IMG/VR virus record: IMGVR_UViG_3300032304_000454 | Coordinates: 1 to 38,159 of that record | DNA from: a virus | DNA: 38,159 nucleotides | Strand: one strand, 5' to 3' | The notes under the pieces: generated by a model | Databases searched by the model: none | Told to the model about the DNA's origin: nothing | Seen by the model: only the letters and a program-made list of their open reading frames with translations | Program-made: the position numbers and the translations under genes | Shown: positions 1 through 38,159 of the stretch, piece by piece | Layout of the letters: the number at the start of each line of letters is the position of its first letter | How positions within the stretch are numbered: the first letter of the stretch is position 1

Positions 1-218
1 AATGCCGCTTGCAGTCCAGCCAAGCCGCCGACACGCTGGCCTTCGATAAAAATCTGTGGCATCTGCCGCACTTCAGGGTGAGCCTTGAGCATCTTCTCAA
101 ACTCAAACTCGTCCGTCTGGTCGTGCATCTCGATGTACCCCAGCCCTTTGCTTGCCAGCAGGTTCTTGGCCGTCACGCAATTTGGACAGCCGTGCTTGGT
201 GTAAACAACTACATTCAT
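1..218 (-). CDS. Glutaredoxin / NrdH-like redoxin (3' end cut by window)
   Basis: Thioredoxin-fold thiol reductase, cytoplasmic; in phages such proteins usually reduce ribonucleotide reductase. The 72 visible residues begin MNVVVYTKHGCPNC, giving a CPNC redox motif after the first strand. They also include a cis-proline segment (RQMPQIFI) and the glycine pair of the glutathione/ligand-binding turn (VGGLAGL). The start at 218 overlaps the stop of the upstream gene in an ATGA, so the two are translationally coupled. The C-terminus lies outside the window. It hints that nucleotide-metabolism genes lie further left (inference). Confidence 0.88.
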   Translation of the reverse strand, partial: MNVVVYTKHGCPNCVTAKNLLASKGLGYIEMHDQTDEFEFEKMLKAHPEVRQMPQIFIEGQRVGGLAGLQAA

Positions 219-571
219 TTGTTCTTCTCCTTGAGTTTGGCTTCGATGGCTATCATCAAGCCAATATCGTCATGCGATGGGTCACCCCATCCAATAGCTT
301 CTCGCCAGATGTCCTTGCGTTCTTGCTGAGTCAGCCCAACCCATTGCCGCTGTGCTGCGGGTGGGTTCCATGTGCCGCTGTCGCAATCACAACCGCTGTC
401 CATTCCGCACTCAGGACATCCGGTCAGCCATTCAGCAGGCTCCTGAACAGGTGCTGGCTGGTAAATGTCTTCAAGCGGTATCGGTTTAGCCATCAGCTTC
501 TCGCCGTCCCACCAGACCTTTGACACCTGAATGCCGCCAGCAGGGTCATAGTCCGCTTCGCCTTTAGTCAT
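215..571 (-). CDS. Hypothetical phage protein, 118 aa, with Cys-rich segment
   Basis: Function not recognised. The start at 571 (MTKGEADYDPAGG) is preferred over one ten codons upstream, because it overlaps the preceding stop as ATGA and has an AAAGGA-type ribosome binding site. The middle holds CPECGMDSGCDCD, a possible metal-binding or disulphide cluster. The C-terminal part (WVGLTQQERKDIW) looks like a short helical motif found in small accessory proteins of related phages. It is coupled to the glutaredoxin downstream. Confidence 0.75.
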   Translation of the reverse strand: MTKGEADYDPAGGIQVSKVWWDGEKLMAKPIPLEDIYQPAPVQEPAEWLTGCPECGMDSGCDCDSGTWNPPAAQRQWVGLTQQERKDIWREAIGWGDPSHDDIGLMIAIEAKLKEKNK

Positions 572-891
572 ACGCCTTTTCCTTTCTTGGGGCAGGGCCA
601 TGCGGCCCCGAGTGTGTAGGTGATAAACGCTTCAGCGGGTAGATGCCTAGCGGCGGCTCCGCTGTATAGGTTTTTCGCCACCATGTCCCTGACCTGACCA
701 GCCGTCACGTTGTTTGGTGGGCAGTGCTCAACTAACAGCGTTGCGTCATACACGCCCATGATGAACCCCATGCCAAGACCACGATCAACCGGTATGTCTG
801 AGTTAAGGCGAGTCAGCAAGTCGTTGCCCGTTAAGAACTGCGCCTGTGCACCACTACAAAGTAGTGCAGTCGTTAAGAGTATGTGTCTCAT
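568..891 (-). CDS. Rap1a/Tai-family secreted protein
   Basis: Secreted 107-aa protein resembling the Rap1a/Tai family, first known as periplasmic immunity proteins against type VI secretion amidase effectors. What is seen: a signal peptide (MRHILLTTALLCSGAQAQ, cleavage near residue 18), then FLTGNDLLTRL, a GFIMGVYDA helix near 42-50, VTAGQVRDMV near 62-71, RHLPAEAF near 82-89, and a C-terminal AAWPC. Cys57 and Cys100 are placed as in the family disulphide. The start at 891 was chosen because AGGAG lies about 8 nt upstream and the ATG overlaps the preceding stop; a 36-codon in-frame extension is rejected because it is covered by another small gene. A role in protecting the infected cell or in the envelope is inference. 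Confidence 0.72.
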   Translation of the reverse strand: MRHILLTTALLCSGAQAQFLTGNDLLTRLNSDIPVDRGLGMGFIMGVYDATLLVEHCPPNNVTAGQVRDMVAKNLYSGAAARHLPAEAFITYTLGAAWPCPKKGKGV

Positions 892-995
892 AACAATGCT
901 TCTCCTGCGCTCTCGCGCTTTTGTTGCTCGTACTGTTTGATCTGCTCTGGTGTCCACGGCACGGGGCCAGTGGGTGGTGGGAACGGCCAAGTCAT
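888..995 (-). CDS. Small proline-rich protein, 35 aa
   Basis: Very short gene, supported by coupling at both ends: its ATG overlaps the stop of the gene upstream (ATGA at 995-992), and its TGA overlaps the start of the Rap1a-like gene (ATGA at 891-888). A GGAGAGG ribosome binding site precedes it. The peptide starts MTWPFPPPTGPVPWTPEQI and ends in a charged helix. Function unknown. Confidence 0.7.
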   Translation of the reverse strand: MTWPFPPPTGPVPWTPEQIKQYEQQKRESAGEALL

Positions 996-1198
996 ACATC
1001 CTCTCCTGAAATCCTTAGCGCGTCATCGGTTATCTCTTGGACATAACGCAGTACATCTTCGAGATCGGCTTTGTGGGTGAATCGTCTGTTCACCTTGTCC
1101 CTGATGGTCCACAGTGTGTCGAACGCTTCGTTGCTGTGAATGGCTCGGCGTAACTTGTGCTCGTCATCAGGGTAGTTGAACTCAAGTACCGCTTTCAT
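992..1198 (-). CDS. Hypothetical phage protein, 68 aa
   Basis: Small acidic, helical protein starting MKAVLEFNYPDDEHKLRRAI. The start at 1198 is chosen because it forms an ATGA with the upstream stop; eight extra in-frame codons exist but would overlap the neighbour further. It resembles small conserved proteins in early operons of many phages of Gram-negative bacteria. Function unknown. Confidence 0.75.
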   Translation of the reverse strand: MKAVLEFNYPDDEHKLRRAIHSNEAFDTLWTIRDKVNRRFTHKADLEDVLRYVQEITDDALRISGEDV

Positions 1199-1371
1199 TT
1201 GACACGCCGCATGTTCATCCATGCGGGTTCTTTGTCAGTTACTGGGGGCGGCACGATGGTCTCGCTTGGTGGTGTCCATCCATACTTACGCCACAGGGTT
1301 TGCACATCAGAACCACTGCTCCACTTGAAGTCAGGGTGATTCACGGGTATCCAAGGCATAGTCTTTTTCAT
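1195..1371 (-). CDS. Hypothetical phage protein, 58 aa
   Basis: Short gene joined by ATGA overlaps at both ends (1371-1368 and 1198-1195). The protein starts MKKTMPWIPVNHPDFKW, contains tryptophans and a proline run (VPPPV), and ends MNMRRVK. Function unknown; the ordered tryptophans and coupling argue that it is real. Confidence 0.7.
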   Translation of the reverse strand: MKKTMPWIPVNHPDFKWSSGSDVQTLWRKYGWTPPSETIVPPPVTDKEPAWMNMRRVK

Positions 1372-1664
1372 TTCGTCTTCTCCAAAATTAATTGCTTAAG
1401 AATTTTCATGTTGTGTTCGTCCACGACAAACGAGAGACCACCATGCTTTTCAATCTCGTCAAGATGACCTTGTTGAAGTCGTGTAACTTTGCCGCCGTTT
1501 GCCTTGCACTCAATCCCAATGAAACGGCCTTTGAAACAACATAGGATGTCAGGCACCCCTGAATTGCCGAACCCTCCGGTTACGGGCAAAACAAAGTAAG
1601 CCCCGATTGATGCCAGTTCTTCTTTGACCTTGCGTTTAACTTTCGCTTCTGGTGTATCAGCCAT
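1368..1664 (-). CDS. VRR-NUC domain nuclease
   Basis: Single-domain nuclease of the PD-(D/E)XK superfamily, VRR-NUC type, 98 aa. Motifs seen: GVPDI with Asp39, IECKA with Glu52 and Lys54 (the E-X-K core), and TRLQQ with Gln64. Stand-alone phage VRR-NUC proteins are thought to process branched or flap DNA during replication or recombination. The gene overlaps its neighbours on both sides. Confidence 0.9.
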   Translation of the reverse strand: MADTPEAKVKRKVKEELASIGAYFVLPVTGGFGNSGVPDILCCFKGRFIGIECKANGGKVTRLQQGHLDEIEKHGGLSFVVDEHNMKILKQLILEKTK

Positions 1665-1989
1665 TTAACTCCTCCATTTGTTCACCGCTGAGAATGATGA
1701 TGTACAGATGTTTGTTGACTCTCCAGCCAATCGTGTTCAGCTTCTCGTCTTGCTTGTTGATGTACGCTGAGATCGGGTCTACTTCCCAGATAGCCACGTC
1801 GTTAGGCGGGAACGCATTTATCATTGAGAACGCTGACTTCAACATCACAGGCAAAGTGTCGTCTGTGTAGTGTCTGTAGTAGTTCTGGCCAAGGCATATC
1901 CTGTACACCTCACCGTCTACCCACAAAGGCACACGCCAGTGGTCTGTCCAATGCACATGCGACACAGGCACATACGGATCGTTTCTCAT
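1657..1989 (-). CDS. Hypothetical phage protein, 110 aa
   Basis: Unknown function. The start at 1989 (MRNDPYVPVSHVHW) forms an ATGA with the stop of the 312-aa gene upstream, so nine further in-frame codons are left out. It is aromatic-rich with no obvious motif and overlaps the VRR-NUC gene by 8 nt. Confidence 0.7.
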   Translation of the reverse strand: MRNDPYVPVSHVHWTDHWRVPLWVDGEVYRICLGQNYYRHYTDDTLPVMLKSAFSMINAFPPNDVAIWEVDPISAYINKQDEKLNTIGWRVNKHLYIIILSGEQMEELNG

Positions 1990-2924
1990 GGAGCCTCGTG
2001 TGGAATAGCGACCCACAGTCCGTTGCTAGAACCTGCGTAGCCTACGGCTATGTCCAAGTCATCATAGAAGTGATCGTGATACCACAGGCCCAGTTCGTTC
2101 CTAGCGTCGTACTGCGGCTTGCCCTGCATGTATGTGTTGATCATCGCAACAACGGGGGCAATCGGTAACTCTTTGAGAGTACTGTAGCGTTTCAGGGGGG
2201 TGTGAAACGTGAATACATCGTCTTTGTCTGCGACCGATACATCTGCTACGAGATAGTAATGGCTGTCATCAACGGTAGTTGGTTTATTTACGCTGATGAG
2301 AGTCGCACCGCGCCGGAAGCGGGCGGAATCTTTGGCTGATTCGTTAAATAACTGCATTTTCAACTGATGCTCACTGTAAACTTTTTGGAGTTCGTCAATG
2401 TACATACTCATCGAATGAGTGTCAACACCTAAAATGTGTTTTGTCATAACTTCTTGGAGATTTGATGGCACTGAAAGAGTAGGACCGCCCCATCTTGATT
2501 TGTTCTCAATGACATTGAATGGTGAGAGATAGTCTCTCTTAAGTTCTTCGTATATCGCCTGTGTTGTAGGTTCCTCTTTGTTCTTCTTGATAGATCGCAA
2601 CAGGCTACTTATCTTGTTAGACTCCCTCTCGTTCCTACCAGACTTTGCTCCATCCCTTTGTTTGCGGATGCTAGGCAGGCACACTAGGTAAGTGAAATCA
2701 TTGTTGCCTGAGTTCTTTTCTACAGACACATGGCCACAGCGCACACCATCAGGTGTAATCAACTTAGCAATTCTTCTGTAGCCTTGGCTCACAGCAAACA
2801 CACGCAGATTGAACTCGTGGCACACCTCGTTGGTGAGCTTCTTCAACTCAATACATGTCTCGGTTGTTGTATCATCCAGTGCCGCCTGCGGCGCACCGAT
2901 TGCGAATTCAGAAATAATATCCAT
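1986..2924 (-). CDS. Hypothetical phage protein, 312 aa
   Basis: Family not recognised. The protein is soluble, with a basic Lys/Arg-rich middle (roughly residues 85-135) and a C-terminal half rich in aromatic residues and His (LWYHDHFYDD). It lies just downstream of two other large early proteins and the VWA-metallopeptidase, so it may work with that set (inference). One copy of the 18-bp palindrome (2190-2207) lies inside the reading frame, in the codons for FTFHTP. Confidence 0.75.
   Translation of the reverse strand: MDIISEFAIGAPQAALDDTTTETCIELKKLTNEVCHEFNLRVFAVSQGYRRIAKLITPDGVRCGHVSVEKNSGNNDFTYLVCLPSIRKQRDGAKSGRNERESNKISSLLRSIKKNKEEPTTQAIYEELKRDYLSPFNVIENKSRWGGPTLSVPSNLQEVMTKHILGVDTHSMSMYIDELQKVYSEHQLKMQLFNESAKDSARFRRGATLISVNKPTTVDDSHYYLVADVSVADKDDVFTFHTPLKRYSTLKELPIAPVVAMINTYMQGKPQYDARNELGLWYHDHFYDDLDIAVGYAGSSNGLWVAIPHEAP
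2190..2207. repeat. 18-bp palindrome copy inside a gene
   Basis: TTTCAGGGGGGTGTGAAA, a member of the ten-copy TTCA-N8-TGAA family. It sits within the 312-aa gene rather than at a gene start. Confidence 0.55.
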
Positions 2925-2947
2925 TGCTTTCTCCGTTTGGTTAAAAA

Positions 2948-3916
2948 TTAGATACGCACCACTTGCTTACCATCTACAGTTATCTTGTAGTCCCACTTGC
3001 TAGATGAGATACCCTTGCCTGCTTCTAGTTCTTCGTAGTTAAACAGCGTTGGCTCTGATGCCACTGCGATGCCCCTGAACTCTTTCTGAAATCTGGCCAA
3101 TGTGCGCTCCTTGGTTCTTGGGTAGAGTCGGTAAGAGTCTTCCGGCACTGGCTGGTTTTCGGCTCTGAGATTCGCCCTTCTCCTTGCTTCATATAAGATA
3201 TTCCAGTTTTGTTTTATGCCGACCACACATAAAGCATCCACGGGTCTGTTCTCTTTGACAAGACGCATAACATCTTTGTCGCCAAGATCAACAAATTTCT
3301 CCATCCCGTATTCATTCAACAGATCGTCATACACCTCATTGATTCCTCTGTCGCCCATGCTCTGGTACATCACTGGAGCAATGCGCCTGAACTCCTCGTA
3401 CTGCTTCATGTACGAATTAGCTTTCTTGCGGTCAAGAACAGTCTTAAATACTTTGTAGTCAGTGACTGCCTCACCCGTTCTACAGTTGACACGCAAGCCA
3501 ATAAATACAGGATGTATGTATCTCCCAAGTTCAAGCATCAGGCCACCCTTGGACGCATCGTTGTGCAGATGACCGCGCAGTCCGGCTGACAACATCATGT
3601 TTTCGCCTTGCCCGTAGTGCTTCGATACAAACTCGATAGAGTTGTCTGGATGAACCACTGCAAGTTTGCGGCCTTCGTAATATGTTTTGTTCCGCTTCTG
3701 CCCATCGTCCAGTGTGTCGGTGAGTAAGCCGTCTACTACTTGTCGGTCTGCATACCACAGCGAGAAAGACCCATCCTCTTCTTTGCGGAAGTGTCTGTCA
3801 GAGTAGCGTCTGTCGCCTAGCGGGTAGGCGTTGTTGCTATTCTTGTACGGCGCTTGATACTTGGTGATCTCAAGCAAGTTGTTGTAGCTGATGTGCGATA
3901 TATCGTAGAAAGACAT
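2948..3916 (-). CDS. Hypothetical phage protein, 322 aa
   Basis: Family not recognised. The start at 3916 (MSFYDISHISYNN) is preferred over one ten codons upstream because GGAG lies 7 nt before it and it begins just after the stop of the VWA gene at 3918. The protein is soluble with mixed charge. Its place directly after the VWA-metallopeptidase suggests a substrate or adaptor of the AAA/VWA set (inference). Confidence 0.78.
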   Translation of the reverse strand: MSFYDISHISYNNLLEITKYQAPYKNSNNAYPLGDRRYSDRHFRKEEDGSFSLWYADRQVVDGLLTDTLDDGQKRNKTYYEGRKLAVVHPDNSIEFVSKHYGQGENMMLSAGLRGHLHNDASKGGLMLELGRYIHPVFIGLRVNCRTGEAVTDYKVFKTVLDRKKANSYMKQYEEFRRIAPVMYQSMGDRGINEVYDDLLNEYGMEKFVDLGDKDVMRLVKENRPVDALCVVGIKQNWNILYEARRRANLRAENQPVPEDSYRLYPRTKERTLARFQKEFRGIAVASEPTLFNYEELEAGKGISSSKWDYKITVDGKQVVRI

Positions 3917-3917
3917 T

Positions 3918-5141
3918 TCATTTCTCCATAAAAACTTTTTTGCCAACAGGCGGGACCCAATGCTTGTTCTCTGTGACCAGCCACAGAGTCGGGGCAGAGA
4001 CAGACCACTTCACGTCGCTCTCTAAGAAACCATCGGTAAACACCATGACGCACTCAGCGTTGACCTTGTTCTTACCTAGATATTCACTGACACATGAAAC
4101 CCTAGTTCCACCGCCACCCTTGGGCTTGAGCATCGAACCAATGTTTGCGTAGTTGTCCGTGAAGACTTGCTCACCGTGAACCATCGTGTCCCACCACAAA
4201 ACGCGCACAGTTTCAGGCGTGACTGATTCACAGATTGATACCAGTTCTGAGGCGAACTCATTTAGTTCCTTCTCACCAATCGAACCGGATGTGTCAATAG
4301 CAACAACAATCTCTCCGATAGTCTCGTTCTCCACTGTCGGTAGATAGATGTCATTGGCAACCACTCGGCGGTTGAACTTGCGCCATGTGTATTCATCACG
4401 CCCCTTGCAAGATGCCGATACAAATTCGCGCAGTACTTCACGCCAGTTGACCTTTGGCTCAAGCATGTCAGTGATGGCTCGTGGCAAGTCAATACCCAAC
4501 CGGCCAGCGAGTAACGCACCTTCGCGGATAGCCCTGTCGATACGCGCATCCATAGCTTTTGCTTCCTCTGGGGTCATGCCCTGTGAGGAACCTTCGCCGT
4601 CAATGTCGTGGTCATCGAACTTGTAACCTCCGTTACTGCCACCCGACCCATCGCCATCACCTTGCGTTTCACCCTCCCCTGAACCGTTACTGCAATTCTC
4701 GTCCCGCTCTTGCTTCAACAGACGATAGACCTCACGCATGTTCATGTTGTGGTACTTCGGGTCATAACAGCCGCCGGTAGGTAGCTTCACCAAAGACTTG
4801 TCCTTGATATTCATGATGATGTCATTGACCACATAGTCAGCCGCCATGTTCGCAAGCTGTCGATCTTCACGGAACAGGTCAATGCTGTGAATCATGTGGC
4901 GCAGACCAATGTGCAAGTTCTCATGCAAGATGAGACCGTTGACCTCGGCTTGCTCCTTGCACACTGCCTGAAGAAAACCTCGGCCATACTTCTTGTTAAC
5001 GCCGTCGGTATACGCCGTAACTCCAGCGTCATCAGTGACAGATGTTTCGCCCATCATCATCACACCAGACCACAGCGCAGTCTCGGGATGTTTCATCAGG
5101 GCAATGTGGCCCTTCTTGATTCGTTGTTCTTCAGTCAGCAT
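3918..5141 (-). CDS. VWA-like metallopeptidase (DUF2201-type)
   Basis: 407-aa protein with an N-terminal zincin-like domain and a C-terminal von Willebrand A domain. The HENLH motif at residues 73-77 matches HExxH zinc peptidases. A Gly/Ser/Asp-rich linker covers about residues 150-190. The VWA part has a MIDAS-type DTSGS at 283-287 and a later TDGF. Proteins of this layout usually pair with MoxR/CobS-type AAA+ ATPases, and such an ATPase lies 0.9 kb upstream in the same operon. Together they likely form an ATP-driven assembly that remodels or inserts metal into a target (family knowledge; the target is unknown). GGAG lies upstream of the start. Confidence 0.82.
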   Translation of the reverse strand: MLTEEQRIKKGHIALMKHPETALWSGVMMMGETSVTDDAGVTAYTDGVNKKYGRGFLQAVCKEQAEVNGLILHENLHIGLRHMIHSIDLFREDRQLANMAADYVVNDIIMNIKDKSLVKLPTGGCYDPKYHNMNMREVYRLLKQERDENCSNGSGEGETQGDGDGSGGSNGGYKFDDHDIDGEGSSQGMTPEEAKAMDARIDRAIREGALLAGRLGIDLPRAITDMLEPKVNWREVLREFVSASCKGRDEYTWRKFNRRVVANDIYLPTVENETIGEIVVAIDTSGSIGEKELNEFASELVSICESVTPETVRVLWWDTMVHGEQVFTDNYANIGSMLKPKGGGGTRVSCVSEYLGKNKVNAECVMVFTDGFLESDVKWSVSAPTLWLVTENKHWVPPVGKKVFMEK

Positions 5142-5325
5142 TTTTTAACTCCTTAATGAATGTGTCGTGGTCAGCTTTCATCCTGTCGTACACAGCCTGT
5201 TCTTTGAGCATTGCTTTGAGCAAATGCTTAGTCATCTTCGCTTCCTCGCGGTACTTGAGCGCATAGGCAGTAGCGGCTACCGCCCACACGATCAGCCACA
5301 TCTCTGTCAGTGTTAGTTCCATCAT
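5131..5325 (-). CDS. Small membrane protein, 64 aa
   Basis: Begins MMELTLTEMWLIVWAVAATAY, one transmembrane segment near the N-terminus followed by a charged helical cytoplasmic tail. The start at 5325 overlaps the stop of the 33-aa gene upstream (ATGA), with GGAG just before; the next codon is also ATG. Function unknown. Confidence 0.72.
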   Translation of the reverse strand: MMELTLTEMWLIVWAVAATAYALKYREEAKMTKHLLKAMLKEQAVYDRMKADHDTFIKELKNAD

Positions 5326-5423
5326 GGTCTCCAGATAAACAAGTCCATCAGCAGGACTGCAATTAAGAATGTCAGCAAAGCAACACGCCATGCTGTCTCT
5401 GCGTAAGTGAAGTAGGGCTTCAT
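5322..5423 (-). CDS. Very small membrane protein, 33 aa
   Basis: Peptide MKPYFTYAETAWRVALLTFL then IAVLLMDLFIWRP, essentially one transmembrane helix. ATGA overlaps at both ends (5423-5420 and 5325-5322) support translation. It is directly followed by a second single-span membrane protein, so the two may act as a pair. Confidence 0.65.
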   Translation of the reverse strand: MKPYFTYAETAWRVALLTFLIAVLLMDLFIWRP

Positions 5424-5590
5424 GAGAACACCTCCTCGATTGATTCGAGACTCCAGTGAGAGTCGTTGATGTTGACGCAATCTTGCTCGATCTTTTTCCA
5501 CGCAAGCGCCTCGGCATCGTCTTCGTTCTCAGCCTCCACCGTTACGGTGACATAGCTGGTGCGTTGTAGTTCCACCTCAAAAGTTTTCAT
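5420..5590 (-). CDS. Hypothetical phage protein, 56 aa
   Basis: MKTFEVELQRTSYVTVTVEA followed by an acidic helix (ENEDDAEALAWKKI). This beta-beta-alpha look is common in small early phage proteins. The start at 5590 has AGGG upstream. The long in-frame N-terminal extension is rejected because it lies mostly over the upstream gene. Function unknown. Confidence 0.72.
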   Translation of the reverse strand: MKTFEVELQRTSYVTVTVEAENEDDAEALAWKKIEQDCVNINDSHWSLESIEEVFS

Positions 5591-5768
5591 TTCTACCCTT
5601 CGGTTGGTTGATGTGGTTGAGGACTGCAAGCCAGAACTTGCGTTGCGAGCTGTTGCTGTCATACGAAAACGCATGATCTGTCGCTCGCTCCTCGGGTGTG
5701 TACTTGCTGTGCTTGTACATACTCACCATCCGCAGTGCTGTGTCTCTTGGGTCTTCGTATGTTGTCAC
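5577..5768 (-). CDS. Hypothetical phage protein, 63 aa
   Basis: Starts MTTYEDPRDTALRMVSMYKH and overlaps its upstream neighbour as ATGA (5768-5765) and its downstream neighbour by 14 nt. No motif recognised. Confidence 0.65.
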   Translation of the reverse strand: MTTYEDPRDTALRMVSMYKHSKYTPEERATDHAFSYDSNSSQRKFWLAVLNHINQPKGRNENF

Positions 5769-6001
5769 TTCAGCCCCTCCAACACCTGCTCAGGTGTAAA
5801 GACACGAATGGATGAGCCACCGAACTCGTCACTCAGGCGTGACCAGACTGTTGCGTTCCACTTCGCGCGTCGTGCATCAGGCAGGTGAATCCATCGACCA
5901 GATGACCGGTCAACGCAATCAAAGCCATCGTTCACTCGTACGATGTAGCATCCCTTGTATGCAACAGGGACACCGATCTTGGGCAGTTGTTTGGTTTTCA
6001 T
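5765..6001 (-). CDS. Hypothetical phage protein, 78 aa
   Basis: Starts MKTKQLPKIGVPVAYKG. Possibly a small beta-rich domain with a C-terminal helix (FTPEQVLEGLK). It is the first gene after the AAA+ ATPase. Function unknown. Confidence 0.68.
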   Translation of the reverse strand: MKTKQLPKIGVPVAYKGCYIVRVNDGFDCVDRSSGRWIHLPDARRAKWNATVWSRLSDEFGGSSIRVFTPEQVLEGLK

Positions 6002-6025
6002 TTGCTTTCTCCGTTGGTTAGTTGT

Positions 6026-7096
6026 TTACATCAAGACGTGGTTCTCAGAGGCCCACTTCATTACCTCTGTGTTGTATCGCGCAACCTTGGACTTGCCGCG
6101 CATAATCATCGTGAAGAAGATTGATTGAACCTCGGACGATGGGATGCGGTTGACGAACTCCATATACTTGCTCAGATCATCCTGTGTCTCAATACAGTCG
6201 ACCGCCTCGAACATCATCATTACTTGAGCAGAAATATCTTCCGGCACAGTGATGGACTTGGGTGCCTTGATAACATCCTTGAAGCTAATCAGCTTGCTCT
6301 CAAGTGCGATGAACGCCGCCATAGATTTCGCCGCCGCCTCGCCGATAGTGCCAGCCAGCATTGCCATCATCAGATGCTCTCCCAATTCATCCTTGGATGA
6401 AACGATAGGTGATGCTTTAGCCAATGAGCGGGGAGACACGAACTGCTGTGCTGTACCGCTTGGCTTGAAGATGAATGGGTTGTCATCCTGACCGCCATCG
6501 GTGTATGAGTAGAACGCGCGGGGATTCATAGATGCCCATGCACGAATAGGACGAGCGATCTTGTTGGCTGTCGCCCATACATTCCACTGTTCTGCGTTTG
6601 GCTTAGACATTTTCAACACAGTCACACGATTACCAACGTGGGACAACATGGAGTCACCCACACCGTCTGTTGTGTTGTTACTTGTTGCAAAGACAATGGA
6701 GCCTTCGGGCAGCGGTACATCGCCCACAGTGCGCTCAAGGATGAGTCGAGTAAAGATGATCTGCAACAGCTTGGGAGACTTCATAAACTCGTCAAGCATG
6801 ATGACCTTCTTCTTGCCATTGCCTAGCTTGAACAAGTCAGACACATAGTACTCAAGAGATTTGCTCTGGTGATTCGGGATGGAAGCTGCAACGTCCATCA
6901 TGTCCTTGACAGGGCAGTCAACATAAATGAAGTCGTACTCGTCGTTGTCCATCTCGGACGCAAGCATCTTCAAGATAGTGGACTTACCAACGCCGGGTTC
7001 TGAGACAATGATCGGAGTGATGTGCTGACCGACAGTCTTGATAGCGGTCTTAGCTTCTTCGAGAGAGACAGAGAGTGTGAAATTAACTTTTGACAT
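6026..7096 (-). CDS. MoxR/CobS-like AAA+ ATPase
   Basis: 356-aa AAA+ ATPase. Walker A is EPGVGKST at 33-40 and Walker B is VIMLDE at 98-103. A sensor-1-like FATSNN follows, as does a sensor-2 region with SPRSLAKA. The layout matches the MoxR/CobS group, which works with VWA-domain partners to remodel or metallate targets. The VWA partner (3918-5141) and a DUF3150-like protein (7140-8051) are in the same operon. An 18-bp palindrome ends 16 nt before the start codon, directly upstream of the AAGG ribosome binding site. Confidence 0.88.
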   Translation of the reverse strand: MSKVNFTLSVSLEEAKTAIKTVGQHITPIIVSEPGVGKSTILKMLASEMDNDEYDFIYVDCPVKDMMDVAASIPNHQSKSLEYYVSDLFKLGNGKKKVIMLDEFMKSPKLLQIIFTRLILERTVGDVPLPEGSIVFATSNNTTDGVGDSMLSHVGNRVTVLKMSKPNAEQWNVWATANKIARPIRAWASMNPRAFYSYTDGGQDDNPFIFKPSGTAQQFVSPRSLAKASPIVSSKDELGEHLMMAMLAGTIGEAAAKSMAAFIALESKLISFKDVIKAPKSITVPEDISAQVMMMFEAVDCIETQDDLSKYMEFVNRIPSSEVQSIFFTMIMRGKSKVARYNTEVMKWASENHVLM

Positions 7097-7111
7097 GGTT
7101 TTACCTTAGTG

Positions 7112-7129
7112 TTTCAGGGGTGGGTGAAT
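7112..7129. repeat. 18-bp palindrome upstream of AAA+ gene
   Basis: TTTCAGGGGTGGGTGAAT, 16 nt before the ATG at 7096. In the transcript it could form a short hairpin with a C-rich loop just ahead of the ribosome binding site. Confidence 0.6.
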
Positions 7130-7139
7130 GATTGTTTAA

Positions 7140-8051
7140 TCAAGCGTAAGTCTTGATCGGTTTGAACTTGCTGAGCATCTCGTCTAGGTTCTCGCGCACC
7201 TCACTGCGCTTGTATGAACTCTCACGCAAATCCTCTACAGTTACATCGCGCAACGCTGACGATAGTTGATCTACTGCCGCGTCTAGCTGTGTATTGTTTG
7301 TCAGATTAAAGTTACGAATGGTCTCGCATATCTCCTTGGCTTGTGTGAATGTGCTGTCGTAAATCTTCTTGCGCCGTACCTTGCCGTCATCATCTGCGCT
7401 TGCTTCAGTACAGGCGTTTTGCAAACGCTCGGCGATCTCAATCAAGCGGTCAGTTGCATCTGCCATCACAGCGTCAATAATGTCTTTGGTCTGACGCTCG
7501 TAATGTTGTTTTAAATCATCAGCGATAGCAGTAGCGATGCCGCCCGTACGGAAGTCACTCGCTGGAACCTGACTCACATGAAGCTTGATTCGGAACTTGG
7601 AGCGAACCTCTTGCGTGTCAGGGTACTCTGAACGATTAAACATATCGCCTTGCTTGAACGCCGCATCACTGATGATCTGCGGGTATGCAATGATGAACTT
7701 GTCCAGCAACTCGCCAAACTCTTTCTCATGTTGCTCGTACTCTTTCTTGAACCGCTCAAGATTGATGATGGGTAGCAAGCGCATCGAACCCGCCCAGTCG
7801 TAGGTAGAACGCTGAAGCCAGTTATATACCGTCTGCCGATAGTTCAACAGCGCTTTGTGATCTGGTGAGCTGGACAATAAGTTCTTCGTAAACTTACCAG
7901 CGTCTGCTGATGCGTTCTTGGATGCGGTCACCTCGTTAGAGATAACTCGGTCTTGCTTGGTTGCAGTCCATACATTCACATCCACAGAGACAATCAGTGC
8001 GGATGATGCAAGCGAGATTAAATGGTTTGGTTGTTGAAGTTCAAAGTTCAT
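7140..8051 (-). CDS. DUF3150-like partner of the AAA/VWA system
   Basis: 303-aa helical, soluble protein that resembles the DUF3150 proteins often found beside MoxR/CobS-type ATPases in phages and plasmids (recognised by overall look and neighbourhood, not by a catalytic motif). The N-terminus is MNFELQQPNHLISLASSALIV. Long helical stretches run from about 95 to the end. It immediately precedes the AAA+ gene in transcription. An 18-bp palindrome lies 16 nt upstream of its ATG, the same spacing as at the AAA+ gene, which suggests shared control. Confidence 0.6.
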   Translation of the reverse strand: MNFELQQPNHLISLASSALIVSVDVNVWTATKQDRVISNEVTASKNASADAGKFTKNLLSSSPDHKALLNYRQTVYNWLQRSTYDWAGSMRLLPIINLERFKKEYEQHEKEFGELLDKFIIAYPQIISDAAFKQGDMFNRSEYPDTQEVRSKFRIKLHVSQVPASDFRTGGIATAIADDLKQHYERQTKDIIDAVMADATDRLIEIAERLQNACTEASADDDGKVRRKKIYDSTFTQAKEICETIRNFNLTNNTQLDAAVDQLSSALRDVTVEDLRESSYKRSEVRENLDEMLSKFKPIKTYA

Positions 8052-8066
8052 GGCTTTCTCCGTTTA

Positions 8067-8084
8067 GTTCAGGGGTTGGTGAAA
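8067..8084. repeat. 18-bp palindrome upstream of DUF3150-like gene
   Basis: GTTCAGGGGTTGGTGAAA, 16 nt before the ATG at 8051. It overlaps the stop codon of the preceding gene. Confidence 0.6.
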
Positions 8085-8317
8085 TCGAAAATTAAAGGCT
8101 TGGGATAGGTGACTGTCACCTCGTACCCAAGTTGTCGTATCCGTCTGATGTTTACTTCAGACAAGGTGGAGCGGTCAGCAATAGCGGCGAATAAGCGCGA
8201 TGTCTCGCACGCCGGATACAGCATCTGTCTGCCGTACACTTCTTTGGCGAGGATGACTATCTGCTTGCCCGCTTTCAAGCCTGCTTCGTAGGCTTCGTTG
8301 GTCAGGTCTTGGATCAT
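8069..8317 (-). CDS. Hypothetical phage protein, 82 aa
   Basis: Starts MIQDLTNEAYEAGLKAGKQI. A helical N-terminal part is followed by STLSEVNIRRIRQLGYEVTV, which could be a small helix-turn-helix-like or alpha/beta element. Coupled upstream by an ATGA at 8317-8314. Function unknown. Confidence 0.68.
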   Translation of the reverse strand: MIQDLTNEAYEAGLKAGKQIVILAKEVYGRQMLYPACETSRLFAAIADRSTLSEVNIRRIRQLGYEVTVTYPKPLIFDFTNP

Positions 8318-8526
8318 CGGTGCAACCCTCCCTTGTTGTTGATACCGCGCAAGTCGTCATAGTCTGTGATGAGCATATAGTTGGACTTGTGAAGCGGCGC
8401 AATGGTGAAGCGGCGTAGTTGCGCGTTGTCCTCACCGCATGGCATACACAGGCGATACCCTGCGTTGGCTCGTTTGGCAGAGTAGTTATCTCCGCACTTA
8501 TCGCATATTGGTTTCATACGAGACAT
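8314..8526 (-). CDS. Small zinc-ribbon protein, 70 aa
   Basis: Two CxxC pairs, CDKCG and CMPCG (about residues 8-11 and 27-30), predict a zinc ribbon. The C-terminal PLHKSNYMLITDYDDLRGIN followed by NKGG is a pattern I associate with small conserved proteins of freshwater phages. The start at 8526 has AAGG upstream; an ATG three codons in is an alternative. A nucleic-acid-binding role is inferred. Confidence 0.75.
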   Translation of the reverse strand: MSRMKPICDKCGDNYSAKRANAGYRLCMPCGEDNAQLRRFTIAPLHKSNYMLITDYDDLRGINNKGGLHR

Positions 8527-8536
8527 GGTTTACCTT

Positions 8537-8881
8537 TCAGCGAGCGTCGTGTGGTTTGTGTGTGAATACTTCTAACTCACGCACTTCGTAGCGGCGGAAA
8601 TCACCGTCCTCGTCATAGATGCGGTACTGCTCCTCACCCATGCGGCAGAGGTAGCACTCGTAGTCGGCTGTCTCGCGGAGCTTGTATAGATCAAGCAATA
8701 CGCCATTGCAGTACAAAGCGTAGACATAGGTCGGCATCGTTTCAGGGGTGGGTGAAACGGTGTTCGGTTCTGGTGTGGGTGGAGGTTGCACCGCGCGTAG
8801 TGCTTGCGCGATGGCGGGGTGGATGTGCCCGTTGGCTTCGGCTTCGAGCCAAGCTGTGTATGCTGATTTGACTGCGCCCAT
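8537..8881 (-). CDS. Hypothetical phage protein, 114 aa
   Basis: N-terminal helix (MGAVKSAYTAWLEAEANGHI), a proline-rich linker near 33-50, then a beta-rich part with YECYLCRMGEEQYRIYDEDG. AAGGAG precedes the start. It is the first gene after the 8983-9011 promoter. One 18-bp palindrome (8740-8757) is embedded in the linker codons. Function unknown. Confidence 0.72.
   Translation of the reverse strand: MGAVKSAYTAWLEAEANGHIHPAIAQALRAVQPPPTPEPNTVSPTPETMPTYVYALYCNGVLLDLYKLRETADYECYLCRMGEEQYRIYDEDGDFRRYEVRELEVFTHKPHDAR
8740..8757. repeat. 18-bp palindrome copy inside a gene
   Basis: TTTCAGGGGTGGGTGAAA, lying in the proline linker of the 114-aa gene. Confidence 0.55.
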
Positions 8882-8919
8882 GATGGACTCCTTACTGTAT
8901 TGAACTGAATGAACTGAAA

Positions 8920-8937
8920 TTTCACCAACCGGTGAAA
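8920..8937. repeat. 18-bp palindrome in 5' leader
   Basis: TTTCACC/GGTGAAA, a perfect 7-bp inverted repeat with a 4-nt loop, about 40 nt downstream of the expected transcription start and 39 nt before the ATG at 8881. Confidence 0.65.
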
Positions 8938-8982
8938 CGATAAGTGATCGTCTTGCGTATCCGCTCCCCGACCACAGACTCT

Positions 8983-9011
8983 ATTATAGCACAACTTTAC
9001 ATATTGTGCAA
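8983..9011 (-). promoter_or_regulatory. Sigma70-type promoter for the early operon
   Basis: Read on the minus strand: -35 TTGCAC (9011-9006), 17-nt spacer, -10 TATAAT (8988-8983). The spacer carries ATGTAAAGTT, also present in the 9907-9935 promoter. It drives the 114-aa gene and probably the rest of the left operon. Confidence 0.8.
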
Positions 9012-9025
9012 TAGTTATGACCCAA

Positions 9026-9244
9026 CTATTTTTGGGTATCCGCTTGGGGTTCAGGTGTGTATGCCCCGCATCGGTTTGCGATTGCCCGAGCTTTGGCGTC
9101 GATTTGCTTGTTCTCCTCAATACTTCCAGAGAATCGCACGACAACCTCAAGACTAGTCCCTGCCCACAAAGGGCATATCAGGTTAGGTCTATGAGCCGAC
9201 CACCCATCGTGGCGCGAGTGGGCGCAGTTTCTACACGACTTCAT
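9026..9244 (-). CDS. Small Cys-rich protein, 72 aa
   Basis: Starts MKSCRNCAHSRHDGWSAH and has a CxxC near the N-terminus, then ICPLW and RCGAY further on. These four cysteines could bind zinc. CGGAG lies upstream of the start. The stop lies just before the 8983-9011 promoter. Function unknown. Confidence 0.7.
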   Translation of the reverse strand: MKSCRNCAHSRHDGWSAHRPNLICPLWAGTSLEVVVRFSGSIEENKQIDAKARAIANRCGAYTPEPQADTQK

Positions 9245-9262
9245 ATTATTCTCCGGTTTTAA

Positions 9263-9421
9263 TCAGGCCACAGCCTCAACTACCTCGTCTGCACGAAAGT
9301 AGAAGGTCCGCATGTACTGCACAAGAACTGCGGTGCGGGTCGATAGCTTGGTGCATATGTTCCCGTTGCTGATGAACGATGTGCCGATGGGCACCTCTTT
9401 GAATGTAATTTTCTTTGACAT
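9263..9421 (-). CDS. Small hypothetical protein, 52 aa
   Basis: MSKKITFKEVPIGTSFISNG followed by a beta-rich remainder ending EVVEAVA. The KxVPIGTxFxxNGN pattern is typical of small conserved phage proteins with an SH3-like look. The ribosome binding site is weak. Its coding nature is supported by the pattern and by filling the gap between neighbours. Confidence 0.62.
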   Translation of the reverse strand: MSKKITFKEVPIGTSFISNGNICTKLSTRTAVLVQYMRTFYFRADEVVEAVA

Positions 9422-9478
9422 AGTTATATCTACACCGTTAGTGATTTTATGTTGAGCGTTATATGCTGTGTTATTTGC

Positions 9479-9829
9479 TTACAACACGTCGTAGCCTGTG
9501 CAGAAGCGCCACAGGTCGGCCTCGCTCATGGCCTCGTGAATAGTGAGTCCGTCCAGCTCGTTGTCGATGTCGCCGAACTCGTCAGCGCTCGTGATGTCAA
9601 AGCCAGAGTCAACTGTGTTTGTGCTGAAGTATGCTTTGTCATTCAGGGGGTCGTGAACGGCAAGCCAGTCGCTGACGATCTGGTCAGCAGTGGGTGTGTT
9701 TATGCAGTCGTGATTGACCAGCGCCTTGGGGGTCGTAACGCGCAACGCTTTGCGCACCGTTCTCGGGATGAACTTATTTAGTTCGGGGTCAGTGAGAACG
9801 GCAGTGGAAACGAGGAATGATGCTTTCAT
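9479..9829 (-). CDS. Hypothetical phage protein, 116 aa
   Basis: Starts MKASFLVSTAVLTDPELN. The start at 9829 is chosen because TTGGAGAAAATC precedes it; four more in-frame codons would absorb that site. The C-terminal half is acidic (ADEFGDIDNELDG). An 18-bp palindrome lies 15 nt upstream of the ATG and another copy (9642-9659) lies inside the gene. First gene after a strong promoter. Function unknown. Confidence 0.75.
   Translation of the reverse strand: MKASFLVSTAVLTDPELNKFIPRTVRKALRVTTPKALVNHDCINTPTADQIVSDWLAVHDPLNDKAYFSTNTVDSGFDITSADEFGDIDNELDGLTIHEAMSEADLWRFCTGYDVL
9642..9659. repeat. 18-bp palindrome copy inside a gene
   Basis: ATTCAGGGGGTCGTGAAC, a weaker member that keeps the invariant TTCA and TGAA. 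Confidence 0.45.
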
Positions 9830-9843
9830 GATTTTCTCCAATG

Positions 9844-9861
9844 TTTCACGGGGAGGTGAAA
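9844..9861. repeat. 18-bp palindrome upstream of the 116-aa gene
   Basis: TTTCACGGGGAGGTGAAA, extended by one more pair to a 7-bp stem (GTTTCAC/GTGAAAC). It lies 15 nt before the ATG and about 40 nt after the expected transcription start. In RNA the loop includes CCUCCCC, partly like an anti-Shine-Dalgarno sequence. Confidence 0.65.
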
Positions 9862-9906
9862 CGGTAAGTGATGGTGTTGTCTGGCTTCTCCCCCAACCAG
9901 AACTCC

Positions 9907-9935
9907 ATTATAACATAACTTTACATATTAATCAA
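9907..9935 (-). promoter_or_regulatory. Strong sigma70-type promoter
   Basis: Minus strand: -35 TTGATT (9935-9930), 17-nt spacer, -10 TATAAT (9912-9907). It reads into the 116-aa gene and sits at the left edge of the candidate origin. The leader downstream is clearly homologous to that of the 8983-9011 promoter. Confidence 0.8.
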
Positions 9936-9944
9936 TAGATGTAG

Positions 9945-10620
9945 ACCAAAATAGTTAACTCGTCGTGGTGGTGTATATATGTATGTCGGCGGGATCGGCA
10001 GAGGAGGGGGTTTGGGCGTGGCGTAGGTGGGGTTTGGCTTGGTTTCTGTGGATAACTTTGTTTGTGGGTGTGGATAAGTGGGGGTGAAAATGGGCGTACT
10101 GTAAAGTTAGTGTTTTAGGCTGGAATCCGTTCCAAAATGGGTGTTTTTCTGGAATTTGGTTTGGGATGGAATTGAGATTGGAAAGTAATACTTTTAAGTT
10201 CAGAATTAGTGTTAGTAGTAGTAGTAGTAGTATATATATAATATATTATCTCTTTACTTATTCCAAAATTCCAAGATTCCAAGTAGTTTTGATAGGGGCG
10301 GGGGTTTGCGTGTTGTTTGCGGAGTAAGGGGAATTGCTTGATGATGCACCGGCTGACGGCCTCTTACGATCTGCGTTTCACCAAAAAACTAAGTTGTAAG
10401 GTTCCTCCCCTCTAAAATTCCAATGGAATTTTGGAATTTTGGAATTTTGTTCTGTAAGTCCTTGATTTAATTGAAGAAAGTCGATTCCAATTTTACTTGA
10501 CATATTCGTCCACTTTACAATAAAACGCAAAAATTCCAATTTCGTGTAAGTTTCGCCCTGATTCCAAAATTCCAATTAGCTCGTTCCAGTTCCAAACAGG
10601 ATTGGAATCTTGGAATAATT
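9945..10620. other. Candidate replication origin / gene-free region
   Basis: No convincing gene is seen here. It contains: a G-skewed segment (25 G against 4 C in 10021-10080); two perfect DnaA boxes TGTGGATAA at 10047-10055 and 10069-10077, same orientation, 22 bp apart (two helical turns); six TAG units at 10213-10230 running into an alternating AT tract to 10248; and about fourteen TTCCAA/TTGGAA hexamers. The hexamers are arranged as ATTCCAAAATTCCAA at 10260 and 10561, and as three tandem GGAATTTT at 10425-10448. This matches the usual parts of an initiator-dependent origin: DnaA boxes, an unwinding element and iterons. Origin function is inferred. Confidence 0.6.
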
Positions 10621-10623
10621 GGC

Positions 10624-10697
10624 TTTTCACCTACCCGTGAAACGCTAAGTCATCGGCTTGCTCACGCACACGCGCGGAGACATAGAACTGGTATCAA
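10624..10697 (-). repeat. Leader block copy A
   Basis: First of three related blocks of about 75-82 bp. Read on the minus strand it starts with TTGATACCAGTTCTATGTC (10697-10679), then a GC-rich CGCG/GTG stretch, then a conserved GATGACTTAGCG, then the palindrome TTTCACNNNNNNGTGAAA (10625-10642). Unlike copies B and C it is not followed by a gene: transcription from it would run into the candidate origin. Confidence 0.65.
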
Positions 10698-10704
10698 TGG
10701 ACAC

Positions 10705-10738
10705 AAAAAAGCCCGACCAATCTTTCGACTGGTCGGGC
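10705..10738 (-). terminator. Rho-independent terminator
   Basis: Perfect 9-bp stem GCCCGACCA/TGGTCGGGC with a 10-nt loop, followed on the minus strand by six T. It ends the transcript of the 192-aa gene. Confidence 0.9.
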
Positions 10739-10746
10739 GTCTGTAG

Positions 10747-11325
10747 TTACTTCAACTTAGCATAGAAAGCATCAATCGCTTGGCGCAATGCAACCTCGTC
10801 AGGGGCAGTTGCATCACCTCGTGCATTAGCCGTCTTGCATCGTGCTTTGCAAGTGGTAAACATATCACTGAGGAACTCAGTGTAGTTCTTAGTCGCGGCT
10901 TTTGTTTTCTCAGTGTTATCAGACACCAATCTACGAACCGCGCGTTTGAGGTCACCCATCACGTTGGACGAGTACTTGTTGAACTTGTCCCGCACATCCT
11001 TGATGATGCTGTGCTGTACAGGGTTGTCGTTCTTGAGTTGGCCAAATGCTTGCTGAGAGTAACTCATGCAATATGCCAGCGACACCTCAGTCCCGCCGTC
11101 CTTGGCCGGAACCCAATCGGCAGTGTACCGAATGGCTGGATTAAGTTCTTGCCAGCGCAAGGCGTGGCCGTCACGCAGTTGGGCTTTAACTTCATCAGGG
11201 ATGGTGTCCAAGAATGTGGGGCACTCTTCTAGAACAAACTTGGCGACACTCGCCATTCCCTCGCCATGCTTGGCGGCTTGATAACCAGCGTCTTTGAAAG
11301 ACGAAACAACGTTTTGCTTTTTCAT
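10747..11325 (-). CDS. Hypothetical protein, 192 aa, paralogue 1
   Basis: Unknown function. Starts MKKQNVVSSFKDAGYQAAKH; this ATG has TTGGAG upstream, so an ATG four codons earlier that overlaps the ribosome binding site is rejected. It is clearly paralogous to the next gene (11517-12122). Shared blocks are SxKDAGYQxA, LRWQELNPA, EVSLAxCxSYSQQAFGQxKN, and FTTxKARCKTAxARGD. The protein is basic and largely helical, so nucleic-acid binding is possible (inference). It has its own promoter, leader and terminator. Confidence 0.78.
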   Translation of the reverse strand: MKKQNVVSSFKDAGYQAAKHGEGMASVAKFVLEECPTFLDTIPDEVKAQLRDGHALRWQELNPAIRYTADWVPAKDGGTEVSLAYCMSYSQQAFGQLKNDNPVQHSIIKDVRDKFNKYSSNVMGDLKRAVRRLVSDNTEKTKAATKNYTEFLSDMFTTCKARCKTANARGDATAPDEVALRQAIDAFYAKLK

Positions 11326-11372
11326 AAGATTCTCCAAAAAATCCGGTCAACACCTCGTCAACCGGTGATTAA

Positions 11373-11402
11373 GTTATGCCACACCCCAAGCCGATAAGTA
11401 AA
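11373..11402 (-). promoter_or_regulatory. Promoter of paralogue 1
   Basis: Minus strand: TTTACT (11402-11397), 18-nt spacer, CATAAC (11378-11373). The same TTTAC-N18-CATAAC layout precedes the genes at 12122 and 12955. The palindrome of block B lies immediately upstream of the -35, where an activator or repressor could act. Confidence 0.55.
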
Positions 11403-11403
11403 G

Positions 11404-11483
11404 TTTTCACGGGGGTCTGAAACGCTGGACGATGCGCTTGCCCTCGCACGCATACACGCGCGGAGACATATAACTGGTATCAA
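11404..11483 (-). repeat. Leader block copy B
   Basis: Minus strand: TTGATACCAGTTATATGTC (11483-11465), GC-rich GTG stretch, then palindrome TTTCAC...TGAAA (11405-11422). It sits between the terminator of paralogue 2 and the promoter of paralogue 1. Confidence 0.65.
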
Positions 11484-11486
11484 AGG

Positions 11487-11514
11487 CCAAAAGAAAAGGG
11501 GCCGAAGCCCCTTT
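11487..11514 (-). terminator. Rho-independent terminator
   Basis: 8-bp stem AAAGGGGC/GCCCCTTT closed by a TTCG tetraloop on the minus strand, followed by TCTTTT. It ends the paralogue 2 transcript 3 nt after the stop codon. Confidence 0.9.
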
Positions 11515-11516
11515 GG

Positions 11517-12122
11517 TTATTCAGCGCGGTAGTAAGCGCGCTTGAAAGCGTCAATGGCAACAGCCAGATTCACTTCGTTAGCTTCACTATCGCCCCGGGC
11601 GCTAGCCGTTTTGCATCGCGCTTTCATCGTGGTGAAGCTGTCGGTAATGTATTCAGCGAAACCCTTTGTAGGGGCTTTGGTCTTTGCTTCGCCTTCACGC
11701 TCAATCCGGCGAACAGCTGTCTTCAGGTCAGACAGTCGGTTAGACTTGTATTTGCTGAAGGCATCGCGGATGCCCTTGATCAGAGAATGCTTCACTGGGT
11801 CTTCATTCTTCATTTGACCGAAGGCCTGTTGACTATAGGACAGGCAAAAAGCCAGACTGACTTCAATGTTCCCAGTGGCGCTAGGCACATAGTCGGTGTT
11901 GTATTTCTTCGCTGGGTTGAGCTCTTGCCAGCGAAGCGCCCAGCCTTCAGTAAGCGCCGCCAAAGTTTCCTTTGGGACTTCAGTGGTGAAGCCGGGGCAT
12001 TCAGCGAATACATAGCGTGCCACTGTATCCATTCGTTCACCGCTGATCGCGGACTGATAGCCTGCATCCTTCAGGCTAGACACGGAAAGGGTCGACTGAC
12101 CCAGAGACTTTGTTGCTTTCAT
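11517..12122 (-). CDS. Hypothetical protein, 201 aa, paralogue 2
   Basis: Unknown function. Starts MKATKSLGQSTLSVSSLKDA with an excellent AAAGGAG upstream. By eye about half the positions are identical to the neighbouring 192-aa protein across the full length, including LRWQELNPA and SYSQQAFGQMKN. The duplication includes the flanking terminator, leader block and promoter, so a whole transcription unit was copied. High-level early expression is likely given the dedicated promoter and strong ribosome binding site. Confidence 0.78.
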   Translation of the reverse strand: MKATKSLGQSTLSVSSLKDAGYQSAISGERMDTVARYVFAECPGFTTEVPKETLAALTEGWALRWQELNPAKKYNTDYVPSATGNIEVSLAFCLSYSQQAFGQMKNEDPVKHSLIKGIRDAFSKYKSNRLSDLKTAVRRIEREGEAKTKAPTKGFAEYITDSFTTMKARCKTASARGDSEANEVNLAVAIDAFKRAYYRAE

Positions 12123-12177
12123 GATTTCTCCTTTGTTGAAAGCTACGGGCGCTGGATATCAGCGTTGCCGTAGTGTT

Positions 12178-12207
12178 GTTATGCCAGACCCTAGACACTA
12201 ATGTAAA
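12178..12207 (-). promoter_or_regulatory. Promoter of paralogue 2
   Basis: Minus strand: TTTACA (12207-12202), 18-nt spacer, CATAAC (12183-12178), directly preceded by the palindrome of block C. Confidence 0.55.
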
Positions 12208-12289
12208 GTTTCAGCGGGGCCTGAAAAGCTAAGTCATGCGCTAGCCACGCACACGCGTCACGCACGCGGCGACAAATAACTGGTATCAA
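12208..12289 (-). repeat. Leader block copy C
   Basis: Minus strand: TTGATACCAGTTATTTGTC (12289-12271), GC-rich CGTG stretch, GCATGACTTAGC, then palindrome TTTCAG/CTGAAA (12209-12226). Confidence 0.65.
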
Positions 12290-12290
12290 A

Positions 12291-12310
12291 GCCACCCTCG
12301 AAAGGATGGC
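12291..12310 (-). terminator. Probable terminator
   Basis: 7-bp stem (GCCACCC with GGATGGC, one G-T pair), 6-nt loop, then TTTGAT on the minus strand. The T-run is short. It lies just after the stop of the 64-aa gene. Confidence 0.6.
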
Positions 12311-12316
12311 TTGTGG

Positions 12317-12511
12317 TCAGCGGCGTGGGTATCTGCTGAACTCATCGCCCTCTATCTTGGCGATGAATGTTGCGCGTATCACTCCCTGTCGTATTGCGTG
12401 GAAGAACACAGCACGAGGGTTGATTGCACTAAGTGGGCGGCGTTCGCGTAGTGCGGCAAGCGTTGCCTGCCGCACATGGACACGCCAGATGTTGGTCTGG
12501 CCTGTAGTCAT
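12317..12511 (-). CDS. Hypothetical protein, 64 aa
   Basis: MTTGQTNIWRVHVRQATLAA, a small basic helical protein. The ATG at 12511 overlaps the upstream stop (TGATG). It may bind nucleic acid, but no family is recognised. Confidence 0.6.
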   Translation of the reverse strand: MTTGQTNIWRVHVRQATLAALRERRPLSAINPRAVFFHAIRQGVIRATFIAKIEGDEFSRYPRR

Positions 12512-12723
12512 CACTTACTCGGATGTGTTGTGTTGTGCCAATCCTGTGCAATCTCTTGCATCAGGTTGAGACTGACCAGCGAGCGTTCATGGTCCTTGGG
12601 GTCAAGGTGCATGACATACTGCACATGGCGGTTTATTGCCTCATACACAAACAGTGCGTTGAAGGGGTCAGCGTGCACGAACGAGTTGATCGTCTGCTGG
12701 ATGGTGGGTTGCTTTGCTTTCAT
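12511..12723 (-). CDS. Hypothetical protein, 70 aa
   Basis: MKAKQPTIQQTINSFVHADP, all-helical look, with TTAGGAG upstream. Coupled to the following 64-aa gene. Function unknown. Confidence 0.65.
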   Translation of the reverse strand: MKAKQPTIQQTINSFVHADPFNALFVYEAINRHVQYVMHLDPKDHERSLVSLNLMQEIAQDWHNTTHPSK

Positions 12724-12742
12724 TTCATTCTCCTAAGTAAGT

Positions 12743-12758
12743 GGGGGCCGAAGCCCCC
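12743..12758 (-). terminator. Hairpin, possible weak terminator
   Basis: GGGGGC/GCCCCC stem with a TTCG loop on the minus strand, followed by ACTTACTT, so there is no full T-run. It lies between the 63-aa and 70-aa genes and may reduce read-through or stabilise mRNA. Confidence 0.5.
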
Positions 12759-12763
12759 GTTGG

Positions 12764-12955
12764 TTAAACTGTCCAGCGTGCGGCGATCATCTTGCCGCGC
12801 TTGCCGTACAACGCCAGTGCATCATTGCTGTAGCACTGCATCCATTCGAGCGCTTCCCGCTCTGTTTTCGCCCAGTGAATCTTCTCAACGCCGTCCCACT
12901 TGACGCATACCATGTACTGTGTGAGCCACAGCCAAGCTGTCTTGATTGCTTTCAT
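12764..12955 (-). CDS. Hypothetical protein, 63 aa
   Basis: MKAIKTAWLWLTQYMVCVKW, followed by a WAKTEREALEWMQCY helix. It reads as a compact alpha/beta mini-domain. ACAGGAG lies upstream of the start. First gene of the leftward early region. Function unknown. Confidence 0.68.
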   Translation of the reverse strand: MKAIKTAWLWLTQYMVCVKWDGVEKIHWAKTEREALEWMQCYSNDALALYGKRGKMIAARWTV

Positions 12956-12999
12956 ATATATCTCCTGTTATGCACAGCACTATTGCTCTGCATGGTTCT

Positions 13000-13029
13000 G
13001 TTATGCCATAACTTCTAATGATTTGTAAA
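13000..13029 (-). promoter_or_regulatory. Leftward promoter
   Basis: Minus strand: TTTACA (13029-13024), 18-nt spacer, CATAAC (13005-13000), the same type as at 11373 and 12178. A degenerate palindrome copy lies upstream, near 13032-13049. Confidence 0.5.
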
Positions 13030-13186
13030 GTTTTGGCGGGATTCTGACCCCACCGTACCCCCACCCCTCAGCTCGCCAAATGGGTCCCCCGCACAGCCTA
13101 TACACTTAAACCTGCACAAATCACCCCACATTTTTCAAATTTCCAGCCAGCCGACCCCACCCCCCTCTATATAGAAACACCCCCCG

Positions 13187-13201
13187 GGTAGGATTCCTAC
13201 C
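13187..13201. promoter_or_regulatory. 15-bp palindrome before the terminase operon
   Basis: Perfect inverted repeat GGTAGG-ATT-CCTACC. It lies between the divergent early and late transcripts and could be an operator or leader hairpin. The rest of 13030-13186 shows C-runs but no gene. Confidence 0.45.
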
Positions 13202-13217
13202 TCCTTTACAAAAGACG

Positions 13218-13226
13218 TGGTATATT
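13218..13226 (+). promoter_or_regulatory. Possible extended -10 promoter for late genes
   Basis: TGGTATATT fits an extended -10 (TGN-TATATT) about 30 nt before the terminase small-subunit start. No good -35 is visible, so this is tentative. Confidence 0.35.
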
Positions 13227-13255
13227 TCGCGCACCAAAGGAGTATCGTTTCCTCC

Positions 13256-13846
13256 ATGACTGAACCGCTGATGCCTGATATTGACTGGGATGTCCCAATG
13301 CCTGCCTCTCTGGCCGAGGCAATGCCGGAGCTTTCTCCGAAAGAAGAGATCGAAATGCGGGCCCGCACCGTAAAGATGATCTCGGACCTCACAGGTAGAC
13401 CCCTAGAACCTACCGAAGAAAACCGCAGTCAAGCCCACGAGCTCATGGAGCAGGTCGTGGCAAACAAAACCCCACCCGATTTAACACAATACCCAAATGA
13501 GACTCTTGCCTATCTTGGCGGTATGGTGGCTATGTACAGCGGTATGGTTGTGCGTGACCTCGCTGATCTGAAGCTGTACGTTGTAAATAAACTACTGCAA
13601 GAATCTGAGCATCCAGACGGCAAAGTAAGGATGCAGGCACTTAAAGCGTTAGGTGAAGTTGATGGAGTTGATGCGTTTAAGAAACGCACCGAAGTCACAG
13701 TCAAGGCTCAGTCTATTGAAGAAGTGGAAAACGAGCTGGCAGAGACGCTAAACAAACTCAAACGCATCACAAGTCTGTCTCAACAGCCTGTGATGGATGT
13801 GCAAGCTAAGAGAATTGATAAGTTGCCTGATGAAACTGACGACTGA
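13256..13846 (+). CDS. Probable terminase small subunit
   Basis: 196-aa protein directly upstream of, and overlapping, the large terminase gene, which is the usual place for the DNA-recognition subunit of the packaging motor. The start MTEPLMPDIDWDVPMP at 13256 has AAAGGAG 13 nt upstream; a GTG further upstream is less likely. The protein is mostly helical with an acidic N-terminus and a charged C-terminal coiled-coil-like part (SIEEVENELAETLNKLKR). No family motif was seen, so the call rests on position and size. Confidence 0.6.
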   Translation: MTEPLMPDIDWDVPMPASLAEAMPELSPKEEIEMRARTVKMISDLTGRPLEPTEENRSQAHELMEQVVANKTPPDLTQYPNETLAYLGGMVAMYSGMVVRDLADLKLYVVNKLLQESEHPDGKVRMQALKALGEVDGVDAFKKRTEVTVKAQSIEEVENELAETLNKLKRITSLSQQPVMDVQAKRIDKLPDETDD

Positions 13847-15332
13847 ACACATTCAGGAGCTGGAGCAGGCCCTTCCGATGATGGCGGAGGACCAAAAACG
13901 CCGTACTTTGGAGCTTATCAAGACGTGGTATGCCCAAAAAGCGCAAGAAATGGGCAAGGACAACTTCCTAACCTTCATTGACCACGTGTATCCCGGCTAT
14001 AAAGTGGGTCCACACCACCGAAAACTAGCAAAAATCTTTGAAGAAATTGCTGCCGGTAAGAAAAAACGGGTGATTGTGAACATTGCACCCCGTCACGGCA
14101 AGTCAGAGATGATCAGTTACCTCGCACCAGCGTGGTTTTTGGGCAAATACCCACATAAAAAGATCATCATGTCCTCCCACACTGCCGATTTGGCGGTGAA
14201 CTTCGGTCGTAGGGTGCGAAATCTGGTGGGTTCGGACTCATACAAGGACATTTTTCCTCAAGTTGAGCTTCAGGCGGACTCAAAAAGCGCGTCTCGATGG
14301 GGTACCAACTTTCAGGGCGAGTATTTTGCGATCGGTGTTGGCGGCGCACTTGCTGGTCGCGGGGCTGACCTATTTATTATTGACGACCCCCACTCTGAAC
14401 AAGAAGCAAAAACTGGGCGTCCTGATGTTTTTCTCCCTGCTTGGGAGTGGTTTCAGTCTGGTCCTTTACAGCGTCTGATGCCGGGCGGCGCGATCATTAT
14501 TGTGATGACTCGGTGGTCTAAGCTGGACCTGACGGGCATGGTGATCAACCAGATGATCAGGGAGCCAGACGTAGAGCCTTGGGAGGTCGTAGAGTTTCCT
14601 GCAATTTTGAACGACAAACCGTTGTGGGGCGACTTTTGGTCGCTTGAAGAGCTTTTGTCTAAGAAAGCGGGCATGGACCCACGGTATTGGCAAGCCCAAT
14701 ACATGCAAAACCCAGTGTCTCAAGAAGGGGCGCTTATTAAGCGTGAGTGGTGGCAGATTTGGGACAAGGAATACCCCCCAGATTGCGAGTTCACCATCAT
14801 GTCTTTGGACGCTGCGCAGGAAGCAAACAACCGCTCAGATTACAACGCGCTTACAACGTGGGGTGTGTTCTTCAACGAGGAAACTAACAATTTCAACATT
14901 ATTTTGTTGAACGCTATCAAGAAGCGTTTAGAGTTTCCTGAGCTCAAGAAGCTTGTGCTGGAAGAGTACAGAGAGTGGGAGCCAGACGCGTTCGTGGTGG
15001 AGAAGAAGTCTAACGGTTCGGCGCTCTATCAGGAGCTGCGACGGATGGGCGTGCCTGTGGGGGAGTTTACTCCGGGCAAAGGACAGGACAAAATAGCGCG
15101 TGTGAATTCTGTGTCTGACCTTTTTGCCTCTGGCATAGTGTGGGCACCGGATCGCAGGTGGGCAAAGGAAGTAATGGAAGAGTGTAACGACTTTCCCAGC
15201 GGTACAAACGACGACCTTGTTGACTCCACGACACAAGCGCTGCTGCGGTTTAGGCAGGGCGGTTTCATCACACTTGATACTGATGAAAAAGAAGACCGCG
15301 TTTTCACTCGCCGCAGGGCAGCATACTATTGA
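13830..15332 (+). CDS. Terminase large subunit
   Basis: Packaging ATPase-nuclease, 500 aa. ATPase: Walker A APRHGKSE at 86-93 and Walker B LFIIDDP at 181-187, with an MTRW coupling segment near 226-229. The RNase H-like nuclease has acidic residues in LDAAQ (Asp327), VVEKK (Glu391) and DDLVDS (Asp461, Asp462, Asp465). The start MKLTTEHIQELEQ at 13830 overlaps the small subunit; an upstream ATG at 13797 would lengthen the overlap. All key residues are present, so the motor looks functional. Confidence 0.95.
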   Translation: MKLTTEHIQELEQALPMMAEDQKRRTLELIKTWYAQKAQEMGKDNFLTFIDHVYPGYKVGPHHRKLAKIFEEIAAGKKKRVIVNIAPRHGKSEMISYLAPAWFLGKYPHKKIIMSSHTADLAVNFGRRVRNLVGSDSYKDIFPQVELQADSKSASRWGTNFQGEYFAIGVGGALAGRGADLFIIDDPHSEQEAKTGRPDVFLPAWEWFQSGPLQRLMPGGAIIIVMTRWSKLDLTGMVINQMIREPDVEPWEVVEFPAILNDKPLWGDFWSLEELLSKKAGMDPRYWQAQYMQNPVSQEGALIKREWWQIWDKEYPPDCEFTIMSLDAAQEANNRSDYNALTTWGVFFNEETNNFNIILLNAIKKRLEFPELKKLVLEEYREWEPDAFVVEKKSNGSALYQELRRMGVPVGEFTPGKGQDKIARVNSVSDLFASGIVWAPDRRWAKEVMEECNDFPSGTNDDLVDSTTQALLRFRQGGFITLDTDEKEDRVFTRRRAAYY

Positions 15333-15343
15333 AAGATTGACAC

Positions 15344-17917
15344 ATGGCCACGAACATCGACAAAGCGCTTTACCAGCAACCAGCGGGGCTTGACGAGCTC
15401 GCGCAGCAGCAAGAACCGATCGAGATTGAGATCATCGACCCCGAGGCGGTTCGCATCGACATGGGCGACGTGGAGATCGACATTGAGAAAGCCGAGCCTA
15501 GCATCGACGACTTTGATGCCAACTTGGCCGAGTACTTGCCTGAAAGTACTTTGATGACACTAGTCAGCGAGCTAGACAGCGACGTTGACAACGACAAGAA
15601 CTCCCGCAAGGAATGGGAGAAAGCATACGTCACAGGTTTGAAGTTGTTGGGCCTGCAGATTGAAGAGCGTACCGAGCCTTGGGATGGCGCGTCTGGCGTG
15701 TTCCACCCGATGATTACTGAAGCCGTTGTGCGGTTCCAGTCAGAGACAATCACTGAGACTTTCCCGGCTCAAGGCCCTGTTCGCACAAAAATTGTGGGCA
15801 AGGAAACGCCTGAGAAGAAGGAAGCCGCTGCTCGCGTCCAAGACGACATGAACTTCCAGCTGACCGAGGTTATGCAGGAGTTCCGCCCTGAGCATGAGCG
15901 CATGCTGTGGTCGCTGCCAGCTACGGGCTCGGCGTTCAAGAAAGTGTACTTCGACCCGAACATTGGCCGTCAGGTGTCTGTGTTTATTCCCGCCGAAGAC
16001 ATCTTGCTGCCATACGGCACCTCGGACATTCAGACTTGCTACCGCGTCACGCACGTCATGCGTAAGACCGAGAACGAGATCAAGAAGCTCCAGCAGGCAG
16101 GCTTCTACCGCGACGTAGACATCGGCACTCCAGACAAACACATCGACGAGATCAACAAGGCCAAGGACAAAGAGACGGGCTTTGCTGATCTGAACGACGA
16201 GCGTTACACGCTGTGCGAGTCGCATGTGGACTTGATCGTCAGAGGTGACCCACGGGCAGATGCTGACGAAGAGGGCGAAGAAGTCAGAATTGCACTGCCG
16301 TACGTGATGACATACATCCGTGGCAACAACACCGTGCTGGCTCTGCGCCGCAACTGGGAAGAAGATGACGATCTGCACTTGAAGCGTCAGCACTTCGTGC
16401 ATTACCAATACATCCCCGGTTTTGGTGCTTATGGCTTCGGTCTATTCCACCTGATCGGCGGGTTTGCAAACTCGGCAACCAGCTTGATGCGTCAGTTGAT
16501 CGACGCAGGTACATTGAGCAACTTGCCCGGTGGTTTGAAGTCCCGTGGCTTGCGGATCAAAGGCGACGACACTCCGATCGCTCCCGGCGAGTTCCGTGAT
16601 GTGGATGTGGGCTCCGGCAGCATCCGCGACAACATTCTGCCACTGCCATACAAAGAGCCTAGCCAAGTGCTGATGGCGCTGCTGAGCAATATTGTTGAAG
16701 AGGGTCGCCGCTTTGCTGCTACCGCTGACATGAAGATCAGCGACATGGGCGCAAACGCTCCTGTGGGCTCCACACTTGCCTTGCTTGAGCGCCAGCTCAA
16801 AGTAATGACGGCTGTTCAGGCCCGGGTGCATTTCACCTTGAAGCAAGAACTCCAGCTGCTGGCCGCGATCATCCGCGACTACACAGACGACGAGTACACC
16901 TACGAGCCCGATGGCGAGATCGGTCCTCGCGCGAAGAAGAGCGACTACCGTCACGTGGACATCATGCCCGTGAGCGACCCCAACGCAGCTACTCTGTCTC
17001 AGCGCGTGGTGCAGTACCAAGCTGTGATCCAGCTGGCGCAGTCGGCTCCTGACATCTATGACTTGCCCAAGTTGCACCGTGGCATGTTGGAGGTGCTGGG
17101 CATCAAGCACGCTGACAAGCTCGTGCCTTTGGAAGAGGACTTGAAGCCTACTGATCCTGTGTCTGAGAACCAGAATGTTCTTAAGGGCAAGCCAGTCAAG
17201 GCGTTCCAGTACCAAGACCATGAGGCGCACATCCAAGTCCACATGTCGGCGATGCAAGACCCGATCGTTATGCAGTTGGTTGGTCAGAACCCACGGGCTC
17301 CGATGATCCAAGCGGCCATGATGGCTCACATTGCAGAGCACGTTGGCTTTGGCTATCGCCAGAAGATTGAACAGCAGATGGGCATGCCACTGCCTCCCGA
17401 AGACGAGAAGTTGCCACCACAGTTTGAGATGGCGCTGTCTAAGATGATGGCACAAGCTGCTCAGCAAGTTCTTCAGAAGAACCAAGCGCAAGCTGCTCAG
17501 CAGCAGGCTCAGCAGCAAGCCCAAGACCCTGTGGTTCAGATGCAGCAGCAAGAGCTGGCCATCCGTCAGCAAGAAGTGCAGATCAAACAACAGAAGGCAC
17601 AAGCCGACGCCGCTGCCAAGCAGCAAGAGCTCATGCTCAAGGCGCAAGAAGTCGCTTCGCGTCAGGGCGAGAACCCAGAGATCGCCGCTGCAAAAGCTCG
17701 TCAAGAGATGCAGACTGCGGCTATGCGTGCCCAACAAGAACTTCAGACAAACGCTATGCGTCAGGCGCAAGAGTTGGAGGCCAACCGAGCTCGTCTCCAG
17801 ATGTCTGCACAAGAGCACCAGATGAAGCTGGCGCAAAACGCTCAAGCGCACCAACAGGCGCTGCGCCTGAAAGAGCAGCAACGCAACCAACCTCCGAAAG
17901 GCAAACCAACTAAATGA
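15344..17917 (+). CDS. Portal protein
   Basis: 857-aa portal forming the dodecameric DNA gate at the capsid vertex. It follows terminase directly and has the long portal type of podoviruses: an acidic N-terminus, then a core with KEWEKAYVTGLKLLG, EPWDGASGVFHPM and FETITETF-like helices. From about 690 to the end it is a Gln/Ala-rich coiled tail (repeated QAQAAQQQAQQ), unusual in length and probably the internal barrel or crown. It overlaps the next gene by ATGA. Confidence 0.9.
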   Translation: MATNIDKALYQQPAGLDELAQQQEPIEIEIIDPEAVRIDMGDVEIDIEKAEPSIDDFDANLAEYLPESTLMTLVSELDSDVDNDKNSRKEWEKAYVTGLKLLGLQIEERTEPWDGASGVFHPMITEAVVRFQSETITETFPAQGPVRTKIVGKETPEKKEAAARVQDDMNFQLTEVMQEFRPEHERMLWSLPATGSAFKKVYFDPNIGRQVSVFIPAEDILLPYGTSDIQTCYRVTHVMRKTENEIKKLQQAGFYRDVDIGTPDKHIDEINKAKDKETGFADLNDERYTLCESHVDLIVRGDPRADADEEGEEVRIALPYVMTYIRGNNTVLALRRNWEEDDDLHLKRQHFVHYQYIPGFGAYGFGLFHLIGGFANSATSLMRQLIDAGTLSNLPGGLKSRGLRIKGDDTPIAPGEFRDVDVGSGSIRDNILPLPYKEPSQVLMALLSNIVEEGRRFAATADMKISDMGANAPVGSTLALLERQLKVMTAVQARVHFTLKQELQLLAAIIRDYTDDEYTYEPDGEIGPRAKKSDYRHVDIMPVSDPNAATLSQRVVQYQAVIQLAQSAPDIYDLPKLHRGMLEVLGIKHADKLVPLEEDLKPTDPVSENQNVLKGKPVKAFQYQDHEAHIQVHMSAMQDPIVMQLVGQNPRAPMIQAAMMAHIAEHVGFGYRQKIEQQMGMPLPPEDEKLPPQFEMALSKMMAQAAQQVLQKNQAQAAQQQAQQQAQDPVVQMQQQELAIRQQEVQIKQQKAQADAAAKQQELMLKAQEVASRQGENPEIAAAKARQEMQTAAMRAQQELQTNAMRQAQELEANRARLQMSAQEHQMKLAQNAQAHQQALRLKEQQRNQPPKGKPTK

Positions 17918-18108
17918 TCTCCGACTTCGCACGCGTATTGCGCGAGAAATTACGCACCGACATGAACAACTACGCCGATGACTTGGCGGGTGGTATGTGT
18001 CGCTCTTTTGACGATTACCAAAAACTCTGTGGGGTGATTCAAGGCCTAGCCATCGCAGAGCGTCACATCCTTGACCTTGTAGAGAAAGTTGAGCAATCAG
18101 ATGAGTGA
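17914..18108 (+). CDS. Small hypothetical protein, 64 aa
   Basis: MISDFARVLREKLRTDMNNY, helical throughout. ATGA overlap with the portal gene, and an 8-nt overlap with the following gene. A small protein at this spot is common in related phages. Function unknown. Confidence 0.75.
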   Translation: MISDFARVLREKLRTDMNNYADDLAGGMCRSFDDYQKLCGVIQGLAIAERHILDLVEKVEQSDE

Positions 18109-18535
18109 AATCATTCTGCCTCCGGGCATCAGCCTGCCAAAGCACATCCAGCCTATCGACGCCCCCGAGGCCGAGGCTGACAACGAAACCAAAGCATCAG
18201 CGCTGCCTGTCCCTACCGGGTACAAGCTGCTGTGTGTCGTACCCGAGGTCGATGAAAAGATCGCTGGCACGACCCTCGACCTTGTTCGAGATGCTGCGAC
18301 CCTGAGAGCTGAAGAGCACGCCACCACGGTGTTGTTCGTGCTGCGGGTCGGACCAGACGCGTACAAAGACCCTGCCAAGTTCCCATCGGGCGCATGGTGT
18401 AAAGAGGGTGATTTTGTGCTCGTGCGCACCTACACAGGTACGCGTTTCAAGGTGTTTGGTAAAGAGTTCAGGGTTCTGAACGACGACCAGATTGAATGTG
18501 TTGTGCAAGACCCACGCGGGTATACCCGTGCATAA
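18101..18535 (+). CDS. GroES-like co-chaperonin
   Basis: 144-aa protein with a Cpn10-like beta-barrel pattern. After about 38 variable residues comes GYKLLCVVPEVDEKIAG, a mobile-loop-like stretch (TLDLVRDAATLR), VLRVGPDAYKDPAKFPSGAW, CKEGDFVLV and GKEFRVLNDDQIECVV. Phage GroES homologues cap host GroEL so that it can fold the capsid protein. Its place between portal and scaffold fits that role. The start MSEIILPPG at 18101 is preferred over a TTG four codons upstream. Confidence 0.7.
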   Translation: MSEIILPPGISLPKHIQPIDAPEAEADNETKASALPVPTGYKLLCVVPEVDEKIAGTTLDLVRDAATLRAEEHATTVLFVLRVGPDAYKDPAKFPSGAWCKEGDFVLVRTYTGTRFKVFGKEFRVLNDDQIECVVQDPRGYTRA

Positions 18536-18544
18536 GGAGTAGAA

Positions 18545-19492
18545 ATGAGTGAGTTCAAATTCCCAGATGAACTTGAGAATGAAAATTCCCAAGTAACTGT
18601 CTCTACAGAGGAAGAAGTTGAAGTCGAGATCATCGACGACACCCCCGAGAAAGACCGAGGCCGCAAGCCCTTGGACCGTGAGGTGGCTGATCCTACTGAC
18701 GAGGAAATCGACAAATACTCCGACGGCGTTAAAAAGCGCATTCAGGAGTTGACACATGCACGTCATGACGAGCGACGCGCTAAAGAAGCGCTACTGCGTG
18801 AAAAGCAAGAGTTGGAGCGCCTTGCGCAGCACATGGTTGCGGAGAACCGCAAGCTTAAAGAGTACGTCAACAGCGGCACTGAGCAATTCGCGGCTTCCCA
18901 GCTGCAAGTTGCTGACAGTGAGCTTGAGAATGCCAAGCGGCAGTACAAACAAGCCTACGAATCCGGCGACGCCGATGCGCTAGTTGCTGCCCAAGAGGCG
19001 ATGACTGAAGCCAAAATGAAGGTGCAGGCTGCAAAAAATTTCAAGCCTACCCCTTTACAGGTGGAAGAATCTGAGTTACAAACTCAGAAAACAGAAGTAC
19101 CACGACAAGAACTGGATGATAAAACTGCTCGCTGGCAGGCAAAAAACCAGTGGTTCGGTTCTCCGGGGTATGAGGAAATCACCAGCTTTGCACTAGGGCT
19201 GCACCAAAAACTAGTCAATTCCGGGGTTGATCCCCGCTCTGACGATTACTTCGAGCGAATTGACGCTCGCATGAAGTCAACGTTCCCCGAAGTTTTCGGT
19301 AAGGACGAAGACAAGCCAAAATCCGGCGAAGGAACCAAGCGACCTACCTCGGTTGTTGCACCTGCGACTCGTTCGACTGGAGCAAAAAAGGTACAACTGA
19401 CACCTACGCAGCTCGCGTTGGCAAAGAAGTACGGATTAACCCCGCAGCAATACGCTGCTGAAGTAGCAAAATTGGAGAAATCGAATGGCTGA
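18545..19492 (+). CDS. Capsid scaffolding protein
   Basis: 315 aa, highly charged, with long coiled-coil stretches (about 60-170: KRIQELTHARHDERRAKEAL onward) and no transmembrane segment. It lies just before the capsid genes. The acidic N-terminus, central helices and basic C-terminal helix-turn-helix-like end (TPTQLALAKKYGLTPQQYA) are typical of scaffolds. AAGGAG precedes the start. It overlaps the next gene by 8 nt. Confidence 0.82.
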   Translation: MSEFKFPDELENENSQVTVSTEEEVEVEIIDDTPEKDRGRKPLDREVADPTDEEIDKYSDGVKKRIQELTHARHDERRAKEALLREKQELERLAQHMVAENRKLKEYVNSGTEQFAASQLQVADSELENAKRQYKQAYESGDADALVAAQEAMTEAKMKVQAAKNFKPTPLQVEESELQTQKTEVPRQELDDKTARWQAKNQWFGSPGYEEITSFALGLHQKLVNSGVDPRSDDYFERIDARMKSTFPEVFGKDEDKPKSGEGTKRPTSVVAPATRSTGAKKVQLTPTQLALAKKYGLTPQQYAAEVAKLEKSNG

Positions 19493-19943
19493 AACAACTA
19501 ACCGGAACCCTCGTGCCCTTGAGTCACGCGAAAAAACAACTCGTTACGTGTATACACCTGCGAGTGCGCTGCCTGATCCTACCCCTGAACCCGGTATGGT
19601 GTATCGCTGGATTGCGACGCACGTACTTGGCGAAGCCCAAAACACGAACGTGTCTACCAAGATGCGTGAAGGTTGGGAACCGGTCAAGGCAGTAGACCAT
19701 CCGGAACTTATGCTGGAGGGTAATGCGAAGACTGGCAACGTCGAACTTGGTGGCCTCATGCTCTGCAAGATGCCACGTGAGCGAGCCCAAGCCCGTGATG
19801 AGTATTACGCTAAACAAGCTAAGGCCCAGATGGAGTCTGTCGACAACAGCTTCATGCGAAACAACGACCCTCGCATGCCTCTTTTCGCTGACCGCAAGTC
19901 AACGACAAGTCGTGGCGGTGGGTTTGGTTCAGGTTCTAACTAA
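19485..19943 (+). CDS. Head-region structural protein, 152 aa
   Basis: MAETTNRNPRALESREKTTR, soluble, with a Gly/Ser-rich C-terminus (TSRGGGFGSGSN). Between scaffold and decoration genes, so probably a virion or assembly protein. No family motif recognised. Confidence 0.65.
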   Translation: MAETTNRNPRALESREKTTRYVYTPASALPDPTPEPGMVYRWIATHVLGEAQNTNVSTKMREGWEPVKAVDHPELMLEGNAKTGNVELGGLMLCKMPRERAQARDEYYAKQAKAQMESVDNSFMRNNDPRMPLFADRKSTTSRGGGFGSGSN

Positions 19944-19957
19944 CAAGGAGTCCTTAA

Positions 19958-20581
19958 ATGGCATCTACTGCTTCTCCCTACGGCCTGCGTGCCGTAAACG
20001 AGATCGGCGGTCTTCCCTACGCTGGAAGCACCCGCACTTTCTTGATCGACCCAGCTGGTACAGCATCGAACATTTACAACGGTTCGCCCGTGTATGTGAA
20101 CGCTGATGGCTATCTGGCCGTTGCAACCGCTACTGGCGCTGATGCAACCACAAACGGTTTCCCTGTTGGCACTGCCAACACCGGTATCGTGGGTGTGTTC
20201 ACTGGCTGCTCGTATGTGAACGCTCAAGGTCAGCAAATCTGGTCGCAGTACTACCCCACCGGCGTGACTGGTGTGATCACTGCTACTGTGATTGACGATC
20301 CTGATGTCGTGTTCCAAGTCCAGTCCGCTGGTTCTTGCACACAAGCCGTTCTGGGCGCAAACGTGTTCTTCTCCACTGGCGCTGTGGCCACCGGTAGCAC
20401 AACTACTGGTAACTCCACCGCTTCCGTGGTTGCAGGTTCGTCTGCTGTCACCACAACTGCTGCGTTCCGCGTGGTCGGTTTCCCTCAAAACATCACCTCC
20501 ACAGTGGGCGATGCTTATACCGACCTGTTGGTGAAGATCAACCCCGGCTATCACAGCTACACCAACGCCGTTGGTCTGTAA
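19958..20581 (+). CDS. Head decoration-like structural protein, 207 aa
   Basis: MASTASPYGLRAVNEIGGLP, rich in Thr, Val, Gly and Ala with a beta-strand pattern. It sits directly before the major capsid gene, the usual position of a decoration or minor head protein. AAGGAG upstream. Confidence 0.7.
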   Translation: MASTASPYGLRAVNEIGGLPYAGSTRTFLIDPAGTASNIYNGSPVYVNADGYLAVATATGADATTNGFPVGTANTGIVGVFTGCSYVNAQGQQIWSQYYPTGVTGVITATVIDDPDVVFQVQSAGSCTQAVLGANVFFSTGAVATGSTTTGNSTASVVAGSSAVTTTAAFRVVGFPQNITSTVGDAYTDLLVKINPGYHSYTNAVGL

Positions 20582-20594
20582 GGAGTAAATTAAC

Positions 20595-21524
20595 ATGGCA
20601 ATTTCACGCGCACAACTGCTCAAAGAACTGCTCCCCGGCTTGAACGCTTTGTTCGGTCTGGAATATGCACGTTACGGCGAGCAACACAAAGAAATCTACG
20701 AAACAGAGAAATCTGAGCGTAGCTTCGAAGAAGAAACCAAGCTGGCCGGTTTTGGCGCTGCTCCTGTCAAGAACGAAGGCTCTGCCATCGCTTATGACAA
20801 CGCGCAGGAAGCCTTCACTGCTCGCTACACCCACGAAACCATCGCTTTGGGCTTCTCGATCACCGAAGAAGCTGTGGAAGACAACCTGTACGACAGTCTG
20901 TCTGCCCGCTACACCAAGGCTTTGGCTCGCGGTATGGCTTACACCAAGCAGGTTAAAGCTGCTGGCGTGTTGAACACCGGCTTTGCTGGCACCGCTCTCG
21001 GCGGCGACGGCGTGTCTTTGTTCGGTAACAACTCCAGCGGTACTCGCGTTGGTCATCCTTTGGTTGGCGGTGGTGTGAACTACAACAGCCCAACCACTGG
21101 CGTTGACTTGAACGAGACTTCGTTGGAAAACGCTACCATCCAGATCGCTGCTTGGGTGGACGAACGCGGTCTGTTGATCGCTGCCAAACCAGTCAAGTTG
21201 ATTATCCCTCCATCACTGATGTTCGTTGCCAAGCGCTTGCTGGACACCGAACTGCGTGTTGGTACTGCTGACAACGACATCAACGCGTTGAAGCAGTTGG
21301 GCACCGTCTCTGGTGGCTACACTGTCAACAACTTCTTGACCGACACAAACGCTTGGTTCTTGACCACAGACGTTCCAAACGGTTTGAAGCACTTCGAGCG
21401 TTCTGCTTTGCAGACTTCGATGGACGGGGATTTTGACACAGGCAACGTCCGTTACAAGGCTCGTGAGCGCTACAGTTTCGGCTGGAGCGATCCGCTCGGT
21501 ATCTGGGGCTCTAGCGGCTCCTAA
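20595..21524 (+). CDS. Major capsid protein
   Basis: 309-aa protein placed after scaffold and decoration genes, with a strong AAGGAG and highly biased codons as expected for an abundant protein. N-terminal helices (MAISRAQLLKELLPGLNALF), an acidic E-loop-like part (KSERSFEEETKLAGFG), and late RYSFGWSDPLGIWGS. Probably HK97 fold (inference from size and context; it resembles the Mu gpT-like group). It is followed by a strong terminator. Confidence 0.85.
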   Translation: MAISRAQLLKELLPGLNALFGLEYARYGEQHKEIYETEKSERSFEEETKLAGFGAAPVKNEGSAIAYDNAQEAFTARYTHETIALGFSITEEAVEDNLYDSLSARYTKALARGMAYTKQVKAAGVLNTGFAGTALGGDGVSLFGNNSSGTRVGHPLVGGGVNYNSPTTGVDLNETSLENATIQIAAWVDERGLLIAAKPVKLIIPPSLMFVAKRLLDTELRVGTADNDINALKQLGTVSGGYTVNNFLTDTNAWFLTTDVPNGLKHFERSALQTSMDGDFDTGNVRYKARERYSFGWSDPLGIWGSSGS

Positions 21525-21539
21525 TCCGAAAGGGTTTAA

Positions 21540-21565
21540 GGGCTCCTTTGGGAGCCCTTTTCTTT
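21540..21565 (+). terminator. Rho-independent terminator after capsid gene
   Basis: Stem GGGCTCC/GGAGCCC with TTTG loop and TTTTCTTT tail. It insulates the abundant capsid mRNA from the HNH gene. Confidence 0.92.
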
Positions 21566-21602
21566 GGTGTATAATTACCGGTATCGAAACACCAAGGCAT
21601 AT

Positions 21603-22205
21603 ATGGACACCACAAACCTACCCAAGACCCGTGCGGAAGCCAAAGCCTCCGGGGCCAAGTACTACTTCACCGGGGAGCCTTGCAAGCACGGACACATTGC
21701 CCCGCGCAAAACCAAAGGCGCATGCGTTGACTGCTTGAAGATCGAATGGTCGCAAGCGCTGGCAAATAGGGCTGCGTACTTTCAAGAATACAACAGATCG
21801 GAAGCGGGGCAGAAAGCCAAGAAGAAGTACTACGCACGTAACAAAGACGCGGTAATTGCGTCGGCGCAAGCGCGGCCCGACATTGCAAAAAACGCCTATA
21901 AGAAAAAATATAAAGAACACAACCCCGACCTGTACCGCGAGCTTGTTAGCTTGCGCCGTAGACGGTTTCGGGATGCGACTCCTAAGTGGCTGACCTCAGA
22001 GCAACGGATGGAAATACGGTTGAAGTACCGATTGGCCATCGAACTCAGTCGGGCTACTGGTGTGCGGCATGCGGTTGACCATGAAGTGCCCCTGCAGGGC
22101 GAAGACGTTTGCGGTTTGCATGTGCCGTGGAATCTGCGGGTCATCACGCAAGAAGAAAACTTGAAAAAATCGAATAAGCACGTTGACCACCCAACAACAG
22201 AGTGA
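21603..22205 (+). CDS. Free-standing HNH endonuclease
   Basis: 200-aa nuclease with an N-terminal zinc-ribbon-like part (YFTGEPCKHGH and ACVDC, Cys27, Cys41, Cys44), a Lys/Arg-rich middle, and a C-terminal HNH motif (HAVDHEVPLQ followed by NLRVI and ENLKKSNK). Such genes are mobile, homing-type insertions. It is isolated: a terminator precedes it, a TATAAT (21569-21574) lies 28 nt before its start, and a structured leader follows. The start MDTTNLPKTRAEA has AAGG upstream; a GTG at 21564 is rejected as it lies in the terminator/promoter. Confidence 0.88.
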   Translation: MDTTNLPKTRAEAKASGAKYYFTGEPCKHGHIAPRKTKGACVDCLKIEWSQALANRAAYFQEYNRSEAGQKAKKKYYARNKDAVIASAQARPDIAKNAYKKKYKEHNPDLYRELVSLRRRRFRDATPKWLTSEQRMEIRLKYRLAIELSRATGVRHAVDHEVPLQGEDVCGLHVPWNLRVITQEENLKKSNKHVDHPTTE

Positions 22206-22220
22206 TATATTGCAATCAAT

Positions 22221-22277
22221 CCCGGACTTTCCGGTGTATCTGACGGCTCCGGGCCGACGTCATGCAGACAGATACAC
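22221..22277 (+). ncRNA. Structured RNA-like leader
   Basis: The gap between the HNH gene and the next start (22301) has nested inverted repeats. A first hairpin is CCGGA-CTT-TCCGG (22222-22234). An outer 9-bp stem GTGTATCTG (22234-22242)/CAGATACAC (22269-22277) encloses CGGC-TCCGG-GCCG. The CCCGGA at 22221-22226 can also pair with TCCGGG at 22248-22253, making a pseudoknot or a switch between alternative folds. It ends 23 nt before the next ATG. I recognise no known ribozyme or riboswitch. Confidence 0.6.
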
Positions 22278-22300
22278 ATTAACCGCATGAGGAAAATATC

Positions 22301-22834
22301 ATGGCTCAAACTACGTTCCAAGGCCCAGTTCGCTCGTTGGCTGGCTTCATCACTCAAGGCCCCGCCACTGTTGTCAACTTGGCAAACGGCACCAACACCG
22401 TGACTCTGGATGTCGCCACATACGCTGGCAAAACCATCCGTACGAACGACGCAACTCTGGTCATCACCTTGCCCACCATCAACACCACAGCTAACCCTGT
22501 GACTTCTGGCCCCGGCCAAGACCCCAACACCGTGAACAACGTCGGCACCAGCTACACCTTCGTGGTGGAGACTACCGCTTCCGCTTGGGCTTTGAAGACC
22601 AACGGCACCGACAAGTTCATTGGCTCGATGGTGATGGTTGACACTGACAGCTCTGGCGCTGTGACTGCTTTTGCCCCCGGTGCTTCTAACGACGTCATCA
22701 ACTTCAACGGCACTACCACTGGCGGTATCGCTGGCTCGACCGTGACTGTGACTGTGTTGGCCGCGAATAAGTACATGGTGACTGGCGTGGCTCTGGCCTC
22801 TGGCTCTGTTGTCACCCCCTTCGCTGACGCTTAA
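22301..22834 (+). CDS. Structural protein, 177 aa
   Basis: MAQTTFQGPVRSLAGFITQG, followed by Thr/Val-rich beta strands (TVTLDVATYAG, STVTVTVLAANKY). Likely a head decoration or head-associated protein. AGGA upstream of the start. High codon bias similar to the capsid gene suggests abundance. Confidence 0.72.
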   Translation: MAQTTFQGPVRSLAGFITQGPATVVNLANGTNTVTLDVATYAGKTIRTNDATLVITLPTINTTANPVTSGPGQDPNTVNNVGTSYTFVVETTASAWALKTNGTDKFIGSMVMVDTDSSGAVTAFAPGASNDVINFNGTTTGGIAGSTVTVTVLAANKYMVTGVALASGSVVTPFADA

Positions 22835-22841
22835 TTGATCT

Positions 22842-22859
22842 CAGGGGCTTAGGCCCCTG
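22842..22859 (+). terminator. Possible terminator
   Basis: Perfect stem CAGGGGC/GCCCCTG with a TTAG loop, followed by only a short TCTTA. Confidence 0.55.
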
Positions 22860-22877
22860 TCTTACAGGAGATTGATT

Positions 22878-23393
22878 ATGACGATGCAAACCGACGTACT
22901 TAGTGGCCACTTACACCAAAGTGGCTTTATTGTGCTGCAGGCGCGGTCGCGTGTTAAGGGCGTGTCCTATAAGGGCACTGCTTCCGCAGGGCAGTTGGAT
23001 TTGTTTAGCACGACTACCGCACCGGTTTCGGCTACATACGCACAATCCGGCACCACGGTAACAGTTACAAAATCCTCCCACGGGCTGGCCACAGGCGCTG
23101 TGATTGGTATTGCTTTTACTCTTGGCACAGGCGGCGCAGCTTTTTCTGGCAACTACTCCATCACTCGTGTTGACGCTAACACTTTCACCATAACAAGTCC
23201 CAACTCCGCGACAATCACCGCAGGCGCAAGCTGCGTGTATGTTGTCAACGGCACTTGGTTGTTGACGGTTGAAACTACGGCAGGCGACACGTATCAAAAC
23301 TATTTGCTCATTCCCGGCCAAGGCATTTTGTCTGCAAAGACTGTGTACGCCTATATGAGCAATATTGATTTGACGACGGTTTTTTATGGCTAA
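22878..23393 (+). CDS. Structural protein, 171 aa
   Basis: MTMQTDVLSGHLHQSGFIVL, then a beta-rich domain with TVTKSSHGLATGAVIGIAFT, a pattern seen in phage virion proteins. The start at 22878 has CAGGAG upstream; a TTG two codons earlier is less likely. Overlaps the next gene by 8 nt. Confidence 0.68.
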   Translation: MTMQTDVLSGHLHQSGFIVLQARSRVKGVSYKGTASAGQLDLFSTTTAPVSATYAQSGTTVTVTKSSHGLATGAVIGIAFTLGTGGAAFSGNYSITRVDANTFTITSPNSATITAGASCVYVVNGTWLLTVETTAGDTYQNYLLIPGQGILSAKTVYAYMSNIDLTTVFYG

Positions 23394-23640
23394 GACCCCA
23401 GCATGGACACGCAAGGAAGGCAAGTCCGAGAAGGGCGGCTTGAACGCGAAGGGGCGGGCCTCATACAACAAGGCCAACCCCGGCAAACCCGGCCTGAAGG
23501 CTCCCCAGCCAGAGGGCGGCAAACGCCGCGACTCTTTCTGCGCCCGGATGGAAGGCATGAAGAAAAAGCTGACCGGAGAGAAGGCCAAGAAAGACCCAAA
23601 CTCCCGTATCAACAAGAGCCTTCGGGCTTGGAACTGCTGA
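23386..23640 (+). CDS. DUF6321-like small basic protein, 84 aa
   Basis: Highly basic: MAKTPAWTRKEGKSEKGGLN, then AKGRASYNKANPG and SFCARMEGMKKK. This matches my recollection of the DUF6321 pattern in phages. First of a cluster of small Lys/Gly-rich proteins; probably nucleic-acid binding or packaged in the virion (inference). Confidence 0.7.
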   Translation: MAKTPAWTRKEGKSEKGGLNAKGRASYNKANPGKPGLKAPQPEGGKRRDSFCARMEGMKKKLTGEKAKKDPNSRINKSLRAWNC

Positions 23641-23641
23641 T

Positions 23642-23839
23642 ATGAAACACGAACTCTCTGAAAACTCAAAGCACATTGTGGACGCCTTATCGGTGTTCAC
23701 GGTGCTGGGCACCTTGATCGAAATGTTACCTTCAATCGCAGCAGTATTCACGATTGTGTGGACCAGCATCCGCATCTGGGAGACCGAGACCGTCCGTGGT
23801 TGGACTGGTCGGAGCAAGAGCAATGCCGTCGACGAGTAA
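23642..23839 (+). CDS. Small membrane protein, 65 aa
   Basis: One clear hydrophobic segment (VFTVLGTLIEMLPSIAAVFT through VW), a short acidic N-terminus and a charged C-terminus. Starts 1 nt after the previous stop. Its place among virion genes rather than lysis genes is odd; function unknown. Confidence 0.68.
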   Translation: MKHELSENSKHIVDALSVFTVLGTLIEMLPSIAAVFTIVWTSIRIWETETVRGWTGRSKSNAVDE

Positions 23840-24182
23840 AAAGCAGCACGACTTCATGAATGCCGTGGCCCACAGCCCGGCATTTGCGAAGAAAGTAGGG
23901 GTCCCACAGTCCGTGGGCAAAGATTTTTCAACTGCGGACAAGGGCCGCAAATTTAAAGAAGGTGGCGATATGAAATCCGATATGATGAAAAAAGGCATGC
24001 CCGCAGCATTGGCCAAGCATGCAGCCCAACCCGCTTCTAAAGCCCACAAAGGCTTGAAGGCTGGCGGCGTGGCCAAGATGGGCGCTGTCAAAACAGCCGC
24101 TCCAAGCAAAGACGGCATCGCTGTTAAAGGCAAGACCAAGGGCACTATGGTCAAGATGGCCTACGGCGGCAAAGCCTGCTAA
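23823..24182 (+). CDS. Basic Lys/Gly-rich protein, 119 aa
   Basis: MPSTSKKQHDFMNAVAHSPA, then GVPQSVGKDFSTADKGRKF, ending KGKTKGTMVKMAYGGKAC. The start at 23823 has GGAG upstream and overlaps the previous gene by 17 nt. The C-terminal KTKGTMVKM motif recurs in the next gene. Probable virion or DNA-associated protein. Confidence 0.7.
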   Translation: MPSTSKKQHDFMNAVAHSPAFAKKVGVPQSVGKDFSTADKGRKFKEGGDMKSDMMKKGMPAALAKHAAQPASKAHKGLKAGGVAKMGAVKTAAPSKDGIAVKGKTKGTMVKMAYGGKAC

Positions 24183-24192
24183 GGAGTAAATC

Positions 24193-24405
24193 ATGGCGAC
24201 TAAAGAAGAAATAGCGGAAGCGATCCAAGCTGCTAAAGACGCAAAAGACCGCGCCAAAGCTGAGAAAGCATATAACGCTGCAAGCTCAACCCCTCCAGCG
24301 CCAGCAACTCCTCCGAAGAAGATGGCAAAAGGCGGCGTGACTCGCGCTGATGGTTGCATTAGCAAGGGTCACACAAAAGGCACAATGGTCAAGATGGGCC
24401 GTTAA
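24193..24405 (+). CDS. Small basic protein, 70 aa
   Basis: Charged helix (MATKEEIAEAIQAAKDAKDR), a Pro-rich linker, then AKGGVTRADGCISKGHTKGT and MVKMGR. The tail repeats the KGTMVKM motif of the preceding protein. AAGGAG upstream. Confidence 0.68.
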   Translation: MATKEEIAEAIQAAKDAKDRAKAEKAYNAASSTPPAPATPPKKMAKGGVTRADGCISKGHTKGTMVKMGR

Positions 24406-24415
24406 GGAGTAGATG

Positions 24416-25126
24416 ATGGCAACACGCAAACCACGTCGGTTCAATGAGGGAGACCTTGTCTCCGACAAAGAAGCTGGCTTGAAAGCCTCCGCTGGTGAAA
24501 AGGTTGGTCTCTTAGAGCGCCTACGCATGGGCAACATTGACCAAGAGGGCTCTGAGGCCTACAACCGTTTTGGCGCGGGTCGTGGTAAGGCTGAGCGAAC
24601 CAAAGCCAATCAATCTACTTCTGGCGCAGTGAGCCCAAACGTTTACCGTGTTGATTCTGGCCCCGGCTCGTTGAACGTAGAGGACGATAGCAAGCCTTCT
24701 ACCAACGTGCATCGTGTGGACTCTGGTCCCGGCAAGATGTCTTCTGGCTCTACAAAAGTCACACCCGCTAGAAAACCTGCTGTAAAAACCACTTCTGCCC
24801 CAGCAACACAAGCTTACACACGTAAGATGGGCGCTACGGCTGAAGAGGTAGCGAAGCCTTACACACGTAAGATGGGTGCTACAGCTGAAGAAGTAGCGAA
24901 GCCTTACACACGTAAGATGGGTGCTACAGCTGAAGAGATGGCTAAGCCATATAACTATTCTGCGTATAAACCACGCCGAACACCAGAGTCGTTGAGTTCC
25001 ACTCGCAAACCCGGTACTAACACCAATTACGAGAACAAAGAAGCCACGTCAGAAACGTTCAAAAAAGGCGGTGCAGTACGTGGTTGGGGCATGGCGCGAG
25101 GCGCTCGCAAGGCGAAAATCGTATGA
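24416..25126 (+). CDS. Repeat-containing basic protein, 236 aa
   Basis: MATRKPRRFNEGDLVSDKEA, a low-complexity Ser/Lys-rich middle with two VxRVDSGPG units, then three tandem 15-aa repeats (YTRKMGATAEEVAKP), and a basic end (KKGGAVRGWGMARGARKAKI). The second of two adjacent ATG codons gives better spacing from AAGGAG. Probably disordered; virion-associated by context. Confidence 0.68.
   Translation: MATRKPRRFNEGDLVSDKEAGLKASAGEKVGLLERLRMGNIDQEGSEAYNRFGAGRGKAERTKANQSTSGAVSPNVYRVDSGPGSLNVEDDSKPSTNVHRVDSGPGKMSSGSTKVTPARKPAVKTTSAPATQAYTRKMGATAEEVAKPYTRKMGATAEEVAKPYTRKMGATAEEMAKPYNYSAYKPRRTPESLSSTRKPGTNTNYENKEATSETFKKGGAVRGWGMARGARKAKIV
24815..24949 (+). repeat. Three 45-bp tandem repeats, in frame
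   Basis: Units start at 24815, 24860 and 24905 and encode YTRKMGATAEEVAKP. Units 2 and 3 are nearly identical in DNA, so the expansion is recent. Confidence 0.92.
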
Positions 25127-25371
25127 TGGCCAGCCGTGGCATGGGGGCCATCGCCCCTTCCAAAATGCCCAAAGGCGTCCGTAAGGCACGCCGGGATGAC
25201 ACCGACTTCACAGAATATGCTGAAGGCGGAAGTGTTGGCTTGTATGCCAACATCAATGCAAAGAAAAAACGCATTGCCGCTGGTTCTGGTGAGAAAATGC
25301 GTAAGCCCGGTTCTGCTGGTGCGCCAACAGCGAAGGCATTTCGTCAATCCGCCAAAACCGCGAAGAAGTAA
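25123..25371 (+). CDS. Small basic protein, 82 aa
   Basis: MMASRGMGAIAPSKMPKGVR, then EGGSVGLYANINAKKKRIAA and GSGEKMRKPGSAGAPTAKAF. The LYANIxAKxxRIAAGSGE pattern is common in this type of phage. ATGA overlap with the previous gene; the second ATG (25126) is an alternative start. Function unknown; basic charge suggests DNA contact. Confidence 0.7.
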   Translation: MMASRGMGAIAPSKMPKGVRKARRDDTDFTEYAEGGSVGLYANINAKKKRIAAGSGEKMRKPGSAGAPTAKAFRQSAKTAKK

Positions 25372-25374
25372 ATC

Positions 25375-26073
25375 ATGGCCACATCTGGAGTTGCAAACTT
25401 TAACCTCGACTTGACGGAAATCGTTGAGGAGGCGTTTGAGCGCGTGGGTTCCGAGATGCGTACAGGTTACGACCTGCGCACTGCTCGCCGCTCTATGAAC
25501 TTGATGTTTGCCGACTGGGCCAACCGTGGGTTGAACATGTTCACCTACGAGCAGGGCTCGATCCCGTTGGTGGCAGGCACAGCCACATACAACCTGCCGG
25601 AAGACACCGTTGACCTGCTGGAGCACGTTATCCGTACGGGCGCAGGCAGCGCTTCGACACAGGCTGACCTGACCATCACCCGAATCAGCGTCTCCACATA
25701 CGCCACGATCCCCAACAAATTACAGCAAGCCAGACCGATTCAGGTTTGGATTGAGCGTTTAAACACGCCACGCATTACCGTCTGGCCTGTGCCAGACAAC
25801 AGCCAGCCATACACCTTCGTGTACTGGCGGTTGCGCCGCATCCAGAATGCGGGTGAAGGTGTAAACACAATGGATATGCCATTCCGCTTCTTGCCATGCA
25901 TGGTGGCAGGTTTGGCTTACTACTTGGCCCTAAAGGTTCCGGGTGGTACAGAGCGCTTGGCAGTGCTCAAGGCTCAATACGACGAAGCATGGGAGCTCGC
26001 TTCCACGGAAGACCGTGAGAAGGCGGCTGTCCGCTTTGTGCCCCGCCGTCAGTACCTCGGAAGCGGTACATAA
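25375..26073 (+). CDS. Head-tail adaptor-like protein, 232 aa
   Basis: MATSGVANFNLDLTEIVEEA, a helix pair with RTARRSMNLMFADWANRGL, then a beta part (PRITVWPVPDNSQPYTFVYW) and a C-terminal helical bundle. This order fits connector/adaptor proteins that sit below the portal in short-tailed phages. A second protein of similar type is at 26684-27358. Confidence 0.65.
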   Translation: MATSGVANFNLDLTEIVEEAFERVGSEMRTGYDLRTARRSMNLMFADWANRGLNMFTYEQGSIPLVAGTATYNLPEDTVDLLEHVIRTGAGSASTQADLTITRISVSTYATIPNKLQQARPIQVWIERLNTPRITVWPVPDNSQPYTFVYWRLRRIQNAGEGVNTMDMPFRFLPCMVAGLAYYLALKVPGGTERLAVLKAQYDEAWELASTEDREKAAVRFVPRRQYLGSGT

Positions 26074-26462
26074 TGGGTAATCGGTTTGCCAGCGCCAAGA
26101 ACTCGATCGCCATGTGCGATCGTTGTGGCTTTCAGTTTAAACTGACCGAGCTGCGCAAAGAGATCATCAAGACCAAGCAGGTCAACATTCTCGTGTGCGA
26201 CTCATGCTGGGACCCTGACCAGCCGCAGTTGCAGTTGGGCATGTATCCTGTGGATGACCCGCAGGCAGTGCGTAACCCTCGTCGGGATACGACATATGTC
26301 ACAGCCGGTATTGGCCCAGATGGGTATCTGACCGGCGGTAGCCGAGACATCCAGTGGGGATGGAACCCTGTTGGCGGAGCCCGGTTCTTTGAAGACGAGC
26401 TAACTCCCAACTACTTGGTGTTGACTACAGCAGTCGGCCAAGTGACAATCTCAACATCTTAA
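26073..26462 (+). CDS. Zinc-ribbon virion-region protein, 129 aa
   Basis: Two CxxC pairs, CDRCGF and CDSCWD, predict a zinc ribbon in the first 50 residues, followed by DPDQPQLQLGMYPVDDPQAV. TAATG start overlap with the adaptor gene. Conserved in this gene order in related phages as far as I recall; function unknown. Confidence 0.72.
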   Translation: MGNRFASAKNSIAMCDRCGFQFKLTELRKEIIKTKQVNILVCDSCWDPDQPQLQLGMYPVDDPQAVRNPRRDTTYVTAGIGPDGYLTGGSRDIQWGWNPVGGARFFEDELTPNYLVLTTAVGQVTISTS

Positions 26463-26472
26463 GGAGCCCATC

Positions 26473-26676
26473 ATGGCAACGTATAAACAACCCAAACCCG
26501 CCGCCACTAACGCCGTGTTGCCTGATACAGACAACAAGAAGTACATGCGCGAGATGAATGTGTCTGTGGGCACAAACCACAGCAACGACTACAAGCCAAC
26601 CAAGACCTCGGGCATCAAAATCCGTGGCACTGGCGCGGCTACAAAAGGCGTGATGGCTCGCGGCCCAATGGCCTGA
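26473..26676 (+). CDS. Small basic protein, 67 aa
   Basis: MATYKQPKPAATNAVLPDTD, ending GIKIRGTGAATKGVMARGPM. The tail again has a KGxMxRG-type motif as in the 23.8-25.4 kb cluster. AAGGAG upstream. Confidence 0.65.
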   Translation: MATYKQPKPAATNAVLPDTDNKKYMREMNVSVGTNHSNDYKPTKTSGIKIRGTGAATKGVMARGPMA

Positions 26677-26683
26677 TACGAAC

Positions 26684-27358
26684 ATGAACTACACCCAGTT
26701 GACTGCGGCCATCTGCGATTACACGCAGAACTTCGACCAAGACTTCATTGACAACATCCCGGTGTTCGTCAAGCAGGCGGAGCAGCGCATCTACAACACG
26801 GTGCAGTTCCCTTCGTTGCGCAAGAACGTCACAGGCGTCACCACGACGAACAACAAATACCTGTCCGCCCCGAGTGACTTCTTGGCGGTGTATTCACTGG
26901 CGGTCATTGATGCCTTGGGTGCGTATGAGTATCTGTTGAACAAAGACGTCAACTTCATCCGTCAGGCGTACCCAAGTCCAACAAGCACCGGGATTCCAAA
27001 GTATTACGCTTTGTTTGGCCCATCCACAACCAACGACGCTTCTCCGATCATCACGAATGAACTCTCGCTGATTCTGGGCCCAACGCCATCGGCGGTGTAC
27101 TCCGTTGAGTTGCATTATTACTACTACCCCGAGTCGATCGTCACTGCGCAAGAGACATGGCTGGGTGACAACTTTGATTCCGTTCTGCTGTACGGCTCGC
27201 TGGTTGAGGCAAACACATTCATGAAGGGTGAAGCCGACATGACTGCGCTGTACAACGGCAAATACACCGAGGCATTGGCTTTGGCAAAACGTCTGGGCGA
27301 CGGCATGGAGCGTCAGGACGCGTATCGTTCTGGCCAATACCGACAGGCGGTGACTTGA
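26684..27358 (+). CDS. Phage adaptor protein (SU10-adaptor/gp11-like)
   Basis: 224 aa. MNYTQLTAAICDYTQNFDQD, FVKQAEQRIYNTVQFPSLRK, then a beta section and a helical C-terminus (ANTFMKGEADMTALYNGKYT). The pattern matches adaptor proteins that link portal and tail in SU10- and T7-like phages. This supports a short-tailed virion. Confidence 0.75.
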   Translation: MNYTQLTAAICDYTQNFDQDFIDNIPVFVKQAEQRIYNTVQFPSLRKNVTGVTTTNNKYLSAPSDFLAVYSLAVIDALGAYEYLLNKDVNFIRQAYPSPTSTGIPKYYALFGPSTTNDASPIITNELSLILGPTPSAVYSVELHYYYYPESIVTAQETWLGDNFDSVLLYGSLVEANTFMKGEADMTALYNGKYTEALALAKRLGDGMERQDAYRSGQYRQAVT

Positions 27359-27359
27359 T

Positions 27360-27776
27360 ATGGCATTTGAGCAAACACTCACCACGAGCTTTAAGCAGGA
27401 GATTCTGCTTGGAGTTCACGACCTTGAGACCGACACCATCAAGATGGCGCTGTATTTGGCGACTGCTAATTTGGGTGCGGCAACGACCGTTTACACAACA
27501 TCTGGCGAAACATCTGGCACAGGCTACACAGCCGGTGGCAAGACCCTAACAGGCGTGACGGTTCTGACAGCGGACACCACAGCATATGTGGACTTTGCCG
27601 ACCCATCATGGGACCCTGCAGCCTTTACTGCACGGGGCGCCCTCATTTACAATGCAAGCAAGAGCAACAAAGCGATTGCGGTGTTGGACTTCGGGTCGGA
27701 TAAAACCGCCACGACCACTTTCACGGTGCAGATGCCCGCTAACACAGCGACCAGTGCGCTGATCCGTATTTCCTAA
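27360..27776 (+). CDS. Tail/virion protein, 138 aa
   Basis: MAFEQTLTTSFKQEILLGVH, then Thr-rich beta strands with GKTLTGVTVLTADTTAYVDF. Resembles small tail-associated beta proteins. Starts 1 nt after the adaptor stop. Confidence 0.65.
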   Translation: MAFEQTLTTSFKQEILLGVHDLETDTIKMALYLATANLGAATTVYTTSGETSGTGYTAGGKTLTGVTVLTADTTAYVDFADPSWDPAAFTARGALIYNASKSNKAIAVLDFGSDKTATTTFTVQMPANTATSALIRIS

Positions 27777-27788
27777 AAGGAGTTTCTC

Positions 27789-28364
27789 ATGGCTATCGAA
27801 AAAGCAAAAACTGCAGACAGCGTTTCCGCTGGCATGGTTGCTAAAAATGGTTTTGGCGAGTCCGCCAAAGGCGGCGGTGTCTATCACGTTGAGTGCCTCG
27901 ACAAAGACGGCAACTTGAAGTGGTCCAGCAAGATGCACAACCTCGTTGTGAACACCGGCCTGCAGGACATGAACAACAAATATTTCAAGGGTTCCAGCTA
28001 CACCGCTGCGTTCTACCTCGGCTTGGTGACGGGCCCTGCGTCTGCAACCACATATGCCGCTGCGGATACTCTGGCTTCGCATGCTGGTTGGACTGAGTTC
28101 AGCAGCTACTCCGGCTCACGTAAGGCTGTGACCTTCGGCACTCCTACAACTGCAGCGCCTTCGGTTATTGACAGCACTGGCTCCCCATCGTCTTTTGCCA
28201 TCACTGGCACTGCGACTGTGGCTGGCGCTTTCATCTGCACTGTGGCCAGCGGCACTTCGGGCATCCTGTTCTCGGAAGCAGACTTCGATTCCCCCGGCGA
28301 CCGCAACGTGGTGAGCGGTGACACACTGAACGTGTCGTACACCTTCAGCCTCGACGCAGCGTAA
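27789..28364 (+). CDS. Tail/virion protein, 191 aa
   Basis: MAIEKAKTADSVSAGMVAKN, then KMHNLVVNTGLQDMNNKYF and a Ser/Thr/Ala-rich beta domain. The NxVVNTGLxDMxNKYF segment is seen in phage tail or fibre-associated proteins. AAGGAG upstream. Confidence 0.65.
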   Translation: MAIEKAKTADSVSAGMVAKNGFGESAKGGGVYHVECLDKDGNLKWSSKMHNLVVNTGLQDMNNKYFKGSSYTAAFYLGLVTGPASATTYAAADTLASHAGWTEFSSYSGSRKAVTFGTPTTAAPSVIDSTGSPSSFAITGTATVAGAFICTVASGTSGILFSEADFDSPGDRNVVSGDTLNVSYTFSLDAA

Positions 28365-28376
28365 AGGAACACCCCA

Positions 28377-28928
28377 ATGCTTGGGTTCGCGCCACTCGCT
28401 GCGGCCCCGTTGGGGGCAGCTGGTTCAGGAGCAGTCGCCTACGACGTCGCTTTTAGCGACGCTGCGGTTGTGGCCGATACTGCGCTTCAAGCGTCCCCAA
28501 TCTATTTGGCCACTTTCACAGAGGCGGCTACAGGGGCCGACGCAACTCAAGTTACAGCGTCCACGTTTACAGCCAGCATGTCGGACGCAGCGGATGGTTC
28601 GGTGACAGCCGCAGCAGCCCCTGCGTTCTTCGTCAATATTTCCGACTCTGCGGCAGGGGTTGACGCCGCATCGTCTATTGGCGCATTTCAAATGTTTGTG
28701 TCGGATGGCGCAACAGGCACAGATTCCGCGTTGGTGGAGGCTTCTGAGTTCAGCGCGACTGTTTCCGTTGCTGCGGTGGGGAACGATACGCCAGATGCTG
28801 CGGCAGATTTTGACGTGGCGTTTTCAGATGCGGCCACAATCGACGACGCAAATTCAGCGGACTATCTGTGGAAAATTATCAATGACTCGCAGGGCACTTC
28901 GTGGTCTGTGGTTAAAACACAAGCGTAA
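28377..28928 (+). CDS. Ala-rich repeat protein, 183 aa
   Basis: MLGFAPLAAAPLGAAGSGAV, followed by five or six divergent units of the type FxAxxSDAAxGxDAxxA (VAFSDAAVVADTA, TASMSDAADGS, VNISDSAAGVDA, MFVSDGATGTDS, VAFSDAATIDDA), ending in a Trp-containing YLWKIINDSQGTSW. Likely a surface or fibre-linked virion protein. GGAAC upstream. Confidence 0.62.
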   Translation: MLGFAPLAAAPLGAAGSGAVAYDVAFSDAAVVADTALQASPIYLATFTEAATGADATQVTASTFTASMSDAADGSVTAAAAPAFFVNISDSAAGVDAASSIGAFQMFVSDGATGTDSALVEASEFSATVSVAAVGNDTPDAAADFDVAFSDAATIDDANSADYLWKIINDSQGTSWSVVKTQA

Positions 28929-28937
28929 GAGGTTTTT

Positions 28938-31757
28938 ATGGCCATCGTTCTAAAAGATCGCGTCAAGGTTGCATCAGGCGTCACTGGCACTGGTACGGCA
29001 ACACTTGGTTCTGCCGCCGACGGCTTCCAAACATTTGCTGCAATCGGCGATGGCAACGAGACTTACTACACCATCGCGTTGCAGTCTGGCAACGAGTGGG
29101 AAGTGGGTAAGGGCACCGTAACGGATACTGCGGGTACTTTTACCCTGTCGCGTGATACCGTGTACGAGTCAAGCAACGCTGGCAACTTGGTCAATTTCTC
29201 TGCTGGCACCAAAGACGTGTTTGTTACATACCCTGCCGAGCGGGCCATTTACGAAGAGCCCGATGGCCAAACGCTGATTGACGGCGGACCCATTACAGTT
29301 CTTGGCGAAAATGTCGTTACAAACCCATCTTTGGAAGCTGAACTGGGCAAGTTCGTAGGTAACGTGAATTCGTTTGGTCAGGTGTACAACTTGAACCAAA
29401 GTAACGGTTCTTCGGCTTCCGCTGACTTTGTGGTGTACAACAACCAGACCACAGACGGTTTCACAAAATTCACCGACATGGGCATCAACAGCTCAAACTA
29501 CACGTCGGTGGACTACCCCATTTTTACGCCAAATTCCGGTTATGTATTTCATGACGGTGACGATTTCTTCATTGGAAACCAGACAGCCAACAAAGATGTA
29601 GTCCTGTTTGCAGGTGGCGCAGATACAACCAACGAAGCCATTCGCATCAAGGGCTCAGACCAAGACGTGGAGTTGGCCAACGGCCTGTCCGTGGCGGGTA
29701 CCGCGCTTATTACCGGAGCCGCTGAATTCCAGTCTACTGTGCTGTTGGATGCTGATCCAACTCTTGGTTTGCAAGCGGCAACTAAGCAGTATGTTGACTC
29801 GGCTGTATCGACTGGCTTTACGGTGCATCCATCGGTGGTGTACTCCACTGCCGCAGCACTTCCAGCCAACACTTACAACAACGGCACTGCTGGTGTTGGG
29901 GCCACACTGACTGCAAACGCTAACGGTGCGCTTTCTGTGGACGGCAACGTTGTTACCACCTCGCAGCGCATTTTGGTCAAAGATGAAGCCGCACAAGCCA
30001 ACAACGGCGCGTATGTTGTTACCCAGACAGGTAGCGCAGGCGCACCCTACATCTTGACTCGTGCGACCGACTTTGATACCGCTGGCACTGGCGAAATTAC
30101 CAACAATGCTTACTTCTTTACAACCGCAGGCGCAACAAACGCAGGTAGTTCGTTCATTTTGTCGCAGACTGCCGCCATCACGGTTGGTACGACTGCGTTG
30201 CCATTCACTCTGTTCAACGATCAATTGAACTATGTTGGCGGTACAAATATTGACATCACTGGTCTGACCATTTCTTTGACTGGAACCGTGGCGGCTACCA
30301 ACGGCGGTACAGGCACAGCAACAGTCACGACAGGCGACCTGCTGTACGGTTCTGGCACCAACACATGGGGCAAGCTGGCTGCGGGTGCCGGGTACAAGTC
30401 GCTGGTCATGAACGCTGGCGGCACCAACGTGGAGTGGAACGCGGTTGCTTTGAACCAATCTGGCGCTGTGTCTGGCACATTGCCGACAGGCAACGGCGGT
30501 ACAGGACTCACAACCTACACGCTGGGCGACATCATCTACTCGTCAGCCACCAACACGTTGGCTAAGCTGGCGGGTAACACCACCACAACCAAGACATTCT
30601 TGGTTCAAACTGGCGCAGGCGGCGGAGTTTCTGCGGCTCCTTCATGGGGCACCATCGCCGCTGCTGATGTTTCTGGCTTGGCCGCTTCGGCAACAACGGA
30701 TACCACCAATGCAGCAAACATCACATCAGGAACCCTCCCAGTTGCGCGGCTTAACGGCTCGTACACTGGTATTACTGGAGTTGGCACTCTCGCTGCTGGT
30801 ACTTGGAACGGCAGCGTTATTGCTGCTGTTTATGGTGGCACTGGCCAGTCTTCTTACACTCAGGGCGACTTGCTTTACGCGGCTTCGTCTACGACGATCG
30901 GAAAGTTGGCGGATGTAGCTGCCGGTAATGCGCTGATTTCTGGCGGCGTTGGCGCTGACCCTTCTTGGGGCAAGATTGGTCTGGCAACCCATATCAGTGG
31001 CACTTTGGCTGTGGCCAACGGTGGCACAGGCGCAACAGATGCGGCAACAGCTCGGGCAAACTTGGGCGCTGGTACAGGCAACGGCTCAGTCACTTCGGTG
31101 GTTGCGGGCACATACTTGACTGGCGGCACCATCACTACAACCGGCACTCTGGCTGTGGACGCCACAACCACAAACACGGCCTCTAAGGTTGTAGCTCGTG
31201 ACGCGTCTGGAAACTTCAGCGCGGGCACCATCACCGCCAACCTGACCGGCAACGTCACAGGTAACTTGACTGGCAACGTGACTGGGAACGCTTCCGGTTC
31301 TGCGGCTACCTTCACCAGCACTACACAAAACTCGCAGTTCAACTCTGTGGGCGTAGGCACGGCTGGCTCCACCACCGCAGGTGAAATCCGGGCAACCAAC
31401 AACATCACCGCCTACTACTCTTCGGACATCAAGTTCAAAGAAAACATCCAAGAGATCACCAGCGCCAGCAGCATTGTTCGTGCGATTGGCGGTAAATACT
31501 TCGACTGGACTGACGCTTACATCGCAGAGCACGGTGGTGCTGACGGCTACTTTGTCCAGAAGCAAGACTTCGGCGTGATTGCTCAGGATGTGCGGCGTGT
31601 TTTCCCTCGCGCAGTGCGTACACGTCCTGATGGCTCTTTGGCGGTGGACTACGAAAAGCTGGGGGTTCTGGCCTTCCCGGCACTGGTTGAGACGATGGAT
31701 CGACTGGACGCGCTTGAGGCTCTCGTGGCACAATTGGCAAAAGGCGACGCATCATGA
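28938..31757 (+). CDS. Tail fibre with C-terminal S74 chaperone
   Basis: 939-aa fibre. The N-terminal part (MAIVLKDRVKVASGVTGTGT, about 1-100) is a virion-anchoring domain. The long middle has repeated GGTG and TGN motifs typical of beta-helical or trimeric shafts. From about 828 it is an intramolecular chaperone (Peptidase S74): SSDIKFKENI gives Ser829 and Lys834, spaced like the self-cleaving Ser/Lys dyad. The chaperone trimerises the fibre and is then cut off. The gene ends in a coiled coil (DRLDALEALVAQL) and overlaps the next gene by ATGA. It probably recognises the host surface. Confidence 0.88.
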   Translation: MAIVLKDRVKVASGVTGTGTATLGSAADGFQTFAAIGDGNETYYTIALQSGNEWEVGKGTVTDTAGTFTLSRDTVYESSNAGNLVNFSAGTKDVFVTYPAERAIYEEPDGQTLIDGGPITVLGENVVTNPSLEAELGKFVGNVNSFGQVYNLNQSNGSSASADFVVYNNQTTDGFTKFTDMGINSSNYTSVDYPIFTPNSGYVFHDGDDFFIGNQTANKDVVLFAGGADTTNEAIRIKGSDQDVELANGLSVAGTALITGAAEFQSTVLLDADPTLGLQAATKQYVDSAVSTGFTVHPSVVYSTAAALPANTYNNGTAGVGATLTANANGALSVDGNVVTTSQRILVKDEAAQANNGAYVVTQTGSAGAPYILTRATDFDTAGTGEITNNAYFFTTAGATNAGSSFILSQTAAITVGTTALPFTLFNDQLNYVGGTNIDITGLTISLTGTVAATNGGTGTATVTTGDLLYGSGTNTWGKLAAGAGYKSLVMNAGGTNVEWNAVALNQSGAVSGTLPTGNGGTGLTTYTLGDIIYSSATNTLAKLAGNTTTTKTFLVQTGAGGGVSAAPSWGTIAAADVSGLAASATTDTTNAANITSGTLPVARLNGSYTGITGVGTLAAGTWNGSVIAAVYGGTGQSSYTQGDLLYAASSTTIGKLADVAAGNALISGGVGADPSWGKIGLATHISGTLAVANGGTGATDAATARANLGAGTGNGSVTSVVAGTYLTGGTITTTGTLAVDATTTNTASKVVARDASGNFSAGTITANLTGNVTGNLTGNVTGNASGSAATFTSTTQNSQFNSVGVGTAGSTTAGEIRATNNITAYYSSDIKFKENIQEITSASSIVRAIGGKYFDWTDAYIAEHGGADGYFVQKQDFGVIAQDVRRVFPRAVRTRPDGSLAVDYEKLGVLAFPALVETMDRLDALEALVAQLAKGDAS

Positions 31758-32515
31758 GCACGTACTCCCCAGACCTTCGGATCGAACTCATCACAACCGG
31801 CGACCAAGCCGGTACGTGGGGGGCGACGACCAACACCAACTTGGCCTATGTCATTGAACAGGCGGTGGCGGGGTATGTCTCTGTTGCCGTGGCCTCGGCC
31901 AATCAAGCGCTGACGTACATCAACGGCGGTTCTTCCACCGCTGCGGACAACCAGTCTGTTCACGCGGCCATCGCGTTGACCACCTCTACGGGTGCAAACT
32001 TTGCGGTCTACGCCCCGCCAGCCTCCAAGCTGTACACCATCTACAACGCCAGCAGCTACGTAGCCACCATCTACAACTCGACAGTGATCGGAAACACGAC
32101 CGCTGCGGGTACAGGAGTGGCAGTCCCTGCGGGTAAAGTCATGACGGTTTGGTCTGACGGCACCAACTTTGCCGTTCAAAACAGCCATATCATCGGTACC
32201 GTGGTGGGCAACGTCACAGGCAACCTGACTGGAAACGTGACTGGAAACGTGACCGGGAACGTCACAGGTAATGTGACGGGCAACATTACAGGCGTGGTGA
32301 CAGGCACTGCAGGTAGCGCAATTACTGGCACTTTGACGGGCAACGTAACAGGAAACGTGTCGGGTAGTGCTGGGTCTTTGGCCACGACCAACTGGACCAT
32401 TGCTGAATCTGGCGGAAATCTTGTATTCAGCTACGGTGGCACCGCAAAATTTTCCCTTGACTCGTCTGGCAACGTAATTGCTGCAAGTGACATCACCGCG
32501 TACGGCACGCCATAA
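31754..32515 (+). CDS. Fibre-like protein lacking S74 domain, 253 aa
   Basis: MSTYSPDLRIELITTGDQAG is a typical fibre N-terminus. A GNVT tetrapeptide repeat follows (about 151-185), then SSGNVIAASDITAYGTP at the end. That last motif is where an S74 chaperone would normally begin, but the gene stops there. The GNVT tract is shared with the end of the preceding fibre gene. Either a shortened second fibre or a partner in trans. Confidence 0.75.
   Translation: MSTYSPDLRIELITTGDQAGTWGATTNTNLAYVIEQAVAGYVSVAVASANQALTYINGGSSTAADNQSVHAAIALTTSTGANFAVYAPPASKLYTIYNASSYVATIYNSTVIGNTTAAGTGVAVPAGKVMTVWSDGTNFAVQNSHIIGTVVGNVTGNLTGNVTGNVTGNVTGNVTGNITGVVTGTAGSAITGTLTGNVTGNVSGSAGSLATTNWTIAESGGNLVFSYGGTAKFSLDSSGNVIAASDITAYGTP
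32207..32302 (+). repeat. 12-bp tandem repeats encoding GNVT
   Basis: Eight in-frame 12-bp units (GGNAACGTNACN type). A related run is near 31240-31300 in the previous fibre gene. Confidence 0.88.
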
Positions 32516-32524
32516 GGGGAGCAC

Positions 32525-33385
32525 ATGCCACTACCAGCATCCGGCCCGATTTCATTCAACAACATCAACGTAGAGTTGGGTGTTGCGGGCACAACACAGG
32601 CTTCTTTGGGGCAGGCTTCTTATCGTGCGCTGGCGGGGGTTGCCTCTGGCCAAATCTCGATGAGCAACTTTTACGGTAAAGCCAACGAATTTACCTTTGC
32701 AATTGCCAGTAATCAAACTAACGCCAACTTGCGTACCCTTGCGGTCAATGCTGGGTGGAATCAGACTTCCAAGGTGGTTGCGACCATTAACTCCGGGGTC
32801 TACGTTAGCGCGAACTCCACAGGAACGCCGGGGCTTACAATTAACGGCTCTTTCCCAAATGGCGTGGAGCTGACTAATAACGGCTTCATTATCGGCATGG
32901 GGGGCGCTGGTGGCGGCGGCGGCGGTGTGACTGGTTTTGCGGGCGGAACCGCCCTTGCGGTGTCTATTCAGGTATCTATCAGAAACAACGGCACGGTAGG
33001 CGGTGGTGGTGGCGGTGGTGGCGCTGGCAACACCTACGACTCCTCTTACTGCGATAAAGGCGGCTGCTTCCCCGGCTCAACATACGGCGGTGGCGGTGGC
33101 GGTGGCGGGCGCACAGGTAGCACAAACTCCGCTGGTGGAGCTGGGCGAAATGCAACATATCCCGGCGGCGCGGGCGGGGCTGGTACGTCGGCCTCTGCGG
33201 GCGGTGGGGGTTCGCCCAACGGTAGCGGGGCACCATATGCAACTGCCGGGGCTTCGGGCGGAAACTGGGGCTCTGCCGGAGGAAGTGCTGCCGCTGGCGC
33301 GGGCGGCGCAGCTGGAGCGGCGGTCACCGGAAACGGCACTATCAATTGGTTAGCAACAGGTACTCGTTTAGGAGCAATTACATGA
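32525..33385 (+). CDS. Polyglycine-rich tail tip / receptor-binding protein
   Basis: 286 aa. The first 52 residues (MPLPASGPISFNNINVELGV through MSNFYGK) form an attachment domain typical of fibre-tip proteins. A beta section follows, then about 130 residues of Gly-rich runs (GGGGGG blocks separated by short loops). This looks like the polyglycine-II sandwich of gp38-type adhesins, whose variable loops contact the receptor. Receptor binding is inferred. ATGA overlap with the next gene. Confidence 0.78.
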   Translation: MPLPASGPISFNNINVELGVAGTTQASLGQASYRALAGVASGQISMSNFYGKANEFTFAIASNQTNANLRTLAVNAGWNQTSKVVATINSGVYVSANSTGTPGLTINGSFPNGVELTNNGFIIGMGGAGGGGGGVTGFAGGTALAVSIQVSIRNNGTVGGGGGGGGAGNTYDSSYCDKGGCFPGSTYGGGGGGGGRTGSTNSAGGAGRNATYPGGAGGAGTSASAGGGGSPNGSGAPYATAGASGGNWGSAGGSAAAGAGGAAGAAVTGNGTINWLATGTRLGAIT

Positions 33386-33960
33386 TCGGTTACAAATACG
33401 AAATCATCGCCGTTGATGAAGCGGCTCGCGTTATGGAAGTTGTTTATACCTCTCCGGGGCGTCAAACAATGCACATTGGGGTGCGGCTCCCTTCAGGCGA
33501 ACCTTTGCAGAACGTGATTGAGGCTTACGCCCCCGTGGCGTACTGGGCTGAGCAAGAGAAAAAAGTCACCTCCGTACAGGTCGGCACCTCTGGTGTTGTG
33601 GCTCCCGACATGTCACTTGCGGGGGTAAAAGCCCGCAAACTGCAGCAGTTAGCAGGGCATCGCTTTGAGATGGAGTGCCACGGAATTCGGTTTCACGACG
33701 AATATGTGAGCACGGACCGAAACGCACAATCGGCTATCGCTGCGGCGCAAGCCGCCGTTTCTGCTGGCACTTTGACCTCGGTTGGTTGGAAAACACGCGA
33801 GGGCCGTTGGCTTACTTTGGGCGCAACTGACATTACAGCTTTGGCTCAGGCAATAGCTGCGCATGTCCAAAACAGCTTTTCTCTGGAGCGTCAACTCGCA
33901 GAGCAAGTCAACAGCGCCACAACTGTGGAAGCCGTAGAGGCGATTGTATGGCCGGAGTAA
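33382..33960 (+). CDS. DUF4376 fibre-associated protein, 192 aa
   Basis: N-terminal part MIGYKYEIIAVDEAARVMEV, then a C-terminal domain (about 85-190) with the DUF4376 pattern: VKARKLQQLAGHRFE, TDRNAQSAIAAAQAA, VGWKTREGRWLTLGATDITA. This domain is commonly next to or part of phage fibre proteins, perhaps as an assembly or attachment part. Start at 33382 chosen for the ATGA overlap. It overlaps the ATP-grasp gene by 13 nt. Confidence 0.8.
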   Translation: MIGYKYEIIAVDEAARVMEVVYTSPGRQTMHIGVRLPSGEPLQNVIEAYAPVAYWAEQEKKVTSVQVGTSGVVAPDMSLAGVKARKLQQLAGHRFEMECHGIRFHDEYVSTDRNAQSAIAAAQAAVSAGTLTSVGWKTREGRWLTLGATDITALAQAIAAHVQNSFSLERQLAEQVNSATTVEAVEAIVWPE

Positions 33961-34838
33961 AACTCTATATGACGCTGGAAGACCAGCGCATGGGGATTGC
34001 TTCCTACCAGTCAACTCTGGCGCGTATTGGGGTGTCTATTACATCCATCCCATCCGAAGGCGTCTCGGTGCTGCCCCTTACCGACCGGGCCACACTTAAC
34101 ATGGTGGGCCATCAGGGCTTCATGCCTCAAGAATCCCTCGATAAGATTCTGAACAAGGACCGACTTCATGAGACTGGCCTTCCTACCTTGCCGACAACCG
34201 TAGTTGCCCTGCCGTATCTTGCGCCTCCGGGAACTTTTGTAAAGTCGCGCAACTCTGTTGTAGGTGGCTATGTGTACCAGCCGCAGATCGCGTTCCCACA
34301 TGAAGATTTAGATATTCATTTTTCAGTAAACGCTCAGGGGCGCGTTCATGTAATTGCCGCTCACCGACACCAGCATCTTGGTGGTAAAAAGCCCGGCACA
34401 CTGCGGATGGCGACTACTGAAGAGTGCGGCGACTTGGTTTCGCATATTGAGGCCGCGTGCCAAGCGTTGGAAATTAAAGGGGGCATGCACGACGTCGCTT
34501 TTCTTATGCACGAAGGTGTATGGAAGGCCATTGACTGGAACCCTAGAGCCCCGTTTCTTTACACTGATGGTGTAGCAGCGAAATACCCGTGCCTCGACGG
34601 CGCAATTGCGCACATGCTGGGTTTGCCTTTGCCGAACATCGCACCCGCCGTTTTTGTCAACCGGGCTTACTGGGATCGACCCATACCCCTGAATAAGCGG
34701 AGCGTGGTTGAGTCTTTTGGTTTGACACCTAGACGAGATGAGGGTCGCCAGATTGACGGCTTTGTTCGCGTAAACGGTGTTGGCGTTTCAGAAGCTGATG
34801 TAAACTCAAAGTTTGATGCAATGGAGGCTGCGCTGTGA
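33948..34838 (+). CDS. ATP-grasp-like enzyme, 296 aa
   Basis: Resembles ATP-grasp ligases, which join a carboxylate to an amine using ATP. Seen: a start like the central subdomain (SLDKILNKDRLHETGLPTLP), FVKSRNSVVGG with candidate nucleotide Lys99, an acidic EDLDIHFSVN segment near 119-128, and KGGMHDVAFLMHEGVWKAID followed by WNPRAP (Asp196, Asn198 as metal ligands). The N-terminal pre-ATP domain seems short. The substrate is unknown. It may modify a peptide, a surface sugar or amino acid, or a virion component. GTGA coupling to the next gene. An ATG at 33969 is an alternative start. Confidence 0.6.
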   Translation: MAGVKLYMTLEDQRMGIASYQSTLARIGVSITSIPSEGVSVLPLTDRATLNMVGHQGFMPQESLDKILNKDRLHETGLPTLPTTVVALPYLAPPGTFVKSRNSVVGGYVYQPQIAFPHEDLDIHFSVNAQGRVHVIAAHRHQHLGGKKPGTLRMATTEECGDLVSHIEAACQALEIKGGMHDVAFLMHEGVWKAIDWNPRAPFLYTDGVAAKYPCLDGAIAHMLGLPLPNIAPAVFVNRAYWDRPIPLNKRSVVESFGLTPRRDEGRQIDGFVRVNGVGVSEADVNSKFDAMEAAL

Positions 34839-35659
34839 AATTTCTTTTTGGGTTGTTGCTGTGGGTGTCGCTGAGTGTTTCTGCGAACCCTGTGAGTATT
34901 GTCACTACATCTGGTCCGGGGTCGCTTTCTGACCAAGTTGCACGGCACATTCAGCCGCTTCTGTCCAAAGAGCTGGGCGTTGAGGTTGTAGTTGTCAATG
35001 CTCCCGGCGCAAACGGCTTGGTGGGGCTTCGCGCTTTCCACCAGCTTGCTGGCAACCATTTGCTGATTGGCAGCTTTTCCGTGCCGTATGTGGCCAAAAC
35101 AACCCCACAAAAAGATTTTGATCCTCTGGTGGACTTCGCCCCAGTTATGGGTCTGACGCACACACCACTGAACATCACGGTGCCCGCAAACTCCCCAGCC
35201 AAAGACATGGCTTCTTTGGCAAAGCTGTCAAAAGAAAAGGGCGGGCTCAAAGGTGGAACATCCCACCCATCGACAAACATCTCGATGGCGCTCATCGACA
35301 AAGCTTTTGGTGCAACCACCGAGCCAATCAACTACAAGCAGACTGCGCAGCTTTACACCGAGCTGGCAGCAGGGCTTTTGGACTATACGGTTGGTGGCGG
35401 AAACCAAGCCTCAGTGGCTTTGGTGCAAAGCGGACATCTGCGCAATATAGCCCGTGCCGATCAAGTGGGCATCCCCGACTTTTCGTGGACGGCTCTTTTT
35501 GTTAAGTCGGGCAATGAAAACGGCCCTTTGGCAAATGCGGCGAAGCGAGCGATTAATGCCGACTCGATGCGCGGCTTGTCCCAGCCATTCTTCAAGGCTG
35601 ATGCTTCGGCAATGCGAGCTCAAGTGCAACGTGAGTACACCCTGATCCCCGCGCCATGA
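34835..35659 (+). CDS. TctC/Bug-type periplasmic solute-binding protein
   Basis: 274-aa secreted protein of the TctC/Bug family, extracytoplasmic receptors for carboxylates and related small molecules. Signal peptide MKFLFGLLLWVSLSVSA, cleavage after Ala17; no lipobox. Family blocks: SIVTTSGPGSLSDQVARHIQ (21-40), VVVVNAPGANGLVG (51-64), LLIGS, DFDPLVDFAPVMGLTHTPLN (94-113), GGTSHPSTNI (140-149), INYKQTAQLYTELAAGLLDY (165-184), SGHLRNIA (199-206). Typical members are about 320 aa, so this is compact. No transporter partners are in the window. It starts at a GTG overlapping the ATP-grasp stop. It is probably host-derived (Burkholderiales-type). Confidence 0.82.
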   Translation: MKFLFGLLLWVSLSVSANPVSIVTTSGPGSLSDQVARHIQPLLSKELGVEVVVVNAPGANGLVGLRAFHQLAGNHLLIGSFSVPYVAKTTPQKDFDPLVDFAPVMGLTHTPLNITVPANSPAKDMASLAKLSKEKGGLKGGTSHPSTNISMALIDKAFGATTEPINYKQTAQLYTELAAGLLDYTVGGGNQASVALVQSGHLRNIARADQVGIPDFSWTALFVKSGNENGPLANAAKRAINADSMRGLSQPFFKADASAMRAQVQREYTLIPAP

Positions 35660-36246
35660 CCGACCAAATCGCCCAACCAAGCCTTATGCGCAACCAAACT
35701 ATTTGTGAGGTTGAAGTTGATAACGGTCGAAAATTGCGGTTGTACGACAGTGTGTTTGATATGGCGTACCGATCAAAACTGTACCAATATATGCACGGCT
35801 CTTTTTTTAAAATTGGCTGGGCGGATGGGCTAACCCCAGAAAAAAGAGGGTATCAGTTTTTGCACTCCGGGCATTCGGAGGAAGATTTAAAGTCCGTTGG
35901 GCTTATTGAACACCTGCAGCAGACGCCAGTTGGCCAAGAGCTGGTGGGCTACACCCTAAATAAAGCGGTCTTAAATCTGTCGACACCAGCGGACGTTAAC
36001 TTTGTCCACACACATCCAGAGGACAAAGTGCTTCTGTACTACGTGAATTTGGATTGGGAAGACGGTTGGCACGGGGAGACTTTATTTTTTGACGAGTCCG
36101 CCAAGAACATCATGTTTGCCAGCGCTTACACGCCGGGGCGGATCATTGCTTTTGATGCAAAAATTCCGCACACCATACGCCCGCAGTCGCACATTGCCAC
36201 GTTTTACAGAATGACTTTTGCGTTGGTGCTTACGAAAAACCCATAA
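35656..36246 (+). CDS. 2-oxoglutarate/Fe(II) oxygenase-like protein
   Basis: 196 aa, cytoplasmic. The double-stranded beta-helix pattern is visible: VHTHPEDKVLLYYVNLDW, GWHGETLFFDES, YTPGRIIAFDAKIPHTIRP, FYRMT. Candidate iron ligands are His118 or His120 with Glu122/Asp123 and distal His172; Arg185 could bind 2-oxoglutarate. Such enzymes hydroxylate proteins, nucleic acids or small molecules. ATGA overlap with the binding-protein gene makes it part of the same cassette. Substrate unknown. Confidence 0.72.
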   Translation: MTDQIAQPSLMRNQTICEVEVDNGRKLRLYDSVFDMAYRSKLYQYMHGSFFKIGWADGLTPEKRGYQFLHSGHSEEDLKSVGLIEHLQQTPVGQELVGYTLNKAVLNLSTPADVNFVHTHPEDKVLLYYVNLDWEDGWHGETLFFDESAKNIMFASAYTPGRIIAFDAKIPHTIRPQSHIATFYRMTFALVLTKNP

Positions 36247-36275
36247 CAAAGCGGGCGTATTTTAGGGGGTGGGAC

Positions 36276-36380
36276 ATGAAAGACTGGGCCATAGCAATCA
36301 CTGCCGGAGTTCTTGTCTCATGCCTGTGCATGTGGGTGGCTTTTGACCTTGTTCCGATGCTGTGGTGGGTGATGAAATGA
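36276..36380 (+). CDS. Very small membrane protein, 34 aa
   Basis: MKDWAIAITAGVLVSCLCMW followed by VAFDLVPMLWWVMK, one hydrophobic span. GGGGGTGGG lies upstream and its stop overlaps the next start (ATGA). Possibly a lysis helper such as a small pinholin or antiholin (inference). Confidence 0.62.
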   Translation: MKDWAIAITAGVLVSCLCMWVAFDLVPMLWWVMK

Positions 36381-36880
36381 TCGGCCTTCTTCTTGATCCA
36401 GATGCCGCGCTTGACGCGGTAAACAACGCAGTACGGTTGGTCAAGAAGGCCAGTGCTACGGCGCAAAACATTGAGTCTCTGGCCCCCATGCTGGGGAAGT
36501 ATTTCGATGCCAAGGCCAACGCGATTGCGTCTGCTGAAGCGGCCAAGGCCGGTACGTTTGGTGGGTCCTCAATGGGCAAAGCCTTTGAGATCGAGATGGC
36601 GATCGACGCCCAGAAAGAGTTTGAGGAAGACCTTAAGCGCCTGTTTTGGAACGCCAACAAGATGGACGTGTGGCAGAAGATCAAGGCCCGTGCCACCGTG
36701 ATGGAGGCAGAAGCCGCCAAGGCCGCAGGCAAAGCCAAAGAAGAAGCCAGACGCAAGAAGCAGAAGGATCAGGAAGAACTTGAGACGGCCATTGCGGTCA
36801 TCATCTCGGTTGCCATCTTCTGTGGCCTGATGTGGGGCGGCTGGGAACTGTTCTCTTTCTGTCGTAAAAACGGGTGCTGA
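36377..36880 (+). CDS. Membrane-anchored coiled-coil protein, 167 aa
   Basis: MIGLLLDPDAALDAVNNAVR, Ala/Lys-rich helices through the middle (MEAEAAKAAGKAKEEARRKK), then a C-terminal transmembrane segment (AIAVIISVAIFCGLMWGGW). Upstream of holin and endolysin, so probably lysis-related or virion-internal. No family name recognised with confidence. Confidence 0.65.
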   Translation: MIGLLLDPDAALDAVNNAVRLVKKASATAQNIESLAPMLGKYFDAKANAIASAEAAKAGTFGGSSMGKAFEIEMAIDAQKEFEEDLKRLFWNANKMDVWQKIKARATVMEAEAAKAAGKAKEEARRKKQKDQEELETAIAVIISVAIFCGLMWGGWELFSFCRKNGC

Positions 36881-36884
36881 CGAT

Positions 36885-37070
36885 GTGTGGAAGCTACTCA
36901 AATGGTTTGAAGTTGGCACAGACTGGAAGCTGGGCATCGACCGGTTCATTCGGGTTTGCTGCATGGCGATCATCGCCAACTGGGTTCTCGACATGCTTTA
37001 CGTGCTGCCCGTGGACGATTCCAAGTCCATCATTGAATTTGTGAAATCCAATTTACCTCTCGGAGAATGA
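36885..37070 (+). CDS. Small membrane protein, 61 aa
   Basis: MWKLLKWFEVGTDWKLGIDR, then a hydrophobic FIRVCCMAIIANWVLDMLYV span and a short acidic tail. A GTG start at 36885 is assumed; the nearby ATG is out of frame. The ribosome binding site is weak. Part of the lysis cassette by position. Confidence 0.58.
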   Translation: MWKLLKWFEVGTDWKLGIDRFIRVCCMAIIANWVLDMLYVLPVDDSKSIIEFVKSNLPLGE

Positions 37071-37071
37071 C

Positions 37072-37596
37072 ATGCTGTCTTTAATTTCTACCCTCGGTGG
37101 CCTGCTGATTTCAGGCTTGCCCAAACTGCTGGACTACTTCCAGAACAAGGCTGACCAAAAGCACGAGCTGGCTTTGGCCCAAGTGCAGACCGAGCGCGAA
37201 TTGGCTTTGGCTGCTGCTGGTTTTGCTGCTCAGGCCAAGATCGAAGAAATCCGCACCGAGCAGGTGGCAATGCAGACCAACGCGCAGATTGCTGAAGCAG
37301 AAGCTGCGATGACCCAAGGCGCTCAAGAGCACGACAAGGCGGTTCTCGCCAAGGCATCCACATGGGTTGCCAACTACATCGGCACCGTGCGCCCGACCAT
37401 CACCTACATCTTTGTCATTGAGTTGGTGCTGGTTAACGCATGGTTGGCTTGGTATGTCTGGTACAACGAGAAGCTGATTACAAACCTTGAGGAATTGGTG
37501 CGCTTTAGCGACATCATCTTCAGCACTGACGAGATGGCCATGCTGGGCGGCATCATCGGTTTCTGGTTCGGTTCGCGCGGCTGGAGCAAGAAGTGA
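37072..37596 (+). CDS. Holin (GTA-type 3TM-like)
   Basis: 174 aa. An N-terminal hydrophobic segment (MLSLISTLGGLLISGLPKLL), a long charged helix (about 25-90), two more hydrophobic spans (TYIFVIELVLVNAWLAWYVW; AMLGGIIGFWFGSRGW) and a basic end. This matches the three-span holin family known from gene transfer agents. It would permeabilise the inner membrane to release the endolysin encoded next. GTGA overlap with that gene. Confidence 0.82.
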   Translation: MLSLISTLGGLLISGLPKLLDYFQNKADQKHELALAQVQTERELALAAAGFAAQAKIEEIRTEQVAMQTNAQIAEAEAAMTQGAQEHDKAVLAKASTWVANYIGTVRPTITYIFVIELVLVNAWLAWYVWYNEKLITNLEELVRFSDIIFSTDEMAMLGGIIGFWFGSRGWSKK

Positions 37597-38099
37597 AGCT
37601 CTCCAAAGCTGGCGCAGATTTGATGCACCGCTTTGAGGGGTGCAGAAACAAGCCGTACCTTTGCCCCGCGCACATCTGGACGATTGGGTACGGCCATGTG
37701 CTGTACCAAGAGCAGATCAAGCTGCCGATGGCGCGGGTCGAGGGTAAAGAAGTTGCCATGATCCGCAAAGAGATGCCGCTTAAACCGGAGGACAACCGTG
37801 TCTGGAGCAAAGAGGAAATCGAGAAACTATTCGCTGATGACGTCGCGTCTTTTGAACGTGGTGTTCTACGACTTGTTCCCGGCGTTGCTGGCAGGCAAGG
37901 CGCTTTTGACGCTCTTGTCTCTATCTCCTTTAACTTTGGACTAGGCAACCTGCAGCGCTCGACCATTCGCATGAAAGCCAACCGGGGTGACTGGGAAGGT
38001 GCGGCGCAGGCTTTTATGGCTTGGACCAAGGGCGGTGGCAAAGTTTTGCCCGGACTGGTGAAGCGCCGGGAAGCAGAGATTGCGCTGTTCCTGAGTTAA
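37593..38099 (+). CDS. Endolysin, GH24 lysozyme
   Basis: 168-aa phage lysozyme that cuts peptidoglycan between MurNAc and GlcNAc. The catalytic region is FEGCRNKPYLCPAHIWTIGY: Glu15, then Cys24 at the position of the usual Asp, and Thr30. Spacing equals T4 lysozyme Glu11/Asp20/Thr26. A Cys at this site is known to keep activity in T4 lysozyme. Later blocks AFDALVSISFNFGLGNL and GLVKRREAEIALFL are standard. No signal peptide, so it depends on the holin. GTG start. Confidence 0.92.
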   Translation: MKLSKAGADLMHRFEGCRNKPYLCPAHIWTIGYGHVLYQEQIKLPMARVEGKEVAMIRKEMPLKPEDNRVWSKEEIEKLFADDVASFERGVLRLVPGVAGRQGAFDALVSISFNFGLGNLQRSTIRMKANRGDWEGAAQAFMAWTKGGGKVLPGLVKRREAEIALFLS

Positions 38100-38130
38100 G
38101 TGCGAAAATGCCATAAAACTGAGGTAAACG

Positions 38131-38159
38131 ATGCCCTTACAGAAACTCCAACTGCGCCC
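38131..38159 (+). CDS. Start of a large virion protein (cut by window)
   Basis: MPLQKLQLR begins here with GAGG 7 nt upstream. This N-terminus resembles a tail nozzle or stabilisation protein of similar phages, from memory only. The rest lies beyond the window. Confidence 0.5.

Follow-up and report, generated by a model that had tools for sequence, protein, structure and literature searches.

A widespread, doubly pseudoknotted mRNA leader upstream of a spike-like gene in freshwater and marine phages

What occupies the short interval between an HNH-type gene and a virion gene in the IMG/VR virus record IMGVR_UViG_3300032304_000454, and what could it do for the gene behind it? The record, analyzed as one stretch of 38,159 bases (the window), carries terminase, portal, capsid and tail-fibre genes. 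The leader in question, of about 95 bases, lies between the HNH-type gene (21603–22205) and a gene for a 177-aa protein (22301–22834). The initial annotation had described a structured leader with nested stems and a possible pseudoknot. Comparison with relatives bears this out, and we conclude that the element is a real, widespread structured mRNA leader, probably cis-regulatory and new to Rfam 15.

Architecture of the leader and its genomic neighborhood

The compact RNA covers approximately 22221–22292 and consists of five helices, P1, P2, P3, pk1 and pk2, with its 3′ end at the Shine–Dalgarno (SD) sequence. The initially reported 9-bp perfect outer stem (22234–22242/22269–22277) and enclosed GC hairpin (CGGC 22244–22247/GCCG 22253–22256) were both found, and CCCGGA can indeed pair with either TCCGG (22230–22234) or TCCGGG (22248–22253). 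In addition, pk2, P3 and promoter-like −35/−10 sequences are present; given pk2 and P3, the element extends to the SD at about 22292 and is larger than first noted. The features of the locus are as follows.

20595–21524, + strand: major capsid protein gene (Pfam PF25209, 1.8e-13; PHROG 371)
21603–22205, + strand: HNH-type (endonuclease VII-like) gene, inserted between the capsid gene and the leader (PHROG 1035, 5.8e-15)
22183–22188, + strand: −35-like TTGACC within the HNH gene, close to its 3′ end, 17 bases before the −10-like hexamer; a consensus match only
22206–22211, + strand: −10-like TATATT, considered together with TANNNT spacing among relatives
22221–22226, + strand: pk1 5′ strand CCCGGA; in 264 of 289 distinct leaders, this strand and the P2 loop of the same leader are perfectly complementary
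22230–22234, + strand: TCCGG, with which CCGGA can pair instead, a pairing enriched in no subtypes but I and III; TCCGG overlaps P1 by one base (22234)
22234–22242, + strand: P1 5′ arm GTGTATCTG; eight P1 pairs at E=0.01 in the covariation test
22244–22256, + strand: P2 hairpin (CGG 22244–22246/CCG 22254–22256), one pair covarying at E=0.01 and one invariant; its loop is C22247 plus TCCGGG 22248–22253, the pk1 3′ strand
22260–22265, + strand: pk2 5′ strand TCATGC, with its own complement downstream in 284 of 289 leaders
22266–22268, + strand: conserved AGA between the pk2 5′ strand and the P1 3′ arm, found with AC 5′ of P2 and GAC 3′ of P2 in 74 of 76 leaders
22269–22277, + strand: P1 3′ arm CAGATACAC, covarying with the 5′ arm
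22283–22292, + strand: P3 hairpin (CC 22283–22284/GG 22291–22292), arms changing in concert among leaders; its loop GCATGA (22285–22290) is the pk2 3′ strand
22289–22293, + strand: Shine–Dalgarno GAGGA, overlapping pk2 and P3 in the window
22301–22834, + strand: spike-like gene, 177 aa, with the constant N-terminal peptide MAQTTFQGPVRSLAGF (Foldseek, VIA-align)

From 5′ to 3′, the pk1 5′ strand is followed by a linker, the P1 5′ arm, an A, the P2 5′ arm, one base, the pk1 3′ strand and the P2 3′ arm; then come AC, at least two bases, the pk2 5′ strand, AGA, the P1 3′ arm, a linker, P3 with the pk2 3′ strand as its loop, the SD and the start codon. In subtype I, to which the window belongs, a tiny frame without a clear SD (MQTDTH, window 22262–22282) starts at an ATG within the pk2 5′ strand. 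An internal ATG of some kind occurs in 217 of 259 leaders, probably by chance.

Upstream, a capsid-protein homologue precedes all 227 leaders with enough sequence, and an HNH homologue stands before 24 of these 227. The mobile HNH gene that the initial annotation placed just upstream is present in the window as an insertion. From the positions of the −35-like and −10-like hexamers, transcription is predicted to begin at about 22218, with pk1 following three bases later. Among the 264 pk1-bearing leaders, a TANNNT hexamer ends 7–9 bases before pk1 in 145 (40, 46 and 59 at the three distances); most other distances account for 0–12 leaders each, distance 12 for 28, and 17 leaders have no −10-like hexamer. 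It looks as if the mobile HNH gene supplies a promoter of its own to the gene it interrupts. Relatives carrying the HNH gene (e.g., L001, L008, L010, L027) have a similar TTGACC/TATATT pair at the corresponding place, and another promoter-like stretch precedes the HNH gene.

Downstream, the initial annotation had expected an abundant virion gene. The modeled window protein (mean pLDDT 75; first 20 residues below 50) gave as its top Foldseek PDB match the capsid spike of Pseudomonas phage Pa223 (9ny6_C, E 4.9e-4, probability 1.00, TMq 0.41). VIA-align with this capsid spike yielded Z 9.6 and an rmsd of 2.5 over 98 residues, with tail-spike and baseplate domains tying at Z 9.9–9.2, and a search of the PDB with the spike sequence profile returned one insignificant match. 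Based on the structural model, the downstream protein is likely a capsid spike.

The relatives of this protein share a near-constant N-terminal peptide, M-A-x-T-T-F-x-G-P-V-x-S-x-x-G-F, followed by a variable body. Among 254 distinct complete downstream proteins, those long enough fell into 15 body families by single linkage, a grouping made with the low-complexity filter off, so that families may be over-merged, and on proteins for which the peptide was part of the selection. Two loci (L103:2819 and L119:3584) encode a protein starting with MSVRPSTTQ and are a possible exception to the constant peptide. For the related virus vSAG 37-F6, the accessible text of PMC5490008 describes a hypervariable island that codes for an unknown protein; in this very abundant relative, the island may be the spike gene behind the leader.

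Comparative evidence for the fold

The energy of the single sequence is ordinary: the minimum free energy of −21.8 kcal/mol compares with −20.13 (sd 3.25) for shuffled sequences (z −0.51; equaled by 59 of 200 shuffles), as calculated by a program that scores no pseudoknots. The case for the fold therefore depends on comparison with relatives. Two sets of leaders were used. For the larger one, relatives were collected partly by fixed core patterns; 460 leaders were placed, rows with fewer than 45 bases before the anchor were dropped, and 289 distinct leaders remained. As these rows were selected on the AC/GAC/AGA anchors and the peptide, conservation of the three motifs is partly by construction here, and the unbiased figure is the 74 of 76 from leaders fetched by protein only. 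That second set comprises 157 of 160 loci, with two dropped for short upstream sequence, and 76 distinct leaders, among which the anchor was found in 74 (L010 and L027 fail it), pk1 in 72, pk2 in 73 and P1 in 69, with P1, pk1 and pk2 occurring jointly in 66. Rows for models and alignments were thinned by similarity, and L478 was omitted from alignment A4 for an extra base.

Covariation, the check proposed with the initial annotation, was then clear. In a tree-based simulation on 141 unique anchored leaders, nine pairs, eight in P1 and one in P2, reached E=0.01, which is the floor of this test, and the best column pair outside the structure had E=1.27. When 41 thinned cores without subtypes I and III were scored, 91.6% of cells paired; the covariation score was 0.718 versus 0.236 in shuffles, none of 500 reaching it, and fell to 0.09–0.14 with the partner slid. 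The P3 arms likewise occur among leaders in the combinations GTG/CAC, GCG/CGC, CTC/GAG, CTT/AAG and GGT/ACC.

Neither pseudoknot was used for alignment. For pk1, the complement of the loop 5-mer lies upstream in 264 of 289 own leaders versus 287 of 6936 mismatched combinations (4.1%), so the pseudoknot first suggested as possible is real; for pk2, the figures are 284 of 289 versus 80 of 2312 (3.5%). The exceptions for pk1 are mostly marine leaders in which P2 closes a tetraloop (L326, L331, L336, L338, L340 and similar marine loci); several of these tetraloop loci lie directly 3′ of a G-rich hairpin, without a clear promoter. Among 1062 P1 cells, G-U combinations number 76 versus 8 for A-C, an excess indicating that the sense strand folds as RNA. 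These sequence comparisons decisively indicate that the fold is real and not due to chance, being kept while nearly all letters change.

Distribution, subtypes and relation to known RNAs

Searching viral contigs with the protein yielded 80 loci; in the 77 examined (one with short upstream sequence), a recognizable leader stands directly before the gene. Pattern scans with two core variants gave at least 120 stretches each, a third core pattern gave 109, some of them unrelated chance matches, and a marine spike query added 80 further loci. The carriers are freshwater and marine phages, including the cultured Pelagibacter phages HTVC023P and HTVC027P. A tblastn search for other cultured carriers, using the peptide and two other spike types, found none; its one partial match was at 6e-3. 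The leader was matched in four metagenome-assembled bacterial bins as well, which may be co-binned phage contigs. Among viruses sharing the capsid or spike gene, Planktothrix phage Pag-Yong1 has no clear leader of the described type, and in Rhizobium phages the gap is too short for one.

The subtypes differ in almost all paired letters, as the following examples illustrate.

Subtype I (window): pk1 CCCGGA/TCCGGG; pk2 CATGC/GCATG
Subtype II: pk1 CTAGG/CCTAG; pk2 AGTAG/CTACT
Some pelagiphages: pk1 ACTATAC/GTATAGT; pk2 CCTAG/CTAGG; SD inside pk2, without P3
L404: pk1 CCGCA/TGCGG; pk2 GTGTAG/CTACAC

Assignment followed simple core rules; because a number of marine leaders fall into class III, the SD distances for that class are a mixture. 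A covariance model built without subtypes I and III (R1) ranked the window's leader first at a non-significant level (10.7 bits, E 0.73). After addition of five subtype III sequences as a bridge, with subtype I and the window still excluded (R2), the leader became the sole significant match in the 38 kb (35.7 bits, E 4.1e-8). The window's subtype thus joins the rest through intermediates.

The initial annotation had read the two exclusive pairings of CCCGGA as resembling a switch. The alternative CCGGA/TCCGG hairpin is enriched in subtype I (18 of 20 distinct leaders, 2.4 expected) and subtype III (7 of 10, 0.8 expected), rarer than expected in subtype II (7 of 88, 15.4 expected) and close to expectation in marine types (1 of 14, 1.5 expected; 5 of 10, 3.5 expected). 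With enrichment confined to subtypes I and III, the alternative hairpin can at most be a trait of certain lineages, and the pairing used in general is pk1. A two-pairing switch is not supported by these counts as a family-wide trait; what stands of the proposal is the local hairpin in these two subtypes.

One full copy of the leader was found per locus in 402 loci, each before the spike-like gene where the gene was included; neither multiple copies nor use before other genes was found in the loci examined. A structure-only descriptor gave 291 distinct matches in 3.58 Mb, 275 of which precede the constant peptide, and no full match in reversed sequences. The other 16 were inspected by eye: 11 have pk1 and are mostly leaders cut by contig ends or preceding slightly different protein starts, and the other five, two having pk2 alone and three having neither pseudoknot, resemble chance matches. 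An R1 search of 20 whole records found a match in ten, nine with a single one and one with two at its ends; the remaining ten carry subtypes I or III, which R1 excludes, so single copy there rests on the loci examined. In the L080 contig (G009), the leader occurs at 180–226 and 63140–63186, as if in a terminal repeat or circular overlap.

No family of Rfam release 15 matched the window or 16 loci of all subtypes at gathering thresholds, permissive scans of three leaders gave chance-level matches only, and a tRNA/tmRNA scan found none. Among the matches listed in full-text literature searches, no published description of the leader was found, nor is it described in the accessible parts of PMC12753301, PMC9599517, PMC5490008, PMC11598899, PMC2864571 and PMC3014915. 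The manA and wcaG motifs of cyanophages are, in the accessible text of PMC2864571, candidate structured RNAs of marine metagenomes and phages, located in likely 5′ UTRs; unlike the present leader, they precede metabolic and photosynthesis genes. Both are separate Rfam families, and neither matches it.

Proposed control of spike translation and alternative explanations

What would such a leader do? The reading that we favor, with a probability of roughly one half, is a new family of cis-acting, doubly pseudoknotted 5′ leaders that sets spike translation. Transcription would start a few bases before pk1, as the −10 spacing suggests. The 5′ strand would then dock into the P2 loop with P1 closing over it, and the P3 loop would return to pair within P1. 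This would place the end of the folded RNA on the SD, where it may compete with the initiating 30S subunit for the same stretch. Folding would thereby set the rate of spike-protein synthesis relative to capsid protein, the direction of the effect being presumed, and mRNA decay should also be slower with the 5′ end docked.

In each of the 284 leaders scored, the SD begins between −2 and +7 bases relative to the end of pk2, which itself lies 9–19 bases ahead of the start codon in 287 of 289 leaders. With pk2 and P3 reaching the SD, folding of the leader and ribosome initiation should be mutually exclusive, and the fold most likely sets translation. The SD overlaps pk2 in subtype I and part of the marine set; in subtype II it lies 1–7 bases beyond pk2 and is itself unpaired, which counts against competition. 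Moreover, a leader so short must end near the SD, which weakens the argument from closeness. Docking of the 5′ end cannot apply throughout either: 17 of 264 leaders lack a −10-like hexamer, and part of the marine set, with its closed P2 tetraloop, has no pk1.

Known phage and bacterial RNAs offer parallels. preQ1-II and SAM-II are pseudoknotted translational riboswitches that take up the SD; like them, the leader is a small pseudoknotted RNA at the SD of the gene served, although its helix order and conserved bases differ, the gene encodes a virion protein and Rfam gives no match. T4 gp32 binds the 5′ pseudoknot of gene 32 mRNA and represses its own translation, as stated in the accessible text of PMC3014915. 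In both systems, a phage mRNA for an abundant protein carries a pseudoknot in its leader, ahead of the ribosome-binding site. However, gene 32 has one H-type pseudoknot plus an unstructured A+U-rich stretch over the start site, whereas the present leader has five helices with two loop–strand pseudoknots ending on the SD, and any binder of it is putative.

Which protein, if any, might read the leader? The leader is kept with about 15 unrelated protein bodies and hence does not follow the body, which makes a binder in the variable body unlikely and leaves the constant peptide or the capsid protein as candidates. In an improbable refinement, the leader would be an operator for the constant part of the system: once docking sites on capsids are filled, it would be bound by the N-terminal capsid-docking peptide, or else by the capsid protein, and spike synthesis would stop. 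If true, the spike mRNA would sense capsid assembly directly, whichever body is encoded, much as gp32 is titrated by single-stranded DNA.

Alternatively, the leader could act mainly as a stabilizer of the mRNA 5′ end, with translation control secondary: an mRNA beginning at pk1 would have its end hidden by the docked 5′ strand from 5′-end-dependent decay, so that the message for an abundant virion protein would persist. The regular distance of the −10 hexamer from pk1 in 145 of 264 leaders and the window leader's own promoter-like element fit this view, which we regard as possible and on balance unlikely, as it leaves the reach of pk2 and P3 to the SD unexplained. In addition, the marine leaders without pk1 and the leaders without a promoter-like element speak against it.

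An improbable alternative is a riboswitch, in which the near-invariant AC, GAC and AGA around P2 and P1 would form a pocket for a late-phase small molecule that locks pk2 over the SD. A few fixed unpaired bases within a variable scaffold, and the alternative hairpin of subtypes I and III, are what such a design would have; yet the leader precedes only one virion gene, never a metabolic or transport gene in the loci examined, and no Rfam riboswitch matches.

A self-cleaving ribozyme, in line with the ribozyme-like fold suggested initially, is very improbable as well. HDV-like ribozymes are nested double pseudoknots of P1, P2 and P3 with a P1.1 pair and a catalytic C in J4/2. The leader resembles them in the order of its first three helices (pk1–P1–P2 for HDV P1–P2–P3) and in a hairpin loop pairing back to the 5′ strand, an order that alone does not define the family; self-cleavage 5′ of pk1 would yield the end made by the promoter in other relatives and could serve the 17 of 264 leaders without a recognizable −10. 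However, pk1 has 5–7 bp, the P2 loop holds a single base besides pk1 and hence no room for P1.1, the bases just ahead of the P1 3′ arm are AGA in place of a J4/2 that contains C, and a kissing P3 follows downstream. The aligned leaders contain no visible equivalents of HDV P4, P1.1 or J4/2, no Rfam ribozyme family matches, and in most leaders the promoter already sets the 5′ end there.

Conservation at the DNA or coding level only, as a recombination arm or binding site for swapping spike bodies or as an overlooked reading frame, would suit a constant leader and peptide joined to about 15 body families, but is refuted as a full explanation by covariation of paired positions while sequence is lost, by the G-U bias that marks single-stranded sense RNA, and by closed frames (none open throughout, 7, 63 and 83 of 259 leaders stop-free in the three frames, lengths in all three classes modulo 3), and we give it hardly any weight. 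Body swapping may nevertheless profit from constant ends.

Together, our results describe a strongly covarying RNA with two pseudoknots that is carried by very abundant kinds of phages: both cultured members of the HTVC023P type have it, a type that, in the accessible text of PMC12753301, accounts for about 7.59% of virome reads. Exchangeable bodies behind an unchanging leader and N-terminal peptide also point to a cassette for expressing capsid spikes, and the two cultured pelagiphages with the leader make the question of its role testable.

Follow-up and report, generated by a model that had tools for sequence, protein, structure and literature searches.

Why would a phage keep genes for an ATP-grasp enzyme and a solute-binding protein between its receptor-binding tip and its lysis genes? 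The question is raised by a cassette of four genes, here called A, B, C, and D, at positions 33382-36246 of a viral record (Table 1); the 38,159 bases of that record that we analysed are referred to below as the window. The sequence-only reading of this DNA had described the four genes as joined by overlapping starts and stops, and all four frames are indeed intact, with overlaps of 13 nt between A and B, 4 nt between B and C (GTGA), and 4 nt between C and D (ATGA). The gene for a Gly-rich adhesin overlaps A by a further 4 nt, and is itself preceded by genes for an S74-chaperone tail protein and a second tail-type protein. On the other side of the cassette are the lysis-side genes, which encode small proteins and a lysozyme (PF00959, 2e-37). 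The terminase of the window is nearest to those of phages DSL-LC04 and 023Pt_psg01 and of the pelagiphages HTVC027P and HTVC023P.

Table 1. Adhesin gene and cassette in the window
Feature	Position	Strand	Evidence
Gp38-like Gly-rich tail adhesin	32525..33385	+	PF05268 1e-5; PHROG tail fiber match
A, DUF4376 tail-fibre-type protein	33382..33960	+	PF14301 7.5e-18; phrog_10508 5.8e-27
B, predicted ATP-grasp ligase, PurK/L-amino-acid-ligase-like	33948..34838	+	AlphaFold2 model, Foldseek, profile matches
C, TctC/Bug solute-binding protein, GTG start	34835..35659	+	PF03401 4.4e-13
D, oxygenase-like protein	35656..36246	+	NCBIfam 2OG-Fe_FlmC 2.2e-14

Identities of the four gene products

The assignment of A to DUF4376 was borne out, with a score of 65.4 bits against a cut-off of 25 for PF14301, and the DUF4376 part of the protein matches the tail fiber/tail assembly chaperone of phage phiPMW. 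In one related contig (L028) B carries, as an in-frame fusion, a region equivalent to A residues 1-73, and the DUF4376 part has been lost. A stand-alone domain resembling the N-terminus of A follows the adhesin in two further contigs (L024 and L026), in which no B was seen. (We entertained the idea that contig L040 holds a second fusion of a tail domain to B; this was rejected since the N-terminal extension of its B, approximately 105 amino acids long, matches no recognised family.)

B matched nothing in Pfam, PHROG, or NCBIfam, and a PDB sequence search with B returned nothing meaningful. The structure of B could be predicted with confidence by AlphaFold2 when 12 homologues were used (pLDDT 87.7, pTM 0.83); distant homologues were needed for this, as the pLDDT was 35.5 with only 5 close sequences. 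The best PDB match of the model found with Foldseek was PurK (1.6e-13), followed by L-amino-acid ligases, PylC, biotin carboxylase, and carbamoyl-phosphate synthase, and a structure alignment of the model gave a VIA Z of 16.1 (277 aligned, rmsd 5.0). Moreover, K99, D196, N198, and R200, which correspond to the ATP/Mg residues of the fold (the central-domain Lys and the acidic/Asn/Arg cluster xNPR), are invariant in the 12 homologues. The model and these residues uphold the earlier description of B as an ATP-grasp protein and support a fold close to that of carboxylate-activating ligases. Weak matches of the B profile to bacterial frames of CarB (carbamoyl-phosphate synthase) length, set out below, are independent evidence for the ATP-grasp identity. 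Note that B has this fold and the ATP-grasp motifs in common with the PurK, L-amino-acid ligase, and biotin carboxylase branch but is shorter and only 7-14% identical to its members in structure alignments; the likeness of the model to PurK appears to be one of fold alone, and we do not claim a purine function. One relative of B (in contig L030) has a weak match to PF15632, ATPgrasp_Ter (7.6e-4).

C scored 49.8 bits against PF03401 (curated cut-off 27), its sequence matched Bug27 at 5.8e-11, and a profile of nine phage homologues matched Bug27 at 1.7e-28. The N-terminal signal sequence of C, MKFLFGLLLWVSLSVSA-NP, is without a lipobox, and every C homologue that we examined, judged from its sequence rather than with a dedicated predictor, had a hydrophobic N-terminus followed by a signal-peptidase-like site. 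The TctC/Bug protein with a signal peptide proposed at the outset was thus recovered, and C is predicted to be periplasmic. Phage C retains part of the TctC signature P-F-x-A-G-G-x-x-D, as PGSxxD or AGGxxD: the first Gly and the Asp of this loop are conserved, other residues stand in for the Phe that borders the pocket, and Ser mostly takes the place of the second Gly. With its loop partly changed, C could have an unusual ligand or could no longer serve in transport.

D has a weak match to the Pfam oxygenase PF13640 (0.077), and a PDB sequence search gave weak prolyl-hydroxylase matches only. Its match to the NCBIfam model 2OG-Fe_FlmC, at 53.9 bits, falls under the curated cut-off of 240 bits, and the same FlmC-type model matches all 18 members that we aligned of the D family, which is present in 23 viral loci. 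These 18 members have an invariant HxH...H...R pattern. The iron triad of the canonical enzymes is HxD/E...H, and no invariant acidic residue occurs two positions after the first His in the 18 members. D had been read as a 2OG oxygenase from its sequence pattern; the FlmC model agrees with this, but the score below the cut-off and the HxH in place of HxD/E do not, and we therefore describe D as oxygenase-like, with membership of the 2OG-Fe(II) oxygenases unproven. (PHROG 274, which is named 'DNA endonuclease V', matches oxygenase-like proteins of the D family. We dropped this identity for D because nothing else in the data agrees with it and the FlmC model fits every one of the 18 members; PHROG 274 is probably misnamed.)

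B and C recur together in viral contigs

B occurs in 13 IMG/VR contigs, the window included, that represent approximately six lineages and whose B proteins are 22-59% identical to that of the window (Table 2). TctC was present in all 13, usually directly downstream of B, and a Gp38-like adhesin lies upstream of the module in most of those contigs that have this flank. (Two of the contigs, L001 and L006, are near identical in the module region.) By contrast, TctC was absent from all eight of the searched contigs that have D without B; comparison with the seven D-bearing contigs that have B gives a Fisher p of 1.6e-4, a value that is indicative only, since both counts are affected by where contigs end and the contigs, being related, are not independent. 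The finding that B and TctC are together in every viral sequence with B suggests that the two probably have one common job.

Table 2. Gene order in the 13 B-bearing contigs (GP38, Gp38-like adhesin)
Contig	Order
Window, L001, L006, L004	GP38-A-B-C-D
L009, L010	GP38-A-B-C, without D
L034	GP38-A-B-C
L028	GP38-D-B-C (B with the A N-terminal domain fused)
L029, L030	GP38-D-A-B-C
L037	Contig begins inside B, then C
L040	B-C
L035 (216 kb)	A-B with two PP-loop-like enzymes, Gly-rich tail-like protein, TctC, TctA, second possible binding protein

The sequence-only reading had called for a check on whether the four genes co-occur. The answer is a divided one: B was always accompanied by C, which runs against the refuting outcome named in that reading (neighbours that never co-occur in related phages), but D accompanies them in only 7 of the 13 contigs and is common where both are missing. 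D was rejected as a core part of the set because contigs L009, L010, L034, L035, and L040 carry B and C without it. The true unit is B with C, usually with A upstream, and D is a separable, optional member. The set stays together even though the gene order varies, D being found on either side of it.

The spacing of the genes is also conserved. The overlap between A and B was 13 nt in all seven measured contigs of the window, L034, or L035 type (the window, L001, L004, L009, L010, L034, and L035) and 4 nt in L029 and L030, and that between B and C was 4 nt in six contigs, with a spacing of 3-9 nt in distant ones. For those pairs close enough to measure, the dN/dS of A, B, and C was approximately 0.03-0.2, well below 1, and the three genes are thus under purifying selection. 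Recurrence in other phages with matching overlaps, together with these values, argues that the cassette is more than a chance assembly.

Among the window cassette and all of the searched records, TctA was found in contig L035 alone (PF01970, 7.4e-39, membrane subunit), and a complete TTT transporter was not seen in the window cassette. In L035, the genes for TctC, the TctA-family membrane protein, and the second possible binding protein stand in a row at 11814-14766, beside those for two PP-loop-type enzymes.

The pair in wider searches

That such a combination is unusual for phages was confirmed: a collection of 50,697 phage records yielded neither B nor a clear TctC. (Unannotated faecal 'Bacteriophage sp.' records did give TctC and TctA matches of low identity, which we did not accept as clear phage TctC.) We also searched 797 proteobacterial genomes with the B profile HMM, 399 from the order and 398 from the phylum to which a Comamonadaceae MAG belongs; the best matches were short and weak (E 3e-5 to 7e-4), most of them in CarB-length frames over an ATP-grasp motif region. 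There was accordingly no B in these roughly 800 genomes, and a scan of bacterial and archaeal genomes gave no B relative either. One of two bacterial matches to the C profile sits in the Comamonadaceae MAG, which has approximately 60 TctC matches, and the hosts of phages with B and C may have dozens of orphan TctC proteins.

The pair is not described in the open-licence papers that we found. A report on SUP05 viral contigs describes auxiliary tctA and 2OG-Fe(II) oxygenase genes (PMC4164917), so that both functional classes are found there too in environmental phages, but tctA was there a domain match only, and we saw no mention of TctC or of an ATP-grasp pair. A tricarboxylate-transport gene has been reported in another viral scaffold. 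In pelagiphages of the HTVC023P type, the kind of phage to which the terminase of the window is nearest, clustered 2OG-Fe(II) oxygenases are partnered with ferrochelatase (PMC9599517), whereas the partners in the window are an ATP-grasp protein and TctC.

The slot between the adhesin and lysis genes

In relatives without B and C, the slot is filled, by our reading of the sequences, with fatty-acid-desaturase-like and several oxygenase-like proteins. Putative desaturases lie between the adhesin and an oxygenase at L024:4409-5937 and L026:3762-4535 (identified by eye; one PHROG scan gave no significant match), and contigs L019, L021, and L027 have several different oxygenase-like genes in series after the adhesin. 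Three cultured or complete relatives have annotated 2OG-Fe(II) oxygenases in the tail region. Because oxygenases and other cargo occupy this slot in relatives that do without B and C, D appears to be an ordinary occupant of it and the B-C pair an unusual one.

A possible role in carboxylate capture and activation

From the constant pairing of B with C, what is known of the biochemistry of each family, and the presence of TctA in one relative, we suggest that the two genes are a conserved unit of these phages, coupled in translation, whose products capture a small carboxylic acid and activate it; to this reading we give a probability of roughly 0.4. The order of events would be as follows. C would be secreted to the periplasm, bind a carboxylate, and pass it to the TctAB permease of the host (L035 would supply its own TctA); B, in the cytoplasm, would use ATP to convert the carboxylate to an acyl phosphate and then couple it to an amine or other acceptor; and D, when present, may tailor the substrate or product. 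The sequence-only reading had proposed three functions, none of which is proven. The first, in which the enzymes make or modify a small molecule that C binds, is the best supported in this modified form; the signal sequence of C and the TctA of one relative suggest that C serves in carboxylate uptake and does not bind what B makes.

Betaproteobacteria commonly have orphan TctC proteins, with no permease gene linked to them, and import of the substrates of adjacent carboxylate enzymes has been proposed as their role (PMC5812351, PMC8556258). The window resembles clusters of this kind, for example that of arylmalonate decarboxylase (PMC5812351), in having a TctC without TctAB beside a possible carboxylate-acting enzyme; it differs in being phage-borne, in the neighbouring ATP-grasp and tail genes, and in the partly altered signature loop. 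The PstS of marine viruses is likewise a phage-supplied soluble binding protein for a host transporter (PMC6359870), though of another transporter family and without a coupled ligase. In the unit described here, by contrast, a solute-binding protein of the periplasm would be tied to a ligase that uses ATP, and the two genes appear to be obligate partners.

The acceptor may be tail-associated, as the adhesin gene lies next to the unit and the A N-terminal domain is fused to B in L028; a small-molecule product is equally compatible with the data. A specific version of the former, in which the ligase docks through the tail-fibre domain and attaches a carboxylate scavenged by TctC to the receptor-binding tip, is improbable as it stands.

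Modification of the virion tip had also been put forward in its own right. Here the Gly-rich adhesin, or A as its assembly partner, would receive a covalent modification from B (and D) while the virion is put together, and C would secure a building block or be a passenger. We consider this unlikely, yet the L028 fusion and the position of the genes make it a serious rival and give it some weight, as the upstream neighbour of B is a tail-fibre-type protein. Most loci have the adhesin upstream, and where B and C are missing the D family mostly follows the adhesin; both would suit it, as would the oxygenases in the tail regions of relatives and the extension on the L040 B. However, that extension lacks a match to a tail family, a simple in-frame deletion can fuse neighbours, and C, with its signal sequence, would be out of reach of a tail being built in the cytoplasm, so that tip modification alone leaves the secreted C unaccounted for.

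An equally doubtful alternative is that the slot is a hot spot for independent cargo, with C as a nutrient-uptake helper, B as a ligase, and D as an oxygenase in separate roles. The different occupants of the slot in related phages and the separability of D are as expected from this, but the strict linkage of B and C across some six lineages, with a conserved overlap and through reordering, is hard to explain.

Alteration of the cell surface to block superinfection, the remaining function proposed earlier, is a possible role but quite an improbable one. B and D would modify an envelope component and C, predicted to be periplasmic, would act there; the desaturase-like and oxygenase-like proteins found elsewhere in the slot could conceivably alter envelope lipids. 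Against this, the cassette has no envelope-targeting domain and no glycan or lipid enzyme, C is unlike a lipoprotein or membrane protein, and the position of the cassette suggests late expression. Lastly, it is very unlikely that C imitates a TctC with bound ligand, for example the Bordetella BctC that is required for signalling through BctE (PMC5812351), and so alters a host two-component sensor; the altered pocket motif of phage C would fit, but the linkage to the ATP-grasp gene and the TctA of L035 would be left unexplained.

The preferred reading, in which B and C capture and activate a carboxylate, makes the pair a testable entry to the questions of why phages site oxygenases and other enzymes beside adhesins and how they tap host carboxylate uptake.

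Further loci with related genes

A repeat-rich protein (MFGI..FAQTPFASLAG) is encoded before the tail genes in one contig (L001:3922-4761) and after TctC, in place of D, in another (L009:3240-4151). In a 63-kb viral contig, TctC is followed directly by a distant D-like protein (L033:4392-6315), with a PP-loop-like protein nearby. A 337-kb contig (L002) has five TctC matches over the cut-off, and DctP-like, PP-loop-like, and 2OG-like proteins are encoded near two of them.

Follow-up and report, generated by a model that had tools for sequence, protein, structure and literature searches.

What use could a tailed phage have for a putatively periplasmic solute receptor when the membrane partners of that receptor family are not encoded with it? 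The question is raised by an open reading frame (ORF) in the IMG/VR record IMGVR_UViG_3300032304_000454, whose 38,159 nt were analyzed at full length and are called the window here. A first-pass annotation had read this ORF as a compact TctC/Bug solute receptor with a Sec signal, carried by a phage without its transporter and next to enzyme genes. As possible roles it had offered supply to a host transporter, action as a decoy or sensor ligand carrier, and binding of a compound made by the enzyme neighbors. It had also proposed a phylogeny to find the donor among the Burkholderiales as well as an inspection of the ligand loops.

Identity and setting of the receptor gene

The ORF encodes a member of the TctC/Bug solute-receptor family, as the first-pass annotation had it. 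It scored 49.8 bits (E 4.4e-13) against the Pfam TctC profile, for which the gathering cut-off is 27, and its relatives in other viral contigs reached 64-65 bits. Residues 35-207 (of 274) align to positions 1-177 of the profile, of which positions 178-274 are left uncovered. A PDB sequence search with the receptor returned Bug27, BugD, TphC, and MatC, with Bug27 as the best match (E 6.5e-13 using a five-row receptor profile). Each of the top 16 Foldseek matches was a TctC/Bug structure, although the model used was of low confidence (pLDDT 55.6); VIA-align ranked BugD first (Z 9.3, 3.7 A, 138 residues). With this pLDDT and a whole-chain rmsd of about 15 A, the two-lobed arrangement is a putative one. 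The term compact is likewise justified, as the receptor counts 274 aa compared with 302-348 aa across 40 bacterial relatives.

The receptor is probably exported via Sec. Its N-terminus, read by inspection, carries a lysine in the n-region and small residues at -3/-1 and has no lipobox cysteine; the hydrophobic core has a mean Kyte-Doolittle value of 2.4 over 11 residues. In the window the signal reads MKFLFGLLLWVSLSVSA followed by NP and in the relatives MKRFLLALALISTNVFA followed by ST, and in one of these relatives (L002) the pattern is kept despite diverged letters. The Sec signal claimed earlier is thus recognizable, as judged by inspection and hydropathy, both here and in the relatives.

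The contig is that of a tailed phage, which agrees with the earlier reading: a large terminase, portal, major capsid, GroES-like protein, tail fibers, and endolysin are encoded together with the receptor. The receptor gene lies in the late region, with tail-fiber genes before it and the lysis block after it (Table 1). It overlaps its neighbors by 4 bases at both ends (GTGA with the upstream 296-aa gene and ATGA with the downstream oxygenase gene). A promoter scan found none, and shuffled sequences gave more.

Further upstream, at positions 28938-31757 (+), a 939-aa tail-fiber-type protein with many repeats is encoded, which ends in a Peptidase_S74 intramolecular chaperone. Downstream of the cassette, a 34-codon ORF (36276-36380, +) follows an AGGGGG-type ribosome site and contains a single hydrophobic stretch, MKDWAIAITAGVLVSCLCMWVAFDLVPMLWWVMK; it may encode a small membrane protein that belongs to the lysis block.

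Table 1. Features of the receptor locus and its surroundings in the window.
Feature	Position	Strand	Basis
Glycine-rich distal tail-fiber adhesin	32525..33385	+	Pfam GP38 25.9 bits; phrog tail fiber/host specificity
Tail-fiber-type protein, C-terminal DUF4376	33346..33960	+	Pfam DUF4376 65 bits; phrog_10508 tail fiber 95 bits
Likely ATP-grasp-like ligase, 296 aa, strict upstream partner	33948..34838	+	Foldseek, VIA-align
TctC/Bug-family solute receptor, 274 aa, GTG start	34835..35659	+	Pfam TctC, PDB sequence matches, Foldseek
Probable Sec signal peptide MKFLFGLLLWVSLSVSA, cleavage before NP	34835..34885	+	By inspection
First ligand loop TSGPGSLSD, counterpart of P-F-X-A-G-G-X-X-D	34907..34933	+	Alignment with 40 bacterial relatives
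2OG-Fe(II) oxygenase, 196 aa, optional neighbor	35656..36246	+	NCBIfam, phrog_274
Endolysin (phage lysozyme), lysis block downstream of cassette	37593..38099	+	Pfam Phage_lysozyme 128.8 bits

Selection, ligand loops, and origin

Four other viral contigs, retrieved by scans of IMG/VR, encode relatives that share 63-64% identity with the receptor, and each of the five proteins comprises 274 aa without stops. The receptor genes of three of these four contigs (L002, L005, and L006) show 94-95% pairwise DNA identity and differ by 4-5 amino-acid-changing versus 38-47 silent substitutions, corresponding to a dN/dS of about 0.03; the receptor region of the fourth (L007) is identical to that of L002. 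Between the window and the other contigs silent sites are saturated, and the dN/dS value is that of L002, L005, and L006 only. It points to purifying selection on the receptor gene. The four further contigs and the low dN/dS show that the ORF does not owe its existence to chance, and the divergence of the relatives, taken together with this ratio, indicates that selection has long maintained the gene in phages, where it is thus no recent stray.

In the TctC/Bug family, the P-F-X-A-G-G-X-X-D signature holds two waters and the proximal carboxylate of the ligand, and hydroxyl substitutions occur within the family (PMC5812351). The proposed inspection of the ligand loops gave a mixed outcome. G29, D33, R37, and G58, which are invariant in 40 of 40 bacterial relatives, are retained in the receptor, but T25 and S26 have taken the place of the P-F in the signature and the second loop is altered, with H144 where 36 of the 40 relatives have G and N148 where 34 have H. 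The second G of the signature is replaced by S, which is also found in 16 of the 40 relatives. Compared with the same set, the C-terminal half is short: about 14 residues are absent beyond position 206, and a further gap of about 11 lies near position 253. With P-F, the second loop, and some 14 residues in the C-terminal half altered or absent, a non-standard ligand is probable. The receptor thus presumably binds a ligand, and an unusual one, which the loops alone do not name.

The best matches to the receptor among plasmid-borne bacterial proteins (Cupriavidus, Polaromonas) share about 33% identity, and no closer bacterial relative was found. No receptor match was found in 399 Burkholderiales genomes at E<=1e-27 or in 398 genomes of the phylum at E<=1e-25; scoring in both scans was confined to a few top candidates from each genome, which is why they are not proof of absence. 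A genome-contig scan with the phage pair confirmed no relative. In a tree of 49 proteins the phage receptors group into a single clade, whose stem measures about 2.5 changes per column and joins another long row (Azospirillum plasmid, 86/60) at a junction flagged as possibly false. With such a long stem and no close bacterial relative, the tree and the scans did not resolve the Burkholderiales donor that had been sought. As to the host, the nearest terminases are those of DSL-LC04, the marine phage 023Pt_psg01, and the Pelagibacter phages HTVC023P/027P, whose 47-52% identity is too distant to name a host; the host of DSL-LC04 is given as Gammaproteobacteria. A search for tRNAs as a host clue returned none.

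Missing transporter and gene partners

Profile searches for TctA and TctB returned no match in the window and the related contigs (six contigs including a 66-kb relative, G003), and a complete TctCBA transporter is absent from these six, as the first-pass annotation had claimed for the window. The gene order of G003 runs from lysis genes through replication genes, terminase, and structural genes to lysis again, and the contig therefore probably spans a genome. Most bacterial Bug genes are orphans as well, with few membrane partners serving them (PMC5812351, PMC5994714).

Both ends of G003 (L083, 1-6600, and L086, 62445-66410) carry versions of the lysis genes and the genes following them, but the endolysins differ between the ends. 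Two strain variants may have been joined in this contig, or it may consist of a genome unit plus a divergent repeat.

The strict partner of the receptor gene is the 296-aa gene directly upstream, which occupies this position in five of five contigs (58-59% identity); a separate scan with its product returned only the five receptor contigs. Its product is likely an ATP-grasp-like ligase, as suggested by a poor structural model (pLDDT 39.8). With this model, the best Foldseek matches were a CPS-type ATP-grasp protein, D-Ala-D-Ala ligase, L-amino-acid ligase, PurK, and RimK, and 49 of 50 VIA-align rows belonged to the ATP-grasp superfamily (Z up to 7.8, residues 116-196). By eye, the protein displays the ATP-grasp-like pattern NKDRLHETGLPTLP...GGMHDVAF...AIDWNPR. 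It matched nothing in Pfam, nor did it match D-Ala-D-Ala ligases when profiles were compared.

The oxygenase gene follows the receptor gene in three of the five contigs, and another gene takes its place in L005 and L006. Its product scored 53.9 bits against the FlmC-type 2OG-Fe profile of NCBIfam, which is under the cut-off of 240 for that profile, and 43 bits against phrog_274. At eleven viral loci a 64-71% identical oxygenase is encoded with no receptor gene adjoining, mostly behind tail-fiber-type genes, and no TctC was found in the four of these eleven contigs that were searched whole. From this distribution it follows that the slot behind the distal fiber is a variable enzyme cassette, in which the receptor gene and the ATP-grasp-like gene form a linked unit within one operon. 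Enzyme neighbors, to which the first-pass annotation had referred, are thus present; it had not singled out the ATP-grasp-like gene, and the 2OG oxygenase is optional.

Around the oxygenase genes of other phages (L010-L020), the slot behind the distal tail fiber carries sets of small enzyme-like genes, the 2OG oxygenase among others, which suggests a general tail-fiber-linked enzyme cassette, perhaps for fiber modification.

Proposed role and comparison with known systems

We see a roughly even chance that the receptor is an orphan auxiliary uptake receptor, kept by a lineage of uncultured tailed phages and feeding a permease of the host in a PstS-like manner. As part of the late gene cluster, it would be made late in infection, coupled to the gene of the ATP-grasp-like ligase, and would be exported by Sec to the periplasm. 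There its two lobes would enclose an acidic small molecule (a carboxylate or similar), which the receptor would pass to a host membrane transporter, either of the TctAB type or another permease. This would raise the supply of the captured compound in the infected cell, as PstS may do for phosphate in cyanophages, and might benefit the phage. The coupling of the genes suggests, more weakly, that the captured carboxylate may be a substrate of the ligase. Since the phages carry no transporter for the receptor, it probably works with uptake systems of the host. The missing pieces of the C-terminal half, the loss of P-F, and the changed second loop would count against a role in uptake. Docking to a host TctAB is doubtful because the clade is very divergent and no close host-like homolog of it was found, unlike cyanophage PstS, which groups with host proteins.

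The main rival to an auxiliary uptake receptor, although an unlikely one, is that the receptor and the ATP-grasp-like ligase, with the oxygenase as an optional member, belong to one pathway, in which the enzymes make or consume an acidic amide-type compound and the receptor collects or holds it in the periplasm instead of serving general nutrition. This would agree with the presence of the gene pair in all five contigs and its 4-base overlap, even where the oxygenase is missing, and with the atypical ligand loops of the receptor. Furthermore, ATP-grasp enzymes activate carboxylates. Carboxylates are also what TctC proteins usually bind (PMC5812351). However, the enzymes have no export signals and would therefore be cytoplasmic, so that a transporter would be needed to bring the product and the receptor into the same compartment; the ATP-grasp assignment, moreover, stems from a low-confidence model and is set against the negative profile comparison. 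That the solute is caught in the periplasm, imported by a host permease, and joined to another molecule by the phage ligase (with the 2OG oxygenase where present) is unlikely; if true, it would constitute a phage metabolic route built around a secondary-transporter receptor.

Other readings move away from supply and metabolism. The strong divergence, the shortened C-terminal half, and the altered loops might reflect reuse of the fold beyond small-molecule capture, for example as a periplasmic superinfection-exclusion or lysis-timing factor, which would also suit the probable export signal and the position of the gene just upstream of the lysis block. We consider this quite unlikely in view of the retained family-invariant loop residues, the strong purifying selection, and a partner that is an enzyme-like gene and no lysis gene. 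TctC proteins can signal besides transporting, as exemplified by BctC (PMC5812351), and most Bug proteins are orphans without an assigned role; the receptor might hence be a ligand carrier for sensing by a host two-component system (like BctC with BctDE) or a decoy that sequesters the solute. Such a function appears decidedly unlikely, given that the cassette encodes no regulator, that the loss of segments and the divergence disfavor docking to a particular host kinase, and that a position in the late region implies poor timing for host reprogramming. It is very improbable that the protein is a tail part of the virion: its gene closely follows the tail-fiber genes, but an export signal would remove the protein from the cytoplasm, where virions are assembled, TctC is a family of soluble receptors, and varied enzyme-like genes fill the same slot in other phages.

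Returning to the auxiliary uptake receptor, the phage protein would raise the question that has long surrounded the many orphan Bug proteins, namely if a receptor of foreign origin is accepted by a host TctAB. The strict pairing of the receptor and ligase genes, in turn, makes for a testable pathway.

Named phage collections rarely contain TctC/Bug receptors, but the receptor of the window is not unique. As a query against 50,697 named phage records it found no match, and the sole match of three other TctC queries in these records was an UNVERIFIED, unannotated fecal scaffold. BFVD, on the other hand, contains four proteins of uncultured Caudovirales phages that are named Bug, and the 337-kb T4-type jumbo phage contig IMGVR_UViG_3300023174_005338 (L003) encodes five TctC genes (G001:C1:126269, 161073, 207449, 212434, and 275332) and one DctP along with a T4-type capsid gene (Gp23, E 1e-97). 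Within the library searched, no paper on TctC/Bug receptors in phages was found; one tctA domain match has been reported for SUP05 viral contigs (PMC4164917).

The fecal scaffold ('Bacteriophage sp.', MT836965.1) encodes its TctC protein at 13555-14394 (L102) with no annotation and may be bacterial. In the jumbo contig, a Rieske-type oxygenase, a nitronate-monooxygenase-like protein, and a 2OG oxygenase-like gene were recognized by inspection among the neighbors of the receptor genes.

Like the window, the jumbo contig and the four BFVD proteins represent TctC/Bug receptors in tailed phages, and a search of the jumbo contig for TctA and TctB likewise found none. These receptors differ from that of the window in approaching full length more closely (296-332 aa for those of the jumbo contig) and in falling outside the window clade on the tree; those of the jumbo contig also have different neighbor genes. 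Bacterial TctC/Bug proteins such as BugD, Bug27, TphC, and MatC are receptors of tripartite tricarboxylate transporters (TTT). The receptor of the window shares their profile, the residues G29, D33, R37, and G58, and the export signal, and its orphan state is common to most bacterial Bug genes. In contrast to them, it is phage-borne, shorter, devoid of P-F, changed in the second loop, and overlapping with an ATP-grasp-like gene.

The closest functional parallel to an auxiliary uptake receptor is provided by cyanophages, which carry PstS; phages without pstS lysed late under low phosphate (PMC10976474). PstS binds phosphate and serves an ABC transporter, whereas the receptor of the window belongs to the secondary TTT family and an unrelated solute class, and cyanophage PstS clusters with host PstS, whereas the window clade clusters closely with no sampled bacterium. 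Uptake-boosting phage genes are best known from PstS and phosphate, and a phage TctC/Bug receptor would extend them to carboxylate-type solutes and secondary transporters. Both systems have in common that a lone periplasmic receptor is encoded by the phage without a permease, which in cyanophages, lacking PstABC, is left to the host.
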